Position numbers and translations under genes: made by a program. From the NCBI GenBank assembly GCA_009692555.1, contig SHYY01000023.1, forward strand, positions 1-45,114: DNA of 45,114 nt, given 5' to 3'. The notes beneath the pieces are model-generated. The model saw only the letters and a program-made list of their open reading frames with translations. It did not search any database and was not told the DNA's origin. Shown one piece after another: positions 1 to 45,114 of the stretch (positions within the stretch are counted from its first letter, which is position 1; every line of letters begins with the position of its first letter). This stretch comes from Myxococcales bacterium (GTDB lineage Bacteria > Myxococcota_A > Polyangia > Palsa-1104 > SHYY01).

Positions 1-244
1 CCGCTTCGGAGCGCCGGATGGCGCCCGCTTCTACGGCATCGCCCGGGGCTCCGCGATGGAGTGCAAGGCGATCGTGGATGCCTTTGCGGTCCTGCAACTC
101 GCCTTGGAAGACACTCGGCGACACGCCATGGAGTTGCTGACCCGCATCGTGGAGATGCTCACGCCCATGTGCCGGAGAGCTGATCCCCCGCGCGCGAGTG
201 CCCCTGAATCGACTACGACTACGACTACGACTACGACTCCGTGA
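1..244 (+). CDS. four-helix bundle protein (S23/IVS family), 3' end
   Basis: Only the C-terminal 80 residues are in the window; the frame is open from base 2 to TGA at 242-244. The stretch FYGIARGSAMEC followed by an amphipathic helix (LQLALEDTRRHAMELLTRI) is typical of the four-helix bundle family named after proteins encoded in 23S rRNA intervening sequences, whose fold resembles Avd of diversity-generating retroelements. Their cellular role is poorly known. The protein ends in ES followed by nine Thr and Pro, encoded by a gactac hexamer repeat at 211-240, so repeat gain or loss changes the tail by two residues without a frameshift. A second, nearly identical 3' end lies inverted at the other edge of the window (44915-45114). 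No 23S rRNA sequence is present here, so this is a stand-alone copy. Confidence 0.8.
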   Translation, partial: RFGAPDGARFYGIARGSAMECKAIVDAFAVLQLALEDTRRHAMELLTRIVEMLTPMCRRADPPRASAPESTTTTTTTTTP

Positions 245-277
245 GCGGAGGGACCCCCTTCTCCGTTGAGCACCCCA
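33..277. repeat. left copy of a long inverted repeat (matches 44882-45114)
   Basis: Bases 33-277 match the reverse complement of 44882-45114 nearly base for base. The two copies differ by a few substitutions and by two hexamer units (245 versus 233 bp). The match covers the 3' part of the four-helix bundle gene, its stop codon and about 33 bp beyond, including a hairpin-forming CGGAG...CTCCG stretch, and ends at gcacccca. The left copy is complete at its 3' side, and the repeat continues out of the window on the 5' side. Confidence 0.9.
211..240. repeat. gactac hexamer microsatellite (5 units, last one variant)
   Basis: Four gactac units plus gactcc encode the Thr tail of the four-helix bundle protein. 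The inverted copy at 44919-44936 has only three units, so the array is length-variable between copies while staying in frame because six bases make two codons. Confidence 0.9.
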
Positions 278-312
278 TCGGGGCTTCCACACCACCACCC
301 CCAGGAGGTGGT

Positions 313-335
313 TTCATGGAATAACGTTCCATGAA
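313..335. terminator. perfect 9-bp hairpin between convergent genes
   Basis: TTCATGGAA and TTCCATGAA form a perfect 9 bp stem around a TAACG loop. It lies between the convergent four-helix bundle gene and the Hsp70 gene, a place that suits transcription termination for either. There is no U tract, so an intrinsic terminator is not certain; a protein-binding palindrome is the alternative. Confidence 0.4.
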
Positions 336-366
336 TCTCCGGCCTGGGTTCCGGGGCGGCCGGGCG

Positions 367-1647
367 TCACCTGAGCTCGAGGTCGCGCGCGCGGAGCGAG
401 AGGCCGAGCGCCACCGAGGTCATCTCGTCGCCGCCGCGCAGCCGCTCCGCCCCGAAGCGCCGCTCGAAGATCCGTCGCACCGACGGGACGAAGGAGGAGC
501 CGCCGGTCATGAAGACGCGATCCACCTCGCCCGCCGGCACGCTGGCGGCGGCGAGCAGGCGGTCCACGCACGCGCCGATCTCCCCGAGCTCTTCCGCAAG
601 CCACGTCTCGAGCTCGCCGCGCTGCACCGCCGCCTCGATGTCGATCGGCGGATCGTGGAACAGAAAGCGGCTCTGCGTTGCGTGCGAGAGGTCCAGCTTG
701 GTCCCTTCCACCGCCTTGTAGAGGTCGTAGCCGCGGTCGTGCTCGACGAGATCGATCAGCGCGGCGATCTTCTTCGGCTCGTCCGACTGCGCCAGGAGCT
801 CCTCGAGGAAGTGCATCGTCTCGCGCGACTTCAGGAACGAGAGGTGATGCCAGCGACGGAGTCGCGCGAAGATCCAGCCCGGCACGGTCATCACCTTGCC
901 GTCGAGGTGCGAGCGGTAGCGCGTGCCGAGGCCGAGCGCGGGCGCCACCACGTGGTCGACGATCCGGCCGTCGAACGCGTCGCCCGCGAGCGCCACGCCC
1001 TCGGTGCCGAGGATGCGCCGCTTCGCGCTGGCGCCGCGCAGGCCGGGTCCCACCCGCATCAGCGAGAAGTCGCTGGTGCCGCCGCCGAAGTCGGCGATCA
1101 GGACCAGCTCGTCGTGATCGAGCCCGCTCTCGTAGTGCCACGCGGCGGCCACCGGCTCGTACTCGAACTCGACGCGCGCGAAGCCCGCCTTGGCGAACGC
1201 CTCGCGGAGCCGCCCGAGGGCGAACTCGTTGTCCTCCTCGCCGGCGGCGTTCGAGAAGCGCACCGGGCGCCCGACCAGCGCGCTCGCGCCCAGCCCCGGG
1301 AACTGGCGGCGTGCCCCGTCGCGCAGCCCGATCAGGATCTGCGCCACCATGTCCTCCAGCGTCCAGCGACGGGAGAACACGCTGGTGGCGGTGAACAGCC
1401 GGCTCGCGAGGTAGGACTTGAGCGACTGGATCAGGCGTCCCTCGCCGTCGCCCTCGAGGTAGCCCTCGATCGCCTGCGGCCCGGTCAGCGCGCCGCGCCT
1501 TTCGGGATCGAAGTAGAGGATCGAGCGGAAGGTGCTGGTCGGCCCCTCCCGGCGGGGGAAGGCCGCCAGCGACGGTGGACCCCGATCGTCGGCGACGGCG
1601 ATCGCGCTGTTGGTGGTGCCGAAGTCGATCCCCACGAAGCTGGCCAC
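367..1647 (-). CDS. Hsp70-family protein, YegD-like
   Basis: A 426-residue actin-fold ATPase of the Hsp70 superfamily. The phosphate-1 loop GIDFGTTNSAIAV is at residues 6-18, the phosphate-2 region DFGGGTSDFS is in the middle, and the adenosine motif MTGGSSFVPSVRR is near the C-terminus. It stops soon after the nucleotide-binding domain, so there is no canonical substrate-binding domain; this length and layout match the YegD group (about 450 residues), whose clients are unknown. I chose GTG at 1647 because GAGGAG lies 5 nt upstream and the protein then starts next to the first beta strand; the frame is open for 81 more codons upstream but without homology. A possible -10 box (TAGAAT) lies at 1671-1676. 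It stands alone. Confidence 0.88.
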   Translation of the reverse strand: MASFVGIDFGTTNSAIAVADDRGPPSLAAFPRREGPTSTFRSILYFDPERRGALTGPQAIEGYLEGDGEGRLIQSLKSYLASRLFTATSVFSRRWTLEDMVAQILIGLRDGARRQFPGLGASALVGRPVRFSNAAGEEDNEFALGRLREAFAKAGFARVEFEYEPVAAAWHYESGLDHDELVLIADFGGGTSDFSLMRVGPGLRGASAKRRILGTEGVALAGDAFDGRIVDHVVAPALGLGTRYRSHLDGKVMTVPGWIFARLRRWHHLSFLKSRETMHFLEELLAQSDEPKKIAALIDLVEHDRGYDLYKAVEGTKLDLSHATQSRFLFHDPPIDIEAAVQRGELETWLAEELGEIGACVDRLLAAASVPAGEVDRVFMTGGSSFVPSVRRIFERRFGAERLRGGDEMTSVALGLSLRARDLELR

Positions 1648-1841
1648 GGGCGCTCCTCGAGCCGAGGCGCATTCTACACGGGCGGGGCGATCACGCGCGC
1701 GGCTGGTGTCCCGACACAGAAGTTCGCAGTAGAAAAAGGCCGCGCACGGCCGCTGCCCGGCGGCAAGTGCCGCCGTGAGCAGGGGTGGGGACCCAGGCGG
1801 TTTTGCCGACGGGGCGGGGGGCACGCCCCGTGGGATCATGG

Positions 1842-1893
1842 CTAGTGTTCTGGCTGAGAAATTCTGCAAAGAATTTCTCGGACAGGACACTAG
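1842..1893. repeat. 52-bp palindromic repeat element with CTAG ends
   Basis: Two 24 bp arms with three mismatches (CTAGTGTTCTGGC... and CTAGTGTCCTGTC..., both running to GAGAAATTCT) surround the loop GCAA. The element is AT-richer than its surroundings and has identical CTAG termini. Its last three bases on the plus strand, read on the minus strand, are the TAG stop codon of the gene fragment at 1891-2183. It looks like a REP- or MITE-type mobile palindrome rather than a terminator. Only one copy is in the window. Confidence 0.75.
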
Positions 1894-2183
1894 CGCAAGG
1901 AGACGTCGTCGATTCGGAAGGTGGTGATCTTGCTGGTGTTGGTGGTGGCGCGGAAGCTCACGCGCACCGTCTGCCCCTGGTAGGCGGCGAGGCTGAAGGG
2001 CCCCTTCTGCTGCCAGATGTTCTGCACGTTCTTCGGGAAATTGTTGTAGGTGGCGAGCGTCGCCAGGAGCGTGCCCCCGGCGTTGCGCAGCTCGACCGCC
2101 AGGCTGTCGCTGGTGGAGAGCAGCCCCTCCGCCGAGGTGGCGTGGAGCCAGAAGGTGAGGTTCGCGGGATCTCCGATCTGGGT
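1891..2183 (-). pseudogene. 3' fragment of a secreted protein with jelly-roll C-terminal domain
   Basis: Bases 2183 to 1891 read on the minus strand give 97 codons of good-looking protein: LTFWLHATSAEG, then a DSLAVELRNAGGTLLATL strand pair, AYQGQTVRVSFRATT, and a final FRIDDVSLR. This pattern is the C-terminal beta-sandwich found after the catalytic domain of secreted proteases such as the S53 and S8 families of myxobacteria. The rest of the gene is missing: the codon before it is the TGA stop of the P450 gene, in the same frame. It is therefore a truncated remnant whose upstream part was replaced by the P450 region. Its stop codon lies in the palindrome at 1842-1893. Confidence 0.7.
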
Positions 2184-3626
2184 TCAGTTGTGCCGGCGGA
2201 GGCGGGCGATCATCGGCATTCCCCCGCGCGGGCGCAGCGTCGCGCCCGGCTCGGGCTCCACCTCACCGACGGAGGTGAGCTCGGCCCGCTGGATGACGAT
2301 CGCCAGCGCGATCTGCGCCTCCATCAGCGCGAAGTGATTGCCGATGCAGGTGCGCGGGCCGGCGCTGAAGGGCAGCCACGCGGTGCGCGGCCGGGCGGCC
2401 TCGGCCTCGGGCGTGAACCGATCGGGATCGAAGCGCTCGGGATCGGGCCACTCCGCGGGGCGACGGTGGAGCCCGTAGGGGCTGACCAGCACGATCGTGC
2501 CGCGCGGGAGGCGATAGCCACCGAGGGTGACCTCCTCGGTCGCCTGCCGGCCGAACAGGTAGACCGGCGGGTAGAGGCGGAGCGCCTCCTTGAACACCTG
2601 GAGCGTGTAGGTGAGGCGCGGCAGATCGGTCACGCCCGGGGTGCGCCCGTCTAGCGCGTCGACCTCGGCGCGCACCCGGCGCATTGACTCGGGATGGCGC
2701 GCGAGCAGGTGGAGCGACCAGGCGAGCCCGGTGGCGGTGGTCTCGTGCCCGGCGACGAACAGGGTGAGCACCTCGTCGCGCACCTGGCGATCGCTCATCC
2801 GGGCGCCGTCCTCGTCGCGCGATTTGAGCAGCGCCGTGAGGAGGTCGGAGCGGGTGAGCCCGGCGGCGCGGCGCTCGTCGATCATCCGCTGCACCCGCTC
2901 GTCGAGCACCCCGATCGCCGCGCGCAGCTCGCGGGAGCGCGCGCCGGGGAGGAGCAGCGGCGGCTCCAGCGCGTCCACCATCCGCGCGATCCGTGCGCGC
3001 CAGGACGGGGGAAGATGCTCGCCGAGGCGCTCCAGCCGCTGCCGCGCCTCGATCTGGATCTGGAGCGCCAGCGAGACCGTGGTCTCGTCAGCCCAGTGGA
3101 GAGCGGTGGTGAGCGCCGCGCCGATCGCGTCCGCCTCGTCGAAGGTCTCGGCGTCGAACAGCGTGCGGCCGGCGATGCTCATCGTGATCCGGGTGGTCTC
3201 GCGGGCCATCTCGACGGTGGCGCCGTCCTGCCAGGTCGCGACCCCGCGCCGGGTGCACTCCGCCATCGCCAGGGCGTAGCGCGCGATCTGGGCGGGCTGG
3301 AACATCGGCGCCATGAGCTTGCGCTGACGGCGCCACAGCTCGCCGCGGCTGGTGAACAGCCCCTCGCCGACGAGCGGATAGAGCGCGCCGCGCACCACCG
3401 GCGACTTCTCGAAGACCTTCCCCTTCTCGACCAGCATCTCGTGCAGCAGCGAAGGAGAATTGACCACCACCACGGTGCGGAAGAAGCGCAGTCGGCCGAT
3501 ATCGCCGCACTCGGCGTTGAAGCGGTGGAGGAAGGCGATGCGCCCGCGCTCGACCTCGCGCGCGTGACCGCTCGGCCACACGGCGCCGGAGAGCAGCGGG
3601 ATCTGGTCGACCGACAGGCCGGCCAT
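2184..3626 (-). CDS. cytochrome P450
   Basis: A 480-residue soluble class-type P450 monooxygenase. Diagnostic motifs appear in order: the I-helix oxygen-activation motif AGHETTATG, the K-helix ExxR in EALRLYPP, the PERF-like DPERFDPDRF, and the heme loop PFSAGPRTCIGNHFA with Cys as the axial ligand. Similarity in motif style is to the CYP102/CYP110/CYP4-like clan (fatty-acid or terpenoid oxidation), but the substrate cannot be read from the sequence. No ferredoxin or reductase gene is adjacent. ATG at 3626 was chosen because the protein then begins just before the usual proline-rich entry (IPLLSGAVWPSG); the frame is open 21 codons further upstream. A ribosome site is not obvious. Confidence 0.93.
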   Translation of the reverse strand: MAGLSVDQIPLLSGAVWPSGHAREVERGRIAFLHRFNAECGDIGRLRFFRTVVVVNSPSLLHEMLVEKGKVFEKSPVVRGALYPLVGEGLFTSRGELWRRQRKLMAPMFQPAQIARYALAMAECTRRGVATWQDGATVEMARETTRITMSIAGRTLFDAETFDEADAIGAALTTALHWADETTVSLALQIQIEARQRLERLGEHLPPSWRARIARMVDALEPPLLLPGARSRELRAAIGVLDERVQRMIDERRAAGLTRSDLLTALLKSRDEDGARMSDRQVRDEVLTLFVAGHETTATGLAWSLHLLARHPESMRRVRAEVDALDGRTPGVTDLPRLTYTLQVFKEALRLYPPVYLFGRQATEEVTLGGYRLPRGTIVLVSPYGLHRRPAEWPDPERFDPDRFTPEAEAARPRTAWLPFSAGPRTCIGNHFALMEAQIALAIVIQRAELTSVGEVEPEPGATLRPRGGMPMIARLRRHN

Positions 3627-3732
3627 CGGGCTCAAGAGGTGTAGATCAAAGGTGGACCGAGCGCGCGTGCCGAGTCGCGAGCAGCGCAAGGCGCGAGGAG
3701 GGAACAGGCTCTCCGCCTGTGACCGACGAGCA

Positions 3733-3767
3733 GCCCCCCAATACTACAGAAGGGGGGCAAGCCCCCC
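3733..3767. other. C6/G6 inverted repeats in the P450 upstream region
   Basis: The 3627-3824 gap carries GCCCCCC at 3733-3739, GGGGGGC at 3752-3758 and GCCCCCC at 3761-3767, so the central arm can pair with either neighbour. The structure could terminate the pseudogene transcript upstream of it or be a decayed repeat. I see no gene in this gap. Confidence 0.35.
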
Positions 3768-3824
3768 GCCGCGATGCGAAGTGAATCGGCGCGCACGCGA
3801 CGGGAGCCTTGGTTCTGCACCTCT

Positions 3825-4372
3825 TCAACTCCGCCGCCTCGGACGCAGGAGGGCGAGCGCCGCGCAGAGCGGGAAGATCGCGCCGATCGCGAGCGGCATT
3901 CTTGATCCCCGCGCCGCGCCCGGACCGATGCTGCAGCCGCCGACCACCTCGGGCTGGTGCGGCACGCCTCCGTCGACGGTGGGGGCCCTCCCGGGCGGCG
4001 CCGCGTCGCACGCATCGCCGATGCCGTCCTTGTCGGTGTCGAGCTGATCCGGATTGGCCAGCGCCGATCCGCAGGAGAAGACCTGATCGCCCTGCCATCG
4101 GCGATCGAGCCGGCGGTCTCCATCTTGTAGTAGAGGTAGGTGCGCGCGGCGATCGCCTGCGCCTTGAGCGCCTCGTACGGCGCGCCGCCGTTCTCGCAGT
4201 GGACCACGCGCGGGAGGTAGACCTTCTCGGTGTCGACCTTGCCGACGCCCTTGACGTTGGCGGTGCAGTAGGCGGCGAGGGGCTGCTCGAGGACGCCGTA
4301 CTCCTCGGCTGGCGCGCAGGCGAAGGCCAGGCTGCCGATCAGGGCGATTCCGAACGTGCGACGGTCGAGCAT
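3825..4372 (-). pseudogene. SpoIID/LytB-domain lipoprotein with internal deletion and frameshift, MYXO-CTERM-like tail
   Basis: The ATG at 4372 starts a lipoprotein-like signal (IALIGSLAFAC) followed by the start of a SpoIID domain: VYLPRVVHCENGGAPYEALKAQAIAARTYLYYKMETAGSI, written here as the family reads across it in pieces of motif VYLPRVV, LKAQAIAARTY and YYKMETAGSI. At about 4094 one base is missing; the next frame continues QGDQVFSCG and then jumps to NPDQLDTDKDGIGDACD, a thrombospondin type 3 calcium-binding repeat. The rest of the SpoIID domain is deleted near 4065. The protein would end in GGCSIGPG, a hydrophobic stretch and RPRRRS, the layout of MYXO-CTERM sorting tails. Stop is at 3825-3827. 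SpoIID proteins act on peptidoglycan glycan strands; this copy cannot. It lies 4 bp after the SDR stop on the same strand. Confidence 0.75.
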
Positions 4373-4376
4373 TCCC

Positions 4377-5240
4377 TCACGATACGCCGGAATCGTTCCC
4401 CTGCACGAACGCCTCGCTCTTCTCCCACAGCAGGCGCGCGAGGGCGGCGTCGTCGGAGAGCGGGTTCGGGGCCTTCTCGTTGCTGGTGTCGTAGTAGCGG
4501 CCGTCGTGATCGGCCACTTCGGGCGAGGTCGCGCAGTACAGCGAGGTGCGGGCGCCCTCCTCGGTCGAGATCATGAACATCTTCATCACCGATCGGAACG
4601 GCCACGGGACCCGGCGCCACACGTCGCTGGCGATCACCCCGGGATGGAGCGCGTAGCTCCGCACCCCCTCGCCTGCGCGACCGCGCGCCAGCTCCTTCGC
4701 GAAGAGCACATTGCACAGCTTGCTGACCTCGTACTCGGGCACCCCGGTGACCGAGGCGGTGGAGCGGCGGAGCACCTCGAAGTCGATGCCCTTGGCGTTG
4801 TAGTGCGCCTTGCTGGAGACGTTGACAATGCGCGCCGGCGCCGAGGCGCGGAGCAGCGGGAGGAGGAGCGTGGTGAGCAGGAACGGGCCGAGGTGATTGG
4901 TGCCGAAGGCGAGCTCGAAGCCATCCTTGGTGAGTCCGCGCGTGCCCGCGAGGCCGGCGTTGTTGAGCAGGACGTGAAGCGGCTCCCCGCGCGCGAGGAA
5001 GTCGGCGGCGCAGCGCCGGACGCTGGCGAGGTTGGCGAGATCGAGCGTCAGGAACTCGGCGTCGCCCCCCGCCGCGCGCAGGGCCTCGACAACGGGCCGG
5101 GTTTTCTCCGCGCTGCGGCAGGCGAGGAAGACCTTGCCGCCGCGACCGGCGAGCGCGGTGGCGGTGACCACGCCGATCCCGGTGTTGGCGCCGGTGACGA
5201 AGAAGGTGCGACCTGTGAGATCGCGGATCGGCTCGGACAT
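4377..5240 (-). CDS. short-chain dehydrogenase/reductase (retinol dehydrogenase-like)
   Basis: A 287-residue classical SDR oxidoreductase. The Rossmann glycine motif TGANTGIG is at residues 16-23, NNAG follows strand 4, VNVSS carries the catalytic Ser, and YEVSK gives the Tyr and Lys of the active site. The pattern ACRSAEKTRPVVEALR after strand 2, with a basic residue, suggests NADP preference, as in retinol dehydrogenase/WWOX-like SDRs. Substrate unknown. ATG at 5240 is preferred over 5249 because AGGA lies 8 nt upstream. The gene follows the sigma-54 activator by 29 bp on the same strand, so the two may be cotranscribed. Confidence 0.9.
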   Translation of the reverse strand: MSEPIRDLTGRTFFVTGANTGIGVVTATALAGRGGKVFLACRSAEKTRPVVEALRAAGGDAEFLTLDLANLASVRRCAADFLARGEPLHVLLNNAGLAGTRGLTKDGFELAFGTNHLGPFLLTTLLLPLLRASAPARIVNVSSKAHYNAKGIDFEVLRRSTASVTGVPEYEVSKLCNVLFAKELARGRAGEGVRSYALHPGVIASDVWRRVPWPFRSVMKMFMISTEEGARTSLYCATSPEVADHDGRYYDTSNEKAPNPLSDDAALARLLWEKSEAFVQGNDSGVS

Positions 5241-5269
5241 GCCGGGCATCCTACGCCCGAATCGAGGGA

Positions 5270-6793
<1,524 letters not shown>

Positions 6794-6814
6794 CGGGTCC
6801 TCGCTGATCGAAAA

Positions 6815-6829
6815 TGGATCAGTGATCCA
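6815..6829. promoter_or_regulatory. 15-bp perfect palindrome upstream of the activator gene
   Basis: TGGATCA, a central G, and TGATCCA form a perfect inverted repeat 22 bp upstream of the chosen start codon. It could be an operator, perhaps for autoregulation by the Fis-type domain of the adjacent activator. No -24/-12 promoter is evident beside it. Confidence 0.45.
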
Positions 6830-6851
6830 CTGTAGATCAGTTTCGCCCCGG

Positions 6852-6936
6852 TGGCCGTTGCCGTTCCCGTTGCCGTTCCCGTTCCCGTCCCCGTTGCCGT
6901 TCCCGTTCCCGTTCCCGTCGCCGTCGCCGTCGCCGA
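6852..6936. repeat. degenerate GTTCCC/GTTGCC hexamer array
   Basis: About fourteen hexamers of the form ccgttg/cccgtt/ccgtcg follow each other. On the minus strand this reads GGCAAC/GGGAAC and would encode alternating Gly-Asn/Gly-Asp in the frame of the downstream activator. The same hexamer type recurs at 12109-12126, 25775-25792 and, as GGAAAC, at 35387-35416. Confidence 0.85.
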
Positions 6937-6972
6937 TCCGCTCTCCTTGCGACTCCAAGCGGCCCACCCTCC

Positions 6973-7611
6973 TCAGGCCGCGGCCTCACCCGCCGGATCG
7001 AGCGTGATCCGGAGGCCTTCCCGCGCCGCCGCGGTGCGCGGGAAGCGGCAGCGCGTGGCCGACTCGATCCGGGCGATCTGGGCGTCGTCGTGCGACGGGT
7101 CGTGGTGGAAGAGGACCAGCTGACCGACCCCCGCCGCCGCGGCAAGGCGGGCGCCCTCCTCGGCGGTCGAGTGCCCCCAGCCCTGCTTGCCCGCGCGGTA
7201 CTCCTCGGGGGTGTACTGCGCGTCGTAGATCAGCACGTCCGCGCCGCGGGCCAGGGCGAGCAGGGAGGGGTCGATCCGTCCACTGGCCTCGTGCTCGGTG
7301 TCGGTGGCGTAGACGAGCGTGCGGCCGCGGTGCTCGATCCGGTAGGCGAGGCAGCCGTTCGGGTGGGTCGCGGCGGCTGCCTGCACGTCCGCCGGGCCGA
7401 TCGCGATCGGCTCGCCGGGGGCGATGGCGCGGAAGGCGAGAGTGCTGCCCATCGCCTCGAGCCCGACCGGGAAGTGGGGCGCGCGCATCTGGGCGGCGAA
7501 GGCGGCGCGGACCGCCTCGTCGTCGTGCGGACGGGCGCCTGCGGGGGCCGGTCCAACGACGGTGACCCGGTGGCAGTTCGTGAAATACGTCTGCGAGCGC
7601 AACGAGATCAC
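6973..7611 (-). pseudogene. MBL-fold metallo-hydrolase lacking its N-terminal half
   Basis: The 212-codon frame matches the C-terminal part of a metallo-beta-lactamase-fold hydrolase: RVTVVGPAP, YRIEHRGRTLVYATDTEH (with the bridging Asp), DVLIYDAQYTPEEY, GWGHSTAEEGARLA and LVLFHHDPSHDD. The N-terminal half that should carry the HxHxDH zinc motif is absent; upstream of about 7580 the sequence is unrelated. The family is usually about 270-300 residues long. It is probably a 5'-truncated gene, inactive as a hydrolase. It lies upstream of the sigma-54 activator on the same strand, and its stop is close to a GAGGAGG sequence. If expressed, the start is unclear. Confidence 0.7.
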
Positions 7612-7692
7612 GATCCCGTAGCGAGCTCGAGTAGGGCCGTCGCGATGTCAGGCGGCCCCCCGGGCGCGTTCCCGCCCGGTCCCTCCCGGAGA

Positions 7693-7721
7693 TTGCCTTC
7701 GCCCCTGCGCGCACCTACCAT
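7693..7721 (+). promoter_or_regulatory. candidate promoter of the PIN gene
   Basis: TTGCCT at 7693-7698 and TACCAT at 7716-7721 are separated by 17 bp, matching sigma-70-type spacing. The start codon is 16 bp after the -10 box. There is no clear ribosome site. Confidence 0.4.
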
Positions 7722-7737
7722 CCTCCCTACGGCATCC

Positions 7738-8190
7738 ATGAGGGTCTACCTCGACATGTGCGCGTGGAAGCGTCCGTACGATCGCATCACGGAGGAGCGC
7801 GTGCGTCTGGAAGCGCTCGCCGTGGCGGGCCTCCTCGAGGCGGCAGCCGCGGGCAGGATGGAGATCGTTGGGTCCGAAATTCTGGCGGCGGAGAACAGCC
7901 GCAACCCCGATCCTGTTCGGCGCGAGGAAGTGGGGGCCCGTTTGTCCGCACTGTCGCACATTGTCCCACTCGACGAATCGGTGGCTCTGCGCGCCCGCGA
8001 GATCGAGCAACTCGGGCTCCGCCCCCTGGACGCATTGCATGTCGCGAGCGCCGAGGCCGGAAGCTGTGTGTTCCTCGTCACCACCGATGATCGGATGCGG
8101 CTTCGTCTCGCGCGGAACGCTGGCGCGTTACGCGTGCGGATTACCGACCCGCTTCAGATCACTGGGCTGATCGAAGGGAGCGGCCCATGA
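7738..8190 (+). CDS. PIN-domain protein (putative RNase toxin)
   Basis: A 150-residue PIN-like nuclease. Asp6 in VYLDMCAW, Glu in GSEILAAEN, the Asp pair region LRPLDALHVASAE and the C-terminal VTTDD supply the acidic residues expected to bind Mg2+ or Mn2+. The opening YLDMCAWKRPYD and LRPLDALHVASAE resemble a VapC-related subgroup that starts YLDNCCFNRPFD. It probably cleaves RNA as the toxin of a toxin-antitoxin pair, with the small downstream ORF at 8246-8449 as candidate partner. ATG at 7738 is the only start consistent with the PIN fold. Confidence 0.82.
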   Translation: MRVYLDMCAWKRPYDRITEERVRLEALAVAGLLEAAAAGRMEIVGSEILAAENSRNPDPVRREEVGARLSALSHIVPLDESVALRAREIEQLGLRPLDALHVASAEAGSCVFLVTTDDRMRLRLARNAGALRVRITDPLQITGLIEGSGP

Positions 8191-8245
8191 TTGGCGAGCG
8201 AAGCGAGGTGCTCCAAAGACGGCTTTGCCGCCGAGTTTGCCCGTC

Positions 8246-8449
8246 ATGAGGAGCGCAAGGCAGCTTCAGGCGGAAGCATGGCGAGCGGTCGTCCAGGCGC
8301 TCGGACCGGCCGATGCGCTGCGTTATCGGATCCTGTTCGAGCCTGGAGAGGGGGATTACGCGGCCGAGCGAGAGGCGCTCTTCGGCGATCTGACAACCGA
8401 TGACTGGATCGATCTCGTGAAGCGCCGCCGCGAGAGTGACGGGAGTTAG
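8246..8449 (+). CDS. small protein paired with PIN gene, putative antitoxin
   Basis: A 67-residue protein with WRAVVQALGPADALRY, then FEPGEGDYAAEREALFGDLTTDDW. This LGxxDAxRF...GxGDYxxER layout recalls small proteins that I have seen next to PIN genes of the same subgroup, usually encoded upstream of the toxin; here the order is reversed and there is a 55 bp gap. I infer an antitoxin role from position only. TTG at 8225 is an alternative start. The stop codon overlaps, on the other strand, the stop of the kinase pseudogene at 8446-8448. Confidence 0.6.
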   Translation: MRSARQLQAEAWRAVVQALGPADALRYRILFEPGEGDYAAEREALFGDLTTDDWIDLVKRRRESDGS

Positions 8450-9258
8450 GCGGTCGCGAGCTTTCCGCCGCCCATGCTGAACAGCACCCCGACGCAGAAG
8501 CTGCCGGTGTTCGCGACGGCGACATCGAGCTTGCCGTCGTTTCTGTCGTCCTTCCCACGATACGCCTCGCCGATGAAAAAGAAGGCGTTCTGGGCAATGA
8601 TGAGCCCCTGCGCGGCCTGGAACTCGGCGATCGCCTCATCGTAGTTGCCGGCGTCCAGGTAGACCTTCCCCATCTCCTGGAGCCGCGACACTGCTCCGGC
8701 GCCATGTAGGTCGGCGTCCCGAGCAGCGCACCGGTTCTTGTGGACTGCCCGAATGCTGCCTCGCCACTCAGCTTGGCGATGCCGAAGTCGAGCACCTTTA
8801 CGCGGATTCCCGAGGGCAGTTCGCCCGACGGGAGGAGGAAGATGTTATCGGGCTTCACGTCCCGGTGAACGCTCGACTGCCCGTGCGCGGCACCGAGGGC
8901 CGCCGCGGTCTGGCGGGCGATCTCCGCGAGCATCTCGGCGGGGAGGGCGGAGATGCGGCGAACTCGCGCGGCGAGGCTCTCCCCCTCAAGGAACTCCATC
9001 ATGATGTAGGCGGCGCCGGAGGCGTGATTTCCGTAGTCGAAGATGTCGATCAGGCCGGGATGGCGGATGAGGGCCGCCGAGCGCGCCTCGTTGAGGAAGC
9101 GATCGAGGACGCTGGGGTTCGACGAGTACTCCGGCCGCAGGACCTTGACCGCGGCCTTTGCGACCCATGAGCGCATGCTCGGCCAGGTAGACGACGCCCA
9201 TTCCACCTTCGCCGAGCGGGCACAGAATCCGGTAGTTCCCGACCGTCTCGCCGATCAC
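8446..9258 (-). pseudogene. Ser/Thr kinase remnant joined to TPR and FG-GAP fragments
   Basis: From ATG 9258 the frame begins a Hanks-type kinase (MIGETVGNYRIL, the glycine loop GEGGMGVVYLAEH). One extra base in AAA at 9157-9159 shifts the frame; the next frame continues AAVKVLRPEYS, the catalytic loop HRDVKPDN, LDFGIAK and GTPTYMAPEQC. Just after the APE motif the kinase ends abruptly near 8700 and a different frame starts: a TPR-like piece (YLDAGNYDEAIAEFQAA) and then an FG-GAP piece (NDGKLDVAVANTGSF, ending GGGKLATA). The C-lobe of the kinase, the rest of the TPR domain and the propeller are missing. It is a mosaic of at least three gene fragments and cannot be a working kinase. Confidence 0.75.
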
Positions 9259-9364
9259 CGCGGCGCGATACCACGGGCGCCGACGCGGAAGGCAGTTTTC
9301 AAGAATGATGGCGGATGGGGACGATGAGGACGCGCGCGGGAAACAGGCCGGCGGTGCGCCTCGA

Positions 9365-10513
9365 TCAGAAGGCGAAGCCGGCAGACTGCGCTTCGGTCTT
9401 GATCGCGTCGCCGAGGGCTTCGTCGAGGGCCTTGGTGCCCTTCGTGGCGCGACGGGCGCGGTCGGTCTTCAGGAACTCGTCGCGCTTTGCGCTGGCGGTG
9501 GCGATCTGCCTCTGAATCTCGGCGCGCTCCTTGGCCTTGCCGTCGAGGAAGACCTTGCGCGCGGCGGGGTCCATCGCGCGCATCGGGGCGGGCAGGTCCT
9601 CGGCCTTCATCGCCATCACGTCCTTGCCGCCGTGGGCGCGGGCGTCGACCAGATCCCAGTCGTCGGCGCGGTAGAGGTGGCTCGACTTGGCCGAGGCGCG
9701 ACCGGCCGCCGCCGAGCCGCTCTTGCCCGAGGCGTTCTTGTCCTGCTCGCGCTGGTTCTGAGCCTTCTCGGCGCCGACGATGCCGTAGGCGACGTAGGTG
9801 CGGTTCAGCTCGGCGGAGAGGCGGCCCAGCTCGGCGTCCATCGGCGTGGCGACGGCGACCGCGCTGTTCTGGTCGATCGAGGCGTAGCGGCCTCCACCGA
9901 GGGTGGCCACCTGGTGCCACAGCGCCGCCTCGCGCGAGGATTCGCTCCCGCAGTAGATCGTGTTGACGAAGATCCCCTTCTCGCGCGCTTGACGCACCGC
10001 GCTGTCGACGGGGATCTTCGGGTCCTGGCCGGCCGGCTCGTTGCCCGCGACGAAGAGGATCTTGAGCGACTTCGGGTCCTGATCCCAGGCCATGGTCCGG
10101 GTCGCGTCGTGCACCGCGCGGGCGACGTACTCGTCCCCGCCGCCGGTGCGGAGCGCGAACAGGCGCGCGTAGATGCTGTCGAGGTCGGTGGTGAGATCGG
10201 AGTCCTTGCGAACCCAGCCTGCGCCCGCGTCGTAGCTGGAGTGGCCGTAGGAGATCAGCCCGACGCGCAGGACGGGCCGCGGCTGCGCCTTGCCGAGGAT
10301 GTTGACAACGTCCCACAGCTTCTCGCGGGCCGAGTCGATCAGGCCGTCCATGCTGCTCGAGACGTCGAGGGCAATCACGACGTCGACGTGGCGCACCGGA
10401 TCCTGCTTCTGCAGGATCGGTTGCTGTCGCTGATCCGGTGGCGCAGCGACGGCAGACGAGGCGAGGAGGAGGGTGGCGAGGAGGGGGAGCGGTCGGAGGC
10501 TGTGTTTGCGCAT
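9365..10513 (-). CDS. secreted von Willebrand factor A domain protein
   Basis: A 382-residue exported protein. A signal peptide (LLATLLLASSAVAA) precedes a VWA domain beginning VDVVIALDVSSSMDG, which has the DxSxS metal-ion-dependent adhesion site. The domain runs to about residue 225 (LKILFVAGNEP, IFVNTIYCG, ALWHQVATLGGGRY). The C-terminal third is charged and helical (KERAEIQRQIATASAKRDEF) and ends in GFAF. VWA proteins of this kind bind ligands through a metal ion, often at the cell surface; the partner is unknown. No MoxR ATPase neighbour is present. The gene is downstream of alaC on the same strand, separated by a 161 bp repeat element. Confidence 0.85.
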   Translation of the reverse strand: MRKHSLRPLPLLATLLLASSAVAAPPDQRQQPILQKQDPVRHVDVVIALDVSSSMDGLIDSAREKLWDVVNILGKAQPRPVLRVGLISYGHSSYDAGAGWVRKDSDLTTDLDSIYARLFALRTGGGDEYVARAVHDATRTMAWDQDPKSLKILFVAGNEPAGQDPKIPVDSAVRQAREKGIFVNTIYCGSESSREAALWHQVATLGGGRYASIDQNSAVAVATPMDAELGRLSAELNRTYVAYGIVGAEKAQNQREQDKNASGKSGSAAAGRASAKSSHLYRADDWDLVDARAHGGKDVMAMKAEDLPAPMRAMDPAARKVFLDGKAKERAEIQRQIATASAKRDEFLKTDRARRATKGTKALDEALGDAIKTEAQSAGFAF

Positions 10514-10573
10514 GGCCGTTCCAACGCACGGCCCGCGGGGAAGGATCTGCCTTTCGGTCAGCTCGCGAGGACC

Positions 10574-10627
10574 TTAGGAGCCTGTTGGGGCAAGGCGCCT
10601 ACTGCGGCAGCCGATCCCTTCGGCCAT
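10574..10627 (-). CDS. 17-codon ORF inside repeat element copy 1
   Basis: MAEGIGCRSRRLAPTGS is preceded by AAGGAGG, a near-perfect ribosome site, 11 nt from the ATG. The same ORF with the same stop position is kept in copy 2 (18057-18110). The stop TAA uses two bases outside the element. Whether it is translated is unknown; the conservation may reflect the age of the repeat rather than selection. Confidence 0.3.
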   Translation of the reverse strand: MAEGIGCRSRRLAPTGS

Positions 10628-10736
10628 GCTTCGTCGCTCCTCCTTAGGGATTGCAGAAAGCAGTCCGGCGTCGTCGCTCCTCGCCTGGCCTTGGTCTCGG
10701 CCGCCTCGCTACGGCGCCTTACCCCAACAGGCTCCT
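10576..10736. mobile_element. MITE-like repeat element, copy 1
   Basis: A 161 bp element whose ends are 24 bp inverted repeats with one mismatch (AGGAGCCTGTTGGGG followed by C or T and AAGGCGCC). Copy 2 at 18059-18217 is about 85% identical and in the same orientation. It encodes no transposase. Its right end overlaps the alaC gene: the last codons and the TAA stop of alaC (RSLLG, stop at 10719-10721) are part of the terminal repeat. No clear target-site duplication is visible. Confidence 0.88.
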
Positions 10737-11897
10737 GGCGATCGCGCGGCAGGCGGCCTCGATCCGGGGCACCTCCTCGACCAGACCGAAGCGGAGGTAG
10801 CCCTCGCCGCCCGGGCCGAAGGCGACACCCGGAGCGACGGCGACCCGCGCCTCCTCGAGCAGCTTGACCGCGAACGCGACCGAGCCGAGGGAGCGAAAGC
10901 GCTCGGGCAGCGGCGCCCAGACGAACATCGTCCCGAGCGGGGGATCGACCGGCCAGCCGGCGGCGGCGAGACCCCGGCAGAGCACGCCGGCGCGCTCGCG
11001 GTAGAGGTCGCGGATCGAGGCGGCGAAGGCGTCGCCGTGGTCGAGCGCGAAGGCGGCGCCGCGCTGGATCGGGCCGAAGATCCCGTAGTCCATGTAGCCC
11101 TTGATCCGTTTGAGCGCGCCAACCAGCTCGGCGTTGCCGACGCAGAAGCCGACCCGCCAACCCGGCATGTTGAAGCTCTTCGAGGTGGTGAAGAACTCGA
11201 CCACGTGCGAGCGCGCGCCGTCGACGGAGAGCGCGCTCGGGGTGCGGCCACCGTCGAAGAGCAGGTCGGCGTAGGCGAGATCGGAGACCAGCCACAGGTC
11301 GCGGCGGCGGGCCCACTGGACGATCCCCTCCATCGCCCGCTCGTCGATCGTCGCCGAGGTGGGGTTGTGCGGGAAGTTGACGATCGCGAGCTTGGCCTTC
11401 CTTGGCGCGGCGTGCCACGCGTCGTCGAGATCCTTCAGCGCGTCGCGCCCCGGTCCCGTCGGTACGGGCTGCCAGTGGCCGCCGGCGAAGAGGACGCCGA
11501 AGCGGTGGATCGGGTAGCAGGGATCGGGCGCGAGGACGACGTCGCCGGCGCCGATCACCGCGAGCAGGAGGTGGCCGAGGCCCTCCTTCGAGCCGATGGT
11601 CGCCACCGCCTCGGTCGCGGGATCGAGCTTCACGCCGTAGCGTCGATCGTACCAGCGAGTGATCGCGGAGCGCAGCTCGGGGAGCCCCGGCGACGGCTGG
11701 TAGCGGTGCAGGCTGGCGTCGAGGGCGCTCTGGCGGAGCACCTCGACCGCCTCGGGTGGCGAGGCGTGATCGGGGTTGCCGAGGCCGAAGTCGAAGACGT
11801 CCTCGCCCTGGGCGCGCAGGGCGGTCTTGCGCTCGTCGACGGCACCGAGGACGTAGGGAGGCAGATCGGCGAGGCGCGGGAAGTGGGAGATCGGCAT
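10719..11897 (-). CDS. alaC: alanine transaminase AlaC-type aminotransferase
   Basis: A 392-residue class I/II PLP-dependent aminotransferase. It follows AlaC of E. coli closely through DLPPYVLGAVDE, GNPDHASPP, ATIGSKEGLGHLLLAV, PDPCYPIHRFG, FPHNPTSATID, DLAYADLLFDG and FFTTSKSFNMPGWRVGF; in the last, Lys near residue 237 forms the Schiff base with PLP and Arg of GWR binds the phosphate. Expected reaction: pyruvate plus glutamate to alanine plus 2-oxoglutarate, in the cytoplasm. The C-terminal four residues and stop lie in a repeat element. LL-diaminopimelate aminotransferase is a related alternative, but the GSKEGLGH and TTSKS context favours AlaC. Confidence 0.9.
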   Translation of the reverse strand: MPISHFPRLADLPPYVLGAVDERKTALRAQGEDVFDFGLGNPDHASPPEAVEVLRQSALDASLHRYQPSPGLPELRSAITRWYDRRYGVKLDPATEAVATIGSKEGLGHLLLAVIGAGDVVLAPDPCYPIHRFGVLFAGGHWQPVPTGPGRDALKDLDDAWHAAPRKAKLAIVNFPHNPTSATIDERAMEGIVQWARRRDLWLVSDLAYADLLFDGGRTPSALSVDGARSHVVEFFTTSKSFNMPGWRVGFCVGNAELVGALKRIKGYMDYGIFGPIQRGAAFALDHGDAFAASIRDLYRERAGVLCRGLAAAGWPVDPPLGTMFVWAPLPERFRSLGSVAFAVKLLEEARVAVAPGVAFGPGGEGYLRFGLVEEVPRIEAACRAIARSLLG

Positions 11898-11967
11898 GGC
11901 CGGAGTCTGGGCGGTGGACCCCGGGGGGTGTCAAGGGGGCGAGGGTCAGACGTGGGTCAGACGGCGA

Positions 11968-12273
11968 TCACACCACGCCGCGCTTGCGGGCGCCGCAGAC
12001 CCGGCAGGTCGTGCTTTCGGCGGCATTCCAGTGGCCACACCCGAGGCAGCGGATCTTGTCGTCGTCGTCGCCGCGGCGGGGAAGGCGAGGCCCGGGGGCG
12101 ACGGCAGCGGGAACGGGAACGGGAACGAGGGCGACCGGCGAAGCAGGTGCAGCTTCCGGCGCAGGGGTGGTTTCCGCGGCGACGGGCGCCGGCAGCCGCA
12201 GGAGGTGCGCCCCGCATTCGAGGCAGATCGCGTCTCTCGGGGCCGCCTCCGCGCCGCAGGTCGGGCAGTTCAC
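11968..12273 (-). CDS. small double zinc-ribbon protein
   Basis: A 101-residue protein with a zinc-ribbon knuckle pair at each end: CPTCG and CLECG near the N-terminus, and CLGCG and CRVCG near the C-terminus. The linker is Ala/Pro/Val-rich and holds VPVPVP, encoded by three gggaac hexamers (12109-12126). It may bind nucleic acid or proteins; no closer function can be given. GTG at 12273 was chosen because AGGA lies 7 nt upstream and the first knuckle begins at residue 3. It lies 70 bp upstream of alaC on the same strand and is divergent from the lipoprotein at 12333. Confidence 0.8.
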   Translation of the reverse strand: MNCPTCGAEAAPRDAICLECGAHLLRLPAPVAAETTPAPEAAPASPVALVPVPVPAAVAPGPRLPRRGDDDDKIRCLGCGHWNAAESTTCRVCGARKRGVV

Positions 12274-12332
12274 GCTCGGATCCTACTTGAACAGCGAGGA
12301 GGGGGACAGGATCCGTCGTAAGCTGCTGATCG

Positions 12333-12788
12333 ATGAAGACGACGGCCGGGAAGGTGGCCTTGATCGGGCTGCTCGCCGCCTGCGGGCCGGCGCCGCACAC
12401 CTACCCAGGGCCGCCGGAGGTGACGCTCGGGACCGGAGTGACCACCTTCGTCCCCGTCGGTGAGGGCGCCGATGTGCCGATCATCATGGGCATCCAGGGC
12501 GGCTACCACATCTGGGGATCAGTGCGCGCGCGCTACATGGAGCCGCAGCAGATCCACCTTCTTTTCACGCTGACCTTTCCGGGCGGCGAGAAGCCCTTCA
12601 GCATCCGCCACGACACGGTCGATCTCACCGGCACCAGGGACGGACTCGATCCCGGCGAGCACATCGGCTCTGCGGTGTTCCTCCCGGATGTGGTCAGCGT
12701 GCGCGGTCAACCGTGCCTGTGGCGGCTGGAGGTGACGGACACCGAGAAGCGGACGGCGAAGGTGGAGCGGATGATCCACCCGCTGTGA
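12333..12788 (+). CDS. hypothetical lipoprotein
   Basis: A 151-residue protein with a lipoprotein signal peptide (VALIGLLAACG, Cys17 as the lipidation site). The mature part is a small beta-rich domain with no family I recognise: GVTTFVPVGEGADVPIIMGIQGGYHIWGS is its first half, written here as FVPVGEGADVP and GIQGGYHIWGS, and it ends LWRLEVTDTEKRTAKVERMI. The middle (HLLFTLTFPGG) looks like an Ig-like strand pair. It is divergent from the zinc-ribbon gene; no operon partner is downstream. Confidence 0.75.
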   Translation: MKTTAGKVALIGLLAACGPAPHTYPGPPEVTLGTGVTTFVPVGEGADVPIIMGIQGGYHIWGSVRARYMEPQQIHLLFTLTFPGGEKPFSIRHDTVDLTGTRDGLDPGEHIGSAVFLPDVVSVRGQPCLWRLEVTDTEKRTAKVERMIHPL

Positions 12789-12815
12789 TCCGGCCGTCCC
12801 TTCGCCTCGCCCCCG

Positions 12816-13776
12816 TCACTTCGGGCAGGGCGGATTGGCGGGGCAGGCGCCGTTGGCGTCCTTCGGGTAGGTCTCGTGGCATTTCACGACCTCTTCGAAC
12901 GTGTTGGTCGGGAGGAGATCGGTCTTCTCGCCGCCGCGCCAGGCGCGCTCGATGCCGTGATTCAGGCTGCGGAGGATCGTCGTGTGGGTGACGAACTGCG
13001 ACGGGGGCGGGCCGAAAATACGGATCGCCGCGTTGTCCGCGACGTCGTCGCCCGGGGCGCGGCAGGAGAAGCTCTGGCTGCCGCTCTTGCCGCCCGCGTA
13101 CTCGACGCGCACGAGGTCGAGCTTGCTGGTCGCGAGCGGGACCATGCCGAAGCTCAGCCCGAGCCAGTCCCCCGCCGCCGGGGAGGCCTCCGCCGAGGTG
13201 AAAGTGATCGGCTTGTCGGCGGTGCCGAGCGCGATGAGGGCGGCGTTCGCGGGCTGGTCGCCGTTCGCGAAGGTGACGTGGAACGTGCCGGCCTTCCGGA
13301 AGCGCAGCGTGACACCGGGCTCGATGGTGAGCGTCGAGACCGCTCCGCCCTTGGGACCCTCGACGCGCAGATCCGCGCCGCCGCCGGGCTGCGTCCCGAT
13401 GTTGTAGGGCACGCCCCGATTGTGGAGATGTGGACGCGCTTCGCGGCGGTGCCCTTGGCGATGATCGACCCCTTCACCGTGAGCGTCTTTCTCCCCGCGA
13501 TCAGCACCTCCGCGCACGGCTCGATGGTGAGCGTGCCTTGGACGTTGGTGTCGAAGGGCACGAGGTGCGGGCTGCCCTCCGCGGTCCACGTCTCCGTCGG
13601 GATGTTTCCGGGATGCTGGGTCCCGGCGCCGGTCGCCTTGGCGCACTCGCTCGTCGCGGGGGGGTGATGGGCGGGTCGGAGCGGGCGGTGGAGAGAGCCG
13701 CGCAGGCGAGGAGCAGGTCGAGGACGAACTTCGTCAGGATCGTGCTGCCAGAATGCGTGATGGTCGACGGTAGCAC
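12816..13776 (-). pseudogene. secreted beta-helix lipoprotein with two frameshifts
   Basis: A GTG at 13776 starts a signal sequence (KFVLDLLLACAAL, lipobox LLAC). A missing base in the run of seven G at about 13657-13663 shifts the frame; the next frame reads SECAKATGAGTQHPG, VQGTLTIEPCAEVLIAG and TLTVKGSIIAKGTAAKRVHIST. A second missing base near 13420 shifts it again to RGVPYNIGTQPGGGADLR, LTIEPGVTLRF, ALIALGTADKPITFTSA and GDWLGLSFG, ending NGACPANPPCPK. The G-x-L-x-A-x-GT and GDW patterns are those of right-handed parallel beta-helix repeats. With both shifts repaired the protein is about 320 residues. The two events may be decay or sequence error, because all other codons look intact. 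Confidence 0.7.
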
Positions 13777-13789
13777 GGCCCGAACCGGC

Positions 13790-15937
13790 TCACCGCACCC
13801 AGAACGCTCCCGAGCCCTGGTTGTTCCCGCCCGCGTCGGCCACCGTCGAGTAGACGCCGCGGATGGTCGCGTCGCACTTCCAGGTGACCACGCAGTCGGC
13901 GCAGTAGTCGCCGTGGTAGTCGGGGGCGCTCGCCACGAGGCCGATCCACAGGCGCGGCCCGGTCCAGCAGCCGGCCCATCCCTGGTAGTTCAGGAACTTG
14001 GCTCGCGGCGAGACCATCCCGTTTGCGAGGTTCTTGCACTCCACCGCGGCGGCCGGCTGGTTCTGCAGGCCCGGCGTGGCGAACTTGCTGCGCGCGTCGG
14101 CGGTCAGGCCGCACTTGAAGTCCTGCGGCCACGCCGAGACGGCGGAGTCGGTGATCGCCATCGCGGGCTCGGAATAGCGGATGTCGGCCGCGTTGGCGAA
14201 CAGCGCGCGCGCGGCGATCTTGTAGGAGCCCGCGCTCAGCGTGCCGAGGACGGTGTCGGAGGCGACCGCGGCGTAGGCGTTCTTGTAGCCCTCGGCATCG
14301 GTGGTCAGGTACTCCACCTGGGTCCAGCCGCCACCGTCGGTGGTCATGTCGCAGTAGACGTCGCGCTGGGGCAGCGTGGTGTCCGGCTTGATCGCGTAGA
14401 TCCCGCTCCCGGTGGCGCCGGCGTAGCTGCGCGCGCCTGGCGGCGGCTTCAGGTAGTCGAGGCAGGAGCGCGCGATCGTGCCGTCGGACCAGTTGCGCGA
14501 CTTGCCGACCGCGACGATCGTCACCGGGACGGCGACCGCCTCGCGCACGAACACGCGGTGGGCGTAGACCTGCACGCCCCAGTTGGCCACCGGCATCATC
14601 CCCCACATCGTCGAGAGCGTGGAGAGCGCGGGGTCGCGCATCAGCATCTGCGCGTCCCAGGGCCCGAAGTCGCAGGCGGTGTTGGCCATGTCGCTCGGCG
14701 CCACCGACGTGCGACCGAGGAAGGAGAGGCCCGCCGCGCCCTGGAGCGAGCGCGCGAAGGGGGAGACCATCGGGGTCCAGCAGATGCGGAGCGGGCGCTG
14801 GCCGGCGCCCCCGTCGGAGTCGAGGAGGAGCGTCGGGAGGTAGTCGGACTGGTAGAGCATCGCCGAGCTGAAGTAGCCCTTGGTCTGCATGTTCAGCGGG
14901 TAGATCGCGCTGGCGCTCTTCTGGGCCATGGTGTCGGTGACCCGCACCATGAAGTGGCCACCGTCGACGAGACCGGCGAGGCTCCCGCCGAGGAGGTAGG
15001 ACTTGTCGGGGGCGATCGAGCCGAGGTCGCTCTTCAGCCAGTCGATGTTGTAGAGCGACTTTCCGCCGACGATGCAGGTGTCGCCGGGGAGGCACTGGAG
15101 GAGCTGGGTCCAGCCGCCGCCGTCGGTGGTCATGTCGCAGGTGACGGTCTGGGAGGTGTTCTGGCCGGGCGGTCGGATGGTGTAGTCGCCCGACTTGGTG
15201 GCGGGGACGCGCTTCTGGAGATCGGCGCACGAGGACGGGCTGGCGCAGGCGGCGGCGATGCAGAAGTCGGGCTTGCAATCCGCGTCCGCCTTGCACGCCT
15301 TGCCGAGCGCGCAGGGAGGGCACGAGCCGCCGCAGTCGAGGTCGCTCTCGTCGCCGTTCTTCACCTTGTCGTTGCACGCCGGGGCGGCGCACACGTTCTG
15401 GGTGCACACGCCGGTGAAGCAGTCGGCGGGCTTCTGGCAGCCCTTCATCACCGCGCACACCGGGCAGCCGCCGCCGCCGCAGTCGACGTCGGTCTCGGCG
15501 CCGTTCTTGATCAGGTCGTTGCACGTCGCCGCTGCGCACTGGAGGTTCGCGCACAGGGCGCTGGCGCAGTCGCCGTTCTTCGCGCACCCCTTGCCGGGGC
15601 CGCACGCCGGGCAGGCGCCGCCGCAGTCGACGTCGGTCTCGTCGCCGTTCTTCTTGGTGTCGACGCACGACGGAAGGGGGGTGAGGTCGGGCGGCGGAGT
15701 GAGGTCGGGAGGCCGCGCGAGGTCGGGCGGCGGGGTGAGGTCGGGCAGCGCGAGATCGGGCGCGGCCAGATCGGGTGCGGCCAGATCGAACGACGTCGCG
15801 AGGTCGCCTGCGGCCACCAGATCGGGCGGGCGCGGGGTGGCCTGGTCGACGGGGTGCGCTGCATCGTTCGACGTCGGCGGCGTGGGATCGCACGCCGAGA
15901 GGCAGAGCGCGAGGAATACGAGGTTTCGGGCTTTCAT
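13790..15937 (-). CDS. lipoprotein with Cys-rich DVDCGG modules and two fibrinogen-like domains
   Basis: A 715-residue surface lipoprotein. Signal and lipobox are FLALCLSAC (Cys16). A Pro-Asp-Leu linker (repeats of DLAAP, DLTPPP) spans about residues 20-95. Three Cys-rich modules follow, each of the form [17 protein letters not shown]..CPxC..G.xC...DC.s..C....C. Then come two fibrinogen-related domains, each with CxDYLK- or CADLQK-type starts and YCDMTTDGGGWTQ. The fold is adhesin-like and outer-membrane exposure is inferred. The start ATG at 15937 has AGGAGG 5 nt upstream. A longer upstream frame is not supported. The protein at 41969-44791 shares the same modules. No neighbour points to a ligand. 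Confidence 0.88.
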   Translation of the reverse strand: MKARNLVFLALCLSACDPTPPTSNDAAHPVDQATPRPPDLVAAGDLATSFDLAAPDLAAPDLALPDLTPPPDLARPPDLTPPPDLTPLPSCVDTKKNGDETDVDCGGACPACGPGKGCAKNGDCASALCANLQCAAATCNDLIKNGAETDVDCGGGGCPVCAVMKGCQKPADCFTGVCTQNVCAAPACNDKVKNGDESDLDCGGSCPPCALGKACKADADCKPDFCIAAACASPSSCADLQKRVPATKSGDYTIRPPGQNTSQTVTCDMTTDGGGWTQLLQCLPGDTCIVGGKSLYNIDWLKSDLGSIAPDKSYLLGGSLAGLVDGGHFMVRVTDTMAQKSASAIYPLNMQTKGYFSSAMLYQSDYLPTLLLDSDGGAGQRPLRICWTPMVSPFARSLQGAAGLSFLGRTSVAPSDMANTACDFGPWDAQMLMRDPALSTLSTMWGMMPVANWGVQVYAHRVFVREAVAVPVTIVAVGKSRNWSDGTIARSCLDYLKPPPGARSYAGATGSGIYAIKPDTTLPQRDVYCDMTTDGGGWTQVEYLTTDAEGYKNAYAAVASDTVLGTLSAGSYKIAARALFANAADIRYSEPAMAITDSAVSAWPQDFKCGLTADARSKFATPGLQNQPAAAVECKNLANGMVSPRAKFLNYQGWAGCWTGPRLWIGLVASAPDYHGDYCADCVVTWKCDATIRGVYSTVADAGGNNQGSGAFWVR

Positions 15938-16070
15938 GGGGCCTCCTGCCCGGCGGCGACGGCACTCCCGGGAAGCGCGATTATCGACCTCCTCCGGACG
16001 GGAGTCCATTGATGTGATGCGGCGTGATGCGGTGCACCTCGGCGGCCCACCTCTGCTATCCTCGGCGGCC

Positions 16071-16682
16071 GTGCAACCGCTCATGATCGGCATCGCCGGC
16101 GGCACCGGCTCCGGCAAATCCACCGTCGCCCACGCGCTCGCCGAGGGGTTGCCCAACGCGTCGGTGGTGGTGGTCGATCACGACGCCTACTACCGCGATC
16201 GATCGGACCTTTCGTTCGAGGAGCGCGCGGGGCTGAACTACGACCACCCCGATGCGCTCGACAACGATCTGTTCGCCCTGCACCTCGGCGCGCTCCGGGC
16301 GGGAGAGGCGGTCGACCTGCCGATCTACGACTTCGTCACCCACTCGCGGCGGCAGGAGAGCAGGCGGGTTTCGCCCGCCCGGATCATCATCGTCGAGGGG
16401 ATCCTGGTGTTTGTGGAGGAGCGGGTGCGGCGCCTGCTCGACATCAAGCTGTTCGTCGACACCGACGCCGACCTGCGCGTGTTCCGGCGCATCCGGCGCG
16501 ACCTCGAGCAGCGCGGCCGCAGCTTCAATTCGGTGCGCGAGCAGTACTACAACTTCGTACGCCCGATGCACCTCGAGTACGTGGAGCCGTCGAAGCGCTG
16601 GGCCGACCTGATCATCCCCGAGGGCGGCGAGAACCGGATCGCCCTGGACGTGATCCTCGGCAAGCTGGCGCGGCTGTTCTAG
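16071..16682 (+). CDS. udk: uridine kinase
   Basis: A 203-residue P-loop nucleoside kinase: GIAGGTGSGKST (Walker A), VVDHDAYYRDRSDLSFEERAGLNYDHPDA (substrate region, quoted in pieces VDHDAYYRD and NYDHPDA), DFVTHSRR, and VEGILVF. These match uridine/cytidine kinase, which uses ATP to make UMP or CMP in pyrimidine salvage. GTG at 16071 is preferred over ATG at 16083 because family members begin a few residues before GIAGG. A TGCTATCCT extended -10-like box lies at 16054-16062, 8 nt before GTG, with no ribosome site, so a leaderless mRNA is possible. The gene is divergent from the Cys-rich lipoprotein. Confidence 0.92.
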   Translation: MQPLMIGIAGGTGSGKSTVAHALAEGLPNASVVVVDHDAYYRDRSDLSFEERAGLNYDHPDALDNDLFALHLGALRAGEAVDLPIYDFVTHSRRQESRRVSPARIIIVEGILVFVEERVRRLLDIKLFVDTDADLRVFRRIRRDLEQRGRSFNSVREQYYNFVRPMHLEYVEPSKRWADLIIPEGGENRIALDVILGKLARLF

Positions 16683-16699
16683 CGGAGCGCTGACCCAGG

Positions 16700-18055
16700 C
16701 TACGTGAGGTAGCGCAGGAGCAGGGTCGCGATCCCGAGGAAGGCGCCGTAGCCGATGCAGTCGGTGAAGGTTGTGAGCATCACCGTGCCGCCGAGGGCCG
16801 GGTCGCGCTTGATGGCCCGCAGGAAGAGGGGGATCGCGGCGCCCGAGAAGCCGGCGATCGACAGGTTGATCACCATCGCCAGGAACAGCACCAGGCCGAT
16901 CATCGGCTGGCCGGTCCAGAGGGACGCCACGGCAGCGGTGACGAGGCCGGTGCAGGCGCCGATGCCGAGCGAGACCGCCAGCTCCTTCGCGATCGTGCGG
17001 AGCCCGGAGATGAGCTCCATCTCGCCGAGCGCGACGCCGCGGGTGACGACGGTGAGCGCCTGCATCCCGCAGTTCCCGCCCATGCCGGCGACAATCGGCA
17101 TGAAGGTCGCGAGCGCCACCACCTGCGCGATCGAGGCCGAGAAGAGCCCCACCACCCACGCGGCGAGGAAGGCGGTGAAGAGGTTCAGGACCATCCACGG
17201 CAGCCGCTTGCGGAACGAGGTGAGGATCGGGCTGAAGATACGGTCGTCCTCGGAGAGGCCGGCGAGCCCGTAGAGGGCCTGGGTGGCCTGCTCCTGGATC
17301 ACGTCGATGATGTCGTCGACGGTGATGATGCCGAGGAGGCGACGATCCTCGTCGACCACCGGCACCGCGAGCAGGTTGTAGCGCGCCACCAGTCGCGCCG
17401 CCTCCTCGGCGGTGGAGGAGGCCAGCACCGCCAGCGGATCGGCCATCGCCAGCTCGCCGACGGGGCGATCCGGGCGCGCCGCGACCAGCCGCCGCACCGC
17501 CACCACGCCGCCCAGGCGCCCGTCGGTGTCGACCACGTAGAGGTAGTAGATCGAGTCGGCCTCCTCGGCGTCGCGCGCCCGCAGGCGATCGATCGCCTCC
17601 TGCGCGGTGGCCGACGCCGGGAGGGCGAAGACGCGCGTGTTCATCACGCTCCCGGCGGTGCCAGCCGGGTAGCGGAGGATGCGCTCGATGTCGCCGCGCG
17701 CCCGCGGGTCGAGCGCGCCCAGGAGGCGCTCGCGGCGCTCCTCGGGGAGCCGCTCGACGAACCACGCCGCGTCGTCGGTGGCGAGCTTCGCGACCAGCCC
17801 GGTCAGCCGCTCGTCGTCGACCAGGGCGAGCACCTCACCGAGGCGCTCCTCCGGCAGCTCCTTCATCACCGATCCGGCGCGCCCCGCGGCGAACAGGAGG
17901 TCGAGCATCGGGCGTCGTTCGGCCGGCGCCACCCGATCGAGCACATCCGCCGCGTCGGCGGAGCGCAGCTTGCCGAGCACCTTCTCGGCGCGCTGCTTCG
18001 CTCCCGAACGCAGCAGCCGACGGAGGATGTCGGCGTAGACCTGCGCGCGGGGCAT
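16700..18055 (-). CDS. mgtE: magnesium transporter MgtE
   Basis: A 451-residue Mg2+ channel. An N-terminal helical superhelix (residues about 1-125) carries MgtE_N features such as ELPEERLGEVLALVDDERL; a CBS pair follows (GTAGSVMNTRVFALP, ITVDDIIDVI) and then five membrane segments from about residue 275, including the signature VAGMGGNCGMQALTVVTRG in the pore region. Mg2+ uptake in the cell membrane is gated by Mg2+ binding to the N and CBS domains. The start codon is 1 nt after the stop of a 17-codon ORF in the repeat at 18059-18217, so its translation may depend on that element. No separate ribosome site lies in the remaining 3 nt. Confidence 0.95.
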   Translation of the reverse strand: MPRAQVYADILRRLLRSGAKQRAEKVLGKLRSADAADVLDRVAPAERRPMLDLLFAAGRAGSVMKELPEERLGEVLALVDDERLTGLVAKLATDDAAWFVERLPEERRERLLGALDPRARGDIERILRYPAGTAGSVMNTRVFALPASATAQEAIDRLRARDAEEADSIYYLYVVDTDGRLGGVVAVRRLVAARPDRPVGELAMADPLAVLASSTAEEAARLVARYNLLAVPVVDEDRRLLGIITVDDIIDVIQEQATQALYGLAGLSEDDRIFSPILTSFRKRLPWMVLNLFTAFLAAWVVGLFSASIAQVVALATFMPIVAGMGGNCGMQALTVVTRGVALGEMELISGLRTIAKELAVSLGIGACTGLVTAAVASLWTGQPMIGLVLFLAMVINLSIAGFSGAAIPLFLRAIKRDPALGGTVMLTTFTDCIGYGAFLGIATLLLRYLT

Positions 18056-18056
18056 T

Positions 18057-18110
18057 TCAGGAGCCTGCTGGGGTGGTGGGCCTACTGCGGCAGCCGATCC
18101 CTTCAGCCAT
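18057..18110 (-). CDS. 17-codon ORF inside repeat element copy 2, just before mgtE
   Basis: MAEGIGCRSRPTTPAGS starts after GGAGGAG (spacing about 9 nt) and stops with TGA, one base before the mgtE start codon (TGAAATG). This arrangement suits translational coupling of mgtE to the small ORF. The ORF is shared with copy 1 (10574-10627), with the first ten residues identical. Expression is not known. Confidence 0.35.
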   Translation of the reverse strand: MAEGIGCRSRPTTPAGS

Positions 18111-18217
18111 GCTTCGTCACTCCTCCGCGAATTGCAGACAGCAGTCCGTCGTCGTCGTTTCTCGCCTGGCCTCGGTCTCGGCTGCCTCGCTACGGCGCCT
18201 CACCCCAACAGGCTCCT
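18059..18217. mobile_element. MITE-like repeat element, copy 2
   Basis: A 159 bp element related to 10576-10736 (about 85% identity), with terminal inverted repeats beginning AGGAGCCTG. It fills the gap between the membrane protein gene (stop 18221) and mgtE (start 18055) almost exactly: 3 nt remain on the left and 3 nt on the right. Both genes read in the same direction across it, so it probably forms part of a shared transcript. Confidence 0.88.
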
Positions 18218-18220
18218 GGC

Positions 18221-19303
18221 CTACTTCACCATCTTCTTGGGTTCGGCCTTGAAGCTCTTGACGATCGCCGCGAGGATCCAGCCGCCGATACCGCCGATCG
18301 ACGCCGACGCCGCCAGGTAGGCCACCGCGGGCCCCACGAGATGGTTCGGGGTCGCCTCCTTCGGGAACAGCCACGCGAACACCAGGGTGATCCCGGCGCA
18401 CACCGTGAAGTGCGTCTTCACCTTCGGCGCGGCGAGGCGGTAGTCGAGGAACAGACCGATCAGCAGACAGAGCGCCGCGAGACCGAGGAAGATCCGCGGA
18501 TCGGGCCCGGCCGATCGGAAGGTCAAGAAGAGCCCCTCCTCGAGCGCGTCGTCGATTCCGTCGGCGGTCACCTTCACCGGCGTTCCCTGGATCGTGAGGC
18601 GGTGCCAGGCGTCGGTGTGCTCCTGCTTCTGGATGCTCGTCCCGCTGCCGCGGCGGCTGGTCCGCTGGGGGACCAGCTTGCGCTCGAGGGTGCCCTCGAT
18701 GTCCTCCTTGCTGCCCGCCGCACCCTCGATCTCGAGGTGGTAGTTCGACGACGCGTCGCCCTGCCCGCGCAGCCCGCCTGCGACCTCGATCTCGTAGGGA
18801 TCACTGTTCTCGGGCAGCGTGGCGGTCGCGACCAGCTTCGACTCGGCGCAGTCGCGCTTCTCGATCGGGTCCTTCCAGCTGGCGCAGTAGGCGATCCGGA
18901 CCGGATCGGCGAGCGCCCTGGCCGGCAGGGCCCTCCGCACCGACGGGTAGCCCGCGCCGATCGCCCACACCGCGGCGAACAGGCCGAGCAGGAGCTTGCT
19001 CTGCCGCTTCTCGAGCATTTCGAACACCGGCATCGCGGCGGCTGCGATGGCGCCACCGATGATCCCGGCGACGCACAGCAGCCCGGCGGTGCCCTCGGGG
19101 ACCCACCCCTGGGTGTAGGACACGTAGGCGACGACGATCAGCACGAGGCCGGCGACCGATTTCATCCAGCCGTGCCAGGCCTCCTCGAGCGTGGTCCGGA
19201 AGGTGGTCGGGATCTCCGGCCGCTCCTTCGCCGTCCCCGCGTCGTCGGAGCCTTCGCTGGTGATCCGCTTGTCCTGCCTCGCCTGCTTCGGTCCCCGGGC
19301 CAT
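18221..19303 (-). CDS. hypothetical membrane protein
   Basis: A 360-residue protein not assigned to a family. After a charged N-terminal 45 residues come three membrane segments (about 48-64, 71-95 and 103-120: GLVLIVVAYVSY, LLCVAGIIGGAIAAAA and LLLGLFAAVWAIGAGY). A soluble domain (about 125-290) follows with two Cys, YCASWKDPIEKRDCAE, and HLEIEGAAGSKEDIEG. Three more segments (about 292-310, 318-335, 340-355) end it. The middle domain is probably outside the cell. It lies upstream of mgtE on the same strand, with only the 159 bp repeat between them, so joint transcription is likely. Confidence 0.75.
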   Translation of the reverse strand: MARGPKQARQDKRITSEGSDDAGTAKERPEIPTTFRTTLEEAWHGWMKSVAGLVLIVVAYVSYTQGWVPEGTAGLLCVAGIIGGAIAAAAMPVFEMLEKRQSKLLLGLFAAVWAIGAGYPSVRRALPARALADPVRIAYCASWKDPIEKRDCAESKLVATATLPENSDPYEIEVAGGLRGQGDASSNYHLEIEGAAGSKEDIEGTLERKLVPQRTSRRGSGTSIQKQEHTDAWHRLTIQGTPVKVTADGIDDALEEGLFLTFRSAGPDPRIFLGLAALCLLIGLFLDYRLAAPKVKTHFTVCAGITLVFAWLFPKEATPNHLVGPAVAYLAASASIGGIGGWILAAIVKSFKAEPKKMVK

Positions 19304-19421
19304 TTTCTGTTCGTGCCTCTCTCGTAGGGTGGTGCTCGAGCGGCGCGAACAGTACCCGCTCGCGGGGAGCGCTGCAACAGGCGATGCGTGCGATGTGTGC
19401 GAGGAGCGCGGGGGCGCGCGA

Positions 19422-20342
19422 TCAGCGGAGGACCGCGGCGAGGCGGCGCGAGGTGAGGTCGAGGTAGGCCGGGTCGTGGTCGAAGCCGGCGTAGCGGCGG
19501 CCCCGGGCGACGGCGACCACGCCGGTGGTGCCCGATCCGTTGAAGGGATCGATCACCAGGTCGCCCGGGTTGGTGGCGGCGGTGATGATCCGGTCGAGCA
19601 GCGCGATCGGCTTCTGGGTCGGGTGGCGCCCCTCGAGCTTCTCGCGCTTGCCGGGGGTCGCGAGGTCCCACATCACGCCGCCGCCATCGTCGCTGAGCGG
19701 CCACATGTCGCGCATCTGCTTGCCGCCGTTCTGCGCCTTCATCTGCGGGTAGTTGAAGGTGTGGCGAAGCGGCTTGCCGCGCTCCGGGGAGGCCCAGATG
19801 ACGATCTCGGTGGAGTGGGTGAACATCCGGCAGGCGAGGTTCGGCGAGGCGTTCGGCTTGAACCAGGTGACCGTGTTGAGGAGGTGGTAGCCGAGCTCCT
19901 GCATCGCGAAGCCGAGCGAGAAGATGACGTGCTGGGTGCCGGAGACCCAGATCGTGCCCGAGGGCTTGAGGACGCGGCGGCATGCGCCGAGCCAGCGACG
20001 ATGAAAGTCGTGATCCGCGCCGACGCCCTGCGAGACATCCCAGGCGCCCTTGTCGACCGCCACGCGCTTGCCGCTCTGGCAGGTGGTGCCGCCGTTCGAG
20101 AGGTTGTAGGGCGGGTCGGCGAACACGAGGTCGACCGAGGCCGCAGGCAGCTTCGCCAGCAGCGCCAGCGAGTCGCCTTCGATCAGGCGGTGGCGCGCGC
20201 CGCGGTGGCGGACCGGGAGCTTGTCGAAGAGCGCGAGCGGATCGCGTCCACCGTCGGAGCGCAGCTCGAAGAAGGGTTGCGGCTGGGCGGGCATGGCGCC
20301 ATCTTCGGGGCGCCGATCGCATGTCGCAAATTTTCTGTCCAT
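19422..20342 (-). CDS. orphan beta-class DNA methyltransferase (N6-adenine or N4-cytosine)
   Basis: A 306-residue SAM-dependent methyltransferase. Catalytic motif IV is DPPYNLS near the N-terminus and the SAM-binding motif I is DPFNGSGTTG near the C-terminus, the order of the beta class (RsrI/MboII/CcrM type). DPPYNL points to adenine-N6. GTIWVSGTQHVIFSLGF and HPTQKP are further family blocks. No restriction gene is near, so it looks solitary; the recognition sequence cannot be read. Start: ATG 20342 has GGAAG 7 nt upstream, but ATG 20294 (MPAQPQPFF) is also possible and gives 290 residues with more GC-like codons. The region upstream is AT-rich and divergent from dedA. Confidence 0.85.
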   Translation of the reverse strand: MDRKFATCDRRPEDGAMPAQPQPFFELRSDGGRDPLALFDKLPVRHRGARHRLIEGDSLALLAKLPAASVDLVFADPPYNLSNGGTTCQSGKRVAVDKGAWDVSQGVGADHDFHRRWLGACRRVLKPSGTIWVSGTQHVIFSLGFAMQELGYHLLNTVTWFKPNASPNLACRMFTHSTEIVIWASPERGKPLRHTFNYPQMKAQNGGKQMRDMWPLSDDGGGVMWDLATPGKREKLEGRHPTQKPIALLDRIITAATNPGDLVIDPFNGSGTTGVVAVARGRRYAGFDHDPAYLDLTSRRLAAVLR

Positions 20343-20473
20343 TTTTTTTCTTCCGGTGCGATTCAAATCCAATATCGAGATCTATTTCTTGAATGATTTG
20401 ATCGACTTGTGATCCGCTGGCCCATTGCGCTTTTTTTCGGACGTTGCGCCACGTGTGCTAAGAACGCGCCCCG
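20343..20473. promoter_or_regulatory. AT-rich divergent intergenic region
   Basis: About 130 bp with T8 and T7 runs, in strong contrast to the surrounding GC content. It separates the methyltransferase and DedA genes and must hold both promoters. For dedA, a TAAGAA box at 20459-20464 lies 9 nt before the start codon, and no ribosome site is seen. Confidence 0.4.
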
Positions 20474-21133
20474 ATGGAACTCCTATCCAAGCTGCTGCAC
20501 CTGATTCGCGATCCCGGGCCGCTCATCGTGTGGGGCGGCTATCCCGGCCTTGCGCTGATCATCTTCCTCGAGACCGGGGCGATGGTCTTCTTCCTGCCGG
20601 GCGACTCGCTGCTGGTCACCGCAGGCATCTACGCCAACCAGGGATCGCTGTCGCTGCTGACGCTGAACCTGATCCTCATTCCATGCGCCATTCTCGGTGA
20701 CGCCTGCTCGTACTGGATGGGCGCGAAGATGGGGCCGCGGATCTTCAACCGCCCGCGCTCGCGCCTGTTCCGGCCGGAGCACGTCCAGGCGGCGCACGCC
20801 TTCTACGAGAAGCACGGTGGCAAGGCGATCATCATCGCCCGCTTCATGCCGCTCGTTCGCACCTTCGTCCCCGTCGTCGCAGGCGTCGCCAGGATGCCCT
20901 ACCGCCGCTTTGCGATGTACAATATCGTCGGCGGCGCGTCGTGGGTCCTCTCGATGACCCTGATCGGCTACTTCCTCGTCGAGCTGTTCAAGCGGGTGTT
21001 CCATGTCGAGCTCGACCGGCACCTCGAGAAGGTGATCATCCTGGTCGTGCTGGCGTCGATCACCCCCGGCCTGATCGAGTGGTATCGCGCCCGTCGTCGC
21101 GCACGCCTCGCCAAGCCCGCCGCCTCCGAATAG
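20474..21133 (+). CDS. DedA family membrane protein
   Basis: A 219-residue integral membrane protein of the DedA/VTT (SNARE-associated) family. Typical blocks are LETGAMVFFLPGDSLLVTAG, quoted as FLPGDSLLVTAG, then CSYWMGAKMGPRIF and ARFMPLVRTFVPVVAG with the essential Arg residues, and MYNIVGGASWV. Four or five hydrophobic segments are present. DedA proteins act as lipid scramblase-like transporters or flippases (for example for undecaprenyl phosphate) and affect membrane potential. Its neighbours give no further hint. It converges with the M4 protease gene, 14 bp apart. Confidence 0.93.
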   Translation: MELLSKLLHLIRDPGPLIVWGGYPGLALIIFLETGAMVFFLPGDSLLVTAGIYANQGSLSLLTLNLILIPCAILGDACSYWMGAKMGPRIFNRPRSRLFRPEHVQAAHAFYEKHGGKAIIIARFMPLVRTFVPVVAGVARMPYRRFAMYNIVGGASWVLSMTLIGYFLVELFKRVFHVELDRHLEKVIILVVLASITPGLIEWYRARRRARLAKPAASE

Positions 21134-21147
21134 CTCGCTTTTTCCTC

Positions 21148-22839
21148 CTACTCCTCCGGCATTACTCCCACCGCCTGCCAGGCCCGCGCGACCCCCACGG
21201 GGCCTGCCGCGCCGTACAGATCGTGCGCCGCAGCAACGGTGGCGTCGGCCGCGTCGAGGAAGTCGGAGGACGGGCCGAGGTAGCGCGTGAGGGCGCGGTA
21301 CCACACCCGCTCGGCCGCGGCGACGCCGATCCCCGAGACCTGGATCCCTGAGACGCTGTTCTCGCCACCGTCGGTCATGAGGTAGCCGGCGTGGGAGGCG
21401 ATGGTCGAATTCTTGTGCACGCCGCCGCGGTCGCTCGAGGTGACAACGCGCTCGTCCCAGTGGGCGGGCTGGCGGGTGCGGTGCGGGTCGGCGAGATCGC
21501 GCAGCGCGTCGTGGTGTCCCGGGTGGTAGACCTCCTCGCCCACCCTCCAGTTGCCTCCGCCGCGGGTGTAGCGCTCGACGAAGCAACCGAAGAGATCGGC
21601 GATCGCCTCGTTGAGCGCGCCGCTTTGCCCCTGATGCCCCAGGCTGCTCGACGACTGGATCACCGCGTGGGTGTACTCGTGCGCCACCACGTCGAGGGCG
21701 CCCGCGAGCGGCGCGAAGGTCAGCCCATCGCCGTCGCCGAAGACGAGCTGCCGCCCGTTCCAGTAAGCGTTGTTGTAGCGGTGGCCGTAGTGGACCGTGG
21801 CGACCAGGCCGGCGCCATCGTCAAGAGCCCCGGAGCGGCCGTGCAGCCTGCGGAAATAGGCGTCGCTCGCGGCCAGGTAAGCGTGGGCGTCGACGGCAGC
21901 ACCGCGCCCCTCGGTTACCTCGTCGAAACGATTCTTGTTCGTGCTCGACACCTCGGTGCCGGGGAGGCGGCGCCCACCGGCGGAGCTGTGGACCCGCTGC
22001 GACGGCGCACCGGCGCGGTCGTCCTCCAGGTAGAAGCGGCCGCTCCGCGCAGCGACGAGCAGCGGCTTGCGATCGCCGAACACGCCGATCCCCGAGCCCG
22101 CGAGATCGTCGAGGAGATCGGCGGTGCGGAAGACCCCGCCGGTGGCCGCGTCGACCAGCACCTCGAGCCGCGCCGGCGCCTCGGGATCGTTCACCGCGAC
22201 CTCCACGACCCACGCCAGCCTTGCCGACTCGCCGTCGCTGCCGCCCGGATCGATCGCCAGCAGCGCCTGCCCGACCAGGGTCTCCGGTGGCTCCTTGCCA
22301 ACCACTCCGCCGGCCGCGCGCGAGGCCCGCACGGAGGCGCCGGCGACGAGGCGCGCATCGTCGGCGGCGATCGCCGGTGCGAGATCGAGCGCGGGAAGCG
22401 GCGTGTAGCGCCCGTGGATCCGCACCAGCGCGCCGTCGCGATCAAAGTGCGCTGTGAGCTGCCCGCCGCGCACGCCGATCCCGCCGTGCTGCTGGACGAA
22501 GCGCACGTGGCTCATCCCGAGTTCGTCGGTGGTGACCGGCTCCGACCGAAACTCCTCCTCCGGGATCGCCAGCTTGAACAGCGCGCGGTAGTGGTGGAGA
22601 AAGTCCCGCGCAGCCTCGGGCGCCTCCTCCGGGGAGACGGCGATCGGGGCCGTGCGCCCCTCCAGGAAGGCGGGGGTGTGAAGGCGCGCGTGGTAGCGCA
22701 CGGTCCACGGCCGTCCGGTGGCCAAGCTGAGCGCCGCGAGTGCGCGCTCCTGGGCGTCGTCCCGGGTGGGATCGGGCGGCGCGAAATCGCACGCTCCGAC
22801 GGTGGCAACGAGGGCGAGGACGAGAAGGTGATGGTTCAT
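21148..22839 (-). CDS. M4-family metallopeptidase (thermolysin-like), lipoprotein
   Basis: A 563-residue secreted zinc protease. A signal with lipobox VATVGAC (Cys near residue 16), an FTP/PepSY propeptide (about 30-270) and the catalytic domain follow in order. HEYTH is the zinc motif, GALNEAIADLFG provides the third ligand Glu, and GGVHKNSTIASHAGYL carries the His of the active site. Lipidation of an M4 enzyme is unusual for secreted thermolysins and suggests surface anchoring. ATG at 22839 has GGAG 6 nt upstream; the upstream frame to 22914 is not supported. The gene is divergent from the VapBC-type operon and shares its palindromic upstream region. Confidence 0.92.
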   Translation of the reverse strand: MNHHLLVLALVATVGACDFAPPDPTRDDAQERALAALSLATGRPWTVRYHARLHTPAFLEGRTAPIAVSPEEAPEAARDFLHHYRALFKLAIPEEEFRSEPVTTDELGMSHVRFVQQHGGIGVRGGQLTAHFDRDGALVRIHGRYTPLPALDLAPAIAADDARLVAGASVRASRAAGGVVGKEPPETLVGQALLAIDPGGSDGESARLAWVVEVAVNDPEAPARLEVLVDAATGGVFRTADLLDDLAGSGIGVFGDRKPLLVAARSGRFYLEDDRAGAPSQRVHSSAGGRRLPGTEVSSTNKNRFDEVTEGRGAAVDAHAYLAASDAYFRRLHGRSGALDDGAGLVATVHYGHRYNNAYWNGRQLVFGDGDGLTFAPLAGALDVVAHEYTHAVIQSSSSLGHQGQSGALNEAIADLFGCFVERYTRGGGNWRVGEEVYHPGHHDALRDLADPHRTRQPAHWDERVVTSSDRGGVHKNSTIASHAGYLMTDGGENSVSGIQVSGIGVAAAERVWYRALTRYLGPSSDFLDAADATVAAAHDLYGAAGPVGVARAWQAVGVMPEE

Positions 22840-22953
22840 CGGCGGCTCCTTCGCATCGGCTCGGTGGCCGAGCGCGGCGAGCCCAAAGCAGGCGCCGTGC
22901 CGCGCTCCTCTCACCGCGGAGCGCGGGTTTCCGATGGGGGTGTCCGGGATTCC

Positions 22954-23013
22954 GTCCGGCTGCCGGACAGCCCGTCCGGATTCCGGACAGCGCCAGGTTG
23001 ACCAAGTTGGTCA
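22954..23013. promoter_or_regulatory. three palindromic operator-like sites before the antitoxin gene
   Basis: Three perfect 7+1+7 palindromes stand in series: GTCCGGC-T-GCCGGAC (22954-22968), GTCCGGA-T-TCCGGAC (22974-22988) and TGACCAA-G-TTGGTCA (22999-23013). The first two have centres 20 bp apart, two helical turns; an extra GTCCGG half site lies at 22942-22947. The third overlaps the -35 box. This suits autorepression by the antitoxin or complex and may also control the divergent protease gene. Confidence 0.6.
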
Positions 23014-23026
23014 TCGCGGCTACCTT
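22998..23026 (+). promoter_or_regulatory. candidate promoter of the toxin-antitoxin operon
   Basis: TTGACC (22998-23003) and TACCTT (23021-23026) are 17 bp apart. The ATG follows 6 bp after the -10 box, so the transcript would start at or next to the start codon. The -35 box overlaps the palindrome at 22999-23013. Confidence 0.5.
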
Positions 23027-23032
23027 GGGCCC

Positions 23033-23293
23033 ATGCCTGCAACCCCGAAGTCGCGTGTGGTCAACGTCGCGGAGGCCAAGGCCCACCTGCCGGAGCTCAT
23101 CGAGCGGGCCGCGAACGGCGAGGAGATCATCCTCGCTCGGGGCGGCAAGCCGCGCGCGCGACTCGTACCGCTGGTCGATGCGCGGAAGGCCCTGCGCGTG
23201 CCGGGCAAGGGCAAGGGGCGGTTCAAGGCGGCGCGCGATTTCGACGACCCGCTCCCGCCCGAGGTCCTGGCGCTCTTCGAGGGACGGCGTTGA
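23033..23293 (+). CDS. Phd/YefM-type antitoxin
   Basis: An 86-residue protein of the prevent-host-death family. VVNVAEAKAHLPELIERAANGEEI followed by LARGGKPRARLVPL is the standard dimeric DNA-binding fold, where the N-terminal half binds the operator and the C-terminal tail (PLPPEVLALFEG) masks the toxin. The stop TGA overlaps the toxin start TTG by four bases (TTGA). ATG at 23033 is chosen from the fold and from the palindrome and promoter just upstream; no ribosome site is present. Cognate toxin is the PIN protein at 23290. Confidence 0.9.
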   Translation: MPATPKSRVVNVAEAKAHLPELIERAANGEEIILARGGKPRARLVPLVDARKALRVPGKGKGRFKAARDFDDPLPPEVLALFEGRR

Positions 23294-23658
23294 GGCTCCT
23301 CCTCGATACCCACACCTTCCTCCGGTGGGACGAGGACACGCTGCCGAGGTCCGTGCGACGCAGGATCGAGGTCGCGGACGAGGTGTTCGTGAGCGCAGCC
23401 AGCGCCTGGGAGATCGCCATCAAGAGCGGGCTCGGCAAGATCGTCGTCAAGGCGCCGCTCGGCGAGGCGATCCTCGACTACGGATTCACCGCGCTGCCGA
23501 TCACCTTCGGGCACGCCGACGCCGTGCGCGGGCTCCCGCTACACCACCGCGACCCGTTCGACCGGCTCCTGATCGCCCAGGCACAGACCGAGTCGCTCAC
23601 CGTCGTCTCCCGCGATCCGGCGTTCTCGGCCTATGCCGTCCCCGTCGTCTGGAGCTGA
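23290..23658 (+). CDS. PIN-domain toxin VapC-type
   Basis: A 122-residue PIN RNase. LLLDTHTFLRW (Asp6), SAWEIAIKSGLGKI (Glu), LHHRDPFDRLLIAQA (Asp pair) and TVVSRDPAFSAY (Asp) supply the metal-binding acidic residues of the VapC family. It should cleave RNA when freed from the antitoxin. Translation starts at TTG 23290, overlapping the antitoxin stop. The typical substrates of VapC toxins are tRNAs or the sarcin-ricin loop; the target of this one cannot be told. Confidence 0.92.
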   Translation: MRLLLDTHTFLRWDEDTLPRSVRRRIEVADEVFVSAASAWEIAIKSGLGKIVVKAPLGEAILDYGFTALPITFGHADAVRGLPLHHRDPFDRLLIAQAQTESLTVVSRDPAFSAYAVPVVWS

Positions 23659-23668
23659 GCGTTCATCG

Positions 23669-24340
23669 ATGCCGAGCGTGCTGATCACCGGTGCTGGCCG
23701 CGGCCTGGGTTGGGAGTTCGCACGCCAGTACCGTCGGGATGGCTGGCGTGTCGTGGCGACGGTCCGCGATGCCGCCCGGGCCTCCTCGTTGCGACAGGTG
23801 GGTGCGGAGGCGCATCTCCTCGACGTGACGGACGCGACCGCGATCGCCGCGCTCGGGCGGACGCTCGACGGGGAGGCGATCGATGTCCTGATCGCCAACG
23901 CCGGGATCAATCCCGTGCGCGACATGCGCCTCGACGGGATCGACCACCGGGCGTGGGAGGAGACCTTTCGCGTGAACGCCATTGCGCCCCTCGCTCTCGC
24001 CGCCGCGCTCCGTGAGCAGGTGAGACGCAGCGCGCAGCGCAAGCTGATCGCGATCGGCAGCGCGCTCGGCTCGATCACCGCCAACGCGATCGGCGGGCAC
24101 TACGTGTATCGCTCCTCCAAGGCGGCACTCGATGCTGCCTGGCGTTCTCTGGCGCGCGATGAGCCCGATCTGATCGCGGTCGTGCTGTCGCCAGGCTGGG
24201 TTCGGACTGACATGGGCGGCGCCCGCGCGCCGCTGTCCCCCGAGGAGAGCGTCGTCGGATTGCGCAGGGTGATCGCCGGACTCGGCCCGGCCGACAGCGG
24301 AACATTCCTCGACCATTTGGGCGCGGCGCTGCCGTGGTGA
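23669..24340 (+). CDS. short-chain dehydrogenase/reductase
   Basis: A 223-residue SDR. TGAGRGLG binds the dinucleotide, NAGIN is the NAG motif, IAIGSALGS carries the catalytic Ser and YVYRSSKAA the Tyr and Lys. SPGWVRTDMGG follows the active site. The closest style is the C-factor/short SDR group (CsgA-like), which in myxobacteria acts in cell signalling, but I cannot separate this from a metabolic reductase. The gene lies 10 bp after the VapC stop and may share its transcript. Confidence 0.85.
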   Translation: MPSVLITGAGRGLGWEFARQYRRDGWRVVATVRDAARASSLRQVGAEAHLLDVTDATAIAALGRTLDGEAIDVLIANAGINPVRDMRLDGIDHRAWEETFRVNAIAPLALAAALREQVRRSAQRKLIAIGSALGSITANAIGGHYVYRSSKAALDAAWRSLARDEPDLIAVVLSPGWVRTDMGGARAPLSPEESVVGLRRVIAGLGPADSGTFLDHLGAALPW

Positions 24341-24369
24341 CCCCGCGAGACGAGGCGTGACGACCCACC

Positions 24370-24398
24370 TTGAGAGCGCCCGTTCGAGCGTGTAACTT
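24370..24398 (+). promoter_or_regulatory. candidate leaderless promoter of the ridA operon
   Basis: TTGAGA (24370-24375) and TAACTT (24393-24398) are 17 bp apart, and the ATG of the RidA gene lies 7 bp after the -10 box. No ribosome site is present, so the mRNA probably starts at the start codon. Confidence 0.5.
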
Positions 24399-24405
24399 CG
24401 GCCTC

Positions 24406-24816
24406 ATGTCCGCGACCTTGATCAATCCCAAGCAGCTCGCTCGCCCCGTCGGGTACAGCCACGGCGCGGTCGGGCGCGGGCGGCTCCTCGCGATCGCCGG
24501 CCAGATCGGCTGGGACGCCTCGGCGCGCCTGGTCGGGAGCGACTTCGCCCTGCAGTTCGAACAGGCGCTGGCGAACGTCGCGTCCGTGCTCGCCGAGGCG
24601 GGGGGCATGCCCGACGACGTGATCTCGCTGCGCATCTACGTCACCGACAAGAGCGAGTACCTCGCCGCCACCCGCGCCGTCGGTGCCGCCTATCGCCGTC
24701 ACTTCGGAAAGCACTTCCCGGCGATGGCCCTGGTGGAGGTCAAGGGGCTGCTCGAGGAGGGCGCAAAGGTGGAGATCGAGGCGCTCGCCGCCGTCGCTGA
24801 CGGGGCTGCGTCGTGA
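24406..24816 (+). CDS. RidA/YjgF-family protein
   Basis: A 136-residue protein of the RidA family, with the opening INPKQLARPVGYSHGAV, GQIGWDASARLVG, FEQALANVASVLAEAGG, LRIYVTD and FPAMALVEVKGLLEEGAKVEIEA (quoted in parts). RidA hydrolyses reactive enamine/imine intermediates; some paralogues act in catabolic operons. The usual arginine (R105 in E. coli) has no clear equivalent here, since the region reads ALVEVKGL, so it may not be a true imine deaminase. ATG at 24406 was chosen because of the family start and the promoter above. The stop overlaps the next gene (GTGA). Confidence 0.85.
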   Translation: MSATLINPKQLARPVGYSHGAVGRGRLLAIAGQIGWDASARLVGSDFALQFEQALANVASVLAEAGGMPDDVISLRIYVTDKSEYLAATRAVGAAYRRHFGKHFPAMALVEVKGLLEEGAKVEIEALAAVADGAAS

Positions 24817-25607
24817 TCGCCCCGAAGACCTTCCGCTTCGCCCTCGCCGACGACGGGGTCGGGACGATCACCCTCGACCGCCCGGAGTCGCTGAACTCCC
24901 TCACCTTCGAGGTCTACCGCGAGCTGACCGACGCCCTGCGCGCGCTCGGCGGCGAGGAGCGGCTGCGCGCGCTGGTGATCACCGGCGAGGGGCGCGGTTT
25001 CTGCTCGGGCGGCTCGGTCCACGACATCATCGGCCCGCTGTTCGCGATGGACGCGGCCGAACGGATGGCCTTCACCCGCATGACCGGGGAGCTGATCGGG
25101 AACCTGCGCGAGCTTGATCGGCCGGTCGTGGCGGCGCTGAACGGCGTGGCGGCCGGGGCAGGCGCGGTGATTGCCCTGGCGTGCGACTTCCGGATCGCCT
25201 CGGAGCGGGCGAAGATCGCCTTCCTGTTCGTCAAGGTCGGGCTCGCGGGGGCCGACATGGGCGCGGCGTGGCTGCTCCCCCAGGTGATCGGCCTCGCGCG
25301 CGCCACCGAGCTCCTGATGCTCGGCGATCCCGTCCCTGCCGACGAGGCGCTGCGGATCGGCCTCGTCCACCGCGTGGTGGCGCCGGAGCGGGTGCAGGAG
25401 GAGGCGCAGGCGCTCGCGTCCCGGCTCGCCCGCGGCCCGCGCTTCGCGCTCGGGATGACCAAGCGGATGCTGAACAGCGAGCCGACGATGGCCCTCCGCG
25501 ACGCGCTCGAGGCCGAGGCGCAGGCGCAGCAGATCTGCATGGCCCACCCCGATTTTCGCGCGGCGTACGAGGCGTTCGTCGCCAAGCGCGAGCCCAAGTT
25601 CCAGTGA
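24813..25607 (+). CDS. enoyl-CoA hydratase/isomerase family protein
   Basis: A 264-residue crotonase-fold enzyme. The oxyanion-hole blocks are RGFCSGGSVHD and NGVAAGAGAVIALACDFRIA; LVKVGL-type sequence FLFVKVGLAGADMGAAWLLP follows in parts. The first catalytic Glu region is replaced (GAGAVIAL) and the second reads GLAGADMG with Asp in the position often held by Glu, as in isomerases or phenylacetate-type (PaaG-like) members. Its substrate is an acyl-CoA, probably in beta-oxidation of a branched or aromatic acid. It starts with GTG overlapping the RidA stop and ends overlapping the acyl-CoA dehydrogenase start, so the three genes are translationally coupled. Confidence 0.9.
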   Translation: MIAPKTFRFALADDGVGTITLDRPESLNSLTFEVYRELTDALRALGGEERLRALVITGEGRGFCSGGSVHDIIGPLFAMDAAERMAFTRMTGELIGNLRELDRPVVAALNGVAAGAGAVIALACDFRIASERAKIAFLFVKVGLAGADMGAAWLLPQVIGLARATELLMLGDPVPADEALRIGLVHRVVAPERVQEEAQALASRLARGPRFALGMTKRMLNSEPTMALRDALEAEAQAQQICMAHPDFRAAYEAFVAKREPKFQ

Positions 25608-26725
25608 GCGCGGGCAGGCTCGGGCCGTTCTTCGAGGAGCGCCACGAGGCCCTGGCGGCACGGGCGGAGGAGGCGGCCGGGAAGCTGGATGGCGAGGAGG
25701 ATCCGAGGAGGATTGTCGAGAAGCTGGCGGCGGCGGGGCTGCTGGCACATTGCGTACCGTCGGAGTTCGCTCACGGGAACGGGAACGGGAACGGCTCCAT
25801 CGACGTGCGCGATCTGTGCGTGATCCGGCGCGCCCTCGGCTATCGCTCATCGCTGGCCGACACGATGTTCGCGATGCAGGGGCTTGGCAGCTTCCCCGTC
25901 ACCCTCGCCGGCAGCGAGGATCAGCGACGGGCACTCCTGCCCCGGGTGGCGCGAGGCGAGGCGATCTGCGCCTTCGCGATCACCGAGCCCGAGGCGGGAT
26001 CGGACGTCTCCGCCGTCGCCACCCGCGCCCGCCGGGGTGGCGACCACTACCTGCTCGACGGCGAGAAGACCTTCATCTCCAATGCCGGGATCGCCGACTC
26101 CTACGTCGTATTCGCCCGCACCTCCGACGACCGCCACCGCGGCCTCACCGCCTTCCTCGTCGATGGCGCGGCGCCCGGTCTCACGACCACACCGATCGAG
26201 CTGATCGCGCCGCACCCGATCGGCCGCCTGATGCTCCAGGACTGCCCGGGCGAGCGAATCGGCGACGAGGGCGACGGCTTCCGGATCGCCATGGCGACGC
26301 TCGATCGCTTCCGCACATCGGTCGGCGCGGCGGCGGCGGGGATGGCGGCGCGCGCCCTCGACGAGGCGATCGCGCGGGTGAAGGTGCGGCGCCAGTTCGG
26401 CAAGCCGCTCGCCGAGCAGCAGGCGACGCAGCTTGCGCTGGCGGAGATGGCGCTCGACCTCGAGGCGGCCGATCTCCTGGTCGCCAAGGCCGCATGGCTG
26501 GGCGATCGCGGCGACAAGGTCACCCGCGCCGCGGCGATGGCCAAGCTCCACGCCACCGAGGCCGCGCAGCGGGTGATCGACCGCGCGCTCCAACTCCACG
26601 GCGGCCTCGGGGTGGTACGCGGCACCGTCGTCGAGCGGCTCTACCGCGAGGTCCGCGCGCTCCGGATCTACGAGGGAACGAGCGAGATCCAGAAGCTGGT
26701 GATCGCCCGCGATCTCCTGCGCTGA
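25604..26725 (+). CDS. acyl-CoA dehydrogenase
   Basis: A 373-residue flavoprotein that oxidises an acyl-CoA to the 2-enoyl-CoA. FAITEPEAGSDV and KTFISNAGIAD form the FAD/substrate region; RRQFGKPLAEQQ, LQLHGGLGVVRG and YEGTSEIQKLVIAR close the fold. The catalytic base is not the Glu of YEGTSEIQ in every subfamily, but that position is present here. GTG at 25604 overlaps the enoyl-CoA hydratase stop. Near residue 58, three gggaac hexamers add GNGNGNG in a loop, so repeat length varies the protein there. With the hydratase and RidA it forms one operon for acyl-CoA breakdown. Confidence 0.92.
   Translation: MSAGRLGPFFEERHEALAARAEEAAGKLDGEEDPRRIVEKLAAAGLLAHCVPSEFAHGNGNGNGSIDVRDLCVIRRALGYRSSLADTMFAMQGLGSFPVTLAGSEDQRRALLPRVARGEAICAFAITEPEAGSDVSAVATRARRGGDHYLLDGEKTFISNAGIADSYVVFARTSDDRHRGLTAFLVDGAAPGLTTTPIELIAPHPIGRLMLQDCPGERIGDEGDGFRIAMATLDRFRTSVGAAAAGMAARALDEAIARVKVRRQFGKPLAEQQATQLALAEMALDLEAADLLVAKAAWLGDRGDKVTRAAAMAKLHATEAAQRVIDRALQLHGGLGVVRGTVVERLYREVRALRIYEGTSEIQKLVIARDLLR
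25775..25792. repeat. gggaac hexamer, three units, in the acyl-CoA dehydrogenase gene
   Basis: Three perfect GGGAAC units, in frame, encode GNGNGN between the N-terminal helices of the dehydrogenase. The array belongs to the hexamer family found at 6852-6936, 12109-12126 and 35387-35416. Confidence 0.9.
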
Positions 26726-26759
26726 TGAAACTTGGACCAGGAGTATCATCCGACCCCAG

Positions 26760-27176
26760 ATGAATCGCCTCCGCCTCCATTCTGTCCACGCCCCCGACGG
26801 CACCGTGCTCGACACCTGGCTCACCCGCAGCGACGGGGAGTACGCAATCGACGAGGAGCTGCCGGCCGGCGGCGCGCTCCGCATGGCGCTCCCGGGCGAG
26901 ACGATCCGCCCGGTGTTCGATCGCTACGCGCGCCCGCTCGATGTCGCCCTCCCGGCGCTGGCCGACGACGACGAGGTGATCGATCTTCCCGGTGGCGCGA
27001 AGCGGGCGCGGGTGCGGGCCTTCCAGTACCGCGGCCCCGCCGACGTGATCCCCAACGACTACCTCGCTCTCGAGATCGGGGGCGAGGAGACGGTCGCCGC
27101 GCCCGGCCGTCTGATCGCAGCCGCGCTGTGTGCCCTCGCTCGCGCCGCCGCCCGCACCGGCGGAGCCGGGAATTAA
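26760..27176 (+). CDS. hypothetical protein
   Basis: A 138-residue protein with no family that I recognise. It has good codon bias and a compact layout: an N-terminal beta-rich part (RLHSVHAPDGTVLDTWL), PDYLAL-type PNDYLALEIGG, and an Ala/Arg helix at the end. A TATCAT -10-like box at 26744-26749 lies 10 nt before the ATG, with no ribosome site. The end of the gene overlaps the probable start of the amidase by about 49 bp in another frame. Cytoplasmic location is likely as there is no signal peptide. Confidence 0.6.
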   Translation: MNRLRLHSVHAPDGTVLDTWLTRSDGEYAIDEELPAGGALRMALPGETIRPVFDRYARPLDVALPALADDDEVIDLPGGAKRARVRAFQYRGPADVIPNDYLALEIGGEETVAAPGRLIAAALCALARAAARTGGAGN

Positions 27177-28786
27177 CCCGCTCCCTCGACACGCGGCGGT
27201 GGGTCGCGCTGGCCTGCACGCTCGCCGCGTCATGCGCCTCGAACACGCCATTCCCCGTCGCTGGTGCTCCGGCAACCCGGATCGCCGGGCTCGACCTGGA
27301 GGAGGCCACGATCGCCGATCTCCAGGCCGCGATGACCGCCGGCCGGATCGACTCGCGCGGCCTCGTCCGCGCCTACCTCGATCGCATCGAGCGGGTGGAT
27401 CGCAGCGGACCGACCCTGCGCGCGATCCTGGAGGTGAACCCGGACGCAGAGTCGATCGCCATCGAGCGCGACGCCGAGCGCCGGGCCGGCAAGCTGCGCG
27501 GCCCGCTCCACGGCATCCCGATCGTCCTCAAGGACAACATCGATACCGCCGACGGGATGCACACCACCGCCGGCTCCCTCGCCCTCCTCGACTCGCGCCC
27601 CGACGCGGACGCCACCGTCGCCAGGCGCCTCCGCGACGCGGGCGCGGTGCTGCTCGGCAAGACCAACCTCAGCGAGTGGGCCAACATGCGCTCCGACCGC
27701 TCGTCGAGCGGCTGGAGCGGGCGCGGCGGCCAGACCCTCAACCCGCACTCGCTCGATCGCAGCCCGTGCGGATCGAGCTCCGGCTCGGCGGTGGCGGTCG
27801 CTGCCGGTCTCGCCGCCGCCGCGATCGGCACCGAGACCGTCGGCTCGATCATCTGTCCCTCGTCGCTGAACGGGGTGGTCGGGATCAAGCCCACCGTCGG
27901 TCTCACCAGCCGCGCCGGCGTGATCCCGATCTCCCACTCCCAGGACACCGTCGGCCCGCACGCGCGCACCGTCGCCGACGCCGCCCTCCTTCTCGCGGCG
28001 ATCGCCGGCCTCGATCCGCGCGACCCGGCGACCACCGACGGCGCCGCCCACGCCGCCCCCGACTACGCGAAGAGCCTCCAGCGCGATGGCCTGCGCGGGG
28101 CGCGTATCGGCGTCCCCCGCACCAGGCTCTTCGGCTACAGCGAGGGGGCCGACCAGGTGGCCGAGGCGGCCATCGCGACGCTGCGCGCCGAGGGTGCGGT
28201 GATCATCGACCCGGCGGACATCCCGAACGTGCAGGTCATGTATCCCGCCGGCGAGGAGGTGATGCTCCACGAATTCAAGAGCGACCTCGCCGCCTACCTC
28301 GCGACGCGCAAGCACCCGGGCCTCCTCTCCCTCGGCGATCTCATCGCATGGAACCGCGCGCACGCCGCACAGGAGATGCCCTGGTTCGGCCAGGATCTCT
28401 TCGAAAAGGCCGCCGCCAAGGGGCCGCTCAGCGACGAGAAGTACACCTCCGCTCTCGCGCGCAGCCACGAGCTGTCCCGCACCCTCGGGATCGACGCGGT
28501 GATGGAGCAGCACCACCTCGATGCGCTGGTCGCGCCCGCCTACGGACCGGCGTGGAAGATCGACCTCGTCAACGGTGACAACTTCGCCGGCGGATCGGCC
28601 CTCCCGGCCGGCCTGGCGGGCTACCCGATGATCACCGTCCCCGCGGGAATTGCCCACGGCCTCCCGGTCGGCCTCGCCTTCATCGGCCGTGCGTGGAGCG
28701 AGCCGACGCTGATCCGCCTCGCCTACGCCTTCGAGCAGGCCAGCCAGGCGCGCCGTCGCCCCGCCTACCGCCGCACCACGCCGTAG
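27128..28786 (+). CDS. amidase-signature family hydrolase, exported
   Basis: A 552-residue (from GTG 27128) amidase. Lys in IVLKDNIDTADG, the Gly/Ser loop CGSSSGSAVAVAAGL and the nucleophile region GTETVGSIICPSSLNG give the Ser-cisSer-Lys triad. VGIKPTVGLTSRAGVIPIS and DTVGPHARTVADAA are further family blocks. The usual GTETDGS is GTETVGS here. WVALACTLAASC near the start looks like a lipoprotein signal, so the enzyme is probably exported. No ATG lies in frame near it; GTG 27128 is the only plausible start and gives an unusually Arg-rich 30-residue lead. Substrate unknown; these enzymes cleave C-N amide bonds of small molecules or peptides. Confidence 0.85.
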   Translation: MCPRSRRRPHRRSRELTRSLDTRRWVALACTLAASCASNTPFPVAGAPATRIAGLDLEEATIADLQAAMTAGRIDSRGLVRAYLDRIERVDRSGPTLRAILEVNPDAESIAIERDAERRAGKLRGPLHGIPIVLKDNIDTADGMHTTAGSLALLDSRPDADATVARRLRDAGAVLLGKTNLSEWANMRSDRSSSGWSGRGGQTLNPHSLDRSPCGSSSGSAVAVAAGLAAAAIGTETVGSIICPSSLNGVVGIKPTVGLTSRAGVIPISHSQDTVGPHARTVADAALLLAAIAGLDPRDPATTDGAAHAAPDYAKSLQRDGLRGARIGVPRTRLFGYSEGADQVAEAAIATLRAEGAVIIDPADIPNVQVMYPAGEEVMLHEFKSDLAAYLATRKHPGLLSLGDLIAWNRAHAAQEMPWFGQDLFEKAAAKGPLSDEKYTSALARSHELSRTLGIDAVMEQHHLDALVAPAYGPAWKIDLVNGDNFAGGSALPAGLAGYPMITVPAGIAHGLPVGLAFIGRAWSEPTLIRLAYAFEQASQARRRPAYRRTTP

Positions 28787-28790
28787 CTTC

Positions 28791-29432
28791 CTATTTCAGG
28801 CCGGCGAGCTTCGACAGATCGAGCCCGCCGAGCAATGCCAGGAGCGGCTTCGCGTCGGGGACGCCCGAGGCGTTCGCCTCGACGAGGAACCGCCCACCGA
28901 CGAGGAGCGTGACCTTGCCGTGCTTGCTGCCGGCCTTCCACTCCTCGATCGCCGGGTGGCCCGCGACCTCGATCCCCTTCTGGTAGCGGTCGGAGCCGTC
29001 GGAGCTGATCATCCGCGCCATGCCGAAGCCGGCGGCGAGGATCGCGGTGGCGCTGGTGTCGATGATCTTCACGCGCGCGGTGAGCGCGCCCCTCTTGTAC
29101 TCGCGATGCACGTCGGTGGACGAGATCGTCCCGATGGTGTTGCTCTCGCCCTTCACCTCGCCGCTCGCCTTCCAGCCGGCCACCTCGTCGGGGAGGAGCG
29201 GCGCCAGCTCGCGCCAGTTCAGGACGTTGGCGTTCGGATTGTTCCCCATCGCGCCGGTGAGCGCCTGCATCTGCGCCAGCGCCTGCATCGGATTCGCCGG
29301 GTTCACCATCGGTGGGGTGGCGGGCACGGCAGGCACCGCGGGCGCGGCAGGGGCGGGGGGCGGCGGCGCGGGATCGCTCTTGCAGGCGATCGGCGTCAAC
29401 CAAAGGAACGACAGCAGCGCGATTCTTCCCAT
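28791..29432 (-). CDS. hypothetical lipoprotein
   Basis: A 213-residue lipoprotein: SFLWLTPIAC (Cys17) is followed by a Pro/Ala-rich linker (about 20-50), QALAQMQALTG, and a globular domain (VAGWKASGEVKGESNTIG, GMARMISSDGSDRYQKGIEV, LVGGRFLVEANASG). The last residues are GLDLSKLAGLK. I recognise no family. The domain, with alternating strands, resembles lipocalin-like small beta-barrels but this is weak. It converges with the amidase gene (4 bp between stops) and lies just after the frameshifted secreted gene on the same strand. Confidence 0.75.
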   Translation of the reverse strand: MGRIALLSFLWLTPIACKSDPAPPPPAPAAPAVPAVPATPPMVNPANPMQALAQMQALTGAMGNNPNANVLNWRELAPLLPDEVAGWKASGEVKGESNTIGTISSTDVHREYKRGALTARVKIIDTSATAILAAGFGMARMISSDGSDRYQKGIEVAGHPAIEEWKAGSKHGKVTLLVGGRFLVEANASGVPDAKPLLALLGGLDLSKLAGLK

Positions 29433-29449
29433 GAATCCGGATCCTGGTA

Positions 29450-32196
29450 CTACAGGCAGGTGGCGGAGTCGAAGAGCTGGCCGTCGTCGACGCAGGTGGC
29501 GGTCTTGTTGTCGTGCGGCACGCACACCGAGACGGCGCCGGTGCAGGATCCGCCGTGGTCGTCGGAGGCGGTGAAGGCGATGCGATAGACGCGGCCGTTG
29601 TGGGCGCTTCCGTCGCGCTCGGCCCGCACCTGGGCTGCGCCGCTGCCAATCCCGGTGGCGTCGGAGCAGGGCGCCTTGCTCTTGCCGACCGCTTCGTCCT
29701 GTGTGACCGCGTCGATCCGCACGCGCACGGCGTCGCCATCGGCGTCCTTCACGCCGGTCACACCGACGGAGACCATCTTGTTGCTGGCCGGCCACAGCAC
29801 GCTCGATGTCGCGACGGCGCCCGCGCAGCTCGGGGGCTGGTTCTTCGCGAGGCACTCGGCCTCCGTGTCGTCGGGCGTGGCTGCGAAGCGGCTGATGGCG
29901 TGGGCGGTCCCGGCAAACTGGGCGGGGCCGACGAAGCCATCGACCGCCGCGTTCGTGGCGCCGATCCGGGCGAGGGCGGCCCGCCGCCACCGCGGGCAGT
30001 GCGCCGGATCCGGATTCACCCGATCGAGACCCGAGGCGTCGAGGATGGACGAGGGCGCGACGCCCACCTGGGTCGCCGCGGCGGCCAGGGCGCGGTCGAC
30101 GAGATTGTCGGCCGATCCCGTCAGGACGTGCGACGTGAAGCGCCGCTCGACCTGGTGGGCGACGGTGCCCAGCGAGTCGGTGACCGTGGCGCGGGCGATG
30201 AGCTGGATCACGTCGTCGCCCGGCGGGAAGTGCACCTCGAGGGTGCCGCGCGCGACCGCCCCCACGTCGGAGGCCAGCACGCTCACCGCGCCGGGGGCAG
30301 ACTGCCCCTCCACCACCGGGATGACCGCCTCGCGGGAGAGGCTCGACGCGGTGAAGGTCCAGGCCACGGCGAATGGCCGCGGCGTGCCGAAGATCTGCAG
30401 GAGGCGAGCGTCACCCGGGACGCGCACGGCCTCGTTCAGCTCCTCGGCGACCGGCGCGTCGTCCTCGGGGGACGGCTCGCCTTCGCGGACCACCGCATAC
30501 CGCGGCACCGCGCTCGCGGTCCAGACGCCGGCCCGCACGAAGCCCTCGGGGGGCGGCGTGCCCTCCGGTGGAAGCGCCGCGGCGACGATGAACTCGTCCC
30601 ACGCGGACGGCGCCGCCTCGACGGTGAGCGGACGACCCTCGATCCGGCCCCCGAGCACGATGTCTGCGGCGTGCGCGCGCAGGACGCGGCCGCTCGCGGT
30701 GCGAACCTCAACGGTGAGGGCCGCCCCGGCCGCGAGTCCCGCCACGTAGGCGGACCCGGGGCTGTTCGCCGTGAACGCCAGCGGCATCCTCGCATCGCCC
30801 ACCACCTGCTCGATGGAGACGATCGTCAGGTCGTCCACCGTGGCGCCGGGCGAGCCGCCGAGCTCGACGGTGGCGTCGGCGACCAGCGCCCCCACGGTGT
30901 CGGAGTTCGCGAGGGGACGGAGGGTCGCGCGGAGCTGCTGCATGATCAAGGTGACGACCGCTCCCGGGTTCGGCGGGACCACCGGAGGCCCCACGTCGTC
31001 CTCGCCGAGCGAGAAGCGATCGACCCGCACGACCTGGTAGCCCTCCCAGCCCTGATCGCCCGCGCCGACGCTGCTCGTCAGGTTGATGAACCCGGTGATG
31101 CGACCGGTGGGCAGCTGGCAGACGCTGCCGAAGGTGACCTGCACGTTGCCGTCGTCGGCCGCCCGCTCGATGACGTCGATCAGCGGCGCCCCGCCGACCA
31201 GCAGCCGGTGGTCCGTGCCGTCGTCGGCGTCGTCGGTGTTGACCGTGACCAGGCGCCGGTCCAGCACGTGGATGTCGTAGCGGACCGGGCCGAGGGCGGG
31301 GTCCGCCGAGAAGGCGAGACCGAATGTTCCCTTGCGCGGAAACTGCGACCAGGGCCGCCAGCCGGGCGGCGGGGCGGATGGGTAGGGACTGGCAAAGTAG
31401 AAGTGGCTCTGGCGATCGAATCGATTCGAGTCGTCCTGGACCATCATCAGGTAGTGGGAATTGCCGCTGCGCCACCACATCAGCTCGGACGGGTGGATCT
31501 CCGGCCGCCCGCCGTGGCCGTGATCGCCGGCCCACGGACCATAGGTGCACAGCGAGCGGGTCTCGAGCGGCGAATACTGGTTGCCATTGCGGGGATCATC
31601 GAGGCATCGGATGTGCGACTTGCCGTCGATTCCGATGTAGGCCTGGTCGTCGCGGCAGCTCTTCGGGAACCAGCCGTTGTTGTAGAAGCTCTGGTCGGGC
31701 GTGATCTCGAGCTGCATGCATCTCGAGCCGTGGCAGGGTGCGTGCAGATCGACGCCGATCTCCTCGACGTCGTCGAGGAGCCATGCATAATGCGGCGTGG
31801 GAATGAAGTTCACATTCCAATCCGCCTCGTCGCCCCAGCCGTCGTAGAAAAAGTAGTCGTCGACCGTGCCGCACGCCGTGGTCTTCACCGGGCTCCAGGG
31901 GCGGAATGGTCCCGGATAGGCCACCAGGCGGCTGAGCGCGGCGTCCCAGCGGCGGAGGGCCTGCGGCCAGGGGCCGATCCAGGCGCCTTCGGGATCCTTC
32001 GCGGCGACGCCGAGCGAGTCGTTCGTCGCCTCCGTCCAGACGCGGGTCTGGCCGGCGGTGCAGGCGGCACCGGTCCCGGCAGCGCGAAATCCGCGGCCTC
32101 CGTGGTGCCTGTGGCGAGCATTCCAACGAAGAACAAGCCACCCGCGAGCCGGCGCCGATGGGGAGTGCGGCGCTTCGGTCGATTCACTCCGTGCAT
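29450..32196 (-). pseudogene. large secreted protein, one frameshift after the signal peptide
   Basis: ATG at 32196 begins a signal peptide (GGLFFVGMLATGTTEA), but one base is missing near 32070: the frame for the remaining ~875 residues (starting TGAACTAGQTRVWTE) is offset by one. The main part holds blocks such as WNVNFIPTPHYAWLL, QSFYNNGWFPKSC, HSHFYF-type QSHFYFASPYP and, at the C-terminus, VTGVKDADGDAVRVRI and HGGSCTGAVSVCVPHD, a domain with paired Cys common in large exported proteins of delta-type bacteria. Function unknown. Either the gene is off or the base is an assembly error, as the codons after it are intact to the end. Confidence 0.7.
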
Positions 32197-32273
32197 TGGG
32201 ATCCTCCAGGGTGTCAGCGCTGCGGCAGGCGTCTTCCGTCGGTCCGTGGCTGACGGTCCATCTAGTACAGAAA

Positions 32274-32289
32274 ATCGGCGTGCGCCGAT
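32274..32289 (-). terminator. intrinsic terminator of the acyltransferase-epimerase operon
   Basis: On the minus strand ATCGGCG and CGCCGAT form a 7 bp stem with a 2-nt loop, followed by TTTCTGT. It lies 54 bp after the epimerase stop codon and before the start of the next minus-strand gene, as expected of a Rho-independent terminator. Confidence 0.6.
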
Positions 32290-32342
32290 ACGAATTTTCC
32301 TGGCATCGGTGGACGAGATGCCCCGTCAAGCCAGCGCCTCGC

Positions 32343-33266
32343 TCAGCCGCGATCGTACCCGTCGCGGAAGCCGTCGATCGTCCGATCCTCGTCGTGGCGG
32401 TGCGCAAACCCGGTCGCCGCGCGGAAGGCGCTGGCATCGATCACCACCGGGTACTTGATGTGCTGCAGCGCGCCCTCGGGCAGCCGCGGCAATCCGAAGC
32501 GCCCGAGCGCGAACCGGAACAGCGGCTCCGGCACGGGAATCGTCTTCCGTCCCGCGAGCTTCACGATCAGCGAGAGCGGCATCGGCGGCGGCCCGGCCAC
32601 GTTGAAGACCCCGCGCAGCTTCGCCCCCAGCGCCGCGCAGATCGCCTCCGCCGTGTCGCGCTCGTGCAGGAAGTGGAACAGCGGGTCGAAGCCCATCACC
32701 GTCGGTACGCGTGGCCCGCGAAGGAACCCGGCGAGCGTCCCGACCCGAGCGGGACCGAGGGTGTAGCAGATCCTCAGAACCGCGGTCTGGAGCTCGGGAA
32801 ACCGCCACAGCGCCATTCCGGCGTAGAGGTCGGCGGCCACCAGATCGGCCAGTTCCGGGAAGGTGGTGCCCCCCATCGGCGGATCGTCCTCGCGGTGGTA
32901 GAGCGGCGAGTCGTGCGCGGCGCCGTAGTAGGTGTGGCGCCCGACGAAGATCGCCTGCTTCGCGCCGTAGGCGTGGCAGTGATCGAAGATCGCGCGCGTG
33001 CCGTGCAGGTTGATCCGGTAGCGATCCTCGCTCTGCACCGTGAGGTGCGTCACCGTCGCCATGTGGATCACCCCGTCGGGGCGGTGCTTGCGGAAGACGT
33101 CCTCCGCTGCGCGCTTGCGGATATCGATCTCGTGCAGCTCGATCCCGCGCGGCGCGCCCACCCACGCGCGGCGATCGATCCCGATCACCTGGTGCCCCTC
33201 GTCGACCAGCCGCTCCGCGACCAGTTGCCCGAGCCGCCCCGCGATGCCCGTGATCAGGACCTTCAT
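32343..33266 (-). CDS. NAD-dependent epimerase/dehydratase family protein
   Basis: A 307-residue extended [20 protein letters not shown] is the NAD(P)-binding Rossmann start, and [20 protein letters not shown] provides the Tyr region (YxxxK is not obvious: the block reads HTYYGAAHD). [17 protein letters not shown] and [13 protein letters not shown] match the later fold. The active Tyr-Lys pair is not clear, so it may be a non-catalytic or atypical member. Its ATG overlaps the stop of the upstream acyltransferase (ATGA), a sign of translational coupling. A role in modifying a lipid or glycan head group is inferred from this pairing. Confidence 0.82.
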
Positions 33267-34060
33267 GAGCGCGCCTCCACGCCGCGTGCGATCAGCGCGG
33301 CGATCTGGTCGGTCACCTTTGCGACGTGGCCGGCGATCACCTCGTCGTCCTCCGCTCCCGTCCCCGCGAACACCGTCGGCTCGCCGTACTCGAGCCGCAG
33401 CGCCACCGGCCTCGGGACCGGAAAGATGTACGGCGTCACCGGGATGTAGGGCACGCCGAACAGCTTCCCGAGCTTCACCAGGTTCATCACCGTCGGGATC
33501 GCCTCGCCGCAGCCCACGAAGCCGAACGGCACGATCGGCGTCCTGGTCTCCATCGCCAGCCGCATGAAGCCGGTCCCGAAGCCCACCAGCGAGTTGCGCT
33601 CGCGATACAGCTTGGCCGTCCCGCGCGCCCCCTCGGGGAACACCATCAGCAGGCGCTCGTCGGTGAGCAGCCGGAGCGCGTTCTCCGGCAGCCCCGGGAG
33701 CTGCCCCGCGCCCAGCGTCATCTGCGACACCACCGGCATGCGATTGATGAACTTCTCTGCCATTCCCTGCGCCAGCCGGGGCGGCTCCATCTCGTAGAAC
33801 GTCGACGCCAGCACCATCAGCGCATCGAGCGCCACGCCGCCCGAGTGGTTGCCCACCAGCATCGCCCGCCCGCGCCCCGGGACGTTCCCGATCCCGACCA
33901 CCGTGACCCGGAAGTAGCGACGGTAGAGCCAGCCAATCAGCGTGAACATCCGCGCCACGTCGCGCTGCGTGATGCCGCAGGGATCGACGCCGTGGCGACT
34001 CCACGGCAGCTCGATCCGGCGCACGCGCTCCTTCACCTCACGGTCGATCAGCCAGGCCAT
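33263..34060 (-). CDS. 1-acylglycerol-3-phosphate acyltransferase-like (PlsC) protein
   Basis: A 265-residue acyltransferase. [12 protein letters not shown] gives the catalytic His and Asp, spaced by six rather than the canonical four residues, and FPEGARG is the second motif. [23 protein letters not shown] follows in parts. A hydrophobic patch near residue 45-60 ([18 protein letters not shown]) anchors it at the membrane. It transfers an acyl chain to a lysophospholipid or similar acceptor. ATG at 34060 (MAWLIDREV) is preferred over the frame start at 34096 because of protein composition. It leads a two-gene operon with the epimerase. Confidence 0.85.
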
Positions 34061-34430
34061 GCGGCACGGTACCTCAGCGCGGCCCGCGGGCCGCAACCAA
34101 AGTCCGCAGCCCGCGGGCCGAAGAGCGACTCGCCCTCCAGCCCTGCGGCGGCAACCCCATCACCCTCGCGGGCGCGCCATGTGGCGAGCAGCCGCCCGAT
34201 GGCGGCGTGGCAGCGAACGACCTCGCCGTCATCCACTCCGTCGATGCGGGCACCGCGGCGCCCGACCTCGGCGGCCAGACCGCCGACCTCGACGTCTGTC
34301 GCTGAGGGCGGCGCCACCGCCGATCGGCGCGGGTCTGGCCGGCATCTCACGCCCCGCCAGCGGTGGGCCGCGAGGGGGCGCGATCGGCATCCTGGGGGCC
34401 ATAGTGAAGGCTGCCGTCAGGAGGTCCCCC
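34061..34430. other. gene-poor gap with two copies of a GC palindrome
   Basis: GCCCGCGGGCCG occurs twice (34082-34093 and 34109-34120), each almost a perfect palindrome. On the plus strand a frame without a start codon runs to TGA at 34303-34305 and ends APDLGGQTADLDVCR, with very GC-biased third positions; a minus-strand frame (34350 to 34048) is equally biased and could be a small gene before the acyltransferase. I cannot decide between a gene remnant and chance. The promoters of the divergent flanking genes must lie here. Confidence 0.4.
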
Positions 34431-35366
34431 GTGCGCATCGCCTTCGCCTTCGCCGTCGCGTGCTCGGCCTGCACCACTTCCCTCGTAGGCGGCGACTCCG
34501 CCATCTCCCTCGACGAGGGGCGACTGCCCGATCTCGCCGCCCCCGCCGACGTCACCCGCGTGGGCGACGGCGTCCTCCCTGATCTCGCCCCACCGACGGA
34601 CCACGGGCCTCCGCCCGATCACGCCGACCTCGCCGTCCCCGCCGACCTCGCCAAGCCCGCCGACCTCGCCAAGCCCGCCGACCTCGCCAAGAGCGATGGC
34701 GCGGCGCAAAACCCGAAAGCGAAGGTGGCCTGCGGCAATCAGACCTGCGTCGCGCCCGCGAACATCTGCTGCCGCGCCAGCCCCTTCGGCGCCGGGGTCT
34801 GCATCCAGCCCGGCGACAAGTGCGCCGATCAGGCCTGGACCTGCGACGATCCCGGCGACTGCGCGCAGGGCGAGGTGTGCTGCACGGTGCAGAACCTCGG
34901 CAGCGCCTGCGTCCCGGCAGCCGAGTGCGCGATGAAGCAGGGCAAGCGGCTCTGCCAGATGATGGGCGACTGCGTTGGTCAAGAGATGTGCTGCGGCGTC
35001 GGCGCCTCGCCGAACTGGTACTGTGGCGCGATCTGCCCGATCTCGCGCCGCGCGCACAAGGAGGAGATTCACTACCTCGACGACACCGAGCGCCGCCACC
35101 TGTCGGAGGACCTCCTCCGCTTCCGCCTGAGCACCTGGCAGTACAAGGATCCCGTGCAGGGCGAGGGCCGCCGCCTTGGCTTCATCATCGACGACGTTGT
35201 CCCCAGCCCGTCGGTGGACGCGACCGGCGAGCGCGTCGACCTGTACGCCTACACCAGCATGGCGGTGGCGGCGCTCCAGGAGCAGGCGCGCCAGATCGAG
35301 GCGTTGAAGCAGGAGGTCAGGGCGCTGCGCCGCCAGGTCGGCCCACGGCGCACGCGCCGGCACTAA
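34431..35366 (+). CDS. Cys-rich lipoprotein with C-terminal S74 intramolecular chaperone domain
   Basis: A 311-residue protein. GTG at 34431 has AGGAGG 5 nt upstream. VACSAC is the lipobox (Cys14). The linker has ADLAKP repeats (about residues 30-85), and a Cys-rich region (about 98-200, e.g. CCRASPFGAGVC, GEVCCTVQNLG, EMCCGVG) follows. The last 107 residues look like the chaperone domain of endosialidases (peptidase S74): SRRAHKEEI puts Ser205 and Lys210 five residues apart as in the self-cleaving dyad, then LSTWQYKDP, GRRLGFIIDDV and a coiled-coil end (AVAALQEQARQIEALKQEV). In phage tail spikes this domain trimerises and then cleaves itself off. Here it should release a lipid-anchored trimer; that is inference. 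Confidence 0.75.
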   Translation: MRIAFAFAVACSACTTSLVGGDSAISLDEGRLPDLAAPADVTRVGDGVLPDLAPPTDHGPPPDHADLAVPADLAKPADLAKPADLAKSDGAAQNPKAKVACGNQTCVAPANICCRASPFGAGVCIQPGDKCADQAWTCDDPGDCAQGEVCCTVQNLGSACVPAAECAMKQGKRLCQMMGDCVGQEMCCGVGASPNWYCGAICPISRRAHKEEIHYLDDTERRHLSEDLLRFRLSTWQYKDPVQGEGRRLGFIIDDVVPSPSVDATGERVDLYAYTSMAVAALQEQARQIEALKQEVRALRRQVGPRRTRRH

Positions 35367-35386
35367 ATTAGCTCAGCCAGGGCAAC

Positions 35387-35416
35387 CGGAAACGAAAACG
35401 GAAACGGAAACGGAAG
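35387..35416. repeat. cggaaa-type hexamer array between genes
   Basis: Five units of the form CGGAAA, one varied to CGAAAA, lie 20 bp after the S74-domain lipoprotein. It is a non-coding member of the same simple-repeat family as 6852-6936, 12109-12126 and 25775-25792. Confidence 0.85.
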
Positions 35417-35422
35417 TCCTCT

Positions 35423-36586
35423 TCAGTCCCCGGGGAGCCAGGTGAGACTGTCGGCAAACCCGCGACGCTCCACCCGCGCGACGAGCGGCTCGACACCGGC
35501 CTGGTGGGCAAGCACGAAGCCCCGCCTGGCCCCGATGTCGTCGAGGCACCGGACCAGCTTGACCGCGGCGCCCGGGTCCCGGCCGCTGCCGGCCTTGACC
35601 TCGACGGCGAACGAGGCGGCGTCGCGCTCCAGCACCAGATCGGCCTCCAGCCCGGTGGCGGTGCGGAAAAAGGTCGCTCGCGTCGTCGGATGGCGCAGGC
35701 GCTCGCGCCGCAGCAGATCCTCGATCACGAAGGTCTCGAAGCTCGCCCCCCGGATCGGGTGACTGTCGAGGGCGGCGAGGGAGGCGATTCCGAGGAGGTG
35801 GTGCAGAAGGCCCGTGTCGCGGAGGTAGACCTTGGGCGCCTTGACCAGTCGTTTCCCGAGGTTGCGAAAGAATGGCGCGAGGCGACGGACGAGGAAGGTC
35901 TTCTCCAGCACGTCCACGTAGCGCTGCACCGTGTGGTAGCTGACTCCGAGTGATCCAGCGATCTGGGAGGCGTTGAAGAGCCCGCCCTGCTGATGGGCCA
36001 GCATCGTCAACAGACGTCGGAGCAGGAGGGGATCGGCGCCCACGCCCAGGTGCGGCAGATCGCGTTCGATGTAGGTGCGGAGATAGGCCTCCCACCACTC
36101 CCGAAAGTCGCCGTCGACGGCGTCGGGGAAGCCGCCGTGGAGCCAGAGGCGCGACCAGGGGCGACGGCGACGCCCGGTGGCGACCTCCGCGGCGACCAGC
36201 GGGTCAAGCTCCAGGACGCCGATCCGCCCGGCGAGCGACTCGGACACGCCGCGGATCAGCGCCGGCTGCACCGACCCCAGGAGGACGAAGCGCCCCCGGC
36301 GATGCCGATCCGCATCGATGATCCCGCGGAGCGCTGCGAACACCTCCGGAACCATCTGGACCTCGTCGAGGATCAGTCCCCTCTGCTCCCGCTCCGCGAT
36401 CTGGTAGGTCGGGTCCTCCGAGACCAGCGCTCGCAGCGAAGGCTCCTCAAGATCGCAGTAGGGCAGATCCGGCAGGGCCCGCCGCACCAGCGTCGTCTTG
36501 CCCACCTGGCGTGCGCCGATCACCACCACCGCCGGAAACTTGCGGAGCAGGGCGAGCAGCCGATCCGACGCGAGGCGAGACCACAT
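35423..36586 (-). CDS. AAA ATPase with DUF4143 C-terminal domain
   Basis: A 387-residue ATPase of the AAA_14/DUF4143 kind. IGARQVGKTTLVR is Walker A and LILDEVQMVPE is Walker B; VLLGSVQPALIRGVSESLAGRI gives sensor and Arg finger parts. The C-terminal DUF4143 part has a winged-helix-like core (NASQIAGSLGVSYHTVQRYVDVLEKTFLVRRL) and a nuclease-like PD-(D/E)xK segment (GLEADLVLERDAASFAVEVKAG). These proteins are common and of uncertain role, sometimes linked to toxin-like functions. ATG at 36586 is preferred because a promoter fits exactly 7 nt before it. The next start GTG at 36595 is possible. Confidence 0.88.
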   Translation of the reverse strand: MWSRLASDRLLALLRKFPAVVVIGARQVGKTTLVRRALPDLPYCDLEEPSLRALVSEDPTYQIAEREQRGLILDEVQMVPEVFAALRGIIDADRHRRGRFVLLGSVQPALIRGVSESLAGRIGVLELDPLVAAEVATGRRRRPWSRLWLHGGFPDAVDGDFREWWEAYLRTYIERDLPHLGVGADPLLLRRLLTMLAHQQGGLFNASQIAGSLGVSYHTVQRYVDVLEKTFLVRRLAPFFRNLGKRLVKAPKVYLRDTGLLHHLLGIASLAALDSHPIRGASFETFVIEDLLRRERLRHPTTRATFFRTATGLEADLVLERDAASFAVEVKAGSGRDPGAAVKLVRCLDDIGARRGFVLAHQAGVEPLVARVERRGFADSLTWLPGD

Positions 36587-36593
36587 GATCTGC

Positions 36594-36622
36594 ACTATAG
36601 AACCTTATCTTCTATTTTACAA
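36594..36622 (-). promoter_or_regulatory. candidate leaderless promoter of the AAA ATPase gene
   Basis: On the minus strand TTGTAA (36622-36617) and TATAGT (36599-36594) are 17 bp apart; the ATG at 36586 follows 7 bp after the -10 box. The AT-rich patch 36596-36625 stands out in this GC-rich window. No ribosome site is present. Confidence 0.6.
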
Positions 36623-36698
36623 CCCAATCGCGGCCCCCGGTCGAGGTTGGCGCAGGGATCGCCTTGCGCCGGCCCCCTTCCGGCGCGAGACTCGTGCG

Positions 36699-38363
36699 AT
36701 GCCGATGCCCCCCCTCGCACCGTCGCCGCGAGCCCGCGCGATCGTGGAGCGTTTCCGCGGCGAGCCGGCACCTGCGCTGGCGATCCTCCACGCGCTCCAG
36801 TCCGAGCGCGGCTACCTCGCCGAGGACGACCTCGCCACCGTCGCTGCCGAGCTGAAGATCCCGCCCGGCGATCTGTTCGGCGTGGTCACCTTCTACCACT
36901 TCTTCCGCACCGCCCCGCCTCCGGGCGGGAGCGCTCTCTACGCCTGCGCGGGCCCGGCGTGCCGGATGCGCGCGCAAGACGGCGCGGCGATCCCCGAGGG
37001 CTCGACGATCGCCTGCCCGGGCCGCTGCGACACGCCGATCGCCGCGCTCAGCGACGACCGCTCGATCACCCCCGCGCCGTCGCCCCCCTGCATCGCCACC
37101 GGCCACGAGCTGGTCCTCCTCACCAACGCGGCGCACGAAGATCAGCCCTCTCTCGTCGCTGCGCGCGGCCGCGGCGCATGGCGCGTCTGGGAGAAAGCCT
37201 CCCTTCGTGCCCCGGCGGAGATCATCGCCACGCTTTCCGCCAGCGGGCTCGCCGGACGCGGCGGCGCGGGCTTCCCGACGGGAGTGAAGTGGCAGGCGGT
37301 GCGCGACGCCGTCGGTGATCTCAAGTACGTGGTGGTCAACGCCGACGAGGGCGAGCCGATCACCTTCAAGGACCGGCCGATCCTGGAGCGCGATCCCCAC
37401 CTCCTCCTCGAAGGCATGCGGATCGCCGCCCACGCCGTCGGTGCGCGCCAGGGGATCATCTACCTCCGCTACGAATATCCCGAGGCGAAGGGGATCCTCG
37501 AAACCGCGATCGCCGAGGCGCGCGCAGCCGGACTCCTCGACGCGGAGTTCGACGTATGGGTCCGCGTCGGCGCGGGCGCCTACATCTGCGGCGAGGAGAC
37601 CTCCCTCCTCAACTCCCTCGAAGGAAAGCGCCCCTTCCCGCGCGACAAGCCGCCCTACCCGACCACCCACGGACTGTTCGGCCGCCCGACGCTGGTCAAC
37701 AACGTCGAGACCCTCGCCGCGGTCCCGCGGATCCTCGAGCGCGGCGCGGCCTTCTGGAAGGCGCACCAGCCGAAGCTCTACTCGATCGCCGGCGATATCC
37801 TGCGCCCCGGCAACTACGAGCTGCCTCTCGGCACCACGGTGGGCGCGCTGCTCGCAGCGGCGGGCGGCGTCACCGGCGGCGAATTGCAGTTCTTCACCCT
37901 CGGCGGCCTCTCGGGCGGGCTGCTCGGACGGGACGATCTCGACATGCCGCTCGACTTCGCGGCCCCCAAGGCGCGCGGCGCGATGCTCGGATCGGGCGGG
38001 ATCCTGGTCGGTAATTCCCGTCGCTGCCCGGTCGACATCGTGCGCGCCGCGTCCGACTTCTTCCGCGCCGAATCGTGCGGCAAGTGCTTCCCCTGCCGGA
38101 TCGGCACCGAGCGCGTCGTCGCCCGCCTCGATCGCCTCGCCGCCGGCCGGGCCGACCAGAACGACCTCGCCGAGATCCGGGCGATCGGCACGGTGATGAC
38201 GAAGACCTCCGCCTGCGGCCTTGGCATCGCCGCGCCGGCGATCGTCGACGGCCTGCTCACCCGCTTCCCGGCGGTGATCGAGTCCCACCTCGCCGGTCGC
38301 TGTGCAGTGTGCACCGCGGCACAACGCAGCGCAGAACGCAGTGCAAAAGAGGAGCGCGCCTGA
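36699..38363 (+). CDS. NAD-dependent formate dehydrogenase, fused NuoE/NuoF-like subunit
   Basis: A 554-residue fusion of two complex-I-like subunits that are separate (gamma and beta) in FdsGBA-type enzymes. Residues 1-150 resemble NuoE: CAGPAC and CPGRC bind a [2Fe-2S] cluster. The rest resembles NuoF: GRGGAGFPTGVKW (FMN), VNADEGEP, GAGAYICGEETSLLNSLEG (NADH site) and ESCGKCFPCRIG with a later SACGLG for a [4Fe-4S] cluster. It should pass electrons from the formate-oxidising subunit via iron-sulphur clusters to NAD+. The stop codon overlaps the start of the catalytic subunit (TGATG). Confidence 0.92.
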   Translation: MPMPPLAPSPRARAIVERFRGEPAPALAILHALQSERGYLAEDDLATVAAELKIPPGDLFGVVTFYHFFRTAPPPGGSALYACAGPACRMRAQDGAAIPEGSTIACPGRCDTPIAALSDDRSITPAPSPPCIATGHELVLLTNAAHEDQPSLVAARGRGAWRVWEKASLRAPAEIIATLSASGLAGRGGAGFPTGVKWQAVRDAVGDLKYVVVNADEGEPITFKDRPILERDPHLLLEGMRIAAHAVGARQGIIYLRYEYPEAKGILETAIAEARAAGLLDAEFDVWVRVGAGAYICGEETSLLNSLEGKRPFPRDKPPYPTTHGLFGRPTLVNNVETLAAVPRILERGAAFWKAHQPKLYSIAGDILRPGNYELPLGTTVGALLAAAGGVTGGELQFFTLGGLSGGLLGRDDLDMPLDFAAPKARGAMLGSGGILVGNSRRCPVDIVRAASDFFRAESCGKCFPCRIGTERVVARLDRLAAGRADQNDLAEIRAIGTVMTKTSACGLGIAAPAIVDGLLTRFPAVIESHLAGRCAVCTAAQRSAERSAKEERA

Positions 38364-41140
38364 TGGACGACCTCGGATCCTTCACCTTCGATGGCCAGAC
38401 AATCGGCTTCCGGAGCGGCGAGTCGGTGCTGGAGGCGGCGCGCCGCGCGGGGGAGTCGATCCCGTCGCTGTGCTTCGATCCACGCTTGAAGGCCTACGGC
38501 TCGTGCCGGGTGTGCGTGGTCAAGATCAACGGTCGCATCGGCGCCAGCTGCACCACCCCGTGCGCGCCCGGACTGACCGTCACCGTCGACGACGAGATCG
38601 CGTCGCTGCGCCGGACCCTGGTCGAATTGACCGGCTCCCTGCTCCCCGACGACCGCCTCAGCGGCTGCCCGCAGTGCCGCCTCGACGGGACCTGCGAGTT
38701 CCACCGCGTCGCCCGCGCCGTCGGTGCGGAGCCGGGCCGCTTCGCCGGTGCCGCGGGCGGCGTGGCGCACCCCGACGACAATCCCTTCCTCGGCCGGGAC
38801 TACTCGCGCTGCATCAACTGCTACCGCTGCGTCCGGATCTGCGACGAGATCGAGGGCGACAACGCGATCACCGCGCGGGGTCGCGGCTTCGAGTCGACCA
38901 TCGCCGCGTGGTTCGATCGCGGTCTCGAGCAGTCGTCGTGCGAGCTGTGCGGCCAGTGCATCCACACCTGCCCCACCGGCGCGCTCACCGACCGCAAGAT
39001 GGCAACCAAGATCGCCGAGGTGGAGAAGAAGACCCGCCTCCCGATCCTCGCCGAGGAGATCCAGCGCGTGGAGTCGGTGTGCCCCTACTGCGGCACCGGC
39101 TGCGGGATCACCTTGAACGCCGCGCGCGGGGAGCTGCTCGGCATTACCCCGGTAATGGACTCCCCCGCCGCCGACGGCGCGCTGTGCGTGAAGGGGCAGT
39201 ACGGCACCGACTTCATCGCCTCGCCCGACCGCCTGACGAAGCCGCTGATCCGCGACCGCGACCCTTCGACGGGGCTCAGGGCGGTCGGGGGAGGGTTCCG
39301 TGAAGCCTCCTGGGACGAGGCGCTCACCCTCGTCGCTGGCAGGCTCGCCGGGAACCTGCGCGATCACGGCCCCGATACCTTCGCGGCGTGGGCCTCGGCG
39401 CGCACCACCAGCGAGGCCAACTACCTCCTCATGAAGTTCACCCGCGGGGTGATCGGCACCAACAACATCGACAACTGCCAGCGAACCTGACACGCCCCCA
39501 CGGTCGCCGGTCTGGCGGCCATGTTCGGGATGGGCGGGATGTCGAACTCGATCCGCGAGCTCGAGGACGCTCCCTACATCTTCGCGATCGGCACCAACAC
39601 CACCGAGTCGCACCCGGTGATCGCGCTGCGGATCAAGAAGGCCGTCAAGAAGGGCGCCCGGCTGGTGGTGGCCGACCCCCGCCGGATCGATCTGGTGCAA
39701 TTCGCCGAGCGCTACCTGCCGATCAAGGTCGGCTCCGATCTGGCGCTCCTCTCGGCGATGGCGCAGGTGATCATCGAGGAGGGGCTGCAAAAGGAGAGCT
39801 TCCTCACGGCGCGCAGCGAGGGCTTCGCCGAGTACAGCGCCCACGTCGCTCTGCTCACCCCCGAATGGGCCGCGCCGATCTGCGGAATTGATCCCCCGAC
39901 GATCCGCGCGGTGGCGCGCGACTACGCCTCCGCCGAGCGCGCAGCCATCTGCTACACCCTCGGCATCACCGAGCACGCCTGCGGGGTCGCCAACGTCGAG
40001 GCGCTCGGCAATCTCGCGCTCCTCACCGGCAACCTCGGTCGCCGCGCGTCGGGGGTGAATCCCTTCCGCGGGCAGAACAACGTCCAGGGAACCGGCGACA
40101 TGGGCTGCATGCCCGAGTCGCTGCCGGGCTACCTGAAGGTCGCCAACCCCGACGACCGCGCCGCCGTCTCGCGGGTGTGGAACCTCCCGGTGAGCGCCGT
40201 CCCGGGGATGAAGAAGCCCGAGGTGGTCGAGGCCGCGCTCGGGTCGGTGCACGCGGCGGGAAAACGGGTCCACGCGATGTGGGTGGTCGGTGACAACACC
40301 GTCGTCGCCGACACCGATCCCGAGCGCACCACCGCCGCCTTTCGCGCCCTCGATTTCCTGGTCGTGCAGGACATCTTCCTCACCGAGACCGCCCGCCTCG
40401 CCGACGTGGTATTCCCCGCCGCGGCCTCGTTCGCCGAGGTCGACGGCACCTTCACCAACAGCGATCGCCACGTCCAGCGGGTGCGCAAGATCGTCGAGCC
40501 GCCGGGCGAGGCGCGGGCCGACTGGTGGATCATCCGCGAGGTCGCGCGCCGGATGGGCCACGACTGGACCTACGAAACCCCGTCGGAGATCTGGGACGAG
40601 GCCGCCTCGATCGCGCCGATCCTCCACGGCATCAATTACGCGCGCCTCGAGCACGAGCAGCTCGCCTGGCCCTGCCCCGACGTCAATCACCCCGGCACGC
40701 CGTTCCTCCACGAGGGCACCTTCAAGAGCGGGCGCGGCAAGTTCATGAGCGTCTCCTGGCAGCCGATTGTCGACGGCACCGACGAGGACTATCCGCTGGT
40801 CCTCACCACCGGCCGCCGCCTCTCGACCTACCACACCGGGACGCAGACGAGGCGCGCACGCCACTTCGATCGAATCCAGGCGCACGAGCAGGTCGAGGTG
40901 AACCCGGTGGACGCCGCCGCCCTCGATCTCACCGACGGCGCGATGGTCGAGATCGCATCGCGCCGCGGGGCGGTGCGGGCGGTCCTGAAGGTCACCGATC
41001 GCTCGCCGCGCGGCACGGTGTTCATGACCTTCCACTTCCCGGAGGAGACCCTCACCAACCTGCTCTCGTCGACGGCGCTCGATCCGCTGACGCTCACTCC
41101 CGAATTCAAGGCATGCGCGGTCCGCATCGGCCCGGCGTGA
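38363..41140 (+). CDS. fdhA: formate dehydrogenase catalytic subunit, selenocysteine-containing
   Basis: A 925-residue Mo/W-bis-PGD enzyme oxidising formate to CO2. The N-terminus carries a [2Fe-2S] ferredoxin domain (C37, C48, C51 and C63/C67), CPQCRLDGTC with an H ligand near 115, two [4Fe-4S] motifs (CINCYRC, CELCGQC) and CPYCGTGCG of the catalytic domain. TGA at 39488-39490 (residue 376) lies in NNIDNCQRT-TGA-HAPTVAGL, the exact site of Sec in FdhF-type enzymes, followed by the invariant His. A SECIS hairpin (39502-39520) lies just downstream. A gene caller would split it into 38363-39490 and 39521-41140. FdhD, Sec and cofactor genes are not in the window. Confidence 0.96.
39502..39520 (+). 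promoter_or_regulatory. bacterial SECIS element in fdhA
   Basis: GGTCGCC and GGCGGCC pair as a 7 bp stem (one G-U) with apical loop GGTCT. There are 18 nt between UGA and the loop, the same spacing and loop sequence as in E. coli fdhF. SelB should bind here and bring Sec-tRNA to the UGA. Confidence 0.9.
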
Positions 41141-41985
41141 GCAGCCCGCAGCAAGCCGTCCTCTTCGATCTCGATGGCACGCTGGTCGACACCCTCGACG
41201 ACCTCACCGACGCTGCCAATCACGTCCTTCGCACCCTCTCCCAACGATCCTCTCGGCCTTCGGCCTCCCCATCCTTCGGTGGGGCCCCAGCATCTCGGCC
41301 TTCGGCCTCCCCATCCTTCGGTGGGGCCCCAGCATCTCGGCCTTCGGCCTCCCCATCCTTCGGTGGGGCCCCCGCACGCACCCGCGACGAGGTGCGATCG
41401 TTCATCGGCGACGGCGTACGCAACCTCGTCACGCGCGTCCTCGGGCCTCCCGGTCCTTCCGACCCGGCGCTGCTCGATCGCGCGGTCGCCGAATTCCGCC
41501 GCCACTACGGCGCCCACCTGTTCGACCGAACCGCGCCCTACCCCGGGATCGTCGCGCTCCTCGACGGGCTGGCCACCCGCAACATCCCCGTCGCCGTCCT
41601 GAGCAACAAGATGGACCAGGCCACCCGCGCGATCGTGGACCGCTTCTTCCCCGGCCGCTTCGCCGCGGTCGTCGGCGAGCGCGACGGCGTCCCGCGCAAG
41701 CCCGATCCCACCGCCGCGCTCGCGCTGGCCGCCCGCCTCGGCGTCCCCCCCGCGCGCTGCTTTCTCGTCGGGGATGGCGCGGCGGACATGGAGGCGGCGG
41801 TGCGCGCCGGGATGATGCCGATCGGGGTGACCTGGGGGTTCCGGGGGGCCGAGGAGCTCCGCGAGCACGGCGCCAGCGCGATCATCGATCGCCCGGACGA
41901 CGTGCTCGGGATCCTCGACGCGAGCGCTGTTGCGCTCCAAGCTTGCTGCACGTCGGCTATTGCCGACGCTACTTCATCTGATTGA
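41137..41985 (+). CDS. gph: HAD hydrolase, phosphoglycolate phosphatase-like
   Basis: A 282-residue HAD phosphatase. [13 protein letters not shown] is motif I with the nucleophile Asp and the acid/base Asp, AVLSNK is motif [11 protein letters not shown] motif III and [16 protein letters not shown] motif IV. The closest match is phosphoglycolate phosphatase (2-phosphoglycolate to glycolate). Residues 39-80 carry three in-frame copies of a 14-residue repeat ([14 protein letters not shown]) inside the cap domain. The start GTG overlaps the fdhA stop by four bases, so it is cotranscribed with the formate dehydrogenase. The C-terminal 15 residues ([17 protein letters not shown]) look like read-through of non-coding DNA. 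It overlaps the convergent lipoprotein gene by 17 bp. Confidence 0.85.
41251..41376. repeat. 42-bp minisatellite, three units, inside the HAD gene
   Basis: Three units of 42 bp, each with GGCCTTCGGCC and a CCCCA...TGGGG inverted repeat, are nearly identical (the last has CCCC-G instead of CCCA-G near its end). The unit is a multiple of three, so copy-number changes keep the frame. It encodes 14 residues per unit. Confidence 0.92.
41951..41968. terminator. hairpin at convergent gene ends
   Basis: CGTCGGC and GCCGACG form a 7 bp stem with a TATT loop between the end of the HAD gene and the end of the lipoprotein gene. The last base pairs with the base next to the lipoprotein stop (41969-41971). 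It may end transcription in both directions; there is no U tract. Confidence 0.4.
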
Positions 41986-44791
41986 GCAGCACGCCGACGC
42001 TGTTGGTGGAATTGTTGACCACCACCACGTCGGGCTTGTTGTCGCCGTTCAGATCCCCCGTCGCGACGTGGTAGGGGATCTGCGCCACCGGGTAGCTCGC
42101 GAGCTGGTACTGATCACTGCCGAGGTTGAGCAGGAAGCTCACCGTGGCGGCGTTGTAGTTCGGGACCACGATGTCGAGCTTCCCGTCGCTGTTGAAGTCC
42201 GCGGCGGCGATCGAGTAGGGGTTCGCGCCGACCGGGATCGACTTGGCCGCCAGCAGCGCCCCATTGCCCGAGTTGATGAACAGGCTGACCGTGCTGGCCA
42301 CGTAATTGGCGACCGCGACATCCGCCTTCATGTCCCCGTTGAAGTCGCCCACCACCACCCCGATCGGATTCGCGCCCGTCGCTTTGTTGGCCGGCGCCGC
42401 GAAGGTCCCCATCGCCGTCCCGAGGAGCACGCTGACCGTGTTCGCCGAGTAGTTGGCGCTGACGATATCGAGCTTGCCATCGCCGTTGAGATCGCCCACG
42501 GCGACTGCCAGCGCGCGGGAACCGGCGGCGAAGTTGGCGACCGGCTGGAAGCTGGCCGCGCCCTTGCCGGCGAGGAAGCTGACCGACCCGCCCGCGAGGT
42601 ACGTGCCGACCACGACATCCGGCTTGGCATCGGCGTTCCAGTCGGCGATCACCAGCGACCACGGCGTCGATCCGCACGGGAAGAACGCCTGCGCCGCGAA
42701 GGCCGCGTTGCCCTTGTTGAGGAGCAGGCTGATGTTGGCGCCGCCGTAGTTCGCGGTGACGATATCGGGCTGCTTGTCGCCGTCGAAATCACCGATCGCC
42801 ACCGCCTTCGCCTGGGTGCCGGCCGGGTAGCTGATCGCCGCGTTGAACGTCCCCAGGCTCTTGTTGGTCAGGACGCTGACGTTGTTGCTCGAGTGGTTCG
42901 CCGTCACGAGGTCCGGCTTCATGTCGGCGTTCAGATCGCCGATCGCCACCCAGCGCGGCGACGTGCCCACCGGGTAGGTCACCATGTTCGCGAAGATGAA
43001 GGCGCACTTGTTCTCGCCGCACAGCCCGGTCGCACAGTCGTTGTTGAGCACGCAGGTCTTGTCGGTGCCGATGCAGCGCGCGCAGCTCGCGCCGCCGCAG
43101 TCGATGTCGCTCTCGGTCCCGTTCTTCACCTTGTCGGCGCAGCCCGGCACCGCGCACTTGAGGGCCGTGCACACCAGGCTCTGGCAGTCCTTCGGCAAGG
43201 CGCAGCCCTTGTTGTTGGCGCACGGCCCGCAGTTCGCGCCGCCGCAGTCGATATCGGTCTCGAGGTTGTTCTTCACCCCGTCCATGCACGTCGCCTGGGT
43301 GCACTTCGCGCCGCCGCAGAGGATGCTCTGGCAGTCCTTCGCCACGATGCAGGTCTTCCCGGCGGGGCACGGCTGGCAGGTCGCGCCGCCGCAGTCGACG
43401 TCGGTCTCGGTGCCGTTCTTGATCTGATCGCCGCAGCCCGCCGGCATGCACTTGCCGGCCTGGCAGAGCCCGCTGGTGCAATCGCCGGACATGTTGCAGC
43501 CCTTGGCATTGGCGCACTTCGGGCAGTTCCCGCCGCAGTCGATATCGCTCTCCATGCCGTTCTTGACGAGGTCGATGCACGACGCGGTGGTGCACACCAG
43601 GGCCTTGCAGAGGCCGCTCTGGCAGTCCACCGCCGCCACGCACTTCTTCCCCGGCCCGCAGGCGGCGCACGATCCGCCGCAGTCGACGTCGGTCTCGGTG
43701 CCGTTCTTCAGCACGTCCATGCAGCTCGGCCCAGCGCACAGTCCGGCGAGGCAGATCCCGGTCAGGCAGTCACCGGCGCCCTTGCACGCCTGGGCGATGC
43801 TGCACTTGCCGCACATCGCACCGCCGCAATCGACATCGGTCTCGGCGCCGTTCTTCACCGCGTCAACGCACGTCGGGGCCACGCACTTGTTGGCGACGCA
43901 GACGCCGCTCGCGCAATCCGGGCCGAGGTCGCACACCTTGCCGGCGGCGCACGGCAGGCAGTCCATGCCGCCGCAATCGACGTCGGTCTCGCTGCCGTTC
44001 TTCAGCACGTCCATGCAGTTCGGGATCGCGCAGACGGCGTTGGTGCAGATCGCGCTCTGGCAATCGGCCGGCTTCCCGCAGGCCTTGCCGCCCGCGCAGG
44101 GCGGACAGCTCCCGCCGCAGTCGACATCCGTCTCGGCGCCGTTCTTCATGGCGTCAGCGCAGCCCGGCGCCGCGCACTGGCCGCCCTGGCAGGAGACGCT
44201 CACGCAGTCCTTGGCGATCGCGCAGTTCTTCCCGTTGGCGCACGCCGGGCAGTTGCCGCCGCAGTCGACATCCGTCTCGGTGCCGTTCTTCACCTGGTCC
44301 ACGCAGCCCGGCCCGGCGCAGAGCGCGTTCATGCATACGCCGTCCTGGCAATCGGCCGGCTTCCCGCACCCCTTCCCCACCGGGCACGGCGCGCACGACC
44401 CGCCGCAGTCGATGTCGCTCTCGCTCCCATTCTTCTTGCCGTCGCCGCACGAGGGCGCCAGGTCGGGCGGCTCGACGAGATCGGGTCCCTCGATGAGATC
44501 GGCCACGTCGGCGAGATCGGGCACGTCCGCGAGATCGGCCGAGCCCGCCGAATCCACGACCGAGAGATCGGCCCCGGCGAGGTCCTCCGAGGTCGCGGCA
44601 TCGTCCGCCGCCTTGCCGTCGAGCCCGGCGAGATCGGGCGGGGCCAACGCGCCATCGCCGGGCTTGGCCCCGTCGCTCTTCGCGATCGTCAGATCCTCCG
44701 TCCCGCCGGGCGGCGAATCACCGCCCCCACAACCCGCGAACGACACCACCAGCAACGAGGAGAGGAGAGAGGTCGCAAGCCTGCCACGCAT
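41969..44791 (-). CDS. lipoprotein with ten Cys-rich DVDCGG modules and a seven-repeat FG-GAP propeller
   Basis: A 940-residue lipoprotein. LLVVSFAGC (Cys near 20) is the lipobox; a long acidic linker with DLxxP-type repeats (about 35-110) follows. Ten Cys-rich modules of the form [17 protein letters not shown]..C..C....C....DC.s..C....C follow (about 110-585). The last 340 residues are seven FG-GAP/VCBS blades ([45 protein letters not shown] and others) with Asp-rich calcium loops, so the fold is a complete seven-bladed propeller. ATG at 44791 has GGAGG 7 nt upstream. The protein shares module type with 13790-15937. It is probably surface-exposed and may bind a ligand or a partner cell. Confidence 0.9.
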
Positions 44792-44881
44792 GATAAGCCT
44801 CCAGAAATAGACGACCGCTCGCCGCGGCCGACGCACCATCGCAGCCCGGAACACCACCACTTGTCAATAGCCGGGGGGAAT

Positions 44882-45114
44882 TGGGGTGCTTAACGGAGAA
44901 GGGGGTCCCTCCGCTCACGTAGTCGTAGTCGTAGTCGATTCAGGGGCACTCTCGCGCGGGGGATGACCTCTCCGGCACAAGCGCGTGAGCATCTCCAGGA
45001 TGCGGGTCAGCAACTCCATGGCCTGTCGCCGAGTGTCTTCCAAGGCGAGTTGCAGGACCGCAAAGGCATCCACGATCGCCTTGCACTCCATCGCGGAGCC
45101 CCGGGCGATGCTGT
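44882..45114. repeat. right copy of the long inverted repeat (matches 33-277)
   Basis: The reverse complement of 33-277, with fewer hexamers and a few base changes. The repeat continues beyond the window, so its full length is unknown. Confidence 0.9.
44915..45114 (-). CDS. four-helix bundle protein (S23/IVS family), 3' end
   Basis: A C-terminal fragment of 65 residues, in the frame that reads SIARGSAMECKAIVDAF, then LQLALEDTRRQAMELLTRILEML and ends ES plus six Thr. It matches the left-edge copy closely; substitutions include MCRRADPP versus LCRRGHPP and the shorter Thr tail (three gactac hexamers). The gene continues out of the window. Its orientation is opposite to that of the other copy, so both genes run inward to the centre of the window. 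Confidence 0.8.
   Translation of the reverse strand, partial: SIARGSAMECKAIVDAFAVLQLALEDTRRQAMELLTRILEMLTRLCRRGHPPRESAPESTTTTTT

Follow-up and report, generated by a model that had tools for sequence, protein, structure and literature searches.

The window analysed here, a stretch of 45,114 nucleotides from a Myxococcales bacterium, contains two similar repeats of about 160 bp, one of which reaches into the end of a gene. The question is what these repeats are, how they came to lie where they do, and whether they encode anything. The original prediction described a MITE-like element that may carry a translated peptide of 17 codons. According to our analysis the repeat is a non-autonomous MITE, most likely moved in trans by transposases of the IS630/Tc1-mariner family, pasted into the TA of YTAR, rebuilding the stop codons it lands in and built around a structured core; we give this reading a probability of about 0.8.

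Both copies are present, copy 1 at 10576-10736 (minus strand, i.e. the folded, G.A-paired strand) and copy 2 at 18059-18217 (minus strand). The terminal inverted repeat arms of copy 1, at 10576-10599 (plus strand, AGGAGCCTGTTGGGGCAAGGCGCC) and 10713-10736 (minus strand), are 24 bp long and 96% complementary. The two copies had been said to share 24-bp ends, which is right for copy 1, whereas the arms of copy 2 match less well and its left arm has drifted in its inner part. The TA remnants of copy 1 are intact at T10575-A10576 and decayed to TG at 10736-10737, and those of copy 2 are both decayed (CA, TG). Copy 2 is located between the stop of the gene at 18221-19303 (minus strand) and the start of the gene at 16700-18055 (minus strand). 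A covariance model of the core, R1, matches copy 1 at 10598-10711 (minus strand) with 128 bits and copy 2 at 18081-18192 (minus strand) with 123 bits. Neither inside nor beside either copy is there a transposase, as had been noticed before. The recurrence of the element ends in the window is well above chance: AGGAGCCTGTTGGGG, allowing up to three mismatches, occurs six times against 1.3 expected, and four of the six matches, with 0-1 mismatches, are ends of the element.

In the 283 contigs of the assembly about 28 paired copies of 159-276 bp were found, with ends of the form GGAGCCTGTTGGGG. The second genome of the same genus (G001) contains 23 delimited copies, and a genome from another genus of the family (G002) at least 29. 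The unpaired ends that were read resemble truncated remnants. The proposed MITE-like character is borne out, as the element has terminal inverted repeats, TA/YTAR at both ends, many dispersed copies, relatives whose ends resemble those of IS630-family insertion sequences, and neither a coding gene nor coding capacity.

Throughout, the element is read on the strand on which the core carries GGAGGAGCGACGAAGC, and in this orientation it has the form TA-G...C-TA. In three genomes, 48 of 80 copies have a TA at each end: 13 of 28 from the window's own genome, 12 of 23 from G001 and 23 of 29 from G002. Among the readable copies outside stop codons, the base before the TA is a pyrimidine in 41 of 46 and the base after the TA is a purine in 42 of 44. 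As these outer bases are seen also away from stop codons, the target is YTAR, best CTAG. Insertion at a TA with duplication of the TA is supported by flank statistics, by the reconstruction of stop codons and by one reconstructed gene end. The synteny search in G001 gave no usable flank pair, and no orthologous pair of an occupied and an empty site was recovered from a close strain. Tenzen and Ohtsubo reportedly found in 1991 that IS630 transposes preferentially to the TA in 5'-CTAG-3'. Duplication of a TA target is also a behaviour of the IS630 family (PMC2170065), and the element agrees with the family in both respects. One copy in G002 (L190) has a further end type that starts with TA-CCGCC and would fail to restore a stop codon.

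To locate gene ends we used our own crude codon model, trained on these genomes and seeded on GC by codon position. Seventy-five gene ends run into the element, and 34 of them have a TAG ending at element base 2; of the other two frames, one has two stops, at base 18, and the other has none, and the remaining genes almost all terminate ahead of the element. At occupied stop codons the TAG is rebuilt by the first base of the element, a G. Several proteins encoded next to the element have native C-termini: the PII protein (GlnB), which aligns with PDB 2eg1 over 112 of 112 residues, ribosomal protein S9, which is preserved through its final SKR, and SucB, to its last residues. On the far side, the TA is in most cases followed by A or G, as predicted for a former TAA or TAG stop. 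In distant genomes, 10 of 16 junctions lie in stop codons, and in all ten the far side completes a TAA or TAG.

We infer transposition of the cut-and-paste type by an IS630 transposase. Excision would take place at the terminal inverted repeats, and the element would be inserted into the TA of a YTAR site, preferably CTAG, with the TA duplicated. When the target TA belongs to a TAG or TAA stop, the insertion would rebuild a TAG at the end of the gene, and when it lies in CTAG, two CTAG sites would be recreated; both outcomes follow from the element starting with G and ending with C. In these GC-rich genomes YTAR is rare within genes and common at stop codons, and copies can thus accumulate at gene ends harmlessly. 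In a census of YTAR sites approximately 18% lie in stop codons, or 28% when intragenic sites are left out, to be compared with roughly 40% of the copies (all percentages are approximate, given the crude gene model). The placement follows in large part from the availability of YTAR, though not clearly in full. The stop-restoring ends give a simple and testable account of the harmless build-up at gene ends, including those of ribosomal protein and central metabolism genes.

The two exceptions with a stop at base 18 include the gene at copy 1. It encodes an alaC-like aminotransferase (10719-11897, minus strand) with its 3' end within the element, and the earlier statement that the element makes the end of alaC is correct: the last five codons (R S L L G) and the stop are read from the terminal repeat at 10713-10736. 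When the element and one TA are removed on paper, the protein, which now ends in ...AIARSLLG, ends in ...AIAKVLAS before the stop, and this was probably its native end. The alaC orthologue in another genome (G010, 66% identity) ends in ...AIARTLAAG, close to the reconstructed end.

What is preserved in the interior of the element is a fold. Copy 1 is predicted to form one hairpin over its whole length, with a free energy of -108.6 kcal/mol and an MFE z-score of -10.9, and a G002 copy with quite different ends has an MFE z-score of -11.4. The core of copy 1 is a covarying Watson-Crick stem with a run of tandem G.A pairs. Of 38 predicted pairs, 21 show double-sided changes in a sequence-based MAFFT alignment that comprises 43 copies. 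In 51 core matches from across the class the number is 27 of 30 pairs, and the covariation score is 0.617 against 0.05-0.10 in slid controls; the latter alignment was fitted to the model, and the MAFFT result is therefore the independent one. The tandem G.A run has the invariant AGGAGCGACGACG and AGGAGGAGCGACGAAGC as its strands and lies between single C-G pairs, which switch to G-C in some genomes. The two G.A tandems are kept in 42 and 32 of the 51 matches, and two Watson-Crick or G.U pairs take their place in four cases each. As the G.A pairs are possible on one strand only, it is one single strand that is conserved, and a hairpin of about 110 nt with covarying and tandem G.A pairs means that the interior is kept for the shape of that strand, as RNA or as single-stranded DNA. 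No curated Rfam family matches at the gathering score, and hairpin matches are found only far below the threshold.

What the conserved interior does can be explained in several ways. The original prediction was of a translated peptide under selection, and a frame of 17 codons is indeed found on the minus strand of both copies, MAEGIGCRSRRLAPTGS in copy 1 (10577-10627) and MAEGIGCRSRPTTPAGS in copy 2, each followed by a stop and preceded by GGAGGAG. Most copies in the window's own genome have the ATG, the GGAGGAG and the open frame, and there is a slight excess of synonymous changes in the frame, 18 against 12.4 expected. However, the frame is not conserved as a coding sequence. Of the copies from the window's genome 21 of 25 have the ATG, against 13 of 23 from G001 and none of 29 from the sister genus (G002). 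The ORF is thus not kept in other copies, an outcome that the original prediction had named as its refutation, and start, frame and ribosome site are not conserved across them. The stop is formed by the TA target and the following purine and is therefore external to the element. The copies have a common ancestry, and the pattern of change by codon position is unexceptional, since, when all 51-nt windows and frames of the element are compared, 17% and 31% of them in the two genomes have as large a synonymous excess. The GGAGGAG, described before as a strong ribosome site, is one strand of the tandem G.A stem, which accounts for it, and in about half of the copies in the window's genome a 39-bp insert separates it from the ATG. 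We consider a selected peptide very improbable, and elements of this kind can yield false small genes with convincing ribosome sites. The fold could instead be useful to the host, as an RNA which stabilises the 3' end of mRNAs or acts as a terminator at gene ends, with mobility being secondary. A strong hairpin placed immediately after stop codons, G.A pairs confined to one strand and a surplus of convergent gene pairs over divergent ones (22 vs 9) would all fit this, but between co-directional genes 19 copies are in sense and 19 in antisense orientation, an even split that argues against a role in the mRNA of the neighbours, and the placement is largely attributable to the availability of YTAR. 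A host RNA therefore appears unlikely, and in the transposition reading that we prefer the folded core would act in the spread of the element itself, not in translation.

To see how widely the core is distributed, a covariance model of 112 positions was searched with a cut-off of E <= 0.001; at most 13 candidates were scored per genome, and the copy counts are therefore lower bounds. The core model matches 69 of 290 genomes of the class, often in many copies, and eight genomes outside the class. We read 48 core-bearing elements, and their terminal repeats are wholly different between groups and complementary within each element. A TA is found at both delimited ends in 22 of the 48, a few boundaries being doubtful, and most of the others have degraded or asymmetric ends. 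The best explanation is a superfamily of IS630-type MITEs in which the folded core is conserved and the ends are exchangeable. This is the reverse of an ordinary MITE, and recognition beyond the terminal repeats may be involved. In bacterial MITEs it is usually the conserved ends that allow recognition, around disposable interiors, whereas here the interior has a structure that is conserved in many families of the phylum and the ends turn over completely.

The link to IS630 comes from the ends of relatives in other genomes. IS630-family (DDE_3) elements with TA-flanked ends occur in core-bearing genomes. The end of one of them, in G252 (GTACCTCGACACAGGGGAGATGACCG), matches the start of a core-bearing copy in G218 (GTACCTCGCCACAGGGGAGATGACCG) in 25 of 26 positions, and the core-bearing copies in G140 start with close variants of the same end. 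An IS630 element present in four copies in G193 has ends GTGTCTCGACCGTGACGTAACG, which match those of the G145 copies in 17 of 22 positions (GTGTCYCGACCG.. against GTGCCCCGACCG..). At two loci (L121, L300) a core-bearing element adjoins an IS630 end through one shared TA, as expected if every insertion recreates its target. The core was not found internal to any autonomous IS630 element, the copy at L300 being adjacent to one. In both genomes of the window's genus, which are fragmented MAGs, we found no DDE_3 (IS630) transposase and no longer or autonomous element with the window's own ends. At four loci (L009, L011, L124, L127) copies adjoin, through a TA, a second end-like sequence, GTGTCCCGACAC(A/C)GA, probably that of another IS630-type element of the window's genome.

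The conservation of the core, even though the terminal repeats differ completely yet stay complementary to each other, suggests another possibility, that it is the core that moves or is recognised, for instance as a folded single strand acted on by a putative enzyme, and that the variable repeats only close the stem. On the other hand the fixed TA-G ends, the YTAR target and the near-identity of some ends to IS630 all point to recognition of the ends, and the same ends also surround a different core, A'; we regard mobility of the core alone as improbable. Even less probable is that the element is a REP/REPIN-type palindrome moved by a RAYT tyrosine transposase. It is palindromic, dispersed and adjoins gene ends, but it is 160-280 bp long, with a TA target and long terminal repeats, and its ends read TAG...CTA and do not carry the GTAG or CGTC tag, which by definition stands unpaired at one end of a palindrome of 20-40 bp (PMC3733652). 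The GTAG/CGTC REPs, including the Rickettsia RPEs, resemble the element as dispersed palindromes near gene ends, some of them in frame; they are much smaller, have tagged ends and lack a TA target (PMC3733652). A MITE moved by IS630-type transposases is still the reading that we favour. More tentatively, and with odds somewhat below even, a single core, folded into a tandem G.A hairpin and active as RNA or as single-stranded DNA, may have persisted across the phylum by riding many IS630 families in turn, with its shape kept and its ends exchanged to match the active transposase and tuned to regenerate stop codons and CTAG.

Known TA-flanked bacterial MITEs are Correia/NEMIS in Neisseria, ERIC in enterobacteria and RUP in pneumococcus, the last tied through its ends to an IS630 element, IS630-Spn1 (PMC2229807). 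Like these, the element is non-autonomous with terminal inverted repeats and a TA duplication, in the class of about 100-200 bp, and it forms a long hairpin, as their transcripts are predicted to form long stem-loops (PMC2229807). Unlike them, it is GC-rich, it has a core conserved in many genera between terminal repeats that vary completely, its G...C ends rebuild stop codons and CTAG, and its stem contains tandem G.A pairs. Compared with the IS630 family and ISY100 of the Tc1-mariner group (PMC2170065), the ends of relatives match and the element has no transposase gene. Nothing relevant was found in the open literature on the repeat motif, on MITEs of this group or on insertion into stop codons, and we thus found no earlier description there, which does not by itself prove novelty.

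The copies in the window's genome vary in length by steps of about 39 bp, because the core contains, at defined positions and in various combinations, insertions of two smaller repeats, B (39 bp) and C (36-42 bp). Repeat B, TTGCTCTCCGAGCTTGCTGCACGTCGGCGATTGCCGACG, is found alone in the window at 41930-41968 (plus strand) and nested in many element copies elsewhere in the genome. It has more than 50 matches in the genome (among them the loci L053-L082), mostly after CG, and occurs solitary, in tandem and at two sites inside the element. At three sites in two loci it runs in frame through coding sequence, adding 13 codons. Three exact or near-exact tandem units of 42 bp related to repeat C lie at 41251-41376 (plus strand), and single related units are nested in the element in the window's genome and in G001 (L020, L134, L151). 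Cyanobacterial SDRs are very small mobile repeats inserted within other repeats, and repeats B and C, in a different host, resemble them in their nesting. In size, repeat B is nearer to the GTAG/CGTC REPs than the element is. The window's genome also contains the A' elements (L122-L126), with the same ends and a different interior, 180 or 222 bp in length, and two G001 loci (L133, L140) have a further core insert of roughly 55 bp, GTCGCGAGCACGGATGGGGCAGCGAGCGAAGCGAGC....

Two other features of the window were seen. The contig ends at 33-277 and 44882-45114 are long mutual inverted repeats (96%), possibly an assembly break at a larger repeat. The genes at 13790-15937 and 41969-44755 contain internal repeats of about 144/147 bp, each unit coding for 48-49 residues; they have many paralogous matches in G001 and possibly encode repeat-domain surface proteins.

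Follow-up and report, generated by a model that had tools for sequence, protein, structure and literature searches.

A gene for an MgtE-type magnesium transporter (mgtE; 16700–18055, minus strand, 451 aa, start codon 18055–18053) lies on the 45,114-nt window analysed here, which is contig C145 of a 6.1-Mb, 80% complete genome (G000). Its product matches the Pfam MgtE_N, CBS and MgtE domains and the NCBIfam family TIGR00400 mgtE, the latter at 319.9 bits against a cut-off of 232.75. The start position is sound and is supported by profile and homologue evidence: position 9 of the TIGR00400 profile aligns to residue 11, the closest homologues begin at positions matching residue 1–2, and the open frame upstream of the ATG contains no ATG, GTG or TTG. 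The preceding co-directional gene (18221–19303, minus strand, 360 aa) has no Pfam match and ends in a TAG at 18223–18221, and the entire intergenic leader between the two genes is formed by one copy of a palindromic repeat element (copy 2; 18059–18217, minus strand and thus in the orientation of mgtE; 159 bp, borders AGGAGCC...GGCTCCT), located 3 nt after this TAG and with its other edge 3 nt from the mgtE start. Misassembly of this copy is unlikely, as it shares no exact match longer than 40 nt with the other copies of the genome. A reading made beforehand from the sequence only had placed a repeat directly before mgtE, which is confirmed here, as is the existence of a first copy of 161 bp (copy 1; 10576–10736, minus strand), beyond which the next gene starts after 62 nt. 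An aminotransferase gene (10719–11897) runs a few codons into copy 1 and ends at its TAA.

Read along the minus strand, the junction consists of a Shine-Dalgarno-like (SD) GGAGGAG (18126–18120), an ATG at 18110 opening a 17-codon ORF (18057–18110; peptide MAEGIGCRSRPTTPAGS), its TGA at 18059–18057, a single A at 18056 and the mgtE ATG, and the earlier observation that the small ORF stops one base before mgtE (TGA-A-ATG) is therefore correct. Upstream of this ORF the element contains a 28-codon GTG ORF (18117–18203, minus strand) with the AGGAG of the entry repeat as putative SD and a TGA 6 nt before the 17-codon ORF, such that mgtE is preceded by two successive SD-led frames. The related statement that mgtE has no separate ribosome site holds as far as a strong SD is concerned, but a weak AGG is present 8 nt 5′ of the ATG, within the terminal repeat, and is the sole SD-like candidate directly at the gene. 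Copy 2 has a predicted folding energy of −102.8 kcal/mol (z −8.6), and in the free leader the −20 to −1 region of mgtE is predicted to be mostly paired (unpaired probability 0.14); with the 17-codon ORF under translation this probability rises to 1.0, a value imposed by the model. A consensus scan detected neither a sigma-70-type promoter nor an intrinsic terminator at the junction, and leaderless transcription from the element edge thus has no support from that scan. An Rfam scan of the window returned no match to a riboswitch or any other known RNA.

Relatives offer a partial view of the mgtE locus. We compared G000 with a genome of the same genus (G001), in which mgtE had no match at 1e-30, and with one of the same family (G002), in which the orthologue is cut off by a contig end, leaving no empty mgtE junction readable in the family. 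Outside the family, at least 5 of the 14 listed homologous loci (L046, L047, L048, L106 and L107) have SD-like stretches of their own, as judged by eye, and the element is absent from the 18 nt before each possible start of these homologues. The 360-aa gene and mgtE were not adjacent in the other loci examined (9 and 7 loci, respectively, over the available flanks), so recombination between repeats is also a possible origin of their adjacency.

The element is present at 25 further sites in G000, giving 26 copies with lengths of 159, about 198, 237 or 276 bp. All 26 loci entered the counts below, together with 25 of 37 loci in G001 and 23 of 41 in G002, so that the figures for the latter two cover a subset of their element matches: 10 G001 and 7 G002 loci lacked a findable border pair, and 13 further loci were duplicates of one copy or cut by contig ends. 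Copies at contig ends (for example G001:C8:1-163 and G002:C48:1-120) are expected if the repeat breaks assembly. The terminal inverted repeats are conspicuous, with 534 of 600 positions forming Watson–Crick pairs across the 24-column arms of the 25 G000 copies (of 26) kept in register. Arms diverge among G000, G001 and G002 (AGGAGCCTGTTGGGG, AGGAGCCTGTTTCCG and AGACCGACCTCACG, respectively), each complementing its own partner arm, and the core is common to all three genomes. A search of 14 genomes at order level gave matches in these three only, and among 58 relatives four genomes matched, the fourth with only a weak 39-bp match. TA is present at both borders of 43 of the 74 copies (11/26 in G000, 14/25 in G001, 18/23 in G002) and at one border of a further 23 (9, 10 and 4, respectively). 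Copies are dispersed, and in G001 and G002 the mreBC junction is empty and the rlmN upstream region lacks the element, the empty-site comparisons for target duplication being drawn from diverged relatives. The element thus looks like a non-autonomous, TA-inserting, MITE-like palindrome. A lone arm on contig C317 of G001 is a remnant situated at a gene stop.

Two candidate movers were considered. The RAYT domain Y1_Tnp (PF01797) was not found in G000 or G001 and gave four weak matches in G002. The IS630-type domain DDE_3 (PF13358) was likewise absent from G000 (80% complete) and G001, and the four DDE_3 genes of G002, the only genome to have them, are without convincing element-like flanking ends.

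Several described repeat families share features with this element. Bacterial MITEs with TA termini, such as Correia/NEMIS, RUP and ERIC/RU-1, are of about 100–200 bp with terminal inverted repeats, occur in many intergenic copies, give single long stem-loop transcripts, lack an internal transposase and in some cases contain open frames (PMC2229807). The likeness is one of description, as the element here has long arms, no source transposase that we could find and no Rfam match, and it differs in being strongly placed at stop codons and, in G000, also at start codons. Pneumococcal BOX repeats similarly furnish upstream genes with a stop codon, in 36 cases, and contain ORFs co-transcribed with operons; however, those ORFs are without good SD candidates, and the accessible portion of the report describes no relay in which a stop lies next to a start (PMC3049150). 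REP/REPIN sequences and the GTAG/CGTC-tagged palindromes associated with RAYTs are also palindromic extragenic repeats, and the core of the element begins CGTAG in G000 and CGTCG in many G001 copies, which recalls these tags, but the element is much longer and is found in two genomes (G000 and G001) without Y1_Tnp.

Stop codons are a frequent location of the element. A TAG stop whose T immediately precedes the element and whose A and G are the first bases of the element terminates 45 of the 87 flanking gene ends across the 74 copies (9/25 gene 3′ ends in G000, 19/35 in G001 and 17/27 in G002). Counted per copy, placement in a stop codon (8/26, 16/25 and 15/23) exceeds the share of TA sites that lie in stop codons in G001 (binomial p ~6e-8) and G002 (p ~2e-9) and is not clearly above it in G000 (p 0.14). 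Even if no ribosomes pass to the next gene, such settling at stop codons across related genomes clearly exemplifies insertion bias or selection. In G000, 12 of the 26 copies also have a called start no more than 10 nt away, compared with about 5% of available TA sites, a comparison made post hoc on copies that are related; no such excess is seen in G001 (1/25) or G002 (3/23). Gene starts were called by a simple custom codon model whose GTG and TTG starts are uncertain, and those of mgtE, mreC and rlmN were verified against homologues. The start-abutting G000 copies are divided equally between the mgtE-like and the opposite orientation (6 and 6), and those in the opposite orientation lack the 17-codon ORF, indicating that this ORF is no general requirement for abutment.

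The 17-codon ORF is unconserved as a unit. Its in-frame ATG is present in 24 G000 and 11 G001 copies and in none of the 23 G002 copies, the GGAGG before it in 13 of 26, 23 of 25 and 21 of 23 copies, respectively, and its stop is formed by host bases at the border. Seven G000 copies are of unusual length, and only one of these lengths (201 bp) is a multiple of three, so the element does not preserve its frames as coding sequence would. Variability at codon position 3 is only a little above that at the others (14 of 17 columns, versus 9 and 10 for positions 1 and 2). As a probe for selection on RNA pairing, G-U to A-C wobble counts on the mgtE-like strand are 24:7 in G000, 28:10 in G001 and 4:3 in G002, and the G-U excess is just as large at sites with transcription of the other strand only (15:3), the columns in all these counts being inherited. 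An SD match of at least 4 nt precedes only 29 of the 71 called G000 genes, leaving 42 without, and since a missing SD is ordinary in this genome its lack at mgtE says little. It was accordingly not established that the 17-codon ORF is a signal which mgtE otherwise lacks.

A more general pattern is apparent in the frame in which translation would leave the element. Across the three genomes this exit frame (...TCC T or GTC T) stops between −8 and +4 nt from the downstream start in all 16 start-abutting cases, while each of the other two frames stops in that range once. In G000 an SD-led start (at least 4 nt) occurs in the exit frame of all 12 start-abutting strands and of 22 of the 40 others, and the combination of an SD-led start with a stop near a downstream start in 12/12 versus 8/40 (Fisher one-sided p <0.0001); among shuffled elements the mean number with an SD-led exit frame is 2.7 of 12. 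Within the short class only (158–161 bp) the combined feature remains distinct (7/7 versus 3/13, p 0.0015), and the SD-led start taken by itself does not reach significance (7/7 versus 9/13, p 0.15). All of these start-abutment and SD-frame tests are post hoc, and because copies are related by descent the 12 cases are not 12 independent events and reduce to about two consensus strands. The stop at the border is, in addition, largely explained by insertion at TA or in stop codons, in part stops that overlap the next start. A widened form of the original proposal, in which SD-led frames on either strand lead to the next gene, thus agrees with the G000 copies and fails in G002, where none of the three start-abutting copies has an SD-led exit frame.

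Two further junctions illustrate the arrangement. Between mreB and mreC of G000 (L193/L074, contig C268) the element has an AGGAG-ATG frame of 61 codons, in another frame, whose TAG directly precedes the mreC ATG. The site is empty in G001 and G002 (L194, L196), where mreB and mreC are separated by 25 nt with a purine-rich SD and by TAG-GCA-ATG, respectively. At rlmN (L006, G000 contig C79) a copy in the opposite orientation lies 1 base before the GTG start and contains an AGGAG-ATG frame of 47 codons ending TAGTG. The element is absent upstream of rlmN in the relatives (L233, L237); the preceding gene overlaps the rlmN start in G002, and rlmN lies behind a divergent gene in G001. The short or overlapping G002 junctions at mreC and rlmN were counted in favour of a hand-over of ribosomes at such sites.

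We posit as the most likely reading, with confidence just short of an even chance, that mgtE is translated partly by termination–reinitiation from the frames of the element. A MITE-like palindrome would have inserted at a TA-type site at the gene end, between the 360-aa gene and mgtE, and the two genes would share an mRNA on which ribosomes enter the AGGAG-GTG frame of 28 codons and next the GGAGGAG-ATG frame of 17 codons, unwinding the hairpin. After termination at the TGA 1 base before the AUG, a fraction of these ribosomes would reinitiate at mgtE. The hand-over would be a by-product of the mode of insertion that is tolerated, or favoured, where junctions are tight, rather than a form of magnesium sensing. 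Translational coupling of ordinary neighbouring genes, as treated in PMC12548453, similarly involves short stop/start spacing, which favours coupling, and is explained by reinitiation or unfolding models; under these rules termination 1 base before the AUG makes reinitiation plausible. The same text reports that coupling tends to be weaker where strong structure follows the stop of the upstream gene, which we count against reinitiation here. Unlike in ordinary coupling, the coupling ORF would come from a mobile element, and the case is recognised from its geometry (TGA-A-ATG). The suggestion of the sequence-only reading that the element supplies the translation signal of mgtE is thus retained in part: the element offers the best initiation signal nearby and its translation would open the covering arm, but the ORF is unconserved and starts without SD are usual.

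The main rival explanation is that ribosomes initiate on mgtE directly, with no strong SD, through the weak AGG or independently of SD, the mini-ORF being an accident of the repeat. We regard this as a serious minority possibility, consistent with the low proportion of SD-led genes in G000, the AGG itself, the three G002 copies that abut starts without an SD-led element frame and the complete absence of the mini-ORF ATG from G002. It has to contend with a start region that is predicted to be mostly paired, and it leaves the association of 12/12 versus 8/40 to chance and shared descent. Quite improbable, in our judgement, is the reading that the element lowers or silences mgtE, with the hairpin uncoupling it from the upstream gene and trapping its start while a second mgtE-type gene suffices. 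The great stability of the hairpin and the presence of a second mgtE homologue in G000 (contig C272) would fit this, but the mgtE reading frame is unbroken for all 451 codons and its residues 132–450 share 76% identity with the G002 orthologue, which suggests that the gene is kept, and rlmN and mreC have elements at the same place.

The sequence-only reading also raised a regulatory switch; taken as a leader or switch responsive to magnesium, on the model of the leader peptides that precede magnesium transporter genes in enterobacteria, this role of the element appears highly improbable. It draws on a resemblance to mgtQ of the Salmonella mgtCB operon, an intergenic small ORF whose translation frees the start of the magnesium transporter gene mgtB from a stem-loop (PMC8092293). 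However, mgtQ has 8 codons, is specific to mgtB and depends on acidic codons (same source), whereas the ORF here is unconserved and belongs to a dispersed repeat, and homologues have no such element in their 18-nt upstream stretches. Neither the window-wide Rfam scan nor copy 2 itself, in which we found no mgtE-specific feature, favours a switch, and the same repeat stands at the other genome sites, mreC and rlmN among them. Returning to reinitiation, its extension to the whole family, namely a 'translation-relay' mobile element with SD-led frames in both orientations that would take ribosomes in at the AGGAG of the entry repeat and let them out at the next start, and could enter coupled operon junctions (mgtE, mreC, rlmN) with coupling unbroken, is in our view unlikely.

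If the hand-over is true, small mobile repeats could persist within operons while leaving translation uninterrupted, and they would rewire how important genes, mreC among them, are translated. In the open-licence literature searched, from which most subscription papers are absent, we found no description of a mobile repeat that hands ribosomes on to the next gene. With one element in both orientations, at many junctions and with empty sites in relatives, the system provides a direct test bed.

The window contains further repeats. Three tandem 42-nt GC-rich hairpin repeats occupy positions 41251–41376, and a similar stretch was noted by eye in the loop of one element copy (L014). Arrays of a repeat of about 147 nt lie within large predicted genes at 15290–15672 and 43073–44454, and the two ends of the window (33–229 and 44918–45114) form an inverted-repeat pair with 96% similarity.
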